Shown: piece after piece, positions 1 through 54,055 of the stretch
How positions within the stretch are numbered: position 1 is the first letter of the stretch
Layout: each line of letters opens with the position of its first letter
DNA from: Candidatus Pelagibacterales bacterium
GTDB lineage: Bacteria; Pseudomonadota; Alphaproteobacteria; Pelagibacterales; Pelagibacteraceae
Assembly: GCA_004213215.1 (NCBI GenBank)
Contig: SHAO01000002.1
Location: forward strand, 1 to 54,055
Direction of reading: 5' to 3'
Length of the DNA: 54,055 nt
Notes under the pieces: model-generated
What the model was told of the DNA's origin: nothing
What the model saw: the letters and a program-made list of their open reading frames with translations, nothing else
Database searches by the model: none
Made by a program: the position numbers and the translations under genes

Positions 1-539
1 GCTTGTTCTAAAACTAACTTAGCATCAACTACTTCTATACCAGCTTTATTTAAAGCTGACACAGCAGGACCATTTACAACATCGATCGCTAATTTTTTAT
101 TTTTAAAATAAGAGTTAGATAAATCTTTTATCTCAGTAACCCATTTTTCTAATTGAATTCCAGCCTGATCTCCATTACTGAAATAATCCCAAGTTATTGC
201 TGGTCTTATTTCATCAATTAGATTTAAGTGGTTAGATAATCCTTCGCAATTAAAATATTCATAGAGAATTACAGGTCCGTCAACAGGCACAAAACAATAC
301 CTAGTTAAATTGTGCATATTATAAACACTCATATTAACAGTGTCTAATGCATATCTAACATTTACAGGGTCAAACAATATACAAGCTTCGAGATTATTTT
401 TTTCTAGTTCTTTTTTAACTCTATCTAACCTATACGATCTAAGTTTAGTAAAATTTATTTCATCTTCTTTTAATCTTTTCTTTGTTATGAAGTTGGAAAG
501 AGGTTTTGTGTCTGGAGATATTTTTCTTTTAAATTTCAT
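1..539 (-). CDS. M24-family (creatinase/Xaa-Pro peptidase fold) protein, N-terminal part, DddP-like; 3' end off window
   Basis: Reverse strand from ATG at 539 reads MKFKRKISPDTKPLSNFITKKRLKEDEINFTKLRSYRLDRVKKELEKNNLEACILFDPVNVRYALDTVNMSVYNMHNLTRYCFVPVDGPVILYEYFN... open to the window edge. The FDPxNxRYAxDTxNM stretch resembles DddP N-termini. Not in the ORF track. Confidence 0.7.
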   Translation of the reverse strand, partial: MKFKRKISPDTKPLSNFITKKRLKEDEINFTKLRSYRLDRVKKELEKNNLEACILFDPVNVRYALDTVNMSVYNMHNLTRYCFVPVDGPVILYEYFNCEGLSNHLNLIDEIRPAITWDYFSNGDQAGIQLEKWVTEIKDLSNSYFKNKKLAIDVVNGPAVSALNKAGIEVVDAKLVLEQ

Positions 540-540
540 A

Positions 541-1737
541 TTAAACTAAATTTGTTGCTATCCATTTATGAAAATGATGAGTTGGATTATCCATTACAGG
601 TGAAAAATTTCCCCCATTATAAGATGGTGAATTTCTTCCTTCTTGCATTCCTTCAATAATACCAACATCTTCTGATTGTACTCCATGCCAAAGTTTTAAA
701 TTTTGTTTTCGCAAATTTTTTAATTTTTTTGAATTTGCAGCTACATTTCCTACATAATAAATTTCCATATGTTCTATCGTTAATTCGTGGCTAACTGGCT
801 CCAACCAATAAGCATAATAGTGATCTTTATGAATTCCTAGCATCACATTTGGAAAGAGCGCTACATATTCAGCTACATGAAATTTATCTTTAGGCCAATT
901 AGGAAAGCATGGAAATTTAAGCTTACCTTTTAATCTTGGGTTATAAACAGTAGTACCCTGTCCAGCAAATCTATTAGGTAAACCTTCTATATGATAATGA
1001 TCACTAATTTTAGAATAAGAATTTAATCCTGGGTGTACCCATGGAAGATGATAACTTTCACAATAGTTTTCAATTGCAAATTTCCAATTACATTTTGCGG
1101 TTAATTTAAAATAACCAAAGTCTTTAGAATGTCGAATTAGTTGCTGATCTTTTTTTGGCCAAAACTTAGACCAACGATCTTGTAATGGCTTAATATATTG
1201 TTCAAAAGGAATTTCGTTATTAGAAATATTTATTATAATCATGTCTAACCAAACATAGGAACGAACTTCTTTAAGCCCACTAGCAGATTTATTAAAATCT
1301 TTTGAATTATGTTTGTTCATCCCACCTAAATGAGGAGTAGCTACTAGTTTTCCTTCAAGATTATAGGACCAAGAGTGATAAGGACATCTTAATACATTTT
1401 TAATAGAACATTTTTTTTGTAAAATTTTGTAACCTCTATGACTACACACATTATGATATACTTTAATTTTATTACTTTTAGTTCTTAATAAAATTAGAGG
1501 AATACCGAGAAGATCGAATGGTTTAGCATCACCAGCCTTAGGAATTGAGCTTGCAACGCCGACAACCACCCATTTATCTTGGAATATTTTCTTTCTTTCA
1601 ATATTGGTGTATTCTTTATTATTATAGCATTCATTGGGAAGCCCATGAGCTTTACTTATGGGTTTGTTTACAACGTCTAATTTTTCCTTTTTTACAACGT
1701 CATAAATATTTCTGTGACCATTAAGCTTAGAAGTCAT
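541..1737 (-). CDS. Rieske [2Fe-2S] aromatic-ring-hydroxylating-type oxygenase, alpha subunit
   Basis: 398 aa with Rieske motif CSHRG...CPYHSW and downstream ENYCESYHLPWVHP (mononuclear iron site type). Confidence 0.9.
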   Translation of the reverse strand: MTSKLNGHRNIYDVVKKEKLDVVNKPISKAHGLPNECYNNKEYTNIERKKIFQDKWVVVGVASSIPKAGDAKPFDLLGIPLILLRTKSNKIKVYHNVCSHRGYKILQKKCSIKNVLRCPYHSWSYNLEGKLVATPHLGGMNKHNSKDFNKSASGLKEVRSYVWLDMIIINISNNEIPFEQYIKPLQDRWSKFWPKKDQQLIRHSKDFGYFKLTAKCNWKFAIENYCESYHLPWVHPGLNSYSKISDHYHIEGLPNRFAGQGTTVYNPRLKGKLKFPCFPNWPKDKFHVAEYVALFPNVMLGIHKDHYYAYWLEPVSHELTIEHMEIYYVGNVAANSKKLKNLRKQNLKLWHGVQSEDVGIIEGMQEGRNSPSYNGGNFSPVMDNPTHHFHKWIATNLV

Positions 1738-1830
1738 ATTAAAACCCTAACATTTTCGGGAAAATAGGCAACAAATTTGAAACAAAATTGCTGGACATCA
1801 TCTGGTGTTCGCTGATATATCCCGAAGATT

Positions 1831-2559
1831 ATGAATTTTTCTTTAGAGATAGGACTCAAAACTGACCTCAGCACTCTGCCTAATATTAAAGATATTTATA
1901 TAACGCTTTTAAGAGGGGACCAATATAAAGATGTAGCTAACAAAGCTAAAGAATTAGTAAATCTTGGGAAGAACCCAGTTCCACACTTTCCAGCTAGATC
2001 AATTAAAGATCAAAATGAGCTTAAGGATTATGTAAATATGTGTAAAGATTTTGGCGTAAAACAAGCTCTTATAATTGGAGGAGGAGCTCAACCTGTTGGA
2101 GATTTTCACTGTTCACTTCAATTATTTGAGACAGGTTTGTTCGAAGGCTTCAAGATAGGAATTGCTGGACATCCAGAGGGTTCCCCTGATATATCCGACT
2201 CAGATTTAGAAAAAGCTATGATAGATAAGAAACCATACGCAGATTATATAGTTACGCAATGGCTAATGGAAACTTCTCCAATAGTAGATTTTATTTCTAA
2301 ACAAAGTTTACCAGTACATGTAGGGATAGCTGGGCCCGCCAAAATTACAAGCTTACTTAAGTTTGCTAGTATTGTTGGGGCAAAAAATTCTCTTAACTTT
2401 TTAAAATCAAACGCAAGTAAAGCAGTTGATTTATTTAAACCAAGAAAACCAGACGATATGATTGAAAAAATAAAAAGCGTTTCTCAAAATTTTCATATTT
2501 ATACATTTGGTGGACTTAATGAAACAAACAAATGGTTATCGGAGAACAACTATGCCTAA
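1831..2559 (+). CDS. methylenetetrahydrofolate reductase-like protein (short form)
   Basis: 242 aa TIM-barrel-like; VPHFPARS, LIIGGGAQPVGDF, IGIAGHPEGSP and DYIVTQW match MTHFR-family motifs. Confidence 0.75.
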   Translation: MNFSLEIGLKTDLSTLPNIKDIYITLLRGDQYKDVANKAKELVNLGKNPVPHFPARSIKDQNELKDYVNMCKDFGVKQALIIGGGAQPVGDFHCSLQLFETGLFEGFKIGIAGHPEGSPDISDSDLEKAMIDKKPYADYIVTQWLMETSPIVDFISKQSLPVHVGIAGPAKITSLLKFASIVGAKNSLNFLKSNASKAVDLFKPRKPDDMIEKIKSVSQNFHIYTFGGLNETNKWLSENNYA

Positions 2560-3994
2560 AAAAAAGAAAAAATCTAAAAAGAAAAAATCTAAAAAAATTA
2601 AAGCAAAAAAAATTAAATCAGTTTCTTTTAAGCCTGAAAAAGTCGATTATAGTAAAGTTAGACACGAAACATCTGTCGATCAATCAGACAGACATGTTCC
2701 CTATAACTTAAGACAAAGTGGACCTACAAAAGTTGAAATGCTAATTTCAACAAGAGTGAGAAAATCACCTTATTGGCACCTCTCAATGAAAGCAGGTTGC
2801 TGGAGAGCTACAGTTTATAATCGTATTTATCATCCTCGTGGGTATGTAAGACCTGAAAAAGGCGGAGCGATGGTCGAGTATGCAGCTATTAAAAATCATG
2901 TAACAATGTGGAACGTTGCTGTTGAAAGACAAATTCGTGTTAAGGGACCTGACGCTGAAAAATTTACTGATTATGTAATAACACGTGATGCAACTAAAAT
3001 TTCAACAATGAGAGGACGTTATGTTATTCTTTGCAATAATAAAGGTGGAGTATTAAATGATCCAGTTTTATTAAGAGTTGCTGACGATGAATTTTGGTTT
3101 AGTTTATCTGATTCTGATATTGGGATGTATATGCAGGGTGTAAACGCAGACAAAAGATTCAATGTTGAAATTGATGAAATTGACGCTTGTCCCGTACAAA
3201 TTCAAGGTCCTAAATCAAAAGCATTAATGAATGATTTAATTGGAGATCAAGTTGATCTAGACAATATGCCATTCTACGGTTTAGCTGAAGCTAAAGTTGG
3301 AGGAAGAAGTTGTGTAATTTCACAATCTGGCTTCTCTGGTGAAGCTGGATATGAAATTTATCTTCGCAACGCAACTTTGTATGCTGAAGATATGTGGAAT
3401 GCTGTACTTAAAGCAGGAAAAAAACATAAGCTAATGGTTATTGCTCCCGCACACCATAGAAGAATCCAAGCAGGAATATTGTCTTGGGGTCAAGACATGG
3501 ATAATGAGCATAATCCTTTTCAATGTAATTTAGGTTATCAAGTTTCATTGTCTGGAAAAGGTGAATGGAATAAACAAACTGATTATGTAGGTAAAGAAGC
3601 TCTAGAGAAAATGAAAGATCAAATTGGTAATGGTAAAAATCCATATAAGTTGCAACTAGTTGGTTTAGAATTGGGAGGAAAACCTGTTGAGGAATATGCT
3701 CCTGACTTTTGGCTAATATCTGACGCTAAAGGCGGGAAACCAGTTGGTTATATTACTTCACCTTGGTATCACCCTGAAAAAAAACAAAATATTGCTATGG
3801 GTTATGTACCTTACGAAGGGCATAAAAATGCTAAAGGTTTTCCAATTGGAAATTTTGGTAAAAAATACAAAGTTCATTTGCCAAAAAAATATGCTAGCAA
3901 ACCAGTTGATGCAAAAGTTGTTCCAGTGCCGTTTACACAATCTTTTAATGCTAATACGCGTGAGGCAGAAGTTTTGGCTACTCTAAATAAATAA
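2552..3994 (+). CDS. GcvT/aminomethyltransferase-family protein, DmdA-like, with lysine-rich N-terminal extension
   Basis: ORF track starts at 2507 but the ATG at 2552 (MPKKKKKSKKKK...) fits better and overlaps the upstream stop by 8 nt. STRVRKSPY..VYNRIYHP..IKNHVTMWNVAVERQIRVKGPDAEKF..RGGVLNDPV pattern is DmdA/GcvT-like. Confidence 0.8.
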   Translation: MPKKKKKSKKKKSKKIKAKKIKSVSFKPEKVDYSKVRHETSVDQSDRHVPYNLRQSGPTKVEMLISTRVRKSPYWHLSMKAGCWRATVYNRIYHPRGYVRPEKGGAMVEYAAIKNHVTMWNVAVERQIRVKGPDAEKFTDYVITRDATKISTMRGRYVILCNNKGGVLNDPVLLRVADDEFWFSLSDSDIGMYMQGVNADKRFNVEIDEIDACPVQIQGPKSKALMNDLIGDQVDLDNMPFYGLAEAKVGGRSCVISQSGFSGEAGYEIYLRNATLYAEDMWNAVLKAGKKHKLMVIAPAHHRRIQAGILSWGQDMDNEHNPFQCNLGYQVSLSGKGEWNKQTDYVGKEALEKMKDQIGNGKNPYKLQLVGLELGGKPVEEYAPDFWLISDAKGGKPVGYITSPWYHPEKKQNIAMGYVPYEGHKNAKGFPIGNFGKKYKVHLPKKYASKPVDAKVVPVPFTQSFNANTREAEVLATLNK

Positions 3995-4621
3995 TTAGAT
4001 ATTAAAGCTAGCTTTAATACCGTCAATTATAAATTGAGTTGCTAACGCAGCTAGAATAAAAGCAAATACTCTAGAAGTAGCGTGTAAGATTTGTTGTGGT
4101 ATATATTTTGTAGTAAAACTTGCTCCAATCATTAAAAATAAACTAACGATTAGTGCAGCCACTAAAGCAAGAATAACTGATAATTGAAACTCTATATTAG
4201 TAGAATAATTACCCAATAGTAATATAATTGTAGCTAGCGTCGAAGGGCCAGCAATAAAAGGTATTGCCATAGGAAAAACAATAATTTCATCAAAGTTTTT
4301 TTCATCTAAAGCAGCTTCGACTTTTTTCTCTCGTCTTATTTTTCTTTTTTCAAATAATATATCAATAGCTATAAACATAAGAATAAACCCACCAGCAATT
4401 TTTAATGAATCTAAAGTAACCCCAATAGCGTCCAGCAAATACTTACCTACATAAGCAAATAAGATTGTTATAAAAAAAGCTATAATTACACTTTTTAAAG
4501 CTATCTGATTTTTTTTTTTAATATTAGCACCTTCTGTTAAACTAATAAAAAAAGGTAGATTTCCTATGGTATCTATAGTGATAAAGAACAAAATAAAGGA
4601 ATTTAGAAAAACTTCTGTCAT
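3995..4621 (-). CDS. MarC-family integral membrane protein
   Basis: 208 aa, multiple TM; FFITIDTIGNLPFFISLT and FPMAIPFIAGPSTLATIILL are MarC-type. Confidence 0.85.
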   Translation of the reverse strand: MTEVFLNSFILFFITIDTIGNLPFFISLTEGANIKKKNQIALKSVIIAFFITILFAYVGKYLLDAIGVTLDSLKIAGGFILMFIAIDILFEKRKIRREKKVEAALDEKNFDEIIVFPMAIPFIAGPSTLATIILLLGNYSTNIEFQLSVILALVAALIVSLFLMIGASFTTKYIPQQILHATSRVFAFILAALATQFIIDGIKASFNI

Positions 4622-4669
4622 AGCGTTATTTCATATATTTTAATGGCAACAATATGATATAGAAACAAA

Positions 4670-5191
4670 ATGAATTCAGTATTTGTTAATAGAATTATAA
4701 GAGCTTGCAAACTTGACGTTAGTTTATATGAAGAGGTGGAAGCAGACCAGTCGGCTACTCTTCAAGCAGCTCTCGTTGTGGTTCTCTCAAGCATAGCTGC
4801 AGGTATTGGAGCTATATCACTTGGAGCTTCAAATTTTTTAATGGCACCATTACTTTCTCTAATGAGTTGGTACATATGGGCTTATTTAATTTATTTTATA
4901 GGAGCAAAACTTTTTCCTGAAGCAAATACGGAGGCAGATCATGGTCAGCTTTTGAGAACAATAGGTTTTTCAAGCGCACCTGGACTTATTAGAATATTTG
5001 GTTTTACACCTGAATTAATGAGCATAACTTTTATAGGGTCCGGTATATGGATGATGGTTGCAATGGTAGTTGCAGTAAGACAAGCTTTGGATTACCAAAG
5101 TACTTGGAGAGCAATTGGTGTAGTTATTATTGGTTTTCTAGTTCAAGCAATAGTATTGGTAATGCTAATAAGAATTTTTGGCCCTAGTTAA
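4670..5191 (+). CDS. YIP1-family membrane protein
   Basis: 173 aa, multi-TM, layout consistent with Yip1 domain proteins. Confidence 0.65.
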   Translation: MNSVFVNRIIRACKLDVSLYEEVEADQSATLQAALVVVLSSIAAGIGAISLGASNFLMAPLLSLMSWYIWAYLIYFIGAKLFPEANTEADHGQLLRTIGFSSAPGLIRIFGFTPELMSITFIGSGIWMMVAMVVAVRQALDYQSTWRAIGVVIIGFLVQAIVLVMLIRIFGPS

Positions 5192-5319
5192 ATTGGAAAA
5201 ATAGTTTTTGATCTATAACATGAGTCACAAATTTTATAACCATGTTTGATTAAATTATGAGAAACACTTTCATTTTCTTCTTTGCATTCTTCACAAATAT
5301 TATTCAGTGTATCGTTCAT
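5188..5319 (-). CDS. 43-aa small protein with two CxxC motifs (zinc-ribbon-like)
   Basis: Reverse strand: MNDTLNNICEECKEENESVSHNLIKHGYKICDSCYRSKTIFPI*. ATG overlaps upstream TGA (ATGA), suggesting translational coupling. Not in ORF track (too short). Confidence 0.7.
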   Translation of the reverse strand: MNDTLNNICEECKEENESVSHNLIKHGYKICDSCYRSKTIFPI

Positions 5320-5777
5320 ATTGTTTCTCCTAAATAAATTGAGTCAGACACTCCAGTTGTCATCCAACAGTCTTTAAATTTTCCTTCTTGCTCTACTTTT
5401 TCTATTTGCCAAATAAAATAATATTTTTTTTTATCTTTAGATAAAATATAAACTTTAAACATAAATTTATTTGGTGATTCTTTTAAAATTTCTGCTTTTG
5501 TATTTTCATGACTAATTAACATTTCATAGTTATCGCTATAAATCATTTTTTTAAAATTTTCCAAAGGGCCTGTGGCAGCTTTATTCATTGGATGAGCAAA
5601 TTCCCAAGTTTGTTCAATACCTGCATCTTTATAAGGTGTATTGTTATCTTTTAGTGAATTTAATTGAATCATAAGTACATCAAATGGTTTTAAATTTGAA
5701 TTCGGTTTAACTAAATCTGCGCTAGAAGTATTTGTGAAAAAGAAAAAAAAAATAATTAATTTAAGTAGTATTTTCAT
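5316..5777 (-). CDS. DUF4864-like exported protein
   Basis: 153 aa, N-terminal signal peptide (MKILLKLIIFFFFFTNTSSA), then PFDVLMIQLNSLKDN..GIEQTWEFAHPMNKAATGPLENFKKMI. Confidence 0.7.
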   Translation of the reverse strand: MKILLKLIIFFFFFTNTSSADLVKPNSNLKPFDVLMIQLNSLKDNNTPYKDAGIEQTWEFAHPMNKAATGPLENFKKMIYSDNYEMLISHENTKAEILKESPNKFMFKVYILSKDKKKYYFIWQIEKVEQEGKFKDCWMTTGVSDSIYLGETI

Positions 5778-6878
5778 TTATAGATCTATAATTGCATCAC
5801 CATCTAAATAGGATGGGTACCAATATTTATTTTGGGCCAAAAGTACATTTAATTTTTTATTATTTGGTTTATAGCAAAAAGGATTATGAAGTAATTCTTT
5901 TTTAAATGGATTAAAAGAATTCATACACAATACTTTTTCTTTATCAAAACCCCTAAACTCAAATATATCACAATTTCTTCTTCTAGCTTCAGCTATATTA
6001 GTGCCAATTAAATTTTTGGATACTTCTTGCGAATGATCTAAAGTGACTAAATCGAGCAACAAAGCCGATTTTATTCCCTTTTTTAAATTATTTTTTTCAA
6101 TGCATATACTGTACCCATTTATTTTTTTATTTTTTACACTTAAGTAAATCCAAGCTTTTCTATTTTTAACAAAATAGTCTAAATGCCATTTTAATGAATC
6201 TTTGTCTCTTCGAAATAAAAACTTATTTTTTTGGGAATTTTTAATTTTTTCCCAAAAATGATTAAATTTTTTATCAAATTCACTGTGTTTTATTATATTT
6301 TTGGATGAAAATTTGTTCTTCCAAGAATTTATTTTTTTTTGAAAAAGCAGCAGTAATAAAGATGAGCAAATATTTAAAATAAATTTTTTAAAAGGAAAAG
6401 ATATATTTTTAAATAAAGATTTTGTTATATTTTTTATATTTAAAGCAATTACTAACGAATAATTTAAGCTTTCCACTGGCACTTCTTTAACTTTAATGGC
6501 TTTCATAATTTTATTACTTATTTCATTGAGGTTAGTTATCAAGAATAAATCAATACTAGATTGTGAAAAATATTTTCTTAATAATACAATTGAATGAGAT
6601 CTATATTGTTTATCTACTACCCAACCATATAGTATTGAAGAAAGATATGGTTTTTTATTTAGAAAATATTGCATCGGAAATTGTCCTATATGACCTACAA
6701 CTTTTTTATTATCTTCTATCACCCAACCTTTAGTCCATTTTATTCGGCTACTTTTTAAACTTGGATTTTTTTTCCACAAGTTAAGCCAGCGTTTATAATT
6801 TATTAAATTCATATTATGTCTTTTTAAAAGAACTTTTATTTTTTTATAATCTCTAATAGAAACATTTCTTATATTCAT
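5778..6878 (-). CDS. GNAT-like acyltransferase / hypothetical protein
   Basis: 366 aa; N-terminal GNAT-like segment (VVGHIGQFPMQYF...YGWVVDKQYRSHSIVLLRKYF). Confidence 0.5.
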   Translation of the reverse strand: MNIRNVSIRDYKKIKVLLKRHNMNLINYKRWLNLWKKNPSLKSSRIKWTKGWVIEDNKKVVGHIGQFPMQYFLNKKPYLSSILYGWVVDKQYRSHSIVLLRKYFSQSSIDLFLITNLNEISNKIMKAIKVKEVPVESLNYSLVIALNIKNITKSLFKNISFPFKKFILNICSSLLLLLFQKKINSWKNKFSSKNIIKHSEFDKKFNHFWEKIKNSQKNKFLFRRDKDSLKWHLDYFVKNRKAWIYLSVKNKKINGYSICIEKNNLKKGIKSALLLDLVTLDHSQEVSKNLIGTNIAEARRRNCDIFEFRGFDKEKVLCMNSFNPFKKELLHNPFCYKPNNKKLNVLLAQNKYWYPSYLDGDAIIDL

Positions 6879-6888
6879 GATGTTTTCA

Positions 6889-7131
6889 TTATTTGTTTTC
6901 AGCTGGAATTAGTTTTCCATCTTCGTACTTTGAAGGCGAATATTTTGTATTAGGCGAAAAATCACCATAAAATCTTAAGAATCCTAAAGCTAGTATAAAT
7001 AAAAATAAACTAATTATACAAAGTTTTATGATTGGATATTTTTTTTTTTCAAGATTCAATAACCATGTGTAAAAAAAATATAGAAAAAATGGCCCAAATA
7101 TTGCAAACAAAAGTAAGATTTTTTTAATCAT
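6889..7131 (-). CDS. small membrane protein, unknown
   Basis: 80 aa, two predicted TM segments; overlaps the next upstream gene by 8 nt. Confidence 0.55.
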   Translation of the reverse strand: MIKKILLLFAIFGPFFLYFFYTWLLNLEKKKYPIIKLCIISLFLFILALGFLRFYGDFSPNTKYSPSKYEDGKLIPAENK

Positions 7132-8062
7132 AGTATTTTATCCACCCATTTCTTTTATGATTAAAATTAAATAAATCAGGATGTATTATTTCAGCAAATA
7201 TTTCTAAAGATTCTAACAATCTTGGGCCAGGTCTATTAAAAAATTGATTTCCATCACCTACAAAAATTTTTTTATTTTTAAAAGCTTTTAAGGATTGCCA
7301 ATTATTATTTTTTTTTAAAACATTTTTTAATTCGTATTTAGTTTTTTCAATATTAAAACCACAAGGAAGAAAAATTATTATTTCAGGATCTTTTTTGACA
7401 AGTTCTTCAAACTCAGTCCAATGAGAATTTTTTCCAGATTTTCCTAAGATATTAGTTCCACCAGCTATTTCCACCATTTCTGGAATCCAATTTCCAGCCA
7501 TCATCAATGGTTCAATCCATTCAATACAGGCAACAGAAGGTTTGCTTTTTTGTTTAGAAGATAACTCTTTAATTCTTTCTAATCTCTCATTTAAATTTTT
7601 GATGAGTTTATTATTGATTTGGTTTTCTATATTAAGTTCTTTAGCTACTCTTTTTATATCATTAAAAACATCGTTTAATGTATTTGGTTGTAAAGATATT
7701 ATTTTAGTATTTTTTTTTAGATTTTTACTTACTATACTTTCTACTTCAGAAAAACTTACAGCACACACTTCACAATGTGCCTGGGTAATTATATAGTCAG
7801 GATTTAACTCTTTAAGCTTTGGTACATCCACCTTATAAACTGATAGCGAATTTTCTAATATTATATTAATTTGTTTATCAATTTCTGCACTTGTTCCATC
7901 TACATTTATTTTAGGTGAAGTTAGTTTAGCTACATGATTTAATCCATGAGGATAGTCGCATTCATGAGAACGTCCTATGATTGAATTTTTTTGGCCTAAA
8001 AAAGCAACTATCTCTGTTGCACTTGGTATGAGTGTGACAATTTTTGTAGAATTATTATTCAT
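7124..8062 (-). CDS. BtuF-like cobalamin/Fe-chelate-type periplasmic-binding-fold protein without obvious signal peptide
   Basis: 312 aa: KIVTLIPSATEIVAFLG..IIGRSHECDYP..PDYIITQAHCEVCAVS..EWIEPLMMAGNWIPEMVEIAGG..NRPGPRLLESLEIFAEIIHP. Confidence 0.8.
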   Translation of the reverse strand: MNNNSTKIVTLIPSATEIVAFLGQKNSIIGRSHECDYPHGLNHVAKLTSPKINVDGTSAEIDKQINIILENSLSVYKVDVPKLKELNPDYIITQAHCEVCAVSFSEVESIVSKNLKKNTKIISLQPNTLNDVFNDIKRVAKELNIENQINNKLIKNLNERLERIKELSSKQKSKPSVACIEWIEPLMMAGNWIPEMVEIAGGTNILGKSGKNSHWTEFEELVKKDPEIIIFLPCGFNIEKTKYELKNVLKKNNNWQSLKAFKNKKIFVGDGNQFFNRPGPRLLESLEIFAEIIHPDLFNFNHKRNGWIKYYD

Positions 8063-8133
8063 CTTAAGTAAATTTTCTTGACCTATTATATCCTTGCATT
8101 TAGTAATTACATAATTTTAATCATATTTATTTT

Positions 8134-10566
8134 ATGAAATCAAAAGCCAAAGTAGTCGTAATTGGAGGAGGGGTGGTCGGAGTTAGTATGCTCTACCATT
8201 TAGCAAAAAAAGGCTGGTCTGATGTTGTTTGCGTTGAAAGAAAAGAGTTAACTTCTGGATCAACATGGCATGCAGCGGGATTGTTGCCTCTATTCAACAT
8301 GAGTTATTCTGTAGGACAGTTACATAAGTATGCTGTTGATTTTTATAAAACTTTAGAAAAAGAAACAGGAAAAAGTGTTGGGTTTAGTGTGGTTTCAAAT
8401 ATTCGTTTGGCAAGCACAAAAGATAGAATGGATGAATATCATCAATATGCTGGAGTAGCTAAAACAATTGGCGTTGATGTAAAATTTTTAACGCCTAAAC
8501 AAGTAAAAGAGATTTGGCCTTTATGTAATGTCGAAGACTTGGTGGGTGCAATACAGCATCCTGAGGATGGATATATTCAACCAGCAGATTTAACGCAGGC
8601 TTTAGCCGCAGGCGCTAGAAATAGAGGAGCAGAAATTTATAGAAACACAACAGTAATAGGAATTAAACAAACAAAAAATGGCTGGGTCGTAGAAACCGAT
8701 AAAGGTACTATTGAATGCGAACATGTTGTTTCGTGTACTGGAAATTTTGCTAGACAAACTGGTAAAATGGTTGGTCTTGAAATTCCAGCAATTCCAGTAG
8801 AGCATCAATATATAGTTACAGAACCCCACCCCGAAATTCAAAAAAGAAAGAAGGATGGTTTACCAGAAATGGGCGTTCTTAGAGATAGTGATAGTAGATG
8901 GTATATGCGAGAAGAAGCTGGAGGATTAATTTTAGGTCCATATGAAGACGGTGCACCATGCTGTTATGTTGATGGTCCTTCAAAAGATTCAGAATATGAA
9001 TTATTTCAAGAAGATCTAGATAGACTTGCTCCACATATAGAAGGAGCTATTCATCGCGTTCCTGCTTTTGGTGAAGTAGGAGTTAAAAAAGTTTATAATG
9101 GAGCTATTTGTTATACACCAGATGGAAATCCAATTGTGGGCCCCGCTTGGGGTTTAAAAAATTTTTGGATCAATGAAGGACATAGTTTTGGTATTACTGC
9201 AGCAGGTGGAGCAGGCTGGCAACTTGCTGAATGGATAGTTGATGGTGAACCAACAGTTGATATGCTTGGTGTTGAGCCGAGAAGGTATGGAGATTATGCA
9301 ACCAAATCTTACTTAAAAGAAAAAAATGAAGAAGCATATAACCATGTATTTAAAGTCCATTACCCAGATGAAGAAAGGGGAGCTGCTAGAGAATTAAGAA
9401 CTTCGCCTTGTTATGATAGAATGAAAAGTCTAGGTGCAGTTTTTGGTCAAAAATTTGGCTGGGAGAGACCAAACTTTTTTGCAGTTGATGGAATGGAACA
9501 AAAAGACGATTGGTCTTTTAGAAGATCTAAATGGTTTAAAGCAATAGAAAAAGAGTGCAAAAATGTTAGAGAAAATGTTGGGTTATTAGATATGACAGCA
9601 TTTGCTAAATGTAGAATAAAAGGACCAGGAGCCGAAAATTTTTTAGATTATTTAGTAGCTAATAAACTTCCTAAAAAAATAGGAAGAATAGGTTTATGTC
9701 ATGCTCTAAACACAAAAGGAGGAGTTCACTCTGAATTTACAATCATGAGGGAAGATGAAGATAGTTTTTATTTAGTTTCTGCAGGAGCAAATCAAAGATT
9801 AGATCATGATTGGATTAATAAATGGATGCCAAAAGATGGAAGTGTTCAATTTGAAAATTTAACTAACTCAGTAGGTGTTTTAGTTATATCAGGCCCAAAG
9901 GCTAGAGAGTTAATCTCGAGAGTTTCAAAAGATGATTTTTCAAATGATAATTTTAAATGGTTAAGTGCAAAAAATATAAATGTTGGAAACGCACCAGTTA
10001 ATGCAATGAGAGTAAATTTTGTAGGTGAACTAGGATGGGAATTACATCATCCAATTGAATACCAAAATCATATTTTTGATAAATTAATAGAAGCTGGAAA
10101 AGATTTGGGACTCAAACCTTATGGGATTAGAGCTATGAATAGTTTAAGGCTTGAAAAATCTTATAAATTGGTTGGAACTGAACTATCAATTGAATATTCC
10201 CCTTATGAATCTGGATTAGATAGATTTATTCATCCGAATAAAGGAAATTTTATAGGATTAGAGGCTTTAAATAGATGGAGAGAAAAAGGTTTTAACAATA
10301 AATTAGTAACTCTAGAAATTCATGACGTAAAAGATGCAGATGTATTAGGAAATAATCCAATTTACGATAATGGAAAAGTTGTTGGAAGAGCAACAGGAGG
10401 AGATTTTGGTTTTAGATTAAGTAAATCAATAGCTCTAGGAATGGTTAAACCAGAGATTGCGACAACAGGTCAAAAATTGAAAATTGATATTCTTGGTAAA
10501 ATGTATGATGTTACTGTTTTAGAAGAGAGTCCTTATGATCCAGAAAATAAATTATTAAGAGCTTAA
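8134..10566 (+). CDS. FAD-dependent dimethylglycine/sarcosine dehydrogenase-like protein (DAO + GcvT domains)
   Basis: 810 aa; VVVIGGGVVGVSMLYHLAKKGW..LTSGSTWHAAGLLP then C-terminal aminomethyltransferase domain. Confidence 0.9.
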   Translation: MKSKAKVVVIGGGVVGVSMLYHLAKKGWSDVVCVERKELTSGSTWHAAGLLPLFNMSYSVGQLHKYAVDFYKTLEKETGKSVGFSVVSNIRLASTKDRMDEYHQYAGVAKTIGVDVKFLTPKQVKEIWPLCNVEDLVGAIQHPEDGYIQPADLTQALAAGARNRGAEIYRNTTVIGIKQTKNGWVVETDKGTIECEHVVSCTGNFARQTGKMVGLEIPAIPVEHQYIVTEPHPEIQKRKKDGLPEMGVLRDSDSRWYMREEAGGLILGPYEDGAPCCYVDGPSKDSEYELFQEDLDRLAPHIEGAIHRVPAFGEVGVKKVYNGAICYTPDGNPIVGPAWGLKNFWINEGHSFGITAAGGAGWQLAEWIVDGEPTVDMLGVEPRRYGDYATKSYLKEKNEEAYNHVFKVHYPDEERGAARELRTSPCYDRMKSLGAVFGQKFGWERPNFFAVDGMEQKDDWSFRRSKWFKAIEKECKNVRENVGLLDMTAFAKCRIKGPGAENFLDYLVANKLPKKIGRIGLCHALNTKGGVHSEFTIMREDEDSFYLVSAGANQRLDHDWINKWMPKDGSVQFENLTNSVGVLVISGPKARELISRVSKDDFSNDNFKWLSAKNINVGNAPVNAMRVNFVGELGWELHHPIEYQNHIFDKLIEAGKDLGLKPYGIRAMNSLRLEKSYKLVGTELSIEYSPYESGLDRFIHPNKGNFIGLEALNRWREKGFNNKLVTLEIHDVKDADVLGNNPIYDNGKVVGRATGGDFGFRLSKSIALGMVKPEIATTGQKLKIDILGKMYDVTVLEESPYDPENKLLRA

Positions 10567-11315
10567 TGAAAATTTTAGTTGCTGTTAAAAGAGTCATTGA
10601 TTACAACGTCCAAATCAGGGTTAAAGAAGATGGTACAGGCGTTCACACAGATAATGTCAAAATGTCAACAAATCCACCGGATGATAATGCTATTGAGGAA
10701 GCAGTAAAGTTAAAAGAATCTGGTAAAGTAAAAGAAATCGTTGCTGTTACAGTTGGAGAAGAAAAAGCACAGGAAACAGTTAGAAAAGCTTTAGCTGTAG
10801 GTGCTGATAGAGGAATTCATGTTAAAGCAGATAGTTATATTGAACCTCTAGGCATTGCAAAAATTTTAAAAAAAGTTGTAGAAAAAGAAAAGCCAGATAT
10901 GGTTTTTTTAGGCAAACAGGCTATTGATGATGATTGTAATCAAACAGGTCAAATGTTAGCTGCTATTTTGAATTGGCCGCAGGGAACTTTCACATCTAAA
11001 ATTAATCTAAAAGAAAAAACTGTGGAGATAGTAAGAGAAATTGACGAGGGTTTAGAAACTTTAGAAATAAATCTACCCGCAGTAATTACTTGCGATTTAA
11101 GACTTAATGAACCTCGTTTTGCTTCTTTACCGAATATTATGAAAGCAAAGAAAAAACCTATAGACCAAATGATTGCAAAAGATTTAGGAATAGATATTAA
11201 AAATAGAATCCAACAATTAAAAGTAGAAGAGCCACCTAAGAGAAAAAGCGGAATTAAAGTTTCAAGCGTGGCAGAATTAGTAAGCAAACTTAAAAATGAA
11301 GCAAAGGTAATATAA
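10566..11315 (+). CDS. etfB: electron transfer flavoprotein beta subunit
   Basis: 249 aa, MKILVAVKRVIDYNVQIRV..NPPDDNAIEEAVKLKE..FLGKQAIDDDCNQTGQM. Confidence 0.95.
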   Translation: MKILVAVKRVIDYNVQIRVKEDGTGVHTDNVKMSTNPPDDNAIEEAVKLKESGKVKEIVAVTVGEEKAQETVRKALAVGADRGIHVKADSYIEPLGIAKILKKVVEKEKPDMVFLGKQAIDDDCNQTGQMLAAILNWPQGTFTSKINLKEKTVEIVREIDEGLETLEINLPAVITCDLRLNEPRFASLPNIMKAKKKPIDQMIAKDLGIDIKNRIQQLKVEEPPKRKSGIKVSSVAELVSKLKNEAKVI

Positions 11316-12268
11316 TGTCAGTCTTATTAGTAGCAGAACATGATAATTCAAATTTAAAGGCGTTCACTTTAAATGCTATTAGCGCAGCTTCGAAAATAAA
11401 TAATGATATTCATGTTTTAGTTGCTGGATTTGAATGTGATAACGTTTCAAAAGAAGTAGCATCAATTCCATTAGTAAAAAAAGTTTTACTTTGTGACTCA
11501 CAGAATTATAAAAATTATTTGCCAGAAAATTTAGCTCCATTAATAACTAAAGTTTCAGAAAAATATGATCACATTGTTGCATCAGCAAATACCTTTGGAA
11601 AAAATTTTATGCCAAGAGTGGCAGCTGCATTAGATGTATCTCAAATAAGTGATGTTATTAAGGTTAATGATTCGGAAACTTTTCTCAGACCTGTTTACGC
11701 TGGAAATGCTTTTGCTACAGTTAAAAGTAATGATAAAAAGAAATGTGTAACTATTAGACCAACTTCTTTTGATCCTGCTCCCAAAACAGGAGGATCGGCA
11801 CAAGTTGAAAAAATAGAAGCAGTAGCCGTACCAAATATTTCAAAATTTATTAAAAGAGAAGAGACAAAATCAGAAAGACCAGAACTAGGAACTGCTCGTA
11901 TCGTTATATCTGGCGGAAGGGGCATGCAAAGTGGAGAGAATTTTAAACTTATTAATTCAATAGCCGATAAATTAAATGCAGCAGTAGGTGCTTCAAGAGC
12001 AGCAGTTGATGCCGGCTATATTGGAAATGACCATCAAGTAGGTCAAACTGGAAAAGTGGTAGTGCCAGATTTGTATATTGCAGTTGGAATCTCAGGCGCA
12101 ATTCAACATTTAGCTGGCATGAAGGAGAGTAAAATTATTGTCGCAATTAACAAAGACGGTGAAGCACCCATTTTTAGTGTTGCGGATTATGGGTTAGAAG
12201 CAGATTTATTTACAGCACTACCAGAATTTTTATCTGAACTGAACAAACTGAATACTATCCAAAAATAA
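11315..12268 (+). CDS. etfA: electron transfer flavoprotein alpha subunit
   Basis: 317 aa, VSGGRG-type motif and C-terminal VGQTGKVVVPDLYIAVGISGAIQHLAGMKESKIIVAINKD. Confidence 0.95.
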   Translation: MSVLLVAEHDNSNLKAFTLNAISAASKINNDIHVLVAGFECDNVSKEVASIPLVKKVLLCDSQNYKNYLPENLAPLITKVSEKYDHIVASANTFGKNFMPRVAAALDVSQISDVIKVNDSETFLRPVYAGNAFATVKSNDKKKCVTIRPTSFDPAPKTGGSAQVEKIEAVAVPNISKFIKREETKSERPELGTARIVISGGRGMQSGENFKLINSIADKLNAAVGASRAAVDAGYIGNDHQVGQTGKVVVPDLYIAVGISGAIQHLAGMKESKIIVAINKDGEAPIFSVADYGLEADLFTALPEFLSELNKLNTIQK

Positions 12269-12289
12269 TTAGTTTGATATAGTCTTTCC

Positions 12290-13897
12290 ATGGCTAGAGA
12301 GGCAATGGAATATGATGTAGTAATTGTTGGTGCAGGACCAGCCGGTTTATCAACAGCTATAAAGCTTAAAAAACTTGATTCTAATCTAAATGTCTGTGTC
12401 CTTGAAAAAGGATCGGAAGTTGGTGCTCATATTTTAAGTGGAAATGTTTTTGAAACCAAAGCTCTTGATGAACTATTGCCTAATTGGAATAATGAAGGAT
12501 CTCCTATAAAAACAAAAGTTTCAAGGGAAAAATTCTTATTTTTAGGAAAAAACTCTTCTTTGAGTTGGCCAACATGGCTTTTACCTTCAGTGCAAAAAAA
12601 TCATAAAAATTATATTATCAGCCTTGCTAATCTTTGTCGTTGGTTAGCCGAACAAGCTGAAAAGCTAGGTGTTGAAATATTTCCAGGTTTTCCAGCAAGC
12701 GAAGTTCTTTATAATGAAGATGGATCAGTAAAAGGTGTAGCCACTTTAGACATGGGGTTAGATAAAGAAGGTAATAAAAAAGACACCTATCAAGAAGGAA
12801 TGGAACTACATGCCAAAGTTACAGTTTTTTCAGAAGGTTGTAGAGGTCATTTAGGAAAACAATTAATTAAAAAATTTAATCTTGATGAAGGAAAAAACCC
12901 TCAACAATATGGCATCGGTTTTAAGGAAATTTGGGAGGTAAGTGAAGAACAGCATCAAGAAGGAATGATTATGCATACCATAGGCTGGCCCCTTGATAAT
13001 AAAACTTACGGAGGTAGTTTTATATATCATGCAGAAAATAAACAAATTTATTTTGGGTATGTGGTTGGTCTTGATTATAAAAATCCATACCTTTCTCCTT
13101 TTGATGAATTTCAAAGATTTAAAACACATAAAGCTATTCGCAAAATATTAGAAGGTGGAAAACGTATCGCTTTTGGTGCTAGAGCTTTGATTGAAGGTGG
13201 TATACAAAGTTTACCTAAAATGTTTATGCCTGGAGCATTATTAATTGGTTGTGATGCTGGGACTTTAAATATGCCAAAAATCAAAGGTTCACATACAGCA
13301 ATGAAAAGTGGGATAGTTGCAGCAGAAGCAATTTTTGAAAATATAAAAAATAAAGCAGATTTATCAATTTATGAAAAAAAATTTAAAGAAAGCTGGGCTT
13401 ATAAAGAATTATATGCTGCAAGAAATGTAAAACCCAGTTTTAGTTGGGGCTTAATTCTTGGAATTATTTTTACTGGAATTGATCAAATTTTATTTAGAGG
13501 TAAATTACCTTTTACATTAAAACATAAACATGCTGATCACAAATCTTTGAAAACAGCTAACCAAATGCCTAAAATAGAATACCCCAAACCTGATGGTAAA
13601 CTTACTTTTGATAAAACTAGCTCAGTTTATTTAACAGGAACAAATCATACGGAAAACCAACCTGTTCATCTAAAACTTAAGGATCCCAACTTACCAATTA
13701 ATTATACATTAAAAGAATATGACGAACCTGCACAAAGATATTGTCCAGTAGGAGTTTATGAAATTCAACAAGATAAATTTGTAATTAATTCACAAAACTG
13801 CATTCATTGCAAAACTTGTGACATTAAAGAACCATCACAAAATATAACTTGGGTATCCCCTGAAGGAGGAGGAGGACCAAAGTATGGCAACATGTAG
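12290..13897 (+). CDS. electron transfer flavoprotein-ubiquinone oxidoreductase
   Basis: 535 aa, FAD motif DVVIVGAGPAGLSTAIKLKKL and C-terminal 4Fe-4S ferredoxin motif NCIHCKTCDIKEPSQNITWVSPEGGGGPKY. Confidence 0.95.
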   Translation: MAREAMEYDVVIVGAGPAGLSTAIKLKKLDSNLNVCVLEKGSEVGAHILSGNVFETKALDELLPNWNNEGSPIKTKVSREKFLFLGKNSSLSWPTWLLPSVQKNHKNYIISLANLCRWLAEQAEKLGVEIFPGFPASEVLYNEDGSVKGVATLDMGLDKEGNKKDTYQEGMELHAKVTVFSEGCRGHLGKQLIKKFNLDEGKNPQQYGIGFKEIWEVSEEQHQEGMIMHTIGWPLDNKTYGGSFIYHAENKQIYFGYVVGLDYKNPYLSPFDEFQRFKTHKAIRKILEGGKRIAFGARALIEGGIQSLPKMFMPGALLIGCDAGTLNMPKIKGSHTAMKSGIVAAEAIFENIKNKADLSIYEKKFKESWAYKELYAARNVKPSFSWGLILGIIFTGIDQILFRGKLPFTLKHKHADHKSLKTANQMPKIEYPKPDGKLTFDKTSSVYLTGTNHTENQPVHLKLKDPNLPINYTLKEYDEPAQRYCPVGVYEIQQDKFVINSQNCIHCKTCDIKEPSQNITWVSPEGGGGPKYGNM

Positions 13898-13901
13898 CAG
13901 T

Positions 13902-14282
13902 CTAAGAAATATCAATAGCAAATTTTTTAAGTTGTTCTAAAGATATAACTTCAAGAGTTTTATAATTAGTTTTTTTTAAAAAAATTTTACATGCTGTTCC
14001 TGCTTTAATTGATTGAGAGTAGGTTCCTGCACAAACACACCAACAATCACCATCTTTTAATCCAGGAAAACCAAACTCTGTATGAGGCGTTATTAAATCG
14101 TTTCCAGCTTCTTTTGCCCAGTTTAAGAATTTTGTATTTACTTTAGCACAAACTGTGTGAAGACCCTGGTCCATTTCATCTGTATTACAGCAACCATCTC
14201 TATACCAACCTGTCAGAGGATTAGAAGAGCAAGACTCAAGATTTTCACCTAAAACATTTTTTTGAATTTTTTCTTCAGACAT
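13902..14282 (-). CDS. DUF2237-family protein
   Basis: 126 aa; KNVLGENLESCSSNPLTGWYRDGCCNT..GDCWCVCA. Confidence 0.8.
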   Translation of the reverse strand: MSEEKIQKNVLGENLESCSSNPLTGWYRDGCCNTDEMDQGLHTVCAKVNTKFLNWAKEAGNDLITPHTEFGFPGLKDGDCWCVCAGTYSQSIKAGTACKIFLKKTNYKTLEVISLEQLKKFAIDIS

Positions 14283-14749
14283 TATAATTTTGTGGGATTA
14301 GGCTCATCTTTATAAACTGTTTTTGGGTCAAAAATTTTTTTCTTTTCTTTAAATTCCATTTCTAATTCTTTTTCATTTTTAATTTTCCCCAAAGGTATGG
14401 ATCTGTAAAAGCAAGAACGAAAACCTACATGGCAGCTTGCACCATTTCCAATGTCGACTAATAACCAAATTGAATCTTGATCATCATCTATTCTAATTTC
14501 TTTAACTATTTGAACAAAACCACTTATTTGTCCTTTATGCCATAATTTTTTTCTTGAGCGGCTCCAGTAATGTGCTTCTTTAGTTTCAATTGTTTTTTTT
14601 AAAGCTTCAGCATTCATATACCCGTGCATCAAGATGTCGCCGTTTTTAAAATCGCTAGTAATAACTGGTATCAGGCCATTTTCATCAAATTTTGGCTCTA
14701 AAAACTTACCTTCTTCAACCTCTTTAATACTTTCTCTTTTTTTAAACAT
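14282..14749 (-). CDS. hisI: phosphoribosyl-AMP cyclohydrolase
   Basis: 155 aa; DILMHGYMNAEALKKTIETKEAHYWSRSRKKLWHKGQISGFVQ..CHVGFRSCFYR. Confidence 0.93.
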   Translation of the reverse strand: MFKKRESIKEVEEGKFLEPKFDENGLIPVITSDFKNGDILMHGYMNAEALKKTIETKEAHYWSRSRKKLWHKGQISGFVQIVKEIRIDDDQDSIWLLVDIGNGASCHVGFRSCFYRSIPLGKIKNEKELEMEFKEKKKIFDPKTVYKDEPNPTKL

Positions 14750-14793
14750 AAATTATATTATATAGATATTAAGATAATTATAAAATTAATATT

Positions 14794-15405
14794 ATGAAAT
14801 TAGTAAAAGACGCAAATCAAATTAAAGAAAAAAAAGAAGTTATCTCAGATGAACAAGCTGAGGAGGCAATTAAGACAATTATTCAATGGATTGGTGAAGA
14901 CCCTAACCGTGAAGGGCTACTTTCAACTCCCAAAAGAGTAATAAAAGCTTTTAAAGAATATTTTCAAGGTTACAAACAAGATCCAAATAAATATTTATCT
15001 AAAACGTTTACTGAAGTGGACGGTTACGATGATATGGTAATTGAAAAAAATATAAGTCTACAAAGTCATTGCGAACATCACATGGCTCCAATTATAGGTG
15101 TTGCCCATGTTGCATATATACCTTCTAGTAAAGTTGTGGGTCTAAGTAAGCTCGCACGCGTTGTTGAAGTTTTTTCAAAAAGACTACAAACACAAGAACG
15201 CCTAACAATGCAGATTGCAAAAACAATAATGGACGTATTACAACCTAGAGGTGTTGCTGTTACTATAGATGCTTCTCATCAATGCATGACAAATAGAGGT
15301 ATAAAAAAAGAAAGCGCTACTACCGTCACTAATTACTTCCTAGGAGCTTTTAAGGATGATTTAAGTTTTCAAAATCGTTACTTAAGATATATTAACAAAG
15401 ATTAA
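14794..15405 (+). CDS. folE: GTP cyclohydrolase I
   Basis: 203 aa; EGLLSTPKRV..SHCEHHMAPIIGVAHVAYIPSSKVVGLSKLARVVEVFSKRLQTQERLT. Confidence 0.95.
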   Translation: MKLVKDANQIKEKKEVISDEQAEEAIKTIIQWIGEDPNREGLLSTPKRVIKAFKEYFQGYKQDPNKYLSKTFTEVDGYDDMVIEKNISLQSHCEHHMAPIIGVAHVAYIPSSKVVGLSKLARVVEVFSKRLQTQERLTMQIAKTIMDVLQPRGVAVTIDASHQCMTNRGIKKESATTVTNYFLGAFKDDLSFQNRYLRYINKD

Positions 15406-15430
15406 TATTAATTAGTTCCACATTTTCAAA

Positions 15431-16432
15431 ATGAGTAATAAGTTTAAAGCTATAGTTCTTGAACAGTCTGGCGAACTCTTTTCAAGAGAGGTGAAAACTC
15501 TAGATAAAAGTTTTTTAAATTCTGGAGATGTTTTAGCAAAAGTAGAATACTCTAATTTAAATTTCAAAGATGCCATGATTCTAAAAAATGGTGGTAAATT
15601 AGTTAAGGAATATCCAAGAATACCAGGTATAGATTTTTCAGGAACAGTTGAAGAAAGTAGCGTTGATGATTTTAAGAAGGGTGACCAAATTATAGTAAAT
15701 GGTGCTAGAGTTGGCGAACTATATCATGGTGGATACTCTCAATATGCTAAAGTTAAAAAAGAATTTATAATCAAAAAACCAAACGGGATTAGCAGTAGAC
15801 AAGCAATGATTTTAGGCACAGGTGGGTTTACTGCTGTATTATGTGCGTTTGCAATAAAAGCAAGAGAAGAACTTTTATTAGGCGAAAAAGTTAAAGATGT
15901 TTTGGTAACCGGAGCTACCGGCGGAGTAGGAATAGTTGCAGTTATGGCTTTATCAAAATTAGGATGTAATGTGACAGCTGTTACTGGAAAAATGGAACAA
16001 AGTAATTTCTTAAAAGAACTAGGTGCTAAAAATATTATCAATCGAAAAGAACTGGAAACTGAACCTAAACTTCTTGGTAAAGGAGCATGGGATGGGGTAG
16101 TAGATACCGTGGGTGGCAATATTTTAGCTAATGCAATTTCTCAAACAAAACATTCAGGAATAGTCGCTGCTTGTGGTAATGCTAGTGGAAACAAGCTAAA
16201 TACTTCAGTAATTCCTTTTATTTTAAGAGGTATAAAGCTATGGGGAGTAGACTCAGTTGCAGTTAGTAAAAAAAGAAAAGAATTTGTTTGGGGCGAGATG
16301 TCTAAATTAATTGATTTTAATTTATTAGAAAAATCAATTAAGACAACTAGTCTAGAAGAATTATTAAATATTTTTCCGAAAATGCTTGAGGGAAAATTAT
16401 CTAATAAAGTGTTGATAGATGTAAATAAATAA
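15431..16432 (+). CDS. acuI: YhdH/AcuI-type acrylyl-CoA reductase (zinc-free MDR oxidoreductase)
   Basis: 333 aa; VEYSNLNFKDAMILKNGGKLVKEYPRIPGIDFSGTV..VLVTGATGGVGIVAVMALSKLGCNVTAVTGK. Confidence 0.82.
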   Translation: MSNKFKAIVLEQSGELFSREVKTLDKSFLNSGDVLAKVEYSNLNFKDAMILKNGGKLVKEYPRIPGIDFSGTVEESSVDDFKKGDQIIVNGARVGELYHGGYSQYAKVKKEFIIKKPNGISSRQAMILGTGGFTAVLCAFAIKAREELLLGEKVKDVLVTGATGGVGIVAVMALSKLGCNVTAVTGKMEQSNFLKELGAKNIINRKELETEPKLLGKGAWDGVVDTVGGNILANAISQTKHSGIVAACGNASGNKLNTSVIPFILRGIKLWGVDSVAVSKKRKEFVWGEMSKLIDFNLLEKSIKTTSLEELLNIFPKMLEGKLSNKVLIDVNK

Positions 16433-17322
16433 TGGATTGGGATAAACTCAAAATATTTCATGCCGTAGCCGAGGCTGGAAATTTTACAAAAGCTACCTAC
16501 ACATTAAATTTAAGTCAGTCAGCAATCAGTAGACAAATACAATCATTAGAACAAGAATTGAAAACCCAATTATTTGAAAGACACGCTAGGGGTTTATCTT
16601 TAACAGAAAATGGAGAGTATCTTTTTAAAACAGCTCATGAAGTTATATCTAAACTTAAAGATGTAGAATCAACTTTGATGGATAAAAAAGATAAACCTAG
16701 TGGGAAATTAACAGTTACTACAGTTGTTAGTTTTGGTACCACTTGGTTAACACCAAGGATTCAGGAGTTTATGAAACTTAATCCTGAAATTGAAATTGAG
16801 TTAATTTTTGATGACAAAGAGCTTGATCTTAGTACTCGCCAAGCTGATATTGGTATATGGATGAGACGTCCTAAACAATTAAATCATATACAAAAAAAAC
16901 TAATTGATATTCATTATCATATTTATGGCTCTGCAAAATATTTAGAAAAATATGGACATCCGAAAAATTTATCAGATTTAAATAAACATAAGTTTATTTC
17001 GTATGGTAGAGGTGCCCCCTCTCCAGTTTTTAATCCTGACTGGGCTTTAAAAGTAGGCAATAAAGACGATAAAAAAAGAAAACCAATAATGAAAGTAAAC
17101 AGTGTTTATGGTCTTTTACTTGCAGTTCAAAGTGGGGTAGGTTTAGCAGCTCTTCCTGATTATATAACTATGTCAGTACCAAATATTATAAGAGTTTTAC
17201 CTAAAGTTGAGGGACCCAAAACAGAAGCTCACTTTGTTTATCCGCAATCACTTAAGAATGTTGCGAGGGTAATTGCTTTTAGAAATTTTTTGTATAGCAA
17301 AATAAGTAAGTGGGAGTTCTAA
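16432..17322 (+). CDS. LysR-family transcriptional regulator
   Basis: 296 aa; N-terminal HTH (FHAVAEAGNFTKATYTLNLSQSAISRQIQSLEQELKTQLFER). ATG overlaps the acuI stop. Confidence 0.93.
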   Translation: MDWDKLKIFHAVAEAGNFTKATYTLNLSQSAISRQIQSLEQELKTQLFERHARGLSLTENGEYLFKTAHEVISKLKDVESTLMDKKDKPSGKLTVTTVVSFGTTWLTPRIQEFMKLNPEIEIELIFDDKELDLSTRQADIGIWMRRPKQLNHIQKKLIDIHYHIYGSAKYLEKYGHPKNLSDLNKHKFISYGRGAPSPVFNPDWALKVGNKDDKKRKPIMKVNSVYGLLLAVQSGVGLAALPDYITMSVPNIIRVLPKVEGPKTEAHFVYPQSLKNVARVIAFRNFLYSKISKWEF

Positions 17323-17325
17323 ATT

Positions 17326-17643
17326 TTACTTATAAGTTTCAGTTTTAATTTTCAAGCGTGCACCTTCTTCTATAGATAAGGTTTTTTGATTTAAAACGCC
17401 CTCAATGTTTGCTGTTTTTTTTATATTTATTTGATCAGAGCTTACATTTCCTTCGAGCTTACCGCCCAAATAAGCTTTTTTTGACTTAATGTTACCTTTA
17501 ATATTTGATTTTGAGTGAGTTAGTATTTCTCCAGCTGTTATATCTCCATTTATTTTTGCATCTATTATAATTTTATCTTTTTCTACCACTTCACCTTCAA
17601 TGGAAACGTCCGATAAAAGTATTGATGTTTTTTCTTCAGTCAT
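17326..17643 (-). CDS. bactofilin / polymer-forming cytoskeletal protein
   Basis: From MTEEKTSILLSDVSIEGEVVEKDKIIIDAKINGDITAG..KGNIKSKKAYLGGKLEGNV, beta-helical repeat. ORF track start at 17673 gives a less likely leader. Confidence 0.85.
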   Translation of the reverse strand: MTEEKTSILLSDVSIEGEVVEKDKIIIDAKINGDITAGEILTHSKSNIKGNIKSKKAYLGGKLEGNVSSDQINIKKTANIEGVLNQKTLSIEEGARLKIKTETYK

Positions 17644-17721
17644 AATAATTTCTATACAACTAACCATATACATAGAAAACCTTGTCTCCTATACTCTTTT
17701 TAGTTGCATTTAGTGCGACAT

Positions 17722-17765
17722 ATTGATATTGATAATCATTCTCATTGATATTGATAATCATTATC
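17722..17765 (+). promoter_or_regulatory. tandem Fur-box-like operator upstream of iron ABC transporter
   Basis: Two consecutive 22-nt units: attgatattgataatcattctc | attgatattgataatcattatc. Each contains GATAATCATTNTC, a near match to the GATAATGATAATCATTATC Fur consensus. Confidence 0.85.
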
Positions 17766-17810
17766 ATTAAACGTTATGGTTTAATTAATTATTATAAATG
17801 GGAGGAAAAA

Positions 17811-18824
17811 ATGAAAAAGATAATTTTATTTATATCTGTTTTTTTTACTTTAATTAACATTTCTAATGCAAATGAAGTAAATATTTTTAGTGCAAGACAT
17901 TATGATTCAGATGTTCAATTATACAAAAAATTTACAGCAAAAACTGGAATTGTAGTTAATGTTGTATCGGGCAAAGATAAGGCTCTTCAAAAAAGAATAA
18001 TTGAAGAAGGAGAAGACTGTATTGCAGATTTATACATTACAGCAGATGCTGGAAGACTAGGCGCATTTCAAGAAAAAGGAATGTTTCAAAGATCTAAATC
18101 AGCCGCTTTAAAAAAAGCAATACCATCTAATTTTAGATCAAATTATTGGTATGGAATCGCAAAGAGAGCACGTGTAATTTATTATAATCCAACACGCACA
18201 AATCCCCCAGGTGATTTAAGTTATGAAGACTTAGCTGATCCTAAATATAAGGGAAAAGTTGTAATTAGAAAATCTAACAATGTTTATAATCAGTCTCTCG
18301 TTGCTTCTTTAATTGCCAATAATGGTAAAAAGAAAACTGCAGAGTGGGCAAAAGGTCTAGTAAATAACATGGCAAGAACACCCAAAGGTAATGATAGAGC
18401 ACAAATTCTAGCTGTTGCCGCTGGAGAAGCTGATTATGCTGTTGCAAATACATATTACATAGCATTGATGTTGTCTGGTAAAAAAGGACCTGAGCAACAA
18501 GCTGCAGCTAAAAAGATAAAACCTTTTTTTCCAAATCAAGATGGAAGAGGAACTCATATGAATATTAGTGGAGGAGGAGTATTAAAACATTCTCCTAACA
18601 AAGCTAACGCAATAAAGCTTTTGGAGTTCTTACTAACCAAAGACGCTCAAGAACATATTGTTAATAATACATTCGAATACCCAATGATTGAGGGTGTCGA
18701 ACCAAATGAATTGATAGCTCAGTTTGGTCTTGGATTTAAACAAGATTTAAAAACTAAGGTATCAAAATACGGAAAAAATCAAGCTGCTGCCTTAAAGATA
18801 ATGACAGAAGCAGGTTGGGAATAA
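17811..18824 (+). CDS. Fe(III) ABC transporter substrate-binding protein (FbpA/FutA type)
   Basis: From MKKIILFISVFFTLINISNA signal peptide; NEVNIFSARHYDSDVQLYKKFTAKTGI..ADLYITADAGRLGAFQEKGMFQ. ORF track start at 17745 lies inside the Fur boxes. Confidence 0.92.
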   Translation: MKKIILFISVFFTLINISNANEVNIFSARHYDSDVQLYKKFTAKTGIVVNVVSGKDKALQKRIIEEGEDCIADLYITADAGRLGAFQEKGMFQRSKSAALKKAIPSNFRSNYWYGIAKRARVIYYNPTRTNPPGDLSYEDLADPKYKGKVVIRKSNNVYNQSLVASLIANNGKKKTAEWAKGLVNNMARTPKGNDRAQILAVAAGEADYAVANTYYIALMLSGKKGPEQQAAAKKIKPFFPNQDGRGTHMNISGGGVLKHSPNKANAIKLLEFLLTKDAQEHIVNNTFEYPMIEGVEPNELIAQFGLGFKQDLKTKVSKYGKNQAAALKIMTEAGWE

Positions 18825-18839
18825 AAGTTACCCTTAAAC

Positions 18840-19028
18840 ATGAAGCGCACATACAAAAGAAAATTTTATTTAAGCAAGCCCTTACTTGATTTAAATACAT
18901 CTTCTTCAGGATGTGCGCCGTGTTTAAAAGAGGCTTCAAAAATTAATAGCCAAGTTAATAGAAGACCATTAAATGAGATAAAGATAGAAGAAATAAAAAA
19001 AATTGTAAGATCAATTTTTAAAAAATAA
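18840..19028 (+). CDS. 62-aa unknown protein with a CxxC motif, inside iron-transport operon
   Basis: MKRTYKRKFYLSKPLLDLNTSSSGCAPCLKEASKINSQVNRRPLNEIKIEEIKKIVRSIFKK; collinear, 4 nt from the downstream permease. Confidence 0.6.
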   Translation: MKRTYKRKFYLSKPLLDLNTSSSGCAPCLKEASKINSQVNRRPLNEIKIEEIKKIVRSIFKK

Positions 19029-19032
19029 AAAA

Positions 19033-20640
19033 ATGATATTAAAAAAAATTAATTTTTGGTATATAAATTCTTTTCTAATTTCAGTATTAGTTGCATTACC
19101 AATAATAACTGTTTTTTTAGGTTTTTTTGAAACTACTTCAGATTATTTTTCGCTTTTAAGAGATACATTTTTATTAAAATATATTTCTAATTCTATTTTT
19201 CTTTTATTTGGAGTTTTATTTTTAACCTTTATTTTTGGAGTTGGGTCAGCTTATTTTGTTTCATTTTACGATTTTCCTGGAGCTAATTTTTTCAAATGGG
19301 CTTTAATATTATCATTTGCTGTTCCTGCTTATATTTATGCTTACTCGCTTACAGCTTTTTTTGAAAATTATGGTACAGCATTTTCAATTCTTACTTATTT
19401 TTTTGGTTCATATGAGTACAATCCATTTATTCCAAAAGTAGATGGTTTATTTGGATCTATATTATCTATTTCTTTTTCTTTATTTGGTTACGTATATGTT
19501 TTAACAAGAGCATCGTTTTATTATCAATCACAAAATCTAATAGATGTTGGAAAAAATCTTGGATTATCTTCAAAAAAAACATTTTTAAAAATTATTTTAC
19601 CATCTGCGAGACCAGCCATAGTAGTGGGCCTATCTTTGGTTGCTATGGAAACGTTATCAGATTTTGGGACTGTTTCTTTTTTTAGCATATCAACACTTAC
19701 TACTGCCATCTATAATGCTTGGATCGCCTTTGATGATTTAGCTTCAGCAAATCAACTTTCATTTATACTTTTATTATTTATTTTATTTTTATTTTTTGTT
19801 GAAAACTTTTCAAGAAAGAGAGCCAAATATCATTCTCCATTGAGAGGTGGATTTCTTAGCAGACCTAAAATTAAACTTAAGGGACTAAAGTCTTTTTATG
19901 CTATATTTTTTTGTAGTTTGTTATTTTTTTGCAGTTTCCTTTTTCCTGTTTTACAAATGATATATTGGACTTTAAAGTTTCCTAAATATTTGCAGGATCT
20001 AAATTTTTGGAACATTGGATTTAATACTCTTTTATTAGTTTTTCTATCATGTGTTTTAATGATTGTTTTTTCTTTTATCGCAAATTATGGAAATAGAGTT
20101 ACTAAAAGTAAATTTCTTGAAGTTCTAACAACTTTTTCTATATCTGGGTATGCTATTCCAGGGGTTATACTTGCAGTAGCTTTTATAACTTTAGTTTCTT
20201 ATTTGGATAACTTTGTATTTATTAATTTTAAGACAATGTTTATAGGATCAATTTTTGGTTTAGTTATAGTTTACTTTGTTAGATTTTTTGCTTTATCTTC
20301 AAATGGTATTAAATCTGGGTATTTAAAGATTAATAAGTCAATGGACGAAAGTGCTTATCTTTTAGGATACTCCAAATTTAAAACCTTTACTAAGGTTCAT
20401 ATTCCATATCTAAAAAATAGTGTTTTATTAGTTAGCATACTGATTGGAATTGAAATAGTAAAAGAATTACCGATAACTCTGATACTTAGACCATTTAATT
20501 TTGAAACATTTGCTACAACTGCATATATTTATGCTTCACAGGACCTTCTCGAAGCTGCTGCAGCACCATCTTTATTTCTTATTTTAATATCGAGTGTGTT
20601 TATTTTATTAGTTTCGAAATATATATTATCTGATAAATAA
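19033..20640 (+). CDS. Fe(III) ABC transporter permease (FbpB type, fused 2x permease domain)
   Basis: 535 aa, about 12 TM, two EAA-like loops (LIDVGKNLGLSSKKTFLKIILPSARPAI; MDESAYLLGYSKFKTFTKVHIPYLKNS). Confidence 0.9.
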   Translation: MILKKINFWYINSFLISVLVALPIITVFLGFFETTSDYFSLLRDTFLLKYISNSIFLLFGVLFLTFIFGVGSAYFVSFYDFPGANFFKWALILSFAVPAYIYAYSLTAFFENYGTAFSILTYFFGSYEYNPFIPKVDGLFGSILSISFSLFGYVYVLTRASFYYQSQNLIDVGKNLGLSSKKTFLKIILPSARPAIVVGLSLVAMETLSDFGTVSFFSISTLTTAIYNAWIAFDDLASANQLSFILLLFILFLFFVENFSRKRAKYHSPLRGGFLSRPKIKLKGLKSFYAIFFCSLLFFCSFLFPVLQMIYWTLKFPKYLQDLNFWNIGFNTLLLVFLSCVLMIVFSFIANYGNRVTKSKFLEVLTTFSISGYAIPGVILAVAFITLVSYLDNFVFINFKTMFIGSIFGLVIVYFVRFFALSSNGIKSGYLKINKSMDESAYLLGYSKFKTFTKVHIPYLKNSVLLVSILIGIEIVKELPITLILRPFNFETFATTAYIYASQDLLEAAAAPSLFLILISSVFILLVSKYILSDK

Positions 20641-20648
20641 TAAATTGT

Positions 20649-21707
20649 ATGAACAAGAGTTTTTTAGAAATTTTAGATGTAACTTTTGCTGCAAGTAACA
20701 CAAATAAAGTTAAAAATGTTACGTTTGATATAGAGCAAGAGGGTGAAATTATTTGTTTATTAGGTCCATCAGGAATAGGGAAAACAACAATACTCAGAAC
20801 TATTGCTGGATTAGAAAAAATTGAAACTGGAAAAATTATTCTAAAAGGAAAAACTATTTCATCCCCTGATTTTCATATGGAACCAGAAAAAAGAAATATT
20901 GCTCTTTCTTTTCAAGAAAACTGTTTGTTTCCCCATTATAATGTTATTGATAATATTAAATTTGGCGCAGATCGAAATAAGGATAAAAAATTTAATTTTT
21001 CAGTATATGATATAATTAATTTACTACATCTAGAAGAAATTCAGCAAAAGTATCCACACGAAATTAGCGCAGGAGAAGCCCAGAGAGTTTCTTTGGCGCG
21101 TTCTTTAATGTCTAAACCAGATTTACTTCTTTTAGATGAGCCATTTTCAAATATTGATCAAAGCTTAAAGGAAGAGTTACAGCTAAAAATAAAAAAAATT
21201 CTAAATGAAATTAATATTTCAACAATAATAGTAACTCACGATTCTTACGAAGCTTTTTATATGAGCAATAAATGTGGAATTATTCTTAATCAGTCTTTGA
21301 AACAGTTTGATATACCTTATAATATTTATCATTACCCTAATTCAGTAGAAGTAGTTAATTTTTTAAATAGAGGAATATTAATAGAAGCCAAGGTTACAGG
21401 AGAAGATAGTCTTGAAAATACAGAGTTAGGGACAATTAAAGGTAATTTTATTAAAAAACAAAATCTTGGTTCATTAGTTAAACTGTTAATTCAACCAGAA
21501 GATTTGGAACATGATGATCAAAGTAATTTAAAATTAGAAGTGGTGGACAGAAAATTTAGAGGTACTAATTTTATATATACACTTAAAACAATGAATAATC
21601 AGCTTATTCCAGTATTTGTTCATTCGCATCATGAACATCAACATAAAATTAAAGATAGATTTGGAATTAAAAGACCTATTTATATTGATCATTTAGTTTG
21701 CTTTTAA
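20649..21707 (+). CDS. Fe(III) ABC transporter ATP-binding protein (FbpC type)
   Basis: 352 aa; Walker A GPSGIGKTT, signature ISAGEAQRVSLARSL, Walker B LLLLDEPFSNID. Confidence 0.93.
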   Translation: MNKSFLEILDVTFAASNTNKVKNVTFDIEQEGEIICLLGPSGIGKTTILRTIAGLEKIETGKIILKGKTISSPDFHMEPEKRNIALSFQENCLFPHYNVIDNIKFGADRNKDKKFNFSVYDIINLLHLEEIQQKYPHEISAGEAQRVSLARSLMSKPDLLLLDEPFSNIDQSLKEELQLKIKKILNEINISTIIVTHDSYEAFYMSNKCGIILNQSLKQFDIPYNIYHYPNSVEVVNFLNRGILIEAKVTGEDSLENTELGTIKGNFIKKQNLGSLVKLLIQPEDLEHDDQSNLKLEVVDRKFRGTNFIYTLKTMNNQLIPVFVHSHHEHQHKIKDRFGIKRPIYIDHLVCF

Positions 21708-21731
21708 AACTACACCAATATAAAACTTATT

Positions 21732-21796
21732 TGATTGGGGTGTCTTTACAGACTGAGATTATACTCTACGAACCTGGCCGGTAATTCAGTTAGGGA
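21732..21796 (+). ncRNA. TPP riboswitch (THI element)
   Basis: tgattggggtgtctttacagactgagattatactctacgaacctggccggtaattcagttaggga: GGGGTG, CTGAGA, GAACCTG, GGTAAT and TAGGGA core motifs in order; TAGGGA lies at the RBS position of the downstream ATG (21802). Confidence 0.9.
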
Positions 21797-21801
21797 AAAT
21801 T

Positions 21802-23256
21802 ATGCACAATCAAATATATTTTTTAAATCAGAATCTCACACTATTATTAATTTTTATAATTAGTTTATTATTTGCATCAATTGGAATTTTCTATTCAAGA
21901 AAACACCGAGGTTTGAAGAATTATTTAACTGCTGGTAGAAATGTTGGAACATTATCTTTAACTACTAGTTTAATTGCTTCAGCATTGGGAGCCTGGATAT
22001 TATTTGGTCCCGCTTCTGCTGCAACGTGGGGAGGCATTGGTTCGGTTATTGGCTATTCTCTTGGAACAGCTTTTCCAATGATAGCTCTCATTTTTTTAGG
22101 AGAAAAGATAAGAAAAATTTTTCCAAAGGGCAATACTTTAACAGAATTTATTTATAAAAAATTTGGTAAAAGTCTTTTCAAATTAATTTTAATATTAATT
22201 ATTTTTTATATGTTTATATTTTTATGTGCAGAAGTTACTGCAGTATCAATGTTAGTAAATTATATTTCTGGTACACCATTATGGTTAACTGCAATATTAG
22301 TAATTACTACCACATTGATTTATACTTTGTATGGAGGACTAAGAGCATCTATTTTTACAGATAATATTCAATTTTTCATAATATTAATTTTACTATTTTT
22401 TTCAGCTTATTACTTATTTTTTGTAAACATAAATAATATATCCTTAGAATTAGTCAAAAATAATTCAAGTCATTTATTAAGTGGAAAATATATACCTAAC
22501 TATACTGCTGGATTAACTTTTTTTATTGCAGTAGCAGCCACAAATCTTTTTCATCAAGGAAATTGGCAAAGAGTTTTTGCTGCAAAAAATAACAAAATTT
22601 TGAAAAAAAGTCTTTTGCTTTCATTTTTTATAATTATTCCAATTGTTTTTTTTATGGGAACAACTGGACTAATGGCAATATCGATTGATGGAAAAATAAA
22701 CCCAGATTTAGCTTTTTTTTCCATTTTCTTAAAAAAAAACGCAAAGTTTTTATCCATAATTATTATTATTATGGCGGTATCATTAACTATTAGCACCATC
22801 GATACTTTAGTAAATGCAATCTCAAGTATAACTATAGTAGATGGAAAAAGAGTTTATAAAACAAAAAGAAAAAGTAATTTTTTATTATTTTCTAAAGTTT
22901 TTATAATTACTTTATCTATTATTTCACTGATAATTGCTTCAAAAGGCTATAGCATTTTATACCTTTTTCTATTAGCAGACCTTTTATGTTGCTCTGCTGT
23001 CTTTACAGTTTTTTATGGTTTTTACCAAAAAAGATTTAATGAAAAAAATTCAATGATTTCAATAGTAATAGGTTTATTTCTTGGTTTGCTTCTATTTCCT
23101 AGTGTAGATTTTTCAAGAAGTATATTGGTAGGGACAATGTTGCCATTTGATTTATTTCCTCAAATTGTATCTAGTTCTTTGTTATTCTGGTCTTTTTTAC
23201 TAGCAACAATTGTGCCAGCCATTACTATAATAAGTTATGATTCCTTTAAAAGATGA
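21802..23256 (+). CDS. thiV: SSS-family sodium:solute symporter, thiamin-precursor transporter ThiV-type
   Basis: 484 aa, about 13 TM, SSS pattern (GRNVGTLSLTTSLIASALGAWILFGPASAATWGG); directly follows a TPP riboswitch. Confidence 0.8.
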   Translation: MHNQIYFLNQNLTLLLIFIISLLFASIGIFYSRKHRGLKNYLTAGRNVGTLSLTTSLIASALGAWILFGPASAATWGGIGSVIGYSLGTAFPMIALIFLGEKIRKIFPKGNTLTEFIYKKFGKSLFKLILILIIFYMFIFLCAEVTAVSMLVNYISGTPLWLTAILVITTTLIYTLYGGLRASIFTDNIQFFIILILLFFSAYYLFFVNINNISLELVKNNSSHLLSGKYIPNYTAGLTFFIAVAATNLFHQGNWQRVFAAKNNKILKKSLLLSFFIIIPIVFFMGTTGLMAISIDGKINPDLAFFSIFLKKNAKFLSIIIIIMAVSLTISTIDTLVNAISSITIVDGKRVYKTKRKSNFLLFSKVFIITLSIISLIIASKGYSILYLFLLADLLCCSAVFTVFYGFYQKRFNEKNSMISIVIGLFLGLLLFPSVDFSRSILVGTMLPFDLFPQIVSSSLLFWSFLLATIVPAITIISYDSFKR

Positions 23257-23917
23257 TAACCCAACAAGAAATCGACCTATAGTAACTTATTTTTTAATTG
23301 GTTTGTGTGTTGTTGTATTTTTAATTCAACTTGGATCGCAGTCTTATAAAACTGGACAGCTTTTTTATTCATATGGTTTAATCCCTTCAGTTTTAATGGG
23401 ACACGATACATTGCCAATTAGTCTTTATGCCGTCCCTGCATATATGACAATTTTTTCTTCTATGTTTATGCACGGCGGATGGATCCACTTAATTGGAAAT
23501 ATGTGGTATATGAAGATTTTTGCTGACAATATAGAAGATAATCTTGGAACGTTAAATTTTATCATTTTTTATATTTTATGTGGAATTGGTGCAGCAATGG
23601 CGCAGGTGTTAATTGATACACACTCTCAAGTGCCTATGGTTGGAGCTAGCGGGGCTATTGGTGGCGTATTAGGAGCTTATTTGATTAATCATCCAAATGC
23701 CAGAGTGCTTGTTTTAATCCCTTATTTTATTCTTACTATTATAAAAATTAGAGCTTTTTATGTTCTTGGTTTTTGGTTTATTATTCAATTTATTTCAAGC
23801 GATGGAGGAGTTGCTTATGCTGCTCATATTGGTGGTTTTATTTCTGGAATGATTTTGATACTCTTCTTTAACAAAAAAATAAAAAGCAAGGTTGTAAAAG
23901 GACCTTGGAGTAAATGA
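23237..23917 (+). CDS. rhomboid-family intramembrane serine protease
   Basis: 226 aa; MFMHGGWIHLIGNMWYMKIFADNIED and catalytic GASGAIGGVLGAY, later AHIGGFISG. Confidence 0.93.
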   Translation: MIPLKDDNPTRNRPIVTYFLIGLCVVVFLIQLGSQSYKTGQLFYSYGLIPSVLMGHDTLPISLYAVPAYMTIFSSMFMHGGWIHLIGNMWYMKIFADNIEDNLGTLNFIIFYILCGIGAAMAQVLIDTHSQVPMVGASGAIGGVLGAYLINHPNARVLVLIPYFILTIIKIRAFYVLGFWFIIQFISSDGGVAYAAHIGGFISGMILILFFNKKIKSKVVKGPWSK

Positions 23918-25020
23918 ATTATATAATACCATTCCTATTTTTAATTACAATTGTCGTATTTATTCATGAATATGGACATTATTATTTTGCTAAAAAATTT
24001 GGCGTAGGCGTTACAGACTTCTCCATAGGTTTCGGAAGAGAAATTTTTGGATGGAATGATAAATCAGGAACTCGTTGGAAAATTTGCTGGATTCCATTGG
24101 GAGGATATGTAAAATTTTTTGGAGACAGAAATGTTTTTAGCGAAGCAGAACAAAAAAAAATAATTGATAAATATAACGAAGTTGATAGAAAAAAACTATT
24201 CATTCTAAAACCTTTATATCAGCGATCTATTATTGTTGCTGCTGGTCCACTAGCTAATTATATTTTAGCAATTCTAATTTTTGCAATAATTAATATGGTT
24301 TCTGGAAAAGACATGACTCCAGCTGTGATTAATGAAGTTGTAAAAGATAGTCCTGCTTATGTAGCTGGAATGAAAAAAAATGATAAAATTATATATATTG
24401 ATAACAATAAAGTTGAAAGTATTTTACAAGTTTCGACTTTTATAAATACCTCAATGTCAGAAAAAATTAAATTTTTAGTAATTAGAAATGACCAGGAAAT
24501 TTCTTTTTTTGTTAAACCAAATTTAGTTGAAGGGAAAGATTCTTTGGGGAATTCTGTTAAAAAAAGAATGATAGGAATTAAACTTTCTCCATTAAATAAC
24601 GAGTTTCAAAAAAAACCACTTGGACCCAGCAATGCAATATATTATTCTGTTAAAGAAGTTTGGTTTGTCACTACTACTTCATTAAATTATTTAGGAAAAA
24701 TTATTACAGGGTCAGGCGATTCTTCACAGCTCGGGGGGCCAATTAGGATAGCAAAAATTACTGGCCAGGTTGCAGAATATGGTTTTATACCTTTTCTCAG
24801 TATAATGGCTTATATTTCAATAAGCTTAGGTTTAATAAATTTGTTTCCAATTCCAATGTTAGATGGAGGCCATTTAATGTTTTATTTAGTTGAGAAAATT
24901 TTAGGAAAACCTTTGAGTGAAAAAACTCAAGAAGGTTTTTTTCGAATCGGTTTATTTTTACTTTTTTCTTTAATGTTTTTCGTTACTTTTAACGATTTAA
25001 AGGATTTAGGCTTGTTTTAA
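23914..25020 (+). CDS. rseP: site-2-type zinc metalloprotease (RseP family) with PDZ domain
   Basis: 368 aa; HEYGHYYFAKKFGVGV, FSIGFGREI, GGYVKFFGD, PAYVAGMKKNDKII (PDZ), LFPIPMLDGGHL. Confidence 0.92.
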   Translation: MNYIIPFLFLITIVVFIHEYGHYYFAKKFGVGVTDFSIGFGREIFGWNDKSGTRWKICWIPLGGYVKFFGDRNVFSEAEQKKIIDKYNEVDRKKLFILKPLYQRSIIVAAGPLANYILAILIFAIINMVSGKDMTPAVINEVVKDSPAYVAGMKKNDKIIYIDNNKVESILQVSTFINTSMSEKIKFLVIRNDQEISFFVKPNLVEGKDSLGNSVKKRMIGIKLSPLNNEFQKKPLGPSNAIYYSVKEVWFVTTTSLNYLGKIITGSGDSSQLGGPIRIAKITGQVAEYGFIPFLSIMAYISISLGLINLFPIPMLDGGHLMFYLVEKILGKPLSEKTQEGFFRIGLFLLFSLMFFVTFNDLKDLGLF

Positions 25021-25030
25021 ACAAGGTTTT
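25011..25030 (+). terminator. possible terminator after the site-2 protease gene
   Basis: cttgttttaaacaag followed by gttttt, overlapping the stop codon. Confidence 0.4.
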
Positions 25031-25186
25031 TCAATACTTTAAAGCCTAGTAAAAACCTAATAAAATCAAGGCTTTTTAGCAAATAAACAATATATTGTGT
25101 TGATATCTTTAACATACACTAAAAAAAATGTTGATTTTCCTCATATTTCTGCGAAGAGTAAAAAAAAGCACAAAAAAGGGGCTAAA

Positions 25187-25462
25187 ATGAACAAAAAACA
25201 ACTAGTTGGAAAAATATCATCATCAATGAATCTTAGTAAAGCCGACGCAGAACGTACTTTTGACGGAATTACTGAGATTATTTTAAGCTGCTTAAAAAGT
25301 GATGAGCAAGTTAAAATCGCTGGTTTTGGTACTTATAAAGTAGCAAAAAGAAAAGCTAGAGTGGGCAGAAATCCAAGAACTGGAGAACAAATACAAATAG
25401 CTGCTTCACAAAAAGTTAAATTTTTACCAGCAAAAGCGCTTAAGGAAATGTTTAACAAATAA
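25187..25462 (+). CDS. HU-family DNA-binding protein
   Basis: From MNKKQLVGKISSSMNLSKADAERTFDGITEIILSCLKSDEQVKIAGFGTYKVAKRKARVGRNPRTGEQIQIAASQKVKF. ORF track start at 25097 is probably too long. Confidence 0.93.
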   Translation: MNKKQLVGKISSSMNLSKADAERTFDGITEIILSCLKSDEQVKIAGFGTYKVAKRKARVGRNPRTGEQIQIAASQKVKFLPAKALKEMFNK

Positions 25463-25470
25463 TGATTTAA

Positions 25471-25507
25471 AACAGCCTTTATATCTATTTTAATAAAGGC
25501 TGTTTTT
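25471..25507 (+). terminator. rho-independent terminator
   Basis: aacagcctttat-atctatttta-ataaaggctgtt-ttt: perfect 12-bp stem plus U-tract. Confidence 0.85.
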
Positions 25508-25517
25508 ACTTTGAGTT

Positions 25518-26552
25518 TTAAAAATTTTTATTTTCTTCCCAAATTTTTTCCCAATCTATATTAGGAGAGAGTCCAAAAATTGAGTTTATATTAGTACAAT
25601 GCAGAGCCAAAGACGGTATTGGTGACAGGCAGTACTCCAGTTTATATATATCATGAAGAGGTTGTTCAAACGGGTCATGTTCAAATTGGCACATTAAAAC
25701 AAATCTTTCCCAATATTTTTCTAAAATAATTTTACTAGTTAAAAAAGTACATAAAGTTTCTTCAACTTTTCTCCAATGTTTGTTTGAACCAAGAAAGATA
25801 TTTGTATTTTCAATTTTGGAATATAAATAGGGGTAGTCCGTAGGACAAATAAATAATTCTCTATTCATTTGTGATGATATGCGTTCATAAGTAGAAACCA
25901 TTTCATAAATTGAATCTAGTTGGTGAAGATAGTCATCTTCAACAAAGTAAATTAAATCATTACATCTATCTTTTGCAACTAGCAGAGATTTATGTATGTT
26001 TGACATATTTGATATTTGATTCTTAGTTACTTCTTGTTTTTTAGAATTAATATTTTTAATATTATTTACAAATTCATTTACATTTAATGAGATAATTGAA
26101 TTTGGCAAATTAGACTTATCTAACTGCTTTTTTATTTGCTTTAAGTCATTACTTTCTGAATTATGGTCAATCACAATAATATCAAATTTAATTTTAGGTA
26201 AAAGTAACTTTGCTTTATTTAATGATTTAATAATAGAATTTAAGGATCTAAAAGTGTACTCAGATTTATTTTGATCAAATAATCTTTTTTTATTTTGAGT
26301 AAGCATATTAACACTAGTGCATGACCTAAAAATTACAGTTAAGGCGTTTACTTTACGTGATATTTTAGTCTCACCTAAAGGAAGAGTAATTGATTTTTTT
26401 CCTTGAATATTTAAATTTTCATTAAGCTTTTTTTCTTGTGTAGGTACATAAAAATTACTCTGGTCAATTATTTCATAGCCAAAAATTCTACAAATTTTTA
26501 TAAAAATCTTTTTGAGAAAATTTTTTTTTATTTTTGTATTTTGTTTTCTCAT
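25518..26552 (-). CDS. glycosyltransferase-like hypothetical protein
   Basis: 344 aa; NALTVIFRSCTSVNMLTQNKKRLF..LPKIKFDIIVIDHNSES..LIYFVEDDYLHQLDSIYEMVSTYER resembles a GT-A fold with an EDDYL acidic motif. Confidence 0.5.
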   Translation of the reverse strand: MRKQNTKIKKNFLKKIFIKICRIFGYEIIDQSNFYVPTQEKKLNENLNIQGKKSITLPLGETKISRKVNALTVIFRSCTSVNMLTQNKKRLFDQNKSEYTFRSLNSIIKSLNKAKLLLPKIKFDIIVIDHNSESNDLKQIKKQLDKSNLPNSIISLNVNEFVNNIKNINSKKQEVTKNQISNMSNIHKSLLVAKDRCNDLIYFVEDDYLHQLDSIYEMVSTYERISSQMNRELFICPTDYPYLYSKIENTNIFLGSNKHWRKVEETLCTFLTSKIILEKYWERFVLMCQFEHDPFEQPLHDIYKLEYCLSPIPSLALHCTNINSIFGLSPNIDWEKIWEENKNF

Positions 26553-26562
26553 ATTTTATTTC

Positions 26563-27036
26563 TTAATCATGAAAGCCAAGTTTTTTTGCATAAAATATTC
26601 TTATAATCCAATATAAAATCAAGCCTATAGGACCAGTTAAATAAACTAAGATTAACGGAACACAAACCATGGTGCGAGGCATATTATATTTAACCCCATC
26701 TCTTGAAATCCAGGATCCTAAAAAAATATTTAGAGCTAAAAAATGCAACCAAAAAATAAGAAGAAAGCTTTCTGTAGCAAAAATTGTATATAAATTATCT
26801 AGGCTTAGATATAATTTAAATACATCAAAAATTGACTCCCCTAGCAAAACGGTTTGATATAATATGTAAATATAGGCAGTTGATAAAATTAAAGGTAAAA
26901 TTATCGAGTTAACAAAAAATGTTGTAAATTTTGAATCTGGAATAATTATTAACATAAGCCAAAATGGTAAAATACCAAAATTCATCCACAAGTATATATT
27001 TTCAAAAGTTAAGTATTGTTGAAATTGAATTAGCAT
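26563..27036 (-). CDS. ABA4-like (DUF4281) membrane protein
   Basis: 157 aa, 4 TM; FATESFLLIFWLHFLALNIFLGSWISRDGVKYNMPRTMVCVPLILVYLTGPIGLILY is ABA4/DUF4281-like. Confidence 0.65.
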   Translation of the reverse strand: MLIQFQQYLTFENIYLWMNFGILPFWLMLIIIPDSKFTTFFVNSIILPLILSTAYIYILYQTVLLGESIFDVFKLYLSLDNLYTIFATESFLLIFWLHFLALNIFLGSWISRDGVKYNMPRTMVCVPLILVYLTGPIGLILYWIIRIFYAKKLGFHD

Positions 27037-27071
27037 AAAGGTTTAGTTGTATAATATAGTATATAAAAATC

Positions 27072-27632
27072 ATGAATCCTATAAAAAATAAAAAAAATCT
27101 AGATGCAACAATTCAAGAAATTAGAAATTTTTCTTATTCGTATTTGGAGAAATATAGCCCTTCAAAGCAACAATTAAGAACTTATTTGTTCAAAAAACTT
27201 GTTAAAAAAAATCAAAATATATCCAACAAAAAGGAAATTTTTAATTTAATTGATGTAGTTATTTCTTCATTAATTGATCAAAAACTCCTAAACGATAAAT
27301 ACTATTCAGACGCAAAATCCAAAGCCCTTTTGCAAAGAGGATACTCATTAAATAAAATTAGATATAGTTTGATTAAAAAAGGTATAGATGAACAACATAT
27401 TAAAGCCAGTATTTCAAAAATAAAAGAAAATGAAACTGACCCTGATTTTTTTTCAGCAATTAAAATATGTAAAAAAAGAAGAATTGGCCCAAATAGAGAA
27501 GAGAGTAATAGGCCTTTATTTTATAAAAAAGATATTTCTATCCTTGCAAGATCAGGTTTTAGCTACGAGGTATCAAAAAGAGTTTTAGAAATACCAAAAG
27601 AAGAATACAAAAAATTTTGTAAGATGATTTAA
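27072..27632 (+). CDS. RecX-family regulatory protein
   Basis: 186 aa; YSYLEKYSPSKQQLRTYLFKKL..LIDQKLLNDKYYSDAKSKALLQRGYSLNKIRYSLIKKGID. Confidence 0.8.
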   Translation: MNPIKNKKNLDATIQEIRNFSYSYLEKYSPSKQQLRTYLFKKLVKKNQNISNKKEIFNLIDVVISSLIDQKLLNDKYYSDAKSKALLQRGYSLNKIRYSLIKKGIDEQHIKASISKIKENETDPDFFSAIKICKKRRIGPNREESNRPLFYKKDISILARSGFSYEVSKRVLEIPKEEYKKFCKMI

Positions 27633-27769
27633 ATTTTTTTTATTTTTTTTTTATTATTTTTAGATAAATAATAATTTAATTGTTTTTTAAGAGCTCTTTT
27701 CACATAAAGAAAAAATAAGATCCCAAATATAGAAACAGATATTACAATAATAAGTATTGTTTTTAACAT
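27629..27769 (-). CDS. 46-aa single-TM protein with basic C-terminal tail
   Basis: Reverse strand: MLKTILIIVISVSIFGILFFLYVKRALKKQLNYYLSKNNKKKIKKI*. Not in ORF track. Confidence 0.5.
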   Translation of the reverse strand: MLKTILIIVISVSIFGILFFLYVKRALKKQLNYYLSKNNKKKIKKI

Positions 27770-27806
27770 GTTTTATATTAATCAATTTTCTTTAATTTGT
27801 TGATTT

Positions 27807-28097
27807 CTATCTAGAAAGTCTTGATTTCGCTGAAATTACTATTTTGGAATTTTTTTGTAAGGGCATCAAGGAATGTTGGTAAAAATTATCCTCGTTAATT
27901 ATAGAAATTGCGTGTTCAGCAATAGTTTTTCCCGTACTTTTTTTAACTACATAATTAGCCCCGCTAGTCACACCAGATTGAATAATTGATGCTGTACTAA
28001 AACCTGATGTTGCTGGCCCTACAAAAGCTAAAGGAGCCATAAAACATCCCGATAGAGTTACACCTAACGCTGCAATTATAAACAATTTTTTAATCAT
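27807..28097 (-). CDS. small putative lipoprotein
   Basis: From MIKKLFIIAALGVTLSGCFMAPLAFVGPATSGFSTASIIQSGVTSGANYVVKKSTGKTIAEHAISII; lipobox LSGC. ORF track start at 28166 looks too early. Confidence 0.65.
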   Translation of the reverse strand: MIKKLFIIAALGVTLSGCFMAPLAFVGPATSGFSTASIIQSGVTSGANYVVKKSTGKTIAEHAISIINEDNFYQHSLMPLQKNSKIVISAKSRLSR

Positions 28098-28181
28098 CGA
28101 CTCTTTTCGATTAAATCTTATATTTTTTGCAAGCAAAAAAAAAGAAGCAAATTTACAATTTTTCACAACTTAAAGTTGTAA

Positions 28182-28967
28182 TTATTTTTCAATATCGAGT
28201 GCTCTTTTGGCAATTATTGATGAATTTTTAAAATTATTTTTTCCGTAGTAAAATTTTTCTTCTTCGTGTGTAGTCATGTATCCTCCAGCATGCTCTAAAA
28301 TAGCGTGTCCAGCAGCAATGTCCCATTCATATGCTCTAGCATTTGCGGCATAGATATCAGCTTCACCAGCTGCTATAGCACAAAATTTTAAAGAGCTAGA
28401 CATTTTAAGCATCTGTGAAACTTTATATTTTTTGTAAATATTTATAACTTCAATTGGAGTTTTTCCTGAGTTTTCTAATCCTATTATTTTACCAACATTG
28501 ATTTTTTTACAATTTAAATTTATTTTTTTCCCCTTATTAATTTCAAAAGACAAACCTTTACCATAAGAAAAAAACAATCTTTCTTTCGCGGGAGCAAAAA
28601 TGATGCCAAGAACTGGTTTTAAGTCAATTATTAATGCTGCATTTAAAGTATATTCATCTTTTTTTCTTATATAGTCCCTAGTTCCATCTATTGGGTCAAC
28701 TAACCAAAAGTTTTTTTCTTCATTTTTAATTTTTAAGTTTATCGTTTCTTCAGAAATAATAGATATATTTGGAGTAAGACGTTTAATCTGATTTCTTAAG
28801 AGTTCATCAACAGCTAAATCTCCATCTGTCACAGGCGATTTATCAGGCTTAATTGTAATTTTTACACCTCTCTTACTAATTTCTTTAGCAATTTTTCCAG
28901 CTTGCAAGAATGTATCTAGCAGGTCTTCAGTAATATTTTTTATGTTTAGGCTATTCAATTTTATCAA
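28182..28967 (-). CDS. cysQ: inositol monophosphatase-family / 3'(2'),5'-bisphosphate nucleotidase
   Basis: 261 aa; ISEETI, DPIDGTRDYI, AYEWDIAAGHAILEHAGG. Initiation at TTG if 28967 is the start. Confidence 0.85.
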   Translation of the reverse strand: MIKLNSLNIKNITEDLLDTFLQAGKIAKEISKRGVKITIKPDKSPVTDGDLAVDELLRNQIKRLTPNISIISEETINLKIKNEEKNFWLVDPIDGTRDYIRKKDEYTLNAALIIDLKPVLGIIFAPAKERLFFSYGKGLSFEINKGKKINLNCKKINVGKIIGLENSGKTPIEVINIYKKYKVSQMLKMSSSLKFCAIAAGEADIYAANARAYEWDIAAGHAILEHAGGYMTTHEEEKFYYGKNNFKNSSIIAKRALDIEK

Positions 28968-29127
28968 TTCTTTCTAAAAAAATTTCTTTACTGTTTATAA
29001 CCTTCTTTCCAACATTTTCAAAATTAACAGTTACCTTGTGTTTAATAATAGATTGGATTTGACCAGTTCCCCAATTTATATTTTTAGGATTAATTACATA
29101 ATCTCCTGGCTCATAATTTAAAAACAT
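28951..29127 (-). CDS. DUF3553-like small protein (58 aa)
   Basis: Reverse strand: [58 protein letters not shown]. Overlaps the cysQ start. Not in ORF track. Confidence 0.75.
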
Positions 29128-29173
29128 CTATGGAAAAATACCATTTTATGTAATAAAACAAATACATTATTTT

Positions 29174-30322
29174 ATGATAAATATAGCTAAAAAAGTTAAC
29201 TCTTTAGGTTTTTTAAAGAACCCAAAACAAACAAAAGTGGTTGTTGCCATGTCAGGAGGAGTAGATTCATCTACTGTAGCTGGCTTGATGAAAAAGGAGG
29301 GTTATAATGTGATTGGCATTACTCTCAAACTTTATGATGATGCAAAATCATCAAAAAAAAGCAAACAATGTTGCGCCGGGCAGGATATTTTGGACGCAAA
29401 GAGGGTATCTCAACAACTCAATATTAATCATAAAATTTTATATTACCAAAAAAAATTTAAAAAAGATGTTATCGATTCATTTGTTGACAGCTATCTTGGT
29501 GGAGAGACACCAATACCCTGTGTAAAATGTAATCAAACTGTTAAATTTAGAGATCTGTATGATTATGCACAGGAATTAAATGCGGATGCTTTAGTTACAG
29601 GTCATTATGTTAATAGAATTCAAAAAAATGGAAATGCAGAAATGTATAGAGCAGCTGATTTAACTAGAGATCAGAGTTATTTTCTTTTTGCAACCACTCA
29701 AGAACAGCTTAATTTTTTAAGATTTCCATTGGGGGCTATGCATAAAGGAGAAACACGCCAAGTAGCTTCCGAACTTAATTTAAATGTTGCAGACAAGCCA
29801 GATAGTCAGGATATATGTTTTGTGCCTAATGGAAATTATGCATCAGTAATTAACAAATATAGACCAGAATCTTTTAAAGAAGGCGATATCTTGGACATTC
29901 AAGGTAAAATAATTGGAAAACATGAAGGAATAATCAATTTTACAATTGGTCAAAGAAAAGGCATTAAAATATCAAATCAAGAACCATTGTATGTTGTAGA
30001 TATTATTGCAAAAGAAAATAAAGTTATTGTGGGAAGAAAAGAAGATTTATTTGTTAAAAAAATTTATTTAAAAGACATAAATCTTTTAAGTGATTTAGAA
30101 AATTATCAAAATGATTTATTTATAAAAGTAAGATCAACAGGAAAACTAATTAAAGCTAAAATATTAATGAACAAAACTGGTGGAGAAGTGGAATTATACG
30201 AAGATGAAACGGGAATATCTCCTGGGCAAGCCTGTGTATTTTATTCTAAAAATGAACTTGGGGATAAAGTTTTAGGGGGCGGATGGATAACCCGTACATT
30301 AAACAAATATTTATCCCCATAG
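29174..30322 (+). CDS. mnmA: tRNA-specific 2-thiouridylase
   Basis: 382 aa; [70 protein letters not shown]. Confidence 0.96.
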
Positions 30323-30379
30323 TTATCAACCTCAAATTTTATAATAAAAAACAACTAAATAGTGATTTAGTTTATTGTA

Positions 30380-30542
30380 AAGGAGTTTATATTAAAGGGT
30401 GACTTAAGGGGCAACCCTTAACTGGCCAGACAAAGAAAGACCGAGAGGTTCAAGCTTGTAGGGCAGAAAACTCCGCAAAGTAGCGCTTAACATAGCGGGG
30501 TGGCGGGTTCGGCGGTAGCGCATTACAACGACGAGCCAAAAA
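30380..30542 (+). ncRNA. candidate structured non-coding RNA of unassigned family
   Basis: G/C-rich island in an AT-rich intergenic region. Perfect hairpin TTAAGGG-GCAA-CCCTTAA (30404-30421), long-range GGAGTTT/AAACTCC (30382-30388 / 30468-30474), GGTTCG/CGAGCC (30506-30511 / 30532-30537). No convincing ORF. Strand inferred from the downstream hairpin and U-tract. Confidence 0.65.
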
Positions 30543-30545
30543 TTG

Positions 30546-30584
30546 AAAGTTCTAGCACGAAAGTGTTAGAACTTTTGGTTTTTT
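30546..30584 (+). terminator. hairpin terminator of the candidate ncRNA
   Basis: AAAGTTCTAGCAC-GAAA-GTGTTAGAACTTT (13 bp with one G-U, GAAA tetraloop) followed by tggtttttt. Confidence 0.8.
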
Positions 30585-31290
30585 AGGCCTGTCTTTTTTT
30601 CCAAAATAGAAATGTTAGCAAGTAAAAGGAAACTACGCCAATAAAGTAATTCCACTCCAAGGCATGTTTAAAATGTGTGTGACCACTTGATGTTAATATA
30701 GGTAAAGAAGCTATAGCTACAATAGATAGCAAAGCAACTAATATCATTTTAAATATTAGAACCTTTTTATTAATGAAATCTAAAATTTTATTTTTTACTT
30801 TAAAGAGAAAAATTACTAACAACGCTTGGGCTATTATTTCAAATACAATGAATCCTAGTAAGATAAATCTTCTAAAAAATTTATATAAGTCATACTCAAA
30901 ATTAACTCCTAAAAAAATGGAATGAGCAATTAAAAATATAGCTGAACTTACACCAAAAAATAAAAATTTATAATTTGTTTCTTTTTGATTATTGATTGAC
31001 TGAGCCATATTGTTATTTGCAAACCAATATTTAATTAAAAGAAAAGCTGTTATTATCATTCCTGGTTTAAAAATAAGATAGGTGGGGTAATTTCTAGCTG
31101 TTCTACTTATTGATACACCACCATCAATGTATGGTATAGTAAAAGCACTTCTACCCAATTGATCTACTACAAAAATTGTATTTTCAAAAATTAGATAGTT
31201 TACTGAAATAAACAGACAAATATTTAGGATAATTACAGGTAAGAAAAAAATCCAAATACTTATTCTTCTTATACGGATAATCTCTTCCAC
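30583..31290 (-). CDS. multi-TM membrane protein, unknown
   Basis: 235 aa, about 6 TM; no family recognised. Confidence 0.6.
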   Translation of the reverse strand: MEEIIRIRRISIWIFFLPVIILNICLFISVNYLIFENTIFVVDQLGRSAFTIPYIDGGVSISRTARNYPTYLIFKPGMIITAFLLIKYWFANNNMAQSINNQKETNYKFLFFGVSSAIFLIAHSIFLGVNFEYDLYKFFRRFILLGFIVFEIIAQALLVIFLFKVKNKILDFINKKVLIFKMILVALLSIVAIASLPILTSSGHTHFKHALEWNYFIGVVSFYLLTFLFWKKRQA

Positions 31291-31298
31291 TAGATCTA

Positions 31299-31382
31299 CT
31301 ATTTTCGTTTATTTCTTTTACGAGCTCTTCTCTTTTTTGAACCCCTTTTTCTACGTCCCCTGTGTTTTTTTGGGTACCCCAT
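31299..31382 (-). CDS. 27-aa hyperbasic microprotein
   Basis: Reverse strand ATG..TAG: MGYPKKHRGRRKRGSKKRRARKRNKRK*; AAGGA upstream of the ATG; 8 nt before the downstream minus-strand membrane gene. Not in ORF track. Confidence 0.6.
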   Translation of the reverse strand: MGYPKKHRGRRKRGSKKRRARKRNKRK

Positions 31383-31464
31383 AATTTTTTTTATCCTTAA
31401 TAATTATATTAATTGACCTTATTATGTGGATATAGCATTGTCTTATTTTGTTATCAAATGTTTT

Positions 31465-32643
31465 ATGAAAAAATCAATTAAAACTTTTTTAAAAACTGCA
31501 GCAAAGGATTATCTATCTAGATCGGTAAATCCTCCTGTGGTGCGGGCATCGACAATACTGTTTAAAACGATGCAAGAATTAAGAAAGCATCAAAAAGATA
31601 TAGCAAAAGGAAAAGATGTTGAGCATTGGGATTACGGAAGACAAGGTACTCAAACAACAGTTCAATTACAAAAGTTACTTAGAGGATTAGAAGAAGCTTA
31701 CCAAGTCTTTTTGACGCCTACTGGATTTAGTGCAGTTGCTTTAGCAATAATGAGTATATGTAGACCAGGTGACGAAATAGTAATTTCTGATGGTGTGTAC
31801 AGACCAACGCAAAAACTTACAGATGATTTACTTAAAGAATTTAATGTGAAGGCAGTTTGGTATAATCCAAATAAATTTGAAGATCTAAAAAATAAAATTA
31901 CTAAAAAAACGAAATTAATTTATGTTGAAAATCCTGGTAGCAATACTTTTGAAATGCAGGATCTTGGTAAAGTAGTTTCTTTAGCTAAAAGTAAAAATAT
32001 TTTAACAGCTATAGATAATACTTGGGCAACAGCATATTTTTTTAAGCCTTTAAAATTAGGCTTTGATATAGCAATTACTTCTGCGACTAAATATTATTCT
32101 GGACATAGTGATGTTATGGGTGGAACTGTTGCTGTAAATAAAAAAGCTTATAAAAAAGTTTGGTGGTACAATCATGTTTCTGGATATCGTCTATCTCCAG
32201 ATGATGCTTATTTGATTATAAGGGGCCTAAGAACTTTAGATGTAAGAATGGATAAACATCAAGCAAGCACAAAGAAAGTTATTAATTTTCTAAAAACGCA
32301 AAAAAAAGTGTCTAAAATATTATATCCTTACAAAACTTCTTCAAAAGAATTTAAGTTATGGAAAAAATATTATTCAGGAGCCTCTGGTTTGGTAAGTTTA
32401 ATTATTAAAAGTAATAATAAAAATTCAGTATACAAATTTGTAAATACATTGGAGTTATTTGGGATTGGTTATAGCTGGGGAGGTTTTGAAAGTCTTGCGG
32501 TTTATACTGATCCTGTAGAATTAGGAAATAGACGATATTTTAAATTAGAAAAAAATGAACATCTTGTTCGTCTGCATATTGGTCTTGAAGAACCAAAAGA
32601 TTTAATTAGCGATTTAAGAAGTTCATTAAAATTTGTTAAATGA
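31465..32643 (+). CDS. metC: cystathionine beta-lyase-type PLP enzyme
   Basis: Cys/Met-metabolism PLP family: WDYGRQGTQTTVQLQKLLRGLE..YVENPGSNTFEMQDL..AIDNTWATAYFFKPLKLGFDIAITSATKYYSGHSDVMGG. Confidence 0.9.
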   Translation: MKKSIKTFLKTAAKDYLSRSVNPPVVRASTILFKTMQELRKHQKDIAKGKDVEHWDYGRQGTQTTVQLQKLLRGLEEAYQVFLTPTGFSAVALAIMSICRPGDEIVISDGVYRPTQKLTDDLLKEFNVKAVWYNPNKFEDLKNKITKKTKLIYVENPGSNTFEMQDLGKVVSLAKSKNILTAIDNTWATAYFFKPLKLGFDIAITSATKYYSGHSDVMGGTVAVNKKAYKKVWWYNHVSGYRLSPDDAYLIIRGLRTLDVRMDKHQASTKKVINFLKTQKKVSKILYPYKTSSKEFKLWKKYYSGASGLVSLIIKSNNKNSVYKFVNTLELFGIGYSWGGFESLAVYTDPVELGNRRYFKLEKNEHLVRLHIGLEEPKDLISDLRSSLKFVK

Positions 32644-33872
32644 CCAAAGAAAATTTTTTTCCAAGCAAAGTAGCGTTAATTACACTTATTTCAGCATGTT
32701 TCATAGTAGCGATATTTATGGGACTTCGTATGGTTTTTGGATTATTTACAGATTTTTTTGTAAATGATTTACAGTGCACAGTTACGGAGTTTGGTTTAGC
32801 AATAGGATTGCAGATGTTAATGTGGGGCATGTTCGCTCCAATCTTTGGTGCGCTGGCAGATAAAATTGGAAGTGCAAAAGTTACAATAATTGCAGCTGGT
32901 TTTGTAGCATTAGGAATTTATTTACTTTATTCGGGACCAAATACAGGAATATTTTTTCAAATTAATTTAGGTTTATTAATTGGTATAGGTTTAGGAGGTA
33001 CAGCAATAAGTGTTCAGATTGCTGCAGTAGGAAAACATTTCCCAAATAAAACTAGAGGAATGGCTATAGGAATTGTAGTCTCTATGGCATCAATAGGTTA
33101 TTTTTTTTCTCCTATATATACAAAATTTGCTTTATCTGAGTTTGGTTGGGAAAAAACATTAAACACATATTTGTACTTTGTTATATTTGGAATTATTGCT
33201 GCAATTTTTCTTCGTGAAGTCAAAAAGGAAAAAAATATAAACGAAAGTATTCAAAAAGAAGACAACCAAACACTTGTAGAAGCTCTAAAAGAAGCCTTTA
33301 ATCATAAAGGTTTTATACTTTTAATTTTTGGTTTTTTTGTTTGTGGCTTTAATATAACTTTAGTTTCAGCCCACATACCGAGCTATATCCAAGAACGTGG
33401 ATTTGAAATATGGACGGCTGCTGCCATTTTATCTTTAATTGGTCTTTTTAATGTTTTTGGAACATTATCATTTGGTTATTTATCAGGAAAATATAGTAAA
33501 AAAATTTTATTGAGTATTTTGTATTTTGCTCGTGGAATTGTGTTGTTGTTATTTCTGATTCTTCCTACATCAACCTACGTAGCATTAGGTTTTGGAGTGC
33601 TCTACGGATTTCTTTGGTTAGCAACTATTCCACCGACAAATGGGATTATTTCACAAGTTTTTGGAACAAAATATTTAGCTACGTTATATGGTGTAGTATT
33701 TTTTAGTCATCAAATAGGATCGTTCCTAGGAGCTTATCTGGGAGGATATTTTTATGATCAATATGGATCATTTGATTACGCTTGGTATTTATCTATAGCT
33801 CTTTCTTTTTTTGCAACTTTAGTCCACTTACCGATTGACGAAAAGCCTCTACCTAGACTTGCTACAACTTGA
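32640..33872 (+). CDS. MFS transporter
   Basis: 410 aa, 12 TM; GMFAPIFGALADKIGSAKV and duplicated MFS halves. Confidence 0.9.
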   Translation: MTKENFFPSKVALITLISACFIVAIFMGLRMVFGLFTDFFVNDLQCTVTEFGLAIGLQMLMWGMFAPIFGALADKIGSAKVTIIAAGFVALGIYLLYSGPNTGIFFQINLGLLIGIGLGGTAISVQIAAVGKHFPNKTRGMAIGIVVSMASIGYFFSPIYTKFALSEFGWEKTLNTYLYFVIFGIIAAIFLREVKKEKNINESIQKEDNQTLVEALKEAFNHKGFILLIFGFFVCGFNITLVSAHIPSYIQERGFEIWTAAAILSLIGLFNVFGTLSFGYLSGKYSKKILLSILYFARGIVLLLFLILPTSTYVALGFGVLYGFLWLATIPPTNGIISQVFGTKYLATLYGVVFFSHQIGSFLGAYLGGYFYDQYGSFDYAWYLSIALSFFATLVHLPIDEKPLPRLATT

Positions 33873-33964
33873 AGTTGATAAATTTCTTATTTTGTGCTGT
33901 TAATCATTCTTGATTAAAGTTAAGAAAAAAGTAAGTATTAATATTATTAACTTAGGAGAAACAA

Positions 33965-34636
33965 ATGTTTTCAAAAGAACTAAACGAAAAGTTAGACAAA
34001 TACCACTTACTAAATCATCCATTTTATAAATCTTGGAACGAAGGTAAGTTAACAAGAGAAATAATAAAAGATTATGCTGAACAATATTATCAACATGTAA
34101 AAGCATTTCCTCGTTATATCAGTGCCACTCATTCATTATGTGAAGATATTGAAAAAAGAAAAATTCTTTTGGAAAATCTTCAAGATGAAGAAAATAAAGA
34201 TGCTGATCATCCAAAACTTTGGAAAAATTTTGCAGCAGCAATGGGAGCGGATAAATCAAAAATAGATTCAGTGGCTAAAGAAAAATTTACTGGAGATATG
34301 ATTGATAATTTTTTCAAAAATGGAAGAGCTAGTTATGCAGAAGGTTTAGCTTCTCTTTACACTTATGAAAGACAAATTCCAGAAATAGCTGAAACAAAAA
34401 TTAGAGGATTAAAAAATCATTATGGAGTTTCTTCAAAAGAAGGTTTAGAATTTTTTGAAGTTCATAAAGCTGCTGACACATATCATAGAGTAGCTTGTGA
34501 AAAATTACTTGATGGTTTATCTAAAACCGAGCAAGCTAAAGCAGAAAAATCAGCTTTATCTACAGCTAAATATCTTTGGAATTTTTTAACTGGAATGGCA
34601 GTTAAACATAATATTCCAATGCAAGCAGCTGCTTAG
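33965..34636 (+). CDS. TenA/PqqC-like haem-oxygenase-fold protein of the CADD family
   Basis: 223 aa; LLNHPFYKSWNEGKLTREIIKDYAEQYYQHVKAFPRYISATHS..NLQDEENKDADHPKLW..FFEVHKAADTYHRVACEKLL. Confidence 0.8.
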   Translation: MFSKELNEKLDKYHLLNHPFYKSWNEGKLTREIIKDYAEQYYQHVKAFPRYISATHSLCEDIEKRKILLENLQDEENKDADHPKLWKNFAAAMGADKSKIDSVAKEKFTGDMIDNFFKNGRASYAEGLASLYTYERQIPEIAETKIRGLKNHYGVSSKEGLEFFEVHKAADTYHRVACEKLLDGLSKTEQAKAEKSALSTAKYLWNFLTGMAVKHNIPMQAAA

Positions 34637-34675
34637 TTAGATTTAATCTTAAAATTAAGATATTTATAGAGACAT

Positions 34676-34717
34676 TATAGACGGTTTTGCAAAAGAGCCG
34701 TCTATAGTAATTTTTAA
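34676..34717 (+). terminator. terminator-like hairpin
   Basis: TATAGACGG-(ttttgcaaaagag)-CCGTCTATA then gtaattttt. Confidence 0.65.
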
Positions 34718-34723
34718 AATATT

Positions 34724-35527
34724 ATGATTTATAATAATCCATTTTTAAAACTTTCAGAATTAGTCCCTCCGATTGCTATGCAGGGATTTTTAATCACGAT
34801 GATTGTCCTAGTAATATTAGGAACTTTGGTTGATATAATTCATAAAAAAAATGTAAAATATTTTTTCGAAAATGCAAAAAAAGCTAAAAAATCTGCAACA
34901 AAAGAATTAAGAGCTGGAGAGAAAGCCTCTGTCATTGCCAAAACAATTGTTTACGATATTGGAACTACTTCAGAATTAGGTGCTGGCAAAAGAAGAGTTG
35001 CACATTTGTTGGGAATGTATGGAACTATATTATTTTGGATAGCTTCAGCCGTTATGATTTTTTTCTATTCTTCTTCTTCATCTTCTACCGCTCCATCTGC
35101 ATGGCCTGTAATATGGCACGTAGGTGCAATCATGACTGTTTTAGGTGGAAGTTGGTTTTGGTTTTTTCTAAGAGTTGACGTTTATTCAGAAGCACAACCC
35201 TGGTACAGAATTATTAAAGCTGATTTGTTTGTTCTTGCGCTAATAGCAACATCTTTGTTTGGTTTAATCTGGTCTTATTTACAATCTCTTAACTTAAACG
35301 ATAGATGGGATGATAAAGTATTTTTAGTTTTATATGTTATTTCTAACCTTGTATTATTCGGTGGAGTTTATTGGTCTAAATTTGCTCATATGTTTTATAA
35401 ACCAGGAGCCGCAATACAAAAAAATTTAGCTGAGGCCGACGGTTCAAGGGACAATCTACCTCCTGAAGCTGATGCACCAGAAAAATTTGGGCTTGGTATT
35501 AAACGTGAGGCACCAAAGCACTATTAA
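34724..35527 (+). CDS. aprM: AprM-type membrane protein associated with APS reductase
   Basis: 267 aa, about 5 TM with conserved His (VAHLLGMYGTILFW, VIWHVGAIMT, KFAHMFYKPG); immediately upstream of aprBA. Confidence 0.8.
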   Translation: MIYNNPFLKLSELVPPIAMQGFLITMIVLVILGTLVDIIHKKNVKYFFENAKKAKKSATKELRAGEKASVIAKTIVYDIGTTSELGAGKRRVAHLLGMYGTILFWIASAVMIFFYSSSSSSTAPSAWPVIWHVGAIMTVLGGSWFWFFLRVDVYSEAQPWYRIIKADLFVLALIATSLFGLIWSYLQSLNLNDRWDDKVFLVLYVISNLVLFGGVYWSKFAHMFYKPGAAIQKNLAEADGSRDNLPPEADAPEKFGLGIKREAPKHY

Positions 35528-35601
35528 TATGAATACTAAATCTATAAATAATAAGGTTAATTCGATATTGAGTAAAATTTTGAAGAAAGGAATAAACTAA
35601 A

Positions 35602-36072
35602 ATGTCAACTTTTGTATACATGACGCGTTGTGATGGTTGTGGGCATTGTGTAGATATTTGTCCATCTGATATTATGCATATCGATGAAACTATTAGACGT
35701 GCTAAAAATATTGAACCTAATTTTTGTTGGGAATGTTATTCGTGTGTAAAAGCATGTCCAAATCATGCAATAGATGTTCGCGGTTATGCCGATTTTGCTC
35801 CTATGGGCCATAGTGTAAGAGTTAGAAGAGAAGAAGAAAAAGGAACAATTTCTTGGAAAATAAAATTTAGAAATGGAACAATAAAAGATTTTGTTTCCCC
35901 GATAACTACTAAACCCTGGGGTAAATTTATTCCTAAACTGGCTGAGGCTGAAAAACCTGATCAAGGTGAGATTAGATCTCAAATTCTTTATAATGAACCA
36001 GAAGGGTTAAATACGAAAAAGGAATTACCAACTGTTAGTAAAGCTTCATTTAAAAAAGGTGTTTATTATTAA
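35602..36072 (+). CDS. aprB: adenylylsulfate reductase beta subunit
   Basis: 156 aa; two 4Fe-4S motifs CDGCGHCVDICPSDIMHID and CWECYSCVKACPNHAIDVRGYADFAP. Confidence 0.95.
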   Translation: MSTFVYMTRCDGCGHCVDICPSDIMHIDETIRRAKNIEPNFCWECYSCVKACPNHAIDVRGYADFAPMGHSVRVRREEEKGTISWKIKFRNGTIKDFVSPITTKPWGKFIPKLAEAEKPDQGEIRSQILYNEPEGLNTKKELPTVSKASFKKGVYY

Positions 36073-37931
36073 TGGCTAAACATAAAACACATTTTGAAGA
36101 TTGTGATGTGCTTGTTGTTGGCGGTGGTATGGCAGGAACTGGTGCTGCTTTCGAAGCAAGACACTGGGGAAGAGATTTAAAAATCATTTGTGTAGAAAAA
36201 GCAAATATTGATCGTAGCGGAGCTGTTGCTCAAGGACTTTATGCAATTAATTGTTACATGGGCATGCAGTGGAATGAAAATCAACCAGAAGATCATGTTA
36301 GATATGCTCGTAACGATCTAATGGGCATGGTGAGAGAAGATCTTGGGTATGATATGGCACGTCATGTTGATTCAACGGTACATATGTTTGATGAGTGGGG
36401 ATTACCAATGATGAAAAATGAAAAAACAGGTCGATACCTTCGTGAAGGTAAATGGCAAATAATGATTCATGGAGAAAGTTATAAACCAATTGTTGCCGAA
36501 GCTGCAAAAAAATCTGCTGACAAAATATATAACAGAATTATGATTACTCATTTGTTAATGGATGAAACCAAAGAGAACAGAGTTGGTGGTGCAGTTGGAT
36601 TTAATATGCGTACTGGTGATTATTATGTCTTTCGTGCTAAAACAGTAATTGTAGCAGCTGGTGGTGCTTCACATATTTTTAAGCCAAGGGCCGTAGGCGA
36701 AGGTATGGGGCGAACTTGGTATGCGCCATGGAGTAATGGTTCAGCTTATGCATTGCCAATTGCTGTTGGTGCAAAAATGACTCAAATGGAAAATAGAATT
36801 GTTTTATGTAGATTTAAAGATGGTTACGGTCCAGTAGGTGCATATTTTTTACATTTAAAAACTTATACACAAAATGCTAATGGTGAGAACTATGAAAAAA
36901 AATGGTATGACCATACAAAAAAAATGGTTGGTGAATACATTGACCACCATCCAACTCCAACTTGTTTACGTAACCACGCTTTTATTCAAGAAACAATGGC
37001 TGGTGGTGGACCAATTCAAATGGTTACAACAGAAGCATTTCAAGATCCCCATCTGGAAACAGTTGGATGGGAAAATTTTTTAGGCATGACTGTAGGACAA
37101 GCAGTAGTATGGGCTTCTCAAAATATTGATCCAAAATATACTAATCCAGAGCTAACAACATCTGAACCATATGTAATGGGTTCCCACGCAACTTGCTCTG
37201 GTGCTTGGGTAAGTGGTCCAGAAGATCTTTCTCCACCAGAATATTTTTGGGGATATAACAGAATGTTAACTGTTGAAGGGCTTTTTGGAGCAGGGGATAC
37301 CGTTGGTGGAAGTGCTCATAAATTTTCGTCAGGTTCTTTTACTGAAGGACGATTAGCTGCAAAAGCAGCTGTAAAATATATTGAAGATCAAAAAGCTGAA
37401 AATATAAATGTTTCAGACAAACAATGTGAAAATTTTAAAAAAATTATTTATAAGCCATTAGAAAACTATACTGTTGGGCGGAATGAAATTACTGGAGGAA
37501 CAGTTTCGCCAAGTTATATTTCTCCAATTCAAGGACTTCAAAGACTTCAAAGAATTATGGATGAGTACGTTGGTGGTATAGCTACTAATTACATGACTAA
37601 TGGTAACATGCTTAAAAGAGGTCTAGAATTATTGGAGTGGTTACAAGAAGATTTAGAAAATGTTGGAGCAGAAGACTACCATCAATTAATGCGAGCTTGG
37701 GAATTGAAGCATCGCGCACTCACTTCTCAATGTGTGACCGAACATACAATGTTCCGCGAAGAGACGCGTTGGCCAGGCTATTACTATAGAGGCGACCATC
37801 TTAAACTAGATGATGAAAATTGGCATTGTTTGACTGTATCTAGACGCGACCCTAAAACTGGTAAGTTTACTTTAGAAAAAGTACCTGTTTATCATATCGT
37901 TGATGAAAAAGAGAAAAAGAAAGCCTCCTAG
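36072..37931 (+). CDS. aprA: adenylylsulfate reductase alpha subunit
   Basis: 619 aa; DVLVVGGGMAGTGAAFEARHWG..VEKANIDRSGAVAQGLYAINCYMG; classic AprA. Confidence 0.97.
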   Translation: MAKHKTHFEDCDVLVVGGGMAGTGAAFEARHWGRDLKIICVEKANIDRSGAVAQGLYAINCYMGMQWNENQPEDHVRYARNDLMGMVREDLGYDMARHVDSTVHMFDEWGLPMMKNEKTGRYLREGKWQIMIHGESYKPIVAEAAKKSADKIYNRIMITHLLMDETKENRVGGAVGFNMRTGDYYVFRAKTVIVAAGGASHIFKPRAVGEGMGRTWYAPWSNGSAYALPIAVGAKMTQMENRIVLCRFKDGYGPVGAYFLHLKTYTQNANGENYEKKWYDHTKKMVGEYIDHHPTPTCLRNHAFIQETMAGGGPIQMVTTEAFQDPHLETVGWENFLGMTVGQAVVWASQNIDPKYTNPELTTSEPYVMGSHATCSGAWVSGPEDLSPPEYFWGYNRMLTVEGLFGAGDTVGGSAHKFSSGSFTEGRLAAKAAVKYIEDQKAENINVSDKQCENFKKIIYKPLENYTVGRNEITGGTVSPSYISPIQGLQRLQRIMDEYVGGIATNYMTNGNMLKRGLELLEWLQEDLENVGAEDYHQLMRAWELKHRALTSQCVTEHTMFREETRWPGYYYRGDHLKLDDENWHCLTVSRRDPKTGKFTLEKVPVYHIVDEKEKKKAS

Positions 37932-37952
37932 ACTATAATATATAGAGAATAA

Positions 37953-38303
37953 ATGGATCTTCTCAAGAAAACAGACGAAGAAATCATAGAAATTGCCAAT
38001 CCAATTTGGGACAATCTTATAAAAACATCCAATCAAAAAAACTATGGTGGTTTTACGAGAGACTTTTCTTCACAAATGCTATTTGGTGCCAATGAGGTAG
38101 AGTTGGGGAAACAATGGGCAAACAATAAGTTATTAACCAATTTGTCAGAAAAAAAAGAGGTATTAGGATGTTTGAGAAGAAATCTGCATGTAACTATACT
38201 TTATAAACAGACTAGCAATACCATTCCTGGCGATTTTTTGGGAAGACTTGTGCTTGGTCTAGAAGATGATGAAGTTAAAGTCTTTGGCGCAACCATTTAT
38301 TAG
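37953..38303 (+). CDS. unknown 116-aa protein in apr operon
   Basis: MDLLKKTDEEIIEIANPIWDNLIKTSNQKNYGGFTRDFSSQML...; 21 nt downstream of aprA, same strand. Confidence 0.7.
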   Translation: MDLLKKTDEEIIEIANPIWDNLIKTSNQKNYGGFTRDFSSQMLFGANEVELGKQWANNKLLTNLSEKKEVLGCLRRNLHVTILYKQTSNTIPGDFLGRLVLGLEDDEVKVFGATIY

Positions 38304-38359
38304 TTTATCTATTTATTGACATTATTATATTTCAAGAATATTTATTAATTAAATATTTT

Positions 38360-39463
38360 ATGGAAGTTTTCTTACCCATAGCTGAAGTTCAAATAAACAT
38401 TGTTTTATTTCTTTTTGTAAGTTTTGTAGTAGGCTTTCTTTCCGGTTTATTCGGTGTCGGAGGTGGATTTCTTATGACTCCATTATTAATATTTATGGGG
38501 ATACCCCCAGCTTATGCGGTTGCTAATGAAGCAAATAATATTTTAGCTTCATCTTCATCAGGAACTTTAACTCATTGGTTTAAAAAAACTTTGGATGTTA
38601 AAATAGGCTGGTTAATAGTTATAGGTGGGTTGGTAGGAACTTTTATTGGAATCTTAACATTTAGTTATTTCAAAGGAATTGGAAAAATAGATATAGTAAT
38701 TGCGTTGGCCTATATGTATGTTCTGGCCATTATAGGAAGTTTTATGCTTAGAGATGGTTTAGTAGAACTTAATTTGTTTAAAAAGAAAATAATAGTTAAA
38801 AAAAAACTACATACTCATTATTGGATACACGGACTTCCTTTTAGAATGAGATTTAAAACATCCAAAGTATACGAAAGTGCTTTAGTTCCACTTTTTCTAG
38901 GAGTTGTTGTTGGTTTTGTTTCAGCAATTATGGGTGTAGGGGGGGCGTTCTTAATGGTTCCAGCAATGATATATTTAATTGGCATGCCAACAAAACTTGT
39001 TCCTGGAACTTCTTTATTTGTTACAATATTTGTTACTGGTTTTGTTACTATTTCACATGCTTTTACTTATCATACAATTGATTTAGTGCTTGTTTTAATA
39101 TTGATCACGGGATCTATAGTAGGAGTTCATGCTGGTCAAAAAATTGGACAACGACTTGAAAGTTCACAGTTGAAAGCTTTATTAGCTATACTTATGCTTT
39201 CAGTAGGACTTCTTATGGCGTATGAAACTTTTTTTAAAAACGGTGAAGCTGGGGAGGCGAGCTTAAAACTTCCAACAGATAAAATTGCAGAAATAAGTGG
39301 ATTCGGAAATTCAATTTATAATTTATCCAATCAGTATCCAATTGTTTACGGGGTTTTATCAATTTTTTTAGCTCTTTCAGCTGGTATTTTATTTTCTTAT
39401 GCAAGAAGACAAATAAGCAAAAGAATTAATGCACCCAAAACATTACCACCAAAAGCAATATAA
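38360..39463 (+). CDS. TauE/SafE-family sulfite exporter
   Basis: 367 aa; FLSGLFGVGGGFLMTPLLIFMGIPPAYAVA and repeat FVSAIMGVGGAFLMVPAMIYLIGMPTKLVPGTSLF. Confidence 0.92.
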   Translation: MEVFLPIAEVQINIVLFLFVSFVVGFLSGLFGVGGGFLMTPLLIFMGIPPAYAVANEANNILASSSSGTLTHWFKKTLDVKIGWLIVIGGLVGTFIGILTFSYFKGIGKIDIVIALAYMYVLAIIGSFMLRDGLVELNLFKKKIIVKKKLHTHYWIHGLPFRMRFKTSKVYESALVPLFLGVVVGFVSAIMGVGGAFLMVPAMIYLIGMPTKLVPGTSLFVTIFVTGFVTISHAFTYHTIDLVLVLILITGSIVGVHAGQKIGQRLESSQLKALLAILMLSVGLLMAYETFFKNGEAGEASLKLPTDKIAEISGFGNSIYNLSNQYPIVYGVLSIFLALSAGILFSYARRQISKRINAPKTLPPKAI

Positions 39464-39472
39464 GTTTATTAA

Positions 39473-39778
39473 GTGAAAAAATTTTTATTAATTTTGTTAA
39501 TTATAGTTTTTAATAGTAAAGCTTTTGCAGACGACAAAATGATTTTAGGTTTAGAGGTTTACAAAAATAAAGCTATGTGCGGAACTTGCCATACATTAAA
39601 TGCTGCCGGATCTAACGGACAAATTGGCCCTAACCTTGATATGCTTAAGCCACAGATAGATCAAATTATTTATACTGTGACAAATGGTATAGGAGTTATG
39701 GCTGCTTGGGAGGGTATTTTGACGTCTGAAGAAATCGAAGCGGTTGCTTATTACGTATATAACAGTACAACAAATTAA
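39473..39778 (+). CDS. class I c-type cytochrome (GTG start)
   Basis: 101 aa; signal peptide MKKFLLILLIIVFNSKAFA, haem motif CGTCH, distal Met in GVMAAWEGILTSEEIEAVAYYVY. Confidence 0.9.
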   Translation: MKKFLLILLIIVFNSKAFADDKMILGLEVYKNKAMCGTCHTLNAAGSNGQIGPNLDMLKPQIDQIIYTVTNGIGVMAAWEGILTSEEIEAVAYYVYNSTTN

Positions 39779-39780
39779 TA

Positions 39781-40239
39781 ATGAAATTTTATAAAAATAA
39801 AAAGTCCAACATACATAGACATGGATTGTCTGCAGCAATAAATATTAAAAAAGGTCAAAAAATTATTCAGTATAAAGGAAAGAAAGTTAGTATTAGCAAA
39901 GTAGAAGCAGATCCAAAATATGATAATGAAAAAGAAATTTACTTGTTCAATTTAAATAAACGATATGATTTGGATGGTGATTTTAAATTTAATACTGCTA
40001 GATTAATCAATCATTCATGTAATCCCAATTGTGAAGTTTTAGATCATAATAAACAATTATGGATTTTTGCGATGAGAGATATTAAAAAAAATGAAGAATT
40101 AACTTATGATTATGGATTTAGTTTTGATAAAGATTACAAGCAATACGTATGTAAGTGTGGTTCAAAAAATTGTATTGGGTACATAGTTAGAGAAGGATCT
40201 AGATGGAGAATCAAGAAATCTAGGTCTATTTCAGTTTAG
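39781..40239 (+). CDS. SET-domain protein (putative protein lysine methyltransferase)
   Basis: 152 aa; KGQKIIQYKGKKVS, RLINHSCNPNCE, EELTYDYGF and post-SET-like CKCGSKNCIG. Confidence 0.9.
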   Translation: MKFYKNKKSNIHRHGLSAAINIKKGQKIIQYKGKKVSISKVEADPKYDNEKEIYLFNLNKRYDLDGDFKFNTARLINHSCNPNCEVLDHNKQLWIFAMRDIKKNEELTYDYGFSFDKDYKQYVCKCGSKNCIGYIVREGSRWRIKKSRSISV

Positions 40240-41140
40240 AGATAGCCTTAATATGTGAAGGCTTAATTTCACAACAGCCACCCAAAATTGTTGCACCTTT
40301 ATTCATCATTTTTTTAGAAAAATTTAAAAATGTTTCGCCAGTATAGTCATCTCGTGTTCCCATAGTTTCAACAGGATTGGCTCCAATTTCGTCCGTAGGT
40401 AATGCAAACTTGTGAACTGGCACAGGCTCTTCATCTTTCCAAAGATTGGCCTTATAACCAAATGGAATTTTTAAATCTTTCATTTCATTAGCTGTACTTT
40501 CTATAATTTCTGGGGATACACATGCTAAAATTACACCCAGCAAACTGTTGTTTTTACACCTTTTAACTACTTCAGTTATACTTTCACCAGATGGAAGTCT
40601 GCTGTTTTTTTTAATATGCAAACCGACAAGCACAGGTAAATTAAACTTTTCTGTTACGTTGAGTGCTATTTCGCATTCTTTACTTCCGGACATAACATCT
40701 AAATAAAAAAAATCAACAAAGGGTTTTATTAATTTAGCTTGGTCATAAAATCCTTTTTCGATTATTTTCTTTTCTCTTTCATCTAAAACATACGTGTCGT
40801 TTTGTGCAGGCAAACTTCCTGCTATTAAAATATTTTTTTTTGAAATTTCTTTAGCTTTTAAAGCAAGTTCTCCAGCTTTTTCATTAGCATAATCAAAAAG
40901 ATTTTCCACATTATTTTGTACCATTCTGACCCTTCTTCCAGCAAAATTATTTGTTACTATTACATCAGCTCCAGATTTAATAAAATCCAAATGTGAATCG
41001 ATTACCATTTGGTGATATTTTTTATCTATTAATGCAGTTCCTGACCAAAGACTTCCTTTAGGTTTTAAGCCTTTTGAAAGAATATGTTGACCCATGCCAC
41101 CGTCAAGTATTCTAATTTTTGAAAAGTAACTTAAGTTCAT
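40226..41140 (-). CDS. homocysteine S-methyltransferase family protein
   Basis: 304 aa; RILDGGMGQHILSKG..HLDFIKSGADVIVTNNFAGR..GGCCEIKPSHIKAI (zinc-binding GGCC). Confidence 0.88.
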   Translation of the reverse strand: MNLSYFSKIRILDGGMGQHILSKGLKPKGSLWSGTALIDKKYHQMVIDSHLDFIKSGADVIVTNNFAGRRVRMVQNNVENLFDYANEKAGELALKAKEISKKNILIAGSLPAQNDTYVLDEREKKIIEKGFYDQAKLIKPFVDFFYLDVMSGSKECEIALNVTEKFNLPVLVGLHIKKNSRLPSGESITEVVKRCKNNSLLGVILACVSPEIIESTANEMKDLKIPFGYKANLWKDEEPVPVHKFALPTDEIGANPVETMGTRDDYTGETFLNFSKKMMNKGATILGGCCEIKPSHIKAISKLK

Positions 41141-42306
41141 TATGCACTTCTAAAGAGTTTAGTCATTATAAACTCTTTGTGACCAAGCGCTTCAGCGCAG
41201 GTTAAACGACCACTCGCAGTTCTTATAGTAGTTTTAATCAACTCATCTCCAGCTTGATTCATATTCATTTCTCTTTTTAAAATTTTTGAAACATCTAGAT
41301 CAATATGTTCCTCCATATTAGTTGCTGTACTGGGATTTCCCGTCAACTTTATAACAGGCTCGATTGCATTTCCAATAATATTTCCTTGTCCAGTTGGAAA
41401 TAGGTGAATATTAAATCCGGCAGCAGCTTGCAATGTTAAACACTCACCAGCAGCAGATGAGGTGTCCATAAAATAAAGACCTGGCCCTTTTTTAGGTTCC
41501 TCTGCTGGTTTAAGAACATCAATGAATTTTCTTGATCCAATTTTTTGAAAATTACCAAAAGCTTTTTCCTCAATTGTTGTTAGACCTCCAGCAATATTAC
41601 CAGCCGTCGGTTGGCTTTCTGAAAGATCGTTAGTTGCTTCTTTAAGAATAAAATCATTATAATCACTCCATGTTTTCATGAATTTTTTTGAAGCCTCAGT
41701 ACTTGCACCTCTTGTAGCACAAACTTTTTCAGCTCCTGTAAGTTCTGATGTTTCTCCAAAGCACAGATGAACTCCTAGTGGTTCTAGTTTATCCATTAAG
41801 TTTCCAACCGCTGGATTAGCTGCCAAACCAGATGTGGTATCAGATTCTCCGCATTTTACAGAGATCCATAAATCACTTAAAGGACATTCTTCTCTTTGTT
41901 TTTCGGATGCCCATTGTGAAAATTCTTGAGCTTTTTTTGAAGCTTTCATTGTAGTTTTAATATCTCCACTTCCTTCTATACTAAAACCTTCAACAGGTTT
42001 TCCAGTTATAGCAATTGCATCTACAATTTTTTTTGTCCATTTAGGCTCTATACCAATAACAACAACTGCAGCAACATTGGGATTTTTTCCTGTGCCGATC
42101 ATAGTATCAAAAAATAATTCTAAATCTGCGCCAAATTGAAGTCTTCCGTAAGCATGGGGTATTGCAAATGTTCCTTTTATATTATTTGCAACGGCTTCGG
42201 CACATGCATTTGAAATATCATCTACTGGTAAAATCACCACATGGTTCCTTGTACCAACTCTTCCATTTTCTCTTTTATATCCTAAAAAAATTTTTGGAAT
42301 TTCCAT
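41140..42306 (-). CDS. suyB: UxaA-family large subunit, SuyB-like ((R)-sulfolactate sulfo-lyase)
   Basis: 388 aa; [64 protein letters not shown]. Substrate call rests on the split gene pair and neighbouring xsc; altronate dehydratase-like alternative not excluded. Confidence 0.65.
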
Positions 42307-42309
42307 ATA

Positions 42310-42597
42310 TTACCACTTCTTAGTTTTAACGTTATGAACATGAACATGATCACCTTTTTTAATTGAAGCCACTACTTTCCCAATGTCATGACCATATTTT
42401 AGTATTGTATCACCCGCCTTAAAATCTATAAGAGCAATTTTGTGACCTAGTGGAATTGCATTAATTGACTTAATTTTAATTGTTTTGTCATTTTCCATTA
42501 TCCAACCAATACATTCTTGATTTTTTTTAGTCTTATCAATTACAACTACAGCTACATTGTCTTTTTCATCATGAATTATCAAATCTGTTTGAGACAT
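42310..42597 (-). CDS. suyA: SAF-domain small subunit, SuyA-like
   Basis: 95 aa; HDEKDNVAVVVID..HKIALIDFKAGDTILKYGHDIGKVVASIKKGDHVHVHNVKTKKW. Confidence 0.7.
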   Translation of the reverse strand: MSQTDLIIHDEKDNVAVVVIDKTKKNQECIGWIMENDKTIKIKSINAIPLGHKIALIDFKAGDTILKYGHDIGKVVASIKKGDHVHVHNVKTKKW

Positions 42598-42656
42598 TTT
42601 CCTACTGGATATAGCCTTAAAATTGATATAATTAAAGTAATTTTTAGGTATTTATC

Positions 42657-44435
42657 ATGACTAAAATGACAACAGAAGAGGCCTTTGTAAAAGTTTTACA
42701 GATGCACGGTATACAACATTCGTTCGGAATTATAGGTTCAGCCTTTATGCCTATTTCGGATCTTTTTCCGAAAGCTGGTATTACTTTTTGGGATGTTGCG
42801 CATGAATCAAATGGTGGACTTATAGCAGATGGCTATACGCGTTCTACTGGAAAAATAGCAATGTGCATAGCTCAAAACGGTCCAGGCATTACTGGTCTTG
42901 TTACTCCTATTAAAACTGCATATTGGAATCATACTCCAATGTTATTGGTAACTCCGCAAGCAGCGAACAAAACTATGGGTCAAGGTGGTTTTCAAGAAGT
43001 TGAGCAAATGAATCTTTTTAAAGATATGGTTTGTTATCAAGAAGAAGTTAGAGATCCATCTCGTATGGCGGAAGTACTAAATCGAGTTATAGAAAAAGCA
43101 ATTAGAGGTTCTGCACCAGCTCAAATTAATGTTCCAAGAGATTATTGGACACAAGTAATTGATATTGATCTTCCACCAATTGTACGATTAGAACATCAAG
43201 CGGGAGGAGCTGAAGCTGTTAATGAAGCTGCAAAATTATTATCAGAAGCAAAGTTTCCAGTAATTTTATCTGGAGCAGGTGTAGTAATAGGTAATGCTAT
43301 TGAGGAATGCAAAAAGTTAGCTGAAAGATTGGATGCACCAGTTTGTTCAGGCTATCAACACAATGATAGTTTCCCAGGAAGTCATCCACTTGCTGTTGGA
43401 CCTTTAGGTTATAACGGGTCAAAAGCTGCTATGCAATTAATTTCTAAAGCAGATGTTGTGTTAGCTCTAGGAACGAGGTTAAATCCTTTTTCAACGTTGC
43501 CAGGATATGGAATTGATTACTGGCCAAAGAAAGCAAGTATTATACAAGTTGATATTAATTCAGATAGAATAGGTTTAACAAAAAAAGTTACAGTTGGAGT
43601 TTGTGGTGATGCAAAATTAGTAGCACAACAATTACTATTGAAACTGTCAAAAACAGCTGGCGACTTTGATAGAGAGAAACGTAAAGCATTAATTCATCAA
43701 ACAAAATCTGCTTGGTTACAAACTCTTACAAGTCTAGATCATGAAGAGGATGATCCAGGAACAACATGGAATAAGGATGCACGCGAAAGAGATAATAATA
43801 GAATGTCACCTCGTATGGCTTGGAGAGCAATTCAAGCAGGTTTACCAGCTGATGCTATCATTTCTAGTGATATAGGAAATAACTGTGCTATTGGAAATGC
43901 GTACCCAACTTTTGAAAAAGGAAGAAAATATTTAGCACCTGGTCTCTTCGGACCATGTGGGTATGGTTTTCCTGCAATACTCGGAGCAAAAATAGGATGT
44001 CCTAATACTCCAGTAGTTGGTTTTGCTGGTGACGGAGCTTTTGGAATCAGTATGAGTGAGATGAGCTCGTGCAATCGTAAAGAATGGCCATCAATTACAA
44101 TGGTAATTTTTAGAAACTACCAATGGGGAGCAGAAAAGAGAAATTCTATTCTTTGGTTCGATGATAATTTTATTGGAACTGAACTCGATCCTGAATTGAG
44201 CTATGCAAAAGTAGCAATAGGTTGTGGTTTAAAAGGTGTTGAAGTTAAAACTCAAGATGAATTGACCGAAGCATTAAAAAAATCATGTGAAGATCAAAAA
44301 AAAGGAATAACAACCTTTATAGAAGTTATATTAAACCAAGAGCTTGGCGAACCATTTAGAAGAGATGCTATGAAAAAACCTGTTAAGGTTGCAGGAATTG
44401 ATCCAAAGGATATGCGCCCTCAAAAAACCCAGTAA
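42657..44435 (+). CDS. xsc: sulfoacetaldehyde acetyltransferase (TPP enzyme)
   Basis: 592 aa; MTTEEAFVKVLQMHGIQHSFGIIGSAFMPISDLFPKAGITFWDVAHESNGGLIADGYTR; TPP motif GFAGDGAFGISMSEMSSCNRKEWPSITMVIFRN. Confidence 0.93.
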   Translation: MTKMTTEEAFVKVLQMHGIQHSFGIIGSAFMPISDLFPKAGITFWDVAHESNGGLIADGYTRSTGKIAMCIAQNGPGITGLVTPIKTAYWNHTPMLLVTPQAANKTMGQGGFQEVEQMNLFKDMVCYQEEVRDPSRMAEVLNRVIEKAIRGSAPAQINVPRDYWTQVIDIDLPPIVRLEHQAGGAEAVNEAAKLLSEAKFPVILSGAGVVIGNAIEECKKLAERLDAPVCSGYQHNDSFPGSHPLAVGPLGYNGSKAAMQLISKADVVLALGTRLNPFSTLPGYGIDYWPKKASIIQVDINSDRIGLTKKVTVGVCGDAKLVAQQLLLKLSKTAGDFDREKRKALIHQTKSAWLQTLTSLDHEEDDPGTTWNKDARERDNNRMSPRMAWRAIQAGLPADAIISSDIGNNCAIGNAYPTFEKGRKYLAPGLFGPCGYGFPAILGAKIGCPNTPVVGFAGDGAFGISMSEMSSCNRKEWPSITMVIFRNYQWGAEKRNSILWFDDNFIGTELDPELSYAKVAIGCGLKGVEVKTQDELTEALKKSCEDQKKGITTFIEVILNQELGEPFRRDAMKKPVKVAGIDPKDMRPQKTQ

Positions 44436-44583
44436 AATCATAAAAAAAAAAGTAATTTTTATGAAAAAAGAACTTAAAAATCTTATGTTTCTTTGATATT
44501 TAAAAGCACATTAAATCAGTTTTATAATAAAAATTATTAAATTGATTAATTTAAATTTAAACAATAATGAGAAAGAAATCTTT

Positions 44584-45354
44584 ATGAAAAAAATGAGCAT
44601 TTTTGCATTAGCAACTCTAGCACTTTTAGGTGTTACAAGTTCTGCAAATGCAGCTACTACAGTATTAGCAACAAACGATTTTGTTGGAATTACTTTTTGG
44701 GTAGTATCAATGGGTATGATTGCATCTACTGTATTCTTTTTTGCTGAAAGAGGAACTGTAGCACAAGCGTGGAGACCTTCAGTATCAGTTGCTGGATTAG
44801 TTACTGGTGTAGCATTCGTTCACTACATGTACATGAGAGGTATATGGGTAGAAACTGGTGAAACGCCAACAGTATACAGATATATAGATTGGTTAATTAC
44901 TGTACCTCTACAAATTATAGAATTTTATTTAATACTTGCTGCCGTTAATAAAGTTCCCGGTTCAATGTTCTGGAGACTTTTAGTGGCATCACTAGTTATG
45001 TTAGTGTTTGGATACCTTGGAGAAGCTGGATACATGTCAGCTCTATTTGCTTTTATTATTGCAACAGCTGCATGGATATACATTTTGTTTGAATTATTTT
45101 CAGGCGCCGCTGGTAAAGCAATGAAGAAAAGCGGTAACAAAGCTATGAAAACTGCTTTTGCTGCAATGAGAATGATTGTAACAGTTGGTTGGGCTATTTA
45201 TCCTTTAGGATATCTATTTGGTTATCTTTTAGGTGGAGTAGACGCTAACTCATTAAATGTCATTTATAATTTAGCTGACTTTGTTAACAAGATAGCTTTT
45301 GGTTTAGTTATCTGGCATTGCGCTATGCTAAATACTTCTGTTTCTAAAAGATAA
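44584..45354 (+). CDS. proteorhodopsin, Q105 (blue-tuned) type
   Basis: From MKKMSIFALATLALLGVTSSANA; HYMYMRG (His75), RYIDWLITVPLQIIEFYLIL (Asp97, Gln105, Glu108), IYNLADFVNKIAFGLVIW (Schiff-base Lys). ORF track start at 44542 is upstream of the likely ATG. Confidence 0.97.
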   Translation: MKKMSIFALATLALLGVTSSANAATTVLATNDFVGITFWVVSMGMIASTVFFFAERGTVAQAWRPSVSVAGLVTGVAFVHYMYMRGIWVETGETPTVYRYIDWLITVPLQIIEFYLILAAVNKVPGSMFWRLLVASLVMLVFGYLGEAGYMSALFAFIIATAAWIYILFELFSGAAGKAMKKSGNKAMKTAFAAMRMIVTVGWAIYPLGYLFGYLLGGVDANSLNVIYNLADFVNKIAFGLVIWHCAMLNTSVSKR

Positions 45355-45382
45355 TAAACAGAATATTTAATTAGTAATTTGG

Positions 45383-45417
45383 TAGGGCGGATTTAATTAT
45401 CCGCCCTATTTTTTTTT
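45383..45417 (+). terminator. rho-independent terminator after proteorhodopsin
   Basis: TAGGGCGGAT-ttaatt-ATCCGCCCTA followed by 9 T. Confidence 0.95.
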
Positions 45418-45443
45418 GTAACAAATTTCTGTTACAATCAATT

Positions 45444-46910
45444 ATGGAAAGTAAATCTAAAAAAATTATTGTAATAGGTTCGGGTTTTGGAGGCATTGCG
45501 GCAGCTCTAAGACTAAGGGCAAAAAAATATGAAGTAACTCTAATTGAAAAACATCAAGATCTAGGTGGAAGAGCCAGAGTTTTTAAAAAAAATGGGTTTA
45601 CTTTTGATGGTGGCCCAACCGTGATTACTGCACCATATTTAATCAACGAATTATTTGAATTATTTAATAAAAAATCTAAAGACTATATTAATATAGTCCC
45701 TCTAAAGACATGGTATAGGTTTATTTTTGAAGACGGGACAAAGTTTGATTACTCAGGAAATGAAGATTTAATGAAAGATCAAATTAAAAAAATAAATAAA
45801 GAAGATTCCAAAGGTTATGAGAATCTTGTCAATTTTACAAAAAAGATTTTTAATAAAGGGTATATAGAATTATCAGATATATCATTTGATAAACCATTTT
45901 CCATGATTAAACACTTGCCCGCGTTACTAAGTTTAAAAAGCTATAAATCTGTTTATTCATTAGTTTCTTCATATGTTAAAAATGAAAAGTTGAGAAGAAT
46001 TTTAAGCATGCACCCACTGCTAGTTGGAGGAAATCCTTTTACTACCACTTCTATATATGGATTAATTTTATATCTAGAAAAAAAATGGGGAATCCATTAT
46101 TCCATGGGCGGCACAGGGCAAATAATCAAGGGTTTAGAAAGATTAATGATTGAGGAAAATATTAAAATAATAAAAGGTAAAGAAGTTAGTAGTTTTATAA
46201 TTAATAACAAAAGAATACAAAAAATTAAGCTTAGCGATGGTAACGAAATATATACCGACAACGTAGTATGTAATGCTGATCCACCTTTAATTTATGACAA
46301 TTTAAAAATAAATAGCAATCTATTATTTTCATTAAAAAGAAAACGAATGGAATATTCTATGGGATTATTTGTTTATTACTTTGGTACAAAAAAAACTTAC
46401 AAAGATATTGAGCATCATACAATAAAATTTGGAAACAAATATAAGGAGCACCTTGAAGATATATTTAAGAAAAAGAAACTAAACAAAGATATTAGTTATT
46501 ATTTACATAGAGCTACAGCTACAGATAAATCCATGGCACCAAAATACCACGAATGTTTTTATGTTTTAGTTCCTGTTCCAAATAACTTATCAGGGATTAA
46601 TTGGTCAGTAGAGGGAGAAAAAATGAAAGATTTGATCATAAATAAAATGGAAAATGATCTATTACCTGAACTTAAAAAAAATATTATTGAAGATTTTTAT
46701 TTAACACCAGATTACTTTGAAAAAGAATTGAATACTAAATATGGCTCTGGTTTTTCTATTCAACCAAAGTTTAGTCAATCAGCTTATTTCAGATTTCATA
46801 ATAAATCTGAAATCTGTGATAATTTATATTTTGTTGGTGCAGGAACTCATCCTGGAGCTGGGATTCCAGGAGTACTGTCTTCAGCTAAAGTTCTAGATAA
46901 AATTTTGTAA
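45444..46910 (+). CDS. crtI: phytoene desaturase
   Basis: 488 aa; IIVIGSGFGGIAAALRLRAKKYEVTLIEKHQDLGGRARVF..TFDGGPTVI; C-term GAGTHPGAGIPGVLSSAKV. Confidence 0.95.
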   Translation: MESKSKKIIVIGSGFGGIAAALRLRAKKYEVTLIEKHQDLGGRARVFKKNGFTFDGGPTVITAPYLINELFELFNKKSKDYINIVPLKTWYRFIFEDGTKFDYSGNEDLMKDQIKKINKEDSKGYENLVNFTKKIFNKGYIELSDISFDKPFSMIKHLPALLSLKSYKSVYSLVSSYVKNEKLRRILSMHPLLVGGNPFTTTSIYGLILYLEKKWGIHYSMGGTGQIIKGLERLMIEENIKIIKGKEVSSFIINNKRIQKIKLSDGNEIYTDNVVCNADPPLIYDNLKINSNLLFSLKRKRMEYSMGLFVYYFGTKKTYKDIEHHTIKFGNKYKEHLEDIFKKKKLNKDISYYLHRATATDKSMAPKYHECFYVLVPVPNNLSGINWSVEGEKMKDLIINKMENDLLPELKKNIIEDFYLTPDYFEKELNTKYGSGFSIQPKFSQSAYFRFHNKSEICDNLYFVGAGTHPGAGIPGVLSSAKVLDKIL

Positions 46911-47758
46911 TGTCAAAAAGTTATTTATCAATTTATGCCAAGTCATTTAGTTGGGCAGGTTTTTTTTTACCAAAAAAAATATATCAAAAGTGTTCTATTC
47001 TTTATGACTTTTGTAGATCGGTAGATGATATTGCTGATCAAGATCTAGACTTAAATATTAAAATAAAACAATTTAATGAATTTAAAGATAATTTTTTAAA
47101 TAAAAATTCAAACGAGAAAATTATAAAACAAATGCATGAATTAATTGACAGATGTAAAATATCAGAAAAAATAGTTCATGATTTATTTGACGGAGTTGAA
47201 TCTGATTTAAAAAAAGAAGTTAGAATCAAATCGAAAAAAGAATTGCTAATCTACTCTTATAGAGTTGCTGGTACCGTAGGATTAATGATGGCAAAAATAT
47301 TATATGTCAAAGAAGAAAACTCTCTTAAAGCGGCAATTGATCTTGGTATTGCAATGCAGTTAACTAATATTTCTAGAGATGTAGTTGAAGACAACAAAAA
47401 AAATAGAAAATATATAGATTCAAACTTTGAAACTATAAAAGAAACTTTAATGGCTGCTGATGCTTTTTATAAAAGTTCATTTTTATCAATAAACGATATT
47501 CCGCTTAGCTGTAGATTTGCAATTATAGTTGCAAGAAGAGTTTATCGTCAAATTGGTATGAATATTTTAAGAAAAAAAAATATCGAAAATTATAATAATT
47601 CAGGAAAAATATATGTATCAAATCTAGGAAAATTTTTTCAAACAGTATTATCTATTTTTGATTTTTTTATACTTTTGATTATGCGTTCTAAAGGACATTA
47701 TAGAGAATCTGAACACCAAATAATTAATGAGGAAATAAATTTAAATGAAAGAATTTGA
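46910..47758 (+). CDS. crtB: phytoene synthase
   Basis: 282 aa; SILYDFCRSVDDIAD and LGIAMQLTNISRDVVED. Confidence 0.94.
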   Translation: MSKSYLSIYAKSFSWAGFFLPKKIYQKCSILYDFCRSVDDIADQDLDLNIKIKQFNEFKDNFLNKNSNEKIIKQMHELIDRCKISEKIVHDLFDGVESDLKKEVRIKSKKELLIYSYRVAGTVGLMMAKILYVKEENSLKAAIDLGIAMQLTNISRDVVEDNKKNRKYIDSNFETIKETLMAADAFYKSSFLSINDIPLSCRFAIIVARRVYRQIGMNILRKKNIENYNNSGKIYVSNLGKFFQTVLSIFDFFILLIMRSKGHYRESEHQIINEEINLNERI

Positions 47759-48806
47759 TTATGTAATTATAGGGGGTGGTTGTTCTGGTTTATCACTAGC
47801 ATACGAATTAGAAATTCATAAGAAGTTAGAAAATAAAACATTAGCAATTATAGAACCAAGAAATGAATATGAGAGAGACAAAACCTGGTCTTTTTGGAAA
47901 GTTGTTAATCACAATTTTGATGATTGTGTTAAAAAAAGTTGGAATAATTTTTCTATTAAAACATCCGGTAGCTCTAAAGAGATAAAATGTGATAATTTTC
48001 CATATCAAAGTATAGACAGTGGATTGTTTTATAAAAAAATAAATAAAACTCTAAAAAAGAATAAAAATATTAGTTTTCACAAAAAGATAAAAGATATAAA
48101 TACAGATAATTCATTTATTTTTAATAGTGTTCCATCTTTCAAAATTGACCAAAATAATCTTTGGCAACATTTTCATGGTGTGGAAATTCAAACTACGGAT
48201 AATTTTTTTGATGATACGGTTATTAATTTAATGGACTTTGATTGTGAGCAAAGAAATAATGTTCACTTCTTTTATGTTTTACCTTTTAAAAAAAATCAAG
48301 CAATGATCGAAACAACTTGGTTGTCCAAAGAAGACAAGTCTCTAAAAGATTACGATTCCCAAATAAAAAACTATATTAATCGGTTAGGGTTAAAAGATTA
48401 CAAAATAAATTTTAAAGAAGAAGGTGCCATTCCACTTTTCCATCCTATAAACGAAAAAGAAAAGAATAAAATAAATATTGGAACAGCTGGTGGCATGACA
48501 AGATTAAGCACTGGTTATACATTTCTTAATATTCAAGAACATAGTAAATATTTAAGAATGCATATTGAAAATATTCAAAGCGCAAAAAGATACAAAATAG
48601 GAAAAAAATATCAGATTTTAGATAAAGTATTTTTAAGAGTTTTGGAAAAATATCCAGAAAAAATGCCTAATACATTTTTTAATATGTTTAGTGATTCCTC
48701 GGAAACTGTTATTAAATTTTTATCAAACAAAAGTAATATTTTAGAGGATATATCTATAATTTTTAAAATGCCTAAATTTACTTTTATAAAATCGCTATTT
48801 GCATAA
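47745..48806 (+). CDS. crtY: lycopene cyclase
   Basis: 353 aa; DYVIIGGGCSGLSLAYEL..RDKTWSFW..IGTAGGMTRLSTGYTFLNIQEHS. Confidence 0.92.
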   Translation: MKEFDYVIIGGGCSGLSLAYELEIHKKLENKTLAIIEPRNEYERDKTWSFWKVVNHNFDDCVKKSWNNFSIKTSGSSKEIKCDNFPYQSIDSGLFYKKINKTLKKNKNISFHKKIKDINTDNSFIFNSVPSFKIDQNNLWQHFHGVEIQTTDNFFDDTVINLMDFDCEQRNNVHFFYVLPFKKNQAMIETTWLSKEDKSLKDYDSQIKNYINRLGLKDYKINFKEEGAIPLFHPINEKEKNKINIGTAGGMTRLSTGYTFLNIQEHSKYLRMHIENIQSAKRYKIGKKYQILDKVFLRVLEKYPEKMPNTFFNMFSDSSETVIKFLSNKSNILEDISIIFKMPKFTFIKSLFA

Positions 48807-48809
48807 AAA

Positions 48810-49769
48810 ATGAATTATAAAATGCATAATAAAATTCGTGAGTTAGGTGAAGAACATTCTGGACTCTTTTTAATTTTGGTAGTTATTTTAATTGTTCTTG
48901 GCATATTTTTTCCTATCTCGGAAGTTTCATTTTTGCCAATTTTTTGTTTTTTTTTAGTTTCAACAATTGGAATATCTCATGGTTCATTAGATAATATAAA
49001 AGGTGAAAAGCTCTTGAAAATTTATAAAATAAAAAATAAGTTCTTTTTTTATTTAGCTTATATTTTGTTAGCCTGCGTTGTTATTATTGTCTGGAATTTT
49101 TTACCTTCCTTTGCACTAATTGTTTTCTTATTAGTTGCTGCTTATCATTTTGGAAAAGAAGATACGCAACTTTTTCTTAAGATAAATTACGCTAAACAAG
49201 GTATAACTTTATATGGCAAAAACAGTTATTTCTTTATTCTTTTTAAAGGATTGTTAGTAATTATTGCACCATTATTTTTTCATTATGAAGAAACCATAAA
49301 TATTTTTAAAATATTAGATTCTAACTTTGGTTTACAAGAAAATTTTATTAATATATTTTTTGCAATAGGTATTTTTTCTTACTTTCACTTTAGTTTTATA
49401 TCAAATATTCCTACTTATGGCTCAGGAGCAATTTTAATTGACGGTATGTCTATAATTTTGCTGAATTATTTCTTTCCTCCTTTAATTGCATTTACTATGT
49501 ACTTTTGTTTTCTACATTCCGTAAGACATTCAGTCTCATTAATTGCTATGCTTAATAAAAAAAACTTTAAAAAAGGAACTCAATTATTCATCAAAAAAGC
49601 TCTTCCTTTGACAATAATAACAGCTGTTTTGTTTTTAATAGCTGCGGTTTTTTTATCTAATTCCTATGAATCAAACGAATCTATATTGAAGGTTATATTT
49701 ATTGGATTGGCGTCATTAACATTTCCGCATATATTGCTTGAGTATTTAATTGAGAAAAATGAAAAATAA
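48810..49769 (+). CDS. blh: beta-carotene 15,15'-dioxygenase, Brp/Blh family
   Basis: 319 aa, multi-TM with conserved His (GISHGSLDN, AYHFGKEDTQLF, SYFHFSFIS, FLHSVRHSVSL). Confidence 0.92.
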   Translation: MNYKMHNKIRELGEEHSGLFLILVVILIVLGIFFPISEVSFLPIFCFFLVSTIGISHGSLDNIKGEKLLKIYKIKNKFFFYLAYILLACVVIIVWNFLPSFALIVFLLVAAYHFGKEDTQLFLKINYAKQGITLYGKNSYFFILFKGLLVIIAPLFFHYEETINIFKILDSNFGLQENFINIFFAIGIFSYFHFSFISNIPTYGSGAILIDGMSIILLNYFFPPLIAFTMYFCFLHSVRHSVSLIAMLNKKNFKKGTQLFIKKALPLTIITAVLFLIAAVFLSNSYESNESILKVIFIGLASLTFPHILLEYLIEKNEK

Positions 49770-50700
49770 AAAAATTAAAATTTTATTAGCTGCCCCAAGG
49801 GGCTTTTGTGCTGGAGTTGTAAGAGCAATAGAAATAGTAGAAAAAGCCTTAAAGAAGTATGGTAAACCAGTTTATGTAAGACATGAGATTGTTCATAATA
49901 AGCATGTAGTGGAAGGTTTAAAAAAAAAAGGAGCTATTTTTGTGGAAGAGTTAAGTGACATTCAGGATAGCGCACGTCCAGTTATTTTTTCAGCTCACGG
50001 TGTTCCTAAAAAAGTACCAGAAGAAGCTACCAGAAGAAATATGTTTCAAGTTGACGCAACATGCCCGTTAGTTACTAAAGTTCATAGAGAAGCTGAAAGA
50101 CATAATAAAAATGGTTATAAGATTATTCTCATTGGACATAAAGGACATCCAGAAGTAGTGGGTACGATGGGTCAAATCCCAAAAGAAAATATTTTTTTGA
50201 TTGAAACCATAGAAGATGCAAAAGAGCTCAATATTGATGGCCCAGTAGCTTATGTAACACAAACAACTCTTTCGGTTGATGATACAAAAGATATTATAAA
50301 AGTATTAGAAAAAAATTTTCCTGGAATTAAAGGCCCTACAAAAGAGGATATATGTTATGCAACAACAAATAGACAAAATGCAGTAAAAAAAGTAGCATCT
50401 AAATGCGATATGTTTTTGGTAATTGGAAGTGATAATTCTTCAAATTCAAAGAGATTGGTGGAAGTAGCTAAAAAAGCTGGCTGTTTTAGGGCGCAACTTG
50501 TAGATTTCAAAAGAGAGTTACCATTAAAAGAAATATTAGAGTGTAATACAATTGGTTTAACATCAGGAGCTTCTGCTCCAGAAAAATTAGTTCAAGATTT
50601 TATTTCTGAGATAAAAAAATACTCTTCAGTATCTATAGAAGAATATATTACTTCAAAAGAGAATATAACTTTTAAACTTCCTTCTACATTAGTAAATTAA
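49759..50700 (+). CDS. ispH: 4-hydroxy-3-methylbut-2-enyl diphosphate reductase
   Basis: LLAAPRGFCAGVVRAIEIVEKAL..VRHEIVHNKHVVEGLKKKGAIF..VDATCPLVTKVHREAERH. ATG at 49759 preferred over TTG at 49750. Confidence 0.96.
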   Translation: MKNKKIKILLAAPRGFCAGVVRAIEIVEKALKKYGKPVYVRHEIVHNKHVVEGLKKKGAIFVEELSDIQDSARPVIFSAHGVPKKVPEEATRRNMFQVDATCPLVTKVHREAERHNKNGYKIILIGHKGHPEVVGTMGQIPKENIFLIETIEDAKELNIDGPVAYVTQTTLSVDDTKDIIKVLEKNFPGIKGPTKEDICYATTNRQNAVKKVASKCDMFLVIGSDNSSNSKRLVEVAKKAGCFRAQLVDFKRELPLKEILECNTIGLTSGASAPEKLVQDFISEIKKYSSVSIEEYITSKENITFKLPSTLVN

Positions 50701-51851
50701 AGTATAACCAGGTCTAATTTTTGTTTACCTAGTCTCTCGTTACCTTTTTCTGTTAAAAGATATGTCTCACCTAAATTCATTGCTAATTGGTTTTCAGAAT
50801 CCATCAATATTATATGCATAAAAAAAACCATTCCAGGCTTTAAGATTAAAGGATTATCAGCAAGTATCATAGGAGGTGTATCCATCCAATTTGGAGAAAA
50901 AGTTGCTCCTAATGAATAACCACAGGCATTCATTCTTGATTTTATATATCCACGATCATCAAGTATTTTTGCATGTATATCAAAAACTTCACCTACAGTA
51001 TTTCCAGGCACAAGTTTACCCTCACATTTACTTAAAGCTTCTAAACATGCGTCGTACATTTTATAATGTTTTAAATTTGCTTTACCTATTGGAATAGTTC
51101 TAAACATTGCAGAATGGTAATGTTTAAAAGTTCCTGCCCATTCAATAGTTAATTGGTCAGGGTCAGTTAAGATTCTTTTTTCTGATTGGTATCTGCATAA
51201 TAAAGCGTTGTGACCAGATCCTATTATAAATTCATTTGCCGGATAATCTCCTCCATTTTCAAATATAACTTTTTGCATTTCAGCTAAGATTTTTGCTTCA
51301 CTAACACCTGCTTTTGCATTTTTCCAAACCTCACTCAAAGCTTTATCTGCTAACTCAGCAGCTTTTCTCACATATAAAATTTCTTCAGCAGATTTAATTA
51401 CCCTTAATTTTGAAATTAATTCAGATCTATCTTCAATTTTAAAATTATCATTTAGCGTCTTATTTAATAGCATGGCGCTTTTGCCAGTGAATCCGTAGGC
51501 ATCATATTCAATTCCAATTTTTTTGTTCTCAAGATTAAATTCATTTAGAATTTTCTTAAGATCATCATTTGGGTTTGCACCATCTTTATCAATCCAAATT
51601 CTTATATCTTTAATAATAGATGTATTCTGTGCTTGCCTTAAATCTGGAGCTCTTGTTAATAAAACAAGATTTCCAAATTTATCTAAGATTAAACATTGAA
51701 AAAAAACATATCCAAAAGTATCATAACCTGTAAGCCAATACATTGATTCTTGCTTAAACATTAATAAAGCATCAATATTTGCTTCACTCATATTTTTCAG
51801 AACTTTTTCTTTACGATTTGTGAATTCTTTTTTTGTAAAATGAAGAGCCAC
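50697..51851 (-). CDS. M24-family Xaa-Pro peptidase-like hydrolase
   Basis: 384 aa; N-term creatinase-like (EANIDALLMFKQESMYWLTGYDTFGY) and C-terminal pita-bread domain (NEFIIGSGHNALLCRYQSEKRIL..IEWAGTFKHYHSAMFRT). Confidence 0.85.
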   Translation of the reverse strand: MALHFTKKEFTNRKEKVLKNMSEANIDALLMFKQESMYWLTGYDTFGYVFFQCLILDKFGNLVLLTRAPDLRQAQNTSIIKDIRIWIDKDGANPNDDLKKILNEFNLENKKIGIEYDAYGFTGKSAMLLNKTLNDNFKIEDRSELISKLRVIKSAEEILYVRKAAELADKALSEVWKNAKAGVSEAKILAEMQKVIFENGGDYPANEFIIGSGHNALLCRYQSEKRILTDPDQLTIEWAGTFKHYHSAMFRTIPIGKANLKHYKMYDACLEALSKCEGKLVPGNTVGEVFDIHAKILDDRGYIKSRMNACGYSLGATFSPNWMDTPPMILADNPLILKPGMVFFMHIILMDSENQLAMNLGETYLLTEKGNERLGKQKLDLVIL

Positions 51852-51859
51852 TTTTTAAA

Positions 51860-52231
51860 TTATTCTACAAATTTTTTTAGATTTGGTTTAGTATAATTAG
51901 GTCCTTTCATAACTTTTCCTTTTTCATTAAATATAGGTTTTCCATCATTGCCTAATTTACTCATATTAGCTCTTTGAACCTCTTTAAAACATTTGTCTAA
52001 ATTAATTCCATAAGCACATCCCGCCCCATAGGTTACGTATAGAATGTCTGTCAAAGCATCAGCTACTTCTTTCAAATTTTTTGTTTTCATAGCTTCTTCT
52101 AATTCATTTAACTCTTCTTTTATCAGGTCATATCTAAGCTGAATCGTTTTTTCATTTGGAAAATGAGGTTTAGTCTCTACCCTTTGACCAAAAGTTTCCA
52201 TAAATATTTTTACGTCCGTAAAATTACTCAT
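51860..52231 (-). CDS. MazG/PRA-PH-like nucleoside triphosphate pyrophosphohydrolase-like protein
   Basis: From MSNFTDVKIFMETFGQRVETKPHFPNEKTIQLRYDLIKEELNELEEAMKTKNLKEVADALTDILYVTYGAG; EExxE...D helical motif. Confidence 0.8.
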   Translation of the reverse strand: MSNFTDVKIFMETFGQRVETKPHFPNEKTIQLRYDLIKEELNELEEAMKTKNLKEVADALTDILYVTYGAGCAYGINLDKCFKEVQRANMSKLGNDGKPIFNEKGKVMKGPNYTKPNLKKFVE

Positions 52232-52247
52232 AAATTTATTACTCCCT

Positions 52248-53015
52248 TTATATTGCGGTCCACCCACCATCTATTAAAATTGAAGTTCCTGTAATCATTG
52301 ATGAAGCATCTGAAGCTAAAAAAGCTACTGTTGTTGCGACATCACTAACATCTGCGTATCTACCTAATGGAATATTTTTTAATGTAAAATTTTTAAATTT
52401 TTTATTCGCTAAAAAATTTTTAGTCATTGATGTTATAACAAAGGTTGGACATACAGTATTTACTCTAATATTATTTTTAGCTAAATCAATAGCCATACCT
52501 TTAGTCAGTCCTTCCAAACCAAATTTTGTCATATTGTAAACACTTCTGATAGGACCACCAACATGTCCCATTTGAGAAGACATGTTAATAATAGAACCTC
52601 CTATTTTTTTTCTATTTTTTGTTTCTAGCATTTTCAGAACACATAGCTGTGCTACATGAAAAGTCGATATTGTATTAAGTTTTACCATATGTTCTAAATT
52701 TTTTTTTTGAATTTTTGTAAAATGTTCTGGAATATTTGTTCCAGCATTATTGACTAAAATATCTATTCTTTTTTGCTTATTTATAATATTTTTTATTTGG
52801 GTATAGTTTGTTAAATCACATGCGTAAGAAACACATTTTGATTTAAACCTTTTTATAATTTTAGATACTTTATCTAAATCTTTTTGTGTTCTGCTTATAA
52901 TTATTAAATTAGCTCCAGCCTCAGCCAAAGCAATAGCACAAGCTTTACCAATACCTTTCCCTGCACCAGTTACTAGGGCGGTTTTATTTTTTAAATTAAT
53001 TTTTTTAAGATACAT
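52248..53015 (-). CDS. short-chain dehydrogenase/reductase
   Basis: 255 aa; TALVTGAGKGIGKACAIALAEAG, LVNNAGTN, SVYNMTKFGLEGLTKGMAIDL. Confidence 0.92.
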   Translation of the reverse strand: MYLKKINLKNKTALVTGAGKGIGKACAIALAEAGANLIIISRTQKDLDKVSKIIKRFKSKCVSYACDLTNYTQIKNIINKQKRIDILVNNAGTNIPEHFTKIQKKNLEHMVKLNTISTFHVAQLCVLKMLETKNRKKIGGSIINMSSQMGHVGGPIRSVYNMTKFGLEGLTKGMAIDLAKNNIRVNTVCPTFVITSMTKNFLANKKFKNFTLKNIPLGRYADVSDVATTVAFLASDASSMITGTSILIDGGWTAI

Positions 53016-53017
53016 GT

Positions 53018-53593
53018 CTATATAAATAATTTCAAATCACTATAAATTAATTCCAAGGATACTGCTAGAACTGCAAATAAACCTAACCAACCTATCCATT
53101 TATATTTTTTGATCCATTTTGATATAATGTTAGCAATTGTAGCCATTAGTATAATAGATAAAGTTAAACCAAAAATTAGCAGACCATAGTGATCTCTTGC
53201 CGCACCAGCTACTCCTAGGACATTATCAAGACTCATGCTTATGTCAGCAATTATTATTGTCATTATTGCTGTTAATATATTTTTATTATCAGAATTAATT
53301 TTTCTTTTGTCTTCAATTTTATTTATGATTACGTCTTTATAAAGCTTATAAGCAACATAAAGAAGTAACAATCCGCCAAAAAATTTTAGACCATTAATTT
53401 GAAGAAGATAAGCAGTCATTAATGTAAAAATAATCCTTAAAACAATTGCTGCACAAATACCCCAAAATATAATTTTTTTTCTTAAATTATTTTTAAATTT
53501 AGAGGCTGCCATGCCAATAATAATTGCATTATCTCCTGCTAAAACTAGATCAATAAATACGATTTGAAAAAAAATAATTATTTGCTCAGTCAT
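53018..53593 (-). CDS. TerC/YjbE-family integral membrane protein
   Basis: 191 aa; FQIVFIDLVLAGDNAIIIGMAASKF and duplicated DISMSLDNVLGVAGAARDH. Confidence 0.9.
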   Translation of the reverse strand: MTEQIIIFFQIVFIDLVLAGDNAIIIGMAASKFKNNLRKKIIFWGICAAIVLRIIFTLMTAYLLQINGLKFFGGLLLLYVAYKLYKDVIINKIEDKRKINSDNKNILTAIMTIIIADISMSLDNVLGVAGAARDHYGLLIFGLTLSIILMATIANIISKWIKKYKWIGWLGLFAVLAVSLELIYSDLKLFI

Positions 53594-53798
53594 TGTTTGA
53601 TTTCTTCTATTATCACGACATAAGCTTTTTCTGTAATAAATTTTTTGGTTCTTTGAGTGCTAATTTACAACAATAGCTTAAAACCTTTTGTATATAGCCA
53701 TTAATTTAGGATAAAAAAAATAGTAATTTAACTTTTATCATAATTAAAAAATTAGTACTATCCTCGGAGTTTAAAATAACAATCAAAGAGGGATGATT

Positions 53799-54055
53799 AT
53801 GACAACAATTAGAAGCAGAGACAGACGCTTATACAATAAAGATCTGGCCCCTACAGATAAAAAGAAAAAAAATTGGGGTTGGTTTGAAATCTTTAATGTT
53901 TGGGCAAATGATGTTCAAAGTCTATTTGGTTATACTTTGGCAGCATCTTTGTTCTTAACTTACGGTCTAAATGGTTGGGCTGTATTCTTAGCGATTCTTC
54001 TCGCAGGATTTTTTATAATGTGGTTAGTAAACCTTTCAGGAGCTCCAAGTGTTAA
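53799..54055 (+). CDS. NCS1-family (nucleobase:cation symporter-1) permease, N-terminal fragment
   Basis: ATG at 53799: MTTIRSRDRRLYNKDLAPTDKKKKNWGWFEIFNVWANDVQSLFGYTLAASLFLTYGLNGWAVFLAILLAGFFIMWLVNLSGAPSV, truncated by the window end. Not in ORF track. Confidence 0.85.
   Translation, partial: MTTIRSRDRRLYNKDLAPTDKKKKNWGWFEIFNVWANDVQSLFGYTLAASLFLTYGLNGWAVFLAILLAGFFIMWLVNLSGAPSV

Follow-up and report, generated by a model that had tools for sequence, protein, structure and literature searches.

A SAR11 member of the marine IMES-2 RNA family: a predicted kissing loop and conserved upstream elements

Results

The locus

The window, by which we mean the whole stretch of 54,055 nucleotides of Candidatus Pelagibacterales DNA analysed here, holds between the end of mnmA (30322) and a convergent ORF (30583-31290, - strand) a segment without any sensible ORF; both the lack of an ORF and the convergent orientation had been pointed out in the preliminary description of this DNA. 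The features of the locus are as follows:

29174-30322, + strand: mnmA, the upstream neighbour, outside the RNA gene (Pfam tRNA_Me_trans domains, E 5.2e-74)
30311-30331, + strand: tandem DnaA-box-like 9-mers (TTATCCCCA at 30311-30319, TTATCAACC at 30323-30331), which overlap mnmA at its 3' end
30361-30367, + strand: -35-like element AGTGATT (AGTGATA in most relatives), from the upstream alignment
30388-30393, + strand: putative -10-like element TATATT, assigned by its place in the upstream alignment
30397-30539, + strand: IMES-2 RNA core (RF02035, full length)
30404-30421, + strand: H1 hairpin, TTAAGGG-GCAA-CCCTTAA with a GNRA loop, from covariation
30422-30466, + strand: H2, interrupted by an inner 4x4 loop (GAAA/CAAG) and closed at its tip by a GNRA loop (GAGA), from covariation
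30470-30501, + strand: H3 stem-loop, 30470-30476 with 30495-30501, from covariation
30483-30487, + strand: predicted 5' half of the kissing loop, GCGCU, in the terminal loop of H3, from covariation and held-out congeners
30506-30537, + strand: H4 stem-loop, 30506-30514 with 30529-30537, from covariation
30517-30521, + strand: predicted 3' half of the kissing loop, AGCGC, in the terminal loop of H4, from covariation and held-out congeners
30546-30584, + strand: intrinsic terminator, a 13-bp GAAA-capped hairpin and U-run, read in the sequence
30583-31290, - strand: convergent 235-aa ORF, the downstream neighbour, whose translation reads as a membrane protein

A Pfam search of the 235-aa ORF returned no match. 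On the other side, a 58-aa DUF3553 ORF (28951-29127, - strand) lies just upstream of mnmA and adjoins an inositol monophosphatase-type gene. Several elements that had been read by eye are present in this arrangement: the H1 hairpin; the GGTTCG/CGAGCC stem, which falls within H4 (30506-30511 with 30532-30537); and the terminator hairpin (30546-30558 with 30563-30575), followed by its U-run (30579-30584).

Identity as IMES-2

The preliminary description had left the RNA unassigned, as either a known marine family, for instance of the IMES type, or a new one, and had called for a scan of Rfam. Using cmscan, the sole match above the gathering score in the whole window was IMES-2 (RF02035), at 30397-30539 on the + strand, with 133.3 bits against a curated cut-off of 54.7 bits, an E value of 2.6e-34 and the model covered in full (1-141 of 141). 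The first of the two options thus stands, and precisely as IMES-2, while the second falls. The alignment to the model covers every helix of the four-helix consensus, and the conserved loop nucleotides of the family are present in the window (GGCAAC, GAAA..CCGAGAGG..CAAG, GCAGAAA, AGUAGCGCU, GGCGGUAGCGC and CCAA). Window and model have in common the four helices, the GNRA loops, the GAAA/CAAG loop, the AGUAGCGCU and GGUAGCGC loops and the CCAA end, and differ in that the window has two additional nucleotides, one in each large loop. Its score lies below that of most Pelagibacter members (140-166 bits); R1, a model that we built from SAR11 IMES-2 sequences, scores the window core at 140.4 bits. 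IMES-2 is an already known Rfam family, reportedly named for marine environmental sequences, and the locus adds a member to it rather than a new kind of RNA. A confident Rfam match had been named beforehand as what would remove the novelty, and by that criterion most of it is gone.

The preliminary description had been unable to match the RNA to landmarks of tmRNA, RNase P, SRP or 6S; IMES-2 alone matches the locus. Of 12 IMES-2-positive genomes examined, all 12 carry RNase P RNA (RF00010) and alpha tmRNA (RF01849) and 9 carry bacterial small SRP RNA (RF00169), as separate genes elsewhere in the genome, so that IMES-2 is none of these; nor did the IMES-2 locus give a covariance-model match to any of the three. 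In the case of 6S RNA (RF00013), which like IMES-2 is a short stand-alone bacterial RNA gene but has a different fold, no match was obtained in the window or in 248 genomes of the order, with a Caulobacter control that did score. IMES-1 (RF02034), of the same named series of marine environmental RNAs, gave no match in 40 SAR11 genomes in a search run without a positive control.

The nested fold

The segment 30397-30583 is far more stable than its shuffled versions (z -5.0; 0 of 200 shuffles as stable). Covariation in SAR11 relatives, another check proposed at the outset, was assessed on 67 distinct cores for the nested structure plus a loop-loop helix described below: 98.3% of the cells are paired and 29 of the 41 pairs show double changes, with a covariation score of 0.403 against 0.173 in shuffled and at most 0.100 in slid alignments. 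Because the nested structure guided the 67-core alignment, the counts for the nested helices are biased in its favour; the loop-loop helix lies outside that model. Stability, Rfam match and covariation together bear out the claim that this is a structured RNA beyond chance. By helix, (i) H1 has 7 pairs, 100% of cells paired and 4 pairs with double changes, and its GCAA loop is kept in at least 90% of the 67 relatives and also in g2; (ii) H2 has 10 pairs, 99.4% of cells paired and 6 with double changes, its tip helix being weaker (90.3% of cells paired) and its tip loop, GAGA in the window, being swapped for GCAA or GAAA in some relatives; (iii) H3 shows double changes in all 7 of its 7 pairs; and (iv) H4 has 8 pairs, 5 of them with double changes and 99.4% of cells paired.

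Two further observations concern this part of the RNA. A rarer H3-H4 half, of the GACGAAGGUAGUACUUCAACAGCGUC type, occurs in L229, L230 and L231 (g1), in L036 and L133 (g6) and in L091 (MED605), that is in several genera, as if it had been exchanged between lineages. At L120, IMES-2 stops inside H3 and continues into a tyrosine-recombinase coding sequence, a break that is probably a single-cell amplification chimera.

One proposed element of structure did not survive. The long-range GGAGTTT/AAACTCC pairing had been thought to enclose the H1 hairpin; the 7-nt complementarity does exist in the window, and the thermodynamic fold takes it up when the 5' flank is included, but it is absent in congeners, and complementarity of this type in relatives does not exceed that of shuffles (mean 3.3 versus 3.6 nt). 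The pairing would also break H3, with its fully covarying stem, and its GGAGTTT half is situated after the -35-like and before the -10-like element, which puts it upstream of the likely transcript.

A predicted kissing loop between H3 and H4

The covariation indicates that the terminal loops of H3 and H4 form a kissing loop, in which GCGCU of the one pairs with AGCGC of the other. Columns 92-97 of alignment A2 pair with columns 129-133, and double changes occur at 3 of the 5 pairs. Columns 93 and 132 hold CG in 63 and UA in 4 of the 67 sequences, and columns 94 and 131 hold GC in 60 and AU in 7, in both cases without exceptions, so that the two middle pairs have zero mismatches. Taken alone, the loop-loop helix shows double changes in 13 cells, where shuffles give 1.5; so few pair types exist that their count does not exceed that of shuffles. 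An MI scan places its pairs among the true stems, and the A94-U131 state arose in at least three separate clades of a tree built without the loop-loop columns. The loop words found are AGCGCU/AGCGC[AC], AUCGCU/AGCGC[A], AUCGCU/AGCGAG, AGCACU/AGUGCU, AGUACU/AGUACU and AGCGCU/AGCGAC. The prediction made from the 67 sequences also fits 15 held-out congeners examined afterwards, among which L229 shows a new word pair, AGUGCU/AGCACU, and L230 and L231 show AGUACU/AGUACU. In contrast, the Rfam consensus line for IMES-2 draws both of these large terminal loops open, and the kissing loop is absent there. Covariance models cannot encode crossing helices, so the authors of the family may nonetheless have known of it.

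Distribution in SAR11

IMES-2 occurs once in the window's own genome. Of the 248 genomes of the order, 113 have it, in one copy each, and so do 77 of the 149 of high quality; in the window's genus, where completeness averages about 70% (most genomes are 55-80% complete), it was found in 16 of 23. It was found in none of the 387 alphaproteobacteria sampled outside the order, and blastn gave no match in phage or plasmid records. A 22-nt pattern retrieved 80 loci from GTDB, all titled Pelagibacteraceae, Pelagibacter or Pelagibacterales; the genome of the window falls in the same family as the named Pelagibacteraceae, in agreement with the marine origin of IMES-2. Among the genomes sampled, then, IMES-2 is restricted to SAR11. 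We considered whether the negative genomes, of which G011 is one, might hide a divergent copy, and rejected this: model R1 recovers the same 113 genomes, and several negatives have the locus intact without IMES-2. No IMES-1 was found as a replacement in negative genomes, in the search without a positive control. About half of the high-quality SAR11 genomes lack IMES-2, which speaks against a housekeeping RNA common to all of them; for a core cellular RNP role, some backup would have to exist, and the patchy distribution argues for regulation over an essential function.

Gene neighbourhoods

Across 130 loci, IMES-2 lies in three unrelated settings: (i) with mnmA upstream and a convergent ORF downstream, at 32 loci including the window; (ii) in most g3 genomes, preceded by a tyrosine recombinase and small ORFs and followed by an O6-methylguanine methyltransferase-like gene; and (iii) in g2, with a nuclease-like gene upstream and a convergent SRAP-like gene downstream, the gene names in (ii) and (iii) being read from translations and not from database matches. 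Several g3 genomes keep setting (ii) with both flanks undisturbed but the entire IMES-2 unit missing; IMES-2 behaves as a self-contained, dispensable unit.

Two side observations were made in these neighbourhoods. The long AT-rich gap that separates the methyltransferase-like gene from a DMT-type transporter contains a strongly conserved noncoding element of about 110 bp (TAGAGCGATGCACTAATTGAATATACCATTTAAACG...GGTACAACTGAAGGGTGAAT), at L053, L055, L056 and L058-L066 and at many IMES-2-positive g3 loci (e.g. L041, L044, L047); the element matches nothing in Rfam, has no DnaA box and gives no consensus RNA fold for either strand. In G015, the methyltransferase-like locus is close to a sign change of the GC skew.

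The control region and the terminator

In all lineages and neighbourhoods, IMES-2 is preceded by the same upstream block, made of the tandem 9-mers (TTATCC[AC]C...ATT[CA]ACA-like in the aligned lineages) and an AGTGAT element at about -35. A 9-mer within one mismatch of TTATNCACA is present in 63 of 67 upstream regions, against 12% of shuffles, and AG[TC]GAT lies 34-37 nt before the start of the core in 62 of the 67 relatives, followed by a -10-like stretch. The spacer between the two elements is about 20 nt in the window, where both the -10 element and the start of transcription are putative. DnaA may act as a regulator at the DnaA-box-like 9-mers before the IMES-2 promoter. As to a regulon sharing the block, a gapped pattern searched in 17 genomes matched the IMES-2 block in G048 and G094, and its four other matches, which fall inside coding sequence or straddle it, are probably fortuitous; we rejected the idea.

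On the 3' side of the core, the relatives examined have a stable hairpin, mostly with a U-run, whose sequence is lineage-specific. Within one genus IMES-2 is followed by either of two unrelated terminator sequences: L222, L227 and L228 have a near-identical copy of that in the window, in contrast to L220, L221 and L224.

Discussion

That the locus is the IMES-2 gene of a SAR11 bacterium, with the fold described and transcribed on its own, as a unit of about 180 nt present in one copy, is, taken as a single claim, very probable. The host lineage, the neighbourhoods, the control region and the kissing loop are useful additions to what Rfam holds on IMES-2 and do not make it a new kind of RNA.

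As for its function, we tentatively propose the following. The kissing loop, the GNRA loops and the short purine-rich internal loops would lock IMES-2 into a compact tertiary shape, and the compact RNA would act in trans by binding protein, as an RNP or a sequestering RNA, not via an antisense seed. We regard this trans-acting, protein-binding role as possible, at somewhat less than even chances. It is likelier than antisense pairing because the longest conserved unpaired run in IMES-2 is 4 nt, which leaves no seed of the kind used by Hfq- or ProQ-type sRNAs.

An sRNA of that type, regulating mRNAs through exposed loops and using the Rho-independent terminator as its chaperone site, would fit a gene with its own promoter block and a U-tailed terminator that many genomes dispense with, as is typical of regulatory sRNAs; yet the most conspicuous loop words (GUAGCGC) pair mutually and change together, and the conservation looks tertiary rather than seed-like, which leaves this possibility a rather unlikely one. 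Less likely again is that IMES-2 stands in for 6S RNA as an abundant RNA polymerase-binding RNA. The lack of any detected 6S RNA in the order speaks for such a substitute, as does the great abundance that IMES RNAs are said to have in the ocean, whereas IMES-2 has four separate helices in place of a long duplex with a central bubble, has no closing stem, and is, together with 6S RNA, missing from half of the SAR11 genomes.

A riboswitch or other cis-acting leader of the downstream gene, O6-methylguanine methyltransferase-like in most Pelagibacter genomes, is very improbable. In the c4/c5/recombinase neighbourhood that gene shares the strand of IMES-2 and begins directly behind the terminator, but in two of the three neighbourhoods, those of mnmA and of g2, the gene that follows is convergent and core, promoter block and terminator are all kept; negative genomes, moreover, retain the methyltransferase-like gene in the absence of IMES-2. 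The same upstream block and a terminator in three settings make IMES-2 a stand-alone unit, as had been judged more likely from the convergent neighbour at the outset. That the locus is part of a replication origin, conserved as DNA and not as RNA, can be dismissed in spite of the tandem TTATNCACA-like boxes, given that the GC skew, positive on both sides in the window and placing IMES-2 of G015 near the + to - switch on the terminus side, rules an origin out, and that compensatory base-pair changes show RNA structure.

Returning to the protein-binding role, a bolder version of it can be imagined, in which IMES-2 would be a compact, lineage-specific RNA with an RNP of its own, locked by its kissing loop, whose transcription DnaA would couple to replication or growth by acting at the tandem boxes before the promoter, and which would serve as a global regulator where 6S RNA is not detected. 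We consider it a long shot. Should IMES-2 turn out to be an RNP RNA linked to growth, this would bear on how genes are controlled in a group that ranks among the most abundant bacteria of the sea; and with IMES-2 placed as a single-copy unit in named SAR11 genera, with an improved fold and a conserved control region, its function becomes directly testable.

Follow-up and report, generated by a model that had tools for sequence, protein, structure and literature searches.

A tightly constrained 27-residue basic microprotein of Pelagibacteraceae and the HIMB59 order has phage homologs and is a candidate ribosome-binding protein

Introduction

SAR11 belongs to the most abundant bacteria described, with streamlined genomes in which each conserved gene matters. 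The closest described counterparts of the gene analysed here, a 27-codon frame in a window of 54,055 nucleotides (the whole stretch of DNA analysed) from a Pelagibacteraceae genome, are very small and highly basic ribosomal proteins. bTHX, which is the 30S protein Thx of Thermus and PSRP-4/bTHXc of plastids, shares with the microprotein its length of 27 aa, a Met-Gly start, a lysine-run end and a very basic composition, but its GD, RGK-W and YGK-RP pattern is missing from the microprotein. The group of bS22, mS38 (AURKAIP1, COX24) and eL41 is likewise characterized by a helical core of 24-33 aa with about 60% Lys/Arg that has been missed by annotation and family models. In contrast to the microprotein, these proteins occur in different clades and lack a YPKKHRGRRKxGS block, and shuffle tests of low power showed no similarity between them and it that depends on residue order. 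In Borrelia, bS22 (61% Lys/Arg) was unannotated until it was revealed by cryo-EM (PMC10618245), and thus provides a precedent for proteins of this kind being missed.

Viruses encode the ribosomal proteins bS21, bL9 and bL12, and bS21 from a pelagiphage becomes part of E. coli ribosomes (PMC6375957). Furthermore, phages carry translation cassettes (PMC7162821). The microprotein resembles these systems as a putative host translation-type gene present in aquatic phages, including marine alphaproteobacterial types, and its phage copies have C-terminal extensions and tRNA, tmRNA, RNA ligase and PTH2 genes as neighbours, as in such cassettes. It is not among the virus-encoded ribosomal proteins reported previously (PMC6375957), and we infer its ribosome membership here. 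Because phages carry copies, some of them inside protein-synthesis gene clusters, the likeliest reading is a ribosome-binding protein that has been overlooked, and we consider it probable, with some reserve, that it functions as a lineage-specific accessory ribosomal protein or ribosome-bound translation protein.

Gene locus and expression signals

The microprotein gene extends from ATG to TAG on the minus strand (31382..31299) and encodes MGYPKKHRGRRKRGSKKRRARKRNKRK, with Lys or Arg in 17/27 residues (63% K/R). Re-reading of this strand reproduced exactly the frame and Lys/Arg count given in the first-pass annotation, as well as the upstream AAGGA and the 8-nt gap to the next same-strand gene described there. 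The AAGGA is a Shine-Dalgarno-like motif at 31398..31394 (minus), 11 nt 5' of the ATG, and the downstream gene encodes a predicted membrane-type protein of 235 aa (30583..31290, minus) with a GTG start at 31290, 8 nt past the microprotein stop. We do not consider this neighbour part of the microprotein system. Within the 54-kb window, the microprotein gene is the sole ATG-initiated ORF in the 20-45 aa range in which half or more of the residues are Lys/Arg, and it lies outside any rRNA or ribosomal-protein operon. An IMES-2 structured RNA was identified nearby at 30397-30539 (plus; Rfam RF02035, 133 bits, E 2e-35), between an mnmA-like gene and the 235-aa ORF.

Upstream of the microprotein gene, a -35 element TTGATA (31457..31452, minus) is separated by 17 nt from a -10 element TATATC (31434..31429, minus), which is preceded by TGC (extended -10). 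Of 27 Pelagibacteraceae loci, 21 retain this TTGA...TATATC block, which ends 39-52 nt upstream of the microprotein ATG; the TATATC element is missing from the output of a generic promoter scan because that scan demands T at position 6. Shine-Dalgarno sequences of the AGGAG/AAGGA type are present at most loci and extend to AGGAGG/AAGGAG in many relatives, with none of this type at a few divergent relatives (L019, L023-L025). Judged by these motifs, the gene has its own conserved, putative sigma-70-type promoter and Shine-Dalgarno sequence. The divergent upstream neighbour is a cystathionine beta-lyase-like (metC-type) gene at 31466..32643 (plus), named by reading its sequence only. In the ORF list this gene starts at GTG 31426 (plus), within the microprotein promoter region; ATG 31466 is the likelier start, and the microprotein promoter sits ahead of this ATG.

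Sequence conservation and purifying selection

Homologs were found in 27 of 60 relatives, all of full length and free of internal stops except for one edge-truncated match. Their aligned codons share a common ATG and a common length of 27 codons, and differ mostly at synonymous positions, with pS of 0.57, pN of 0.065 and dN/dS of about 0.06 over all pairs (NG86). Neither loss of the start nor a dN/dS near 1, which the first-pass annotation had named as grounds for discarding the gene, was observed. Recurrence of frame, start and length in these relatives and in 164/198 Pelagibacterales genomes, with mostly synonymous changes, is more than chance would give, and the 27-codon frame is a genuine gene under purifying selection. 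The same synonymous/nonsynonymous pattern ruled out a structured RNA in place of a protein. Selection is strong and comparable with that on small ribosomal proteins: with one set of Pelagibacteraceae genomes used for all three genes, the microprotein has a pN/pS of 0.11-0.12, against 0.23 for bL34 and 0.15 for bL36. The confidence intervals overlap, and the constraint on the microprotein is thus no weaker than on these two proven ribosomal proteins.

Across 29 genomes from two orders, 16 of the first 19 positions are invariant, and the N-terminal core reads M-G-Y-P-K-K-H-R-G-R-R-K-x-G-S. Variation is confined to position 13 (usually M/I/V/L), positions 16 and 17, and the tail from position 20 onward. 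At positions 5, 6, 8, 10, 11, 12, 18 and 19, Lys and Arg are never exchanged, although the codons mostly vary.

Comparison with tiny ribosomal proteins and other basic proteins

Searches of Pfam, NCBIfam, PHROG and PDB with the ORF, its variants and profiles returned nothing relevant, in agreement with the earlier statement that no family was recognised. The bTHX model TIGR04560 matched neither the ORF in its own genome nor its relatives, with no genome above the cut-off, and the bTHX alignment score was below the mean of column-shuffled sequences; a bTHX identity is thus not supported. Column-shuffle tests against bS22, eL41, bTHX, bL34 and bL35 gave no signal, and the positive control was weak. 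The models PF08213 (COX24_C) and NF047430 did not match the microprotein either, and COX24_C gave no match in its relatives. However, the true bS22 of Flavobacterium, known from a solved ribosome (7jil), also lacks a Pfam or NCBIfam match, and library silence on bS22 membership is thus uninformative.

A specific sub-case of the ribosome-bound explanation is that the microprotein is the SAR11/HIMB59 version of bS22/mS38, diverged in sequence and located in the h2/h27/h44/h45 pocket, which is also that of eL41. The two are alike in size class, charge and a helix-forming half; in the hhalign register the hydrophobic position 13 (M/I/V/L) lies opposite a conserved M/V/I of bS22, and the hhalign score resembles that between the bS22 of Bacteroidota and of Actinobacteria. 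Yet this similarity is no better than composition would give (z 0.24; 112/200 column shuffles match the score), and nothing in bS22 corresponds to the frozen YPKKHRGRRK block or to G14-S15. Since two true bS22 groups, compared as a positive control, also match each other only weakly (z 0.6; 26/200 shuffles score as well), the shuffle test has almost no power. On balance, we regard membership of this particular family as unlikely.

About equally improbable is a protamine- or histone-like nucleoid protein, or a general RNA chaperone, without a defined binding site. Its composition and predicted basic helix would suit such a role, and basic proteins compact nucleic acid in phages and bacteria alike. 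In a protamine-like protein, however, the sequence would vary while the composition is kept, whereas here the first 19 positions are conserved residue by residue, including Y3-P4, H7, G9 and G14-S15, and Lys/Arg identity is fixed at eight of them. Moreover, the gene is present in one copy, and phage copies sit between tRNA genes. The proposal in the first-pass annotation of a nucleic-acid-binding protein of bTHX-like or protamine-like type therefore stands in part. The nucleic-acid-binding type, and indirectly its tiny ribosomal kind, is retained, while neither specific comparison is supported: similarity to bTHX is below that of column-shuffled sequence, and the N-terminal two thirds are almost frozen, which disfavours a protamine.

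Distribution and genomic context in bacteria

Of the 198 Pelagibacterales genomes that reach a completeness of 85% or more, 164 contain the microprotein gene. Among the misses listed, 16 belong to Pelagibacteraceae and the rest to a second family (f2). Within Pelagibacteraceae, its share among genomes of at least 85% completeness is about 164/180 (~91%), with a denominator in which the assignment of 14 unlisted genomes to either family follows from list order, a share that missing parts of the assemblies would by themselves account for. Elsewhere in the class, real homologs were identified only in families f27 and f122, which both belong to the HIMB59/AEGEAN-169 order. Here, the gene was found in 99/120 genomes, and in 20/20 at completeness of at least 90%. 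Named records for the two sequence types are HIMB59 MED-G104 (L135) and MarineAlpha5_Bin5 (L163). HIMB59 is synonymous with AEGEAN-169, and how it is related to SAR11 is disputed (PMC10308909). Both Pelagibacteraceae and the HIMB59 order are very abundant in the ocean, and in both the gene occurs once per genome and always encodes 27 aa from a common start. Weak class-wide matches in other families (e.g. L070) covered part of the profile only, mostly within larger frames, and were rejected. A phylum-wide profile search yielded matches only in the own genome and in one Pelagibacteraceae genome.

The sister family f2 (G036-G059) lacks the microprotein although the more distant HIMB59 order has copies: no homolog was detected in any of its 24 genomes in the search of 60 relatives, or in 12 genomes when up to 3 mismatches were allowed. 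This pattern reflects either loss or two gains, perhaps phage-mediated.

In Pelagibacteraceae, the microprotein gene is located beside mnmA-like and mostly metC-like genes, and homologs of the 235-aa neighbour are found near it in most loci, with the exception of g5, g9 and g12. Loci of the HIMB59 order lie elsewhere, next to MFS/MsrB-like genes at L135 and LysR/SbmA-like genes at L069 and L163 (all gene names by reading sequence), and lack the 235-aa homolog. Coupling to the downstream gene is thus not general, since several Pelagibacteraceae have a different gene in this position and the HIMB59 order has no such neighbour.

Phage homologs and their gene context

Successive pattern and profile scans of IMG/VR identified 10, then 26 and then 32 viral contigs with microprotein homologs, which are newly found here. 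The viral proteins comprise 28-40 aa with a longer, variable C-terminal tail and share the core M-x-Y-P-K-K-[HR]-[RK]-G-R-R-K-x-G-S-x-x-R-[RK], the invariance of which is partly built into the DNA search patterns, with H7R and R8K variants appearing where the pattern allowed them. Over residues 1-25, the copies at L208 and L211 do not differ from the protein of f122 hosts in the HIMB59 order, which points to transfer between host and phage. Where checked, the carrier contigs are real phages, encoding terminase, portal and capsid (L210), integrase, HNH endonuclease and exonuclease (L211), T4-type portal, head and terminase proteins (L215, 96.9 kb), a baseplate wedge (L219 contig) or a phage ATP-dependent protease (L242 contig); among the proteins tested from the 21-kb L221 contig, no phage hallmark was found. 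The viral homologs are known from metagenomic contigs alone. None was present in the isolated phages tested, which included those akin to the carriers (HTVC023P, HTVC027P, 023Pt_psg01, DSL-LC04 and CRP-902) as well as large phages that carry a PTH2 or HD gene (Atu_ph07, Phosso, CcrSC and others). A tblastn search of GenBank phages with the peptide gave no match, which is uninformative because the low-complexity filter was on.

tRNA clusters are common in large phages. At L215, two tRNA-Ser genes (7144-7228 and 6786-6874) flank the microprotein gene (7039-7125, minus), and an RNA ligase gene comes next; the cluster comprises 10 tRNAs, a tmRNA and the RNA ligase. At L221, the microprotein gene is located at 2565-2663, with tRNA-Met on one side and tRNA-Ser on the other, in a cluster that comprises 13 tRNAs, a tmRNA and a PTH2-type peptidyl-tRNA hydrolase (the latter from L241, same contig), and at L219 it likewise lies between tRNA-Ser and tRNA-Met. 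Gene order at L215 and L221 is similar, and the tRNA-cluster contexts may therefore represent one lineage plus L219.

Other carriers show different arrangements. Phages of the L205/L210/L213/L220 type have the gene in the head module, where its ATG overlaps the last codon of a 154-aa gene, the stop, and GroES-like, scaffold and capsid genes lie downstream; at L210 this overlap falls in a pelagiphage-related head module at 7405-7973 (plus) and suggests possible translational coupling with the 154-aa gene. HTVC023P and HTVC027P contain other small basic ORFs at the corresponding spot. At L211 and L214, the microprotein gene adjoins an HNH endonuclease gene. No tRNAs were found near the gene in the L205/L210/L213 type or at L211/L214. 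One or two phage lineages thus show a strong association of the gene with translation, whereas others show none. A phage virion or packaging protein (a DNA charge neutraliser or scaffold component) domesticated by two bacterial orders would fit the head-module copies upstream of GroES-like, scaffold and capsid genes, but is very unlikely given the copies of other phage lineages in early regions or tRNA clusters, the lack of homologs in the related isolates HTVC023P and HTVC027P, and the near-universality and purifying selection in hosts, which argue for a cellular role.

Proposed role on the ribosome

A near-universal, tightly constrained gene that is missing from the three family libraries searched represents a gap in the SAR11 parts list. 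Its constraint, position-specific choice of Lys or Arg and phage copies in tRNA/tmRNA clusters lend indirect support to a tiny ribosomal protein. More tentatively, and with nearly even confidence, we suggest that it may be a ribosomal protein not described before, which would be universal among the Pelagibacteraceae of SAR11 and in the HIMB59 order and carried by aquatic phages to equip or reprogram host ribosomes. Should it prove ribosomal, two orders of disputed relationship (PMC10308909) would have a lineage-specific ribosome component in common, and the phage copies would be a case of viruses carrying an unrecognised ribosomal component.

As a ribosome-bound protein, its frozen N-terminal half would lie extended in a specific, as yet hypothetical rRNA groove, while a basic helix from Gly14-Ser15 onward would pack along rRNA. 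Its own, presumably strong promoter would match its production to that of ribosomes, which it could stabilise or tune in both Pelagibacteraceae and the HIMB59 order. Phages that infect aquatic bacteria would have acquired the gene as others carry bS21, bL9 or bL12. They would have kept the putative rRNA-contacting core, with a C-terminal tail that is variable and longer, and would presumably benefit by keeping or biasing translation during infection. An AlphaFold model of a 40-aa phage copy, only suggestive as a monomer model of a basic peptide, has residues 1-14 non-helical and residues 15-39 in a helix (mean pLDDT 85, pTM 0.42).

Additional features of the phage translation clusters

A GOLLD RNA (RF02032, above the gathering score) co-locates with the translation cluster of L215 at 9666-10138 (minus), where it overlaps a tRNA-Ser gene. 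The PTH2 gene at L241 (6313-6630, plus) encodes the archaeal/eukaryotic type of the enzyme, and its only GenBank relatives are from the jumbo phages Atu_ph07 and Phosso (about 42% identity).
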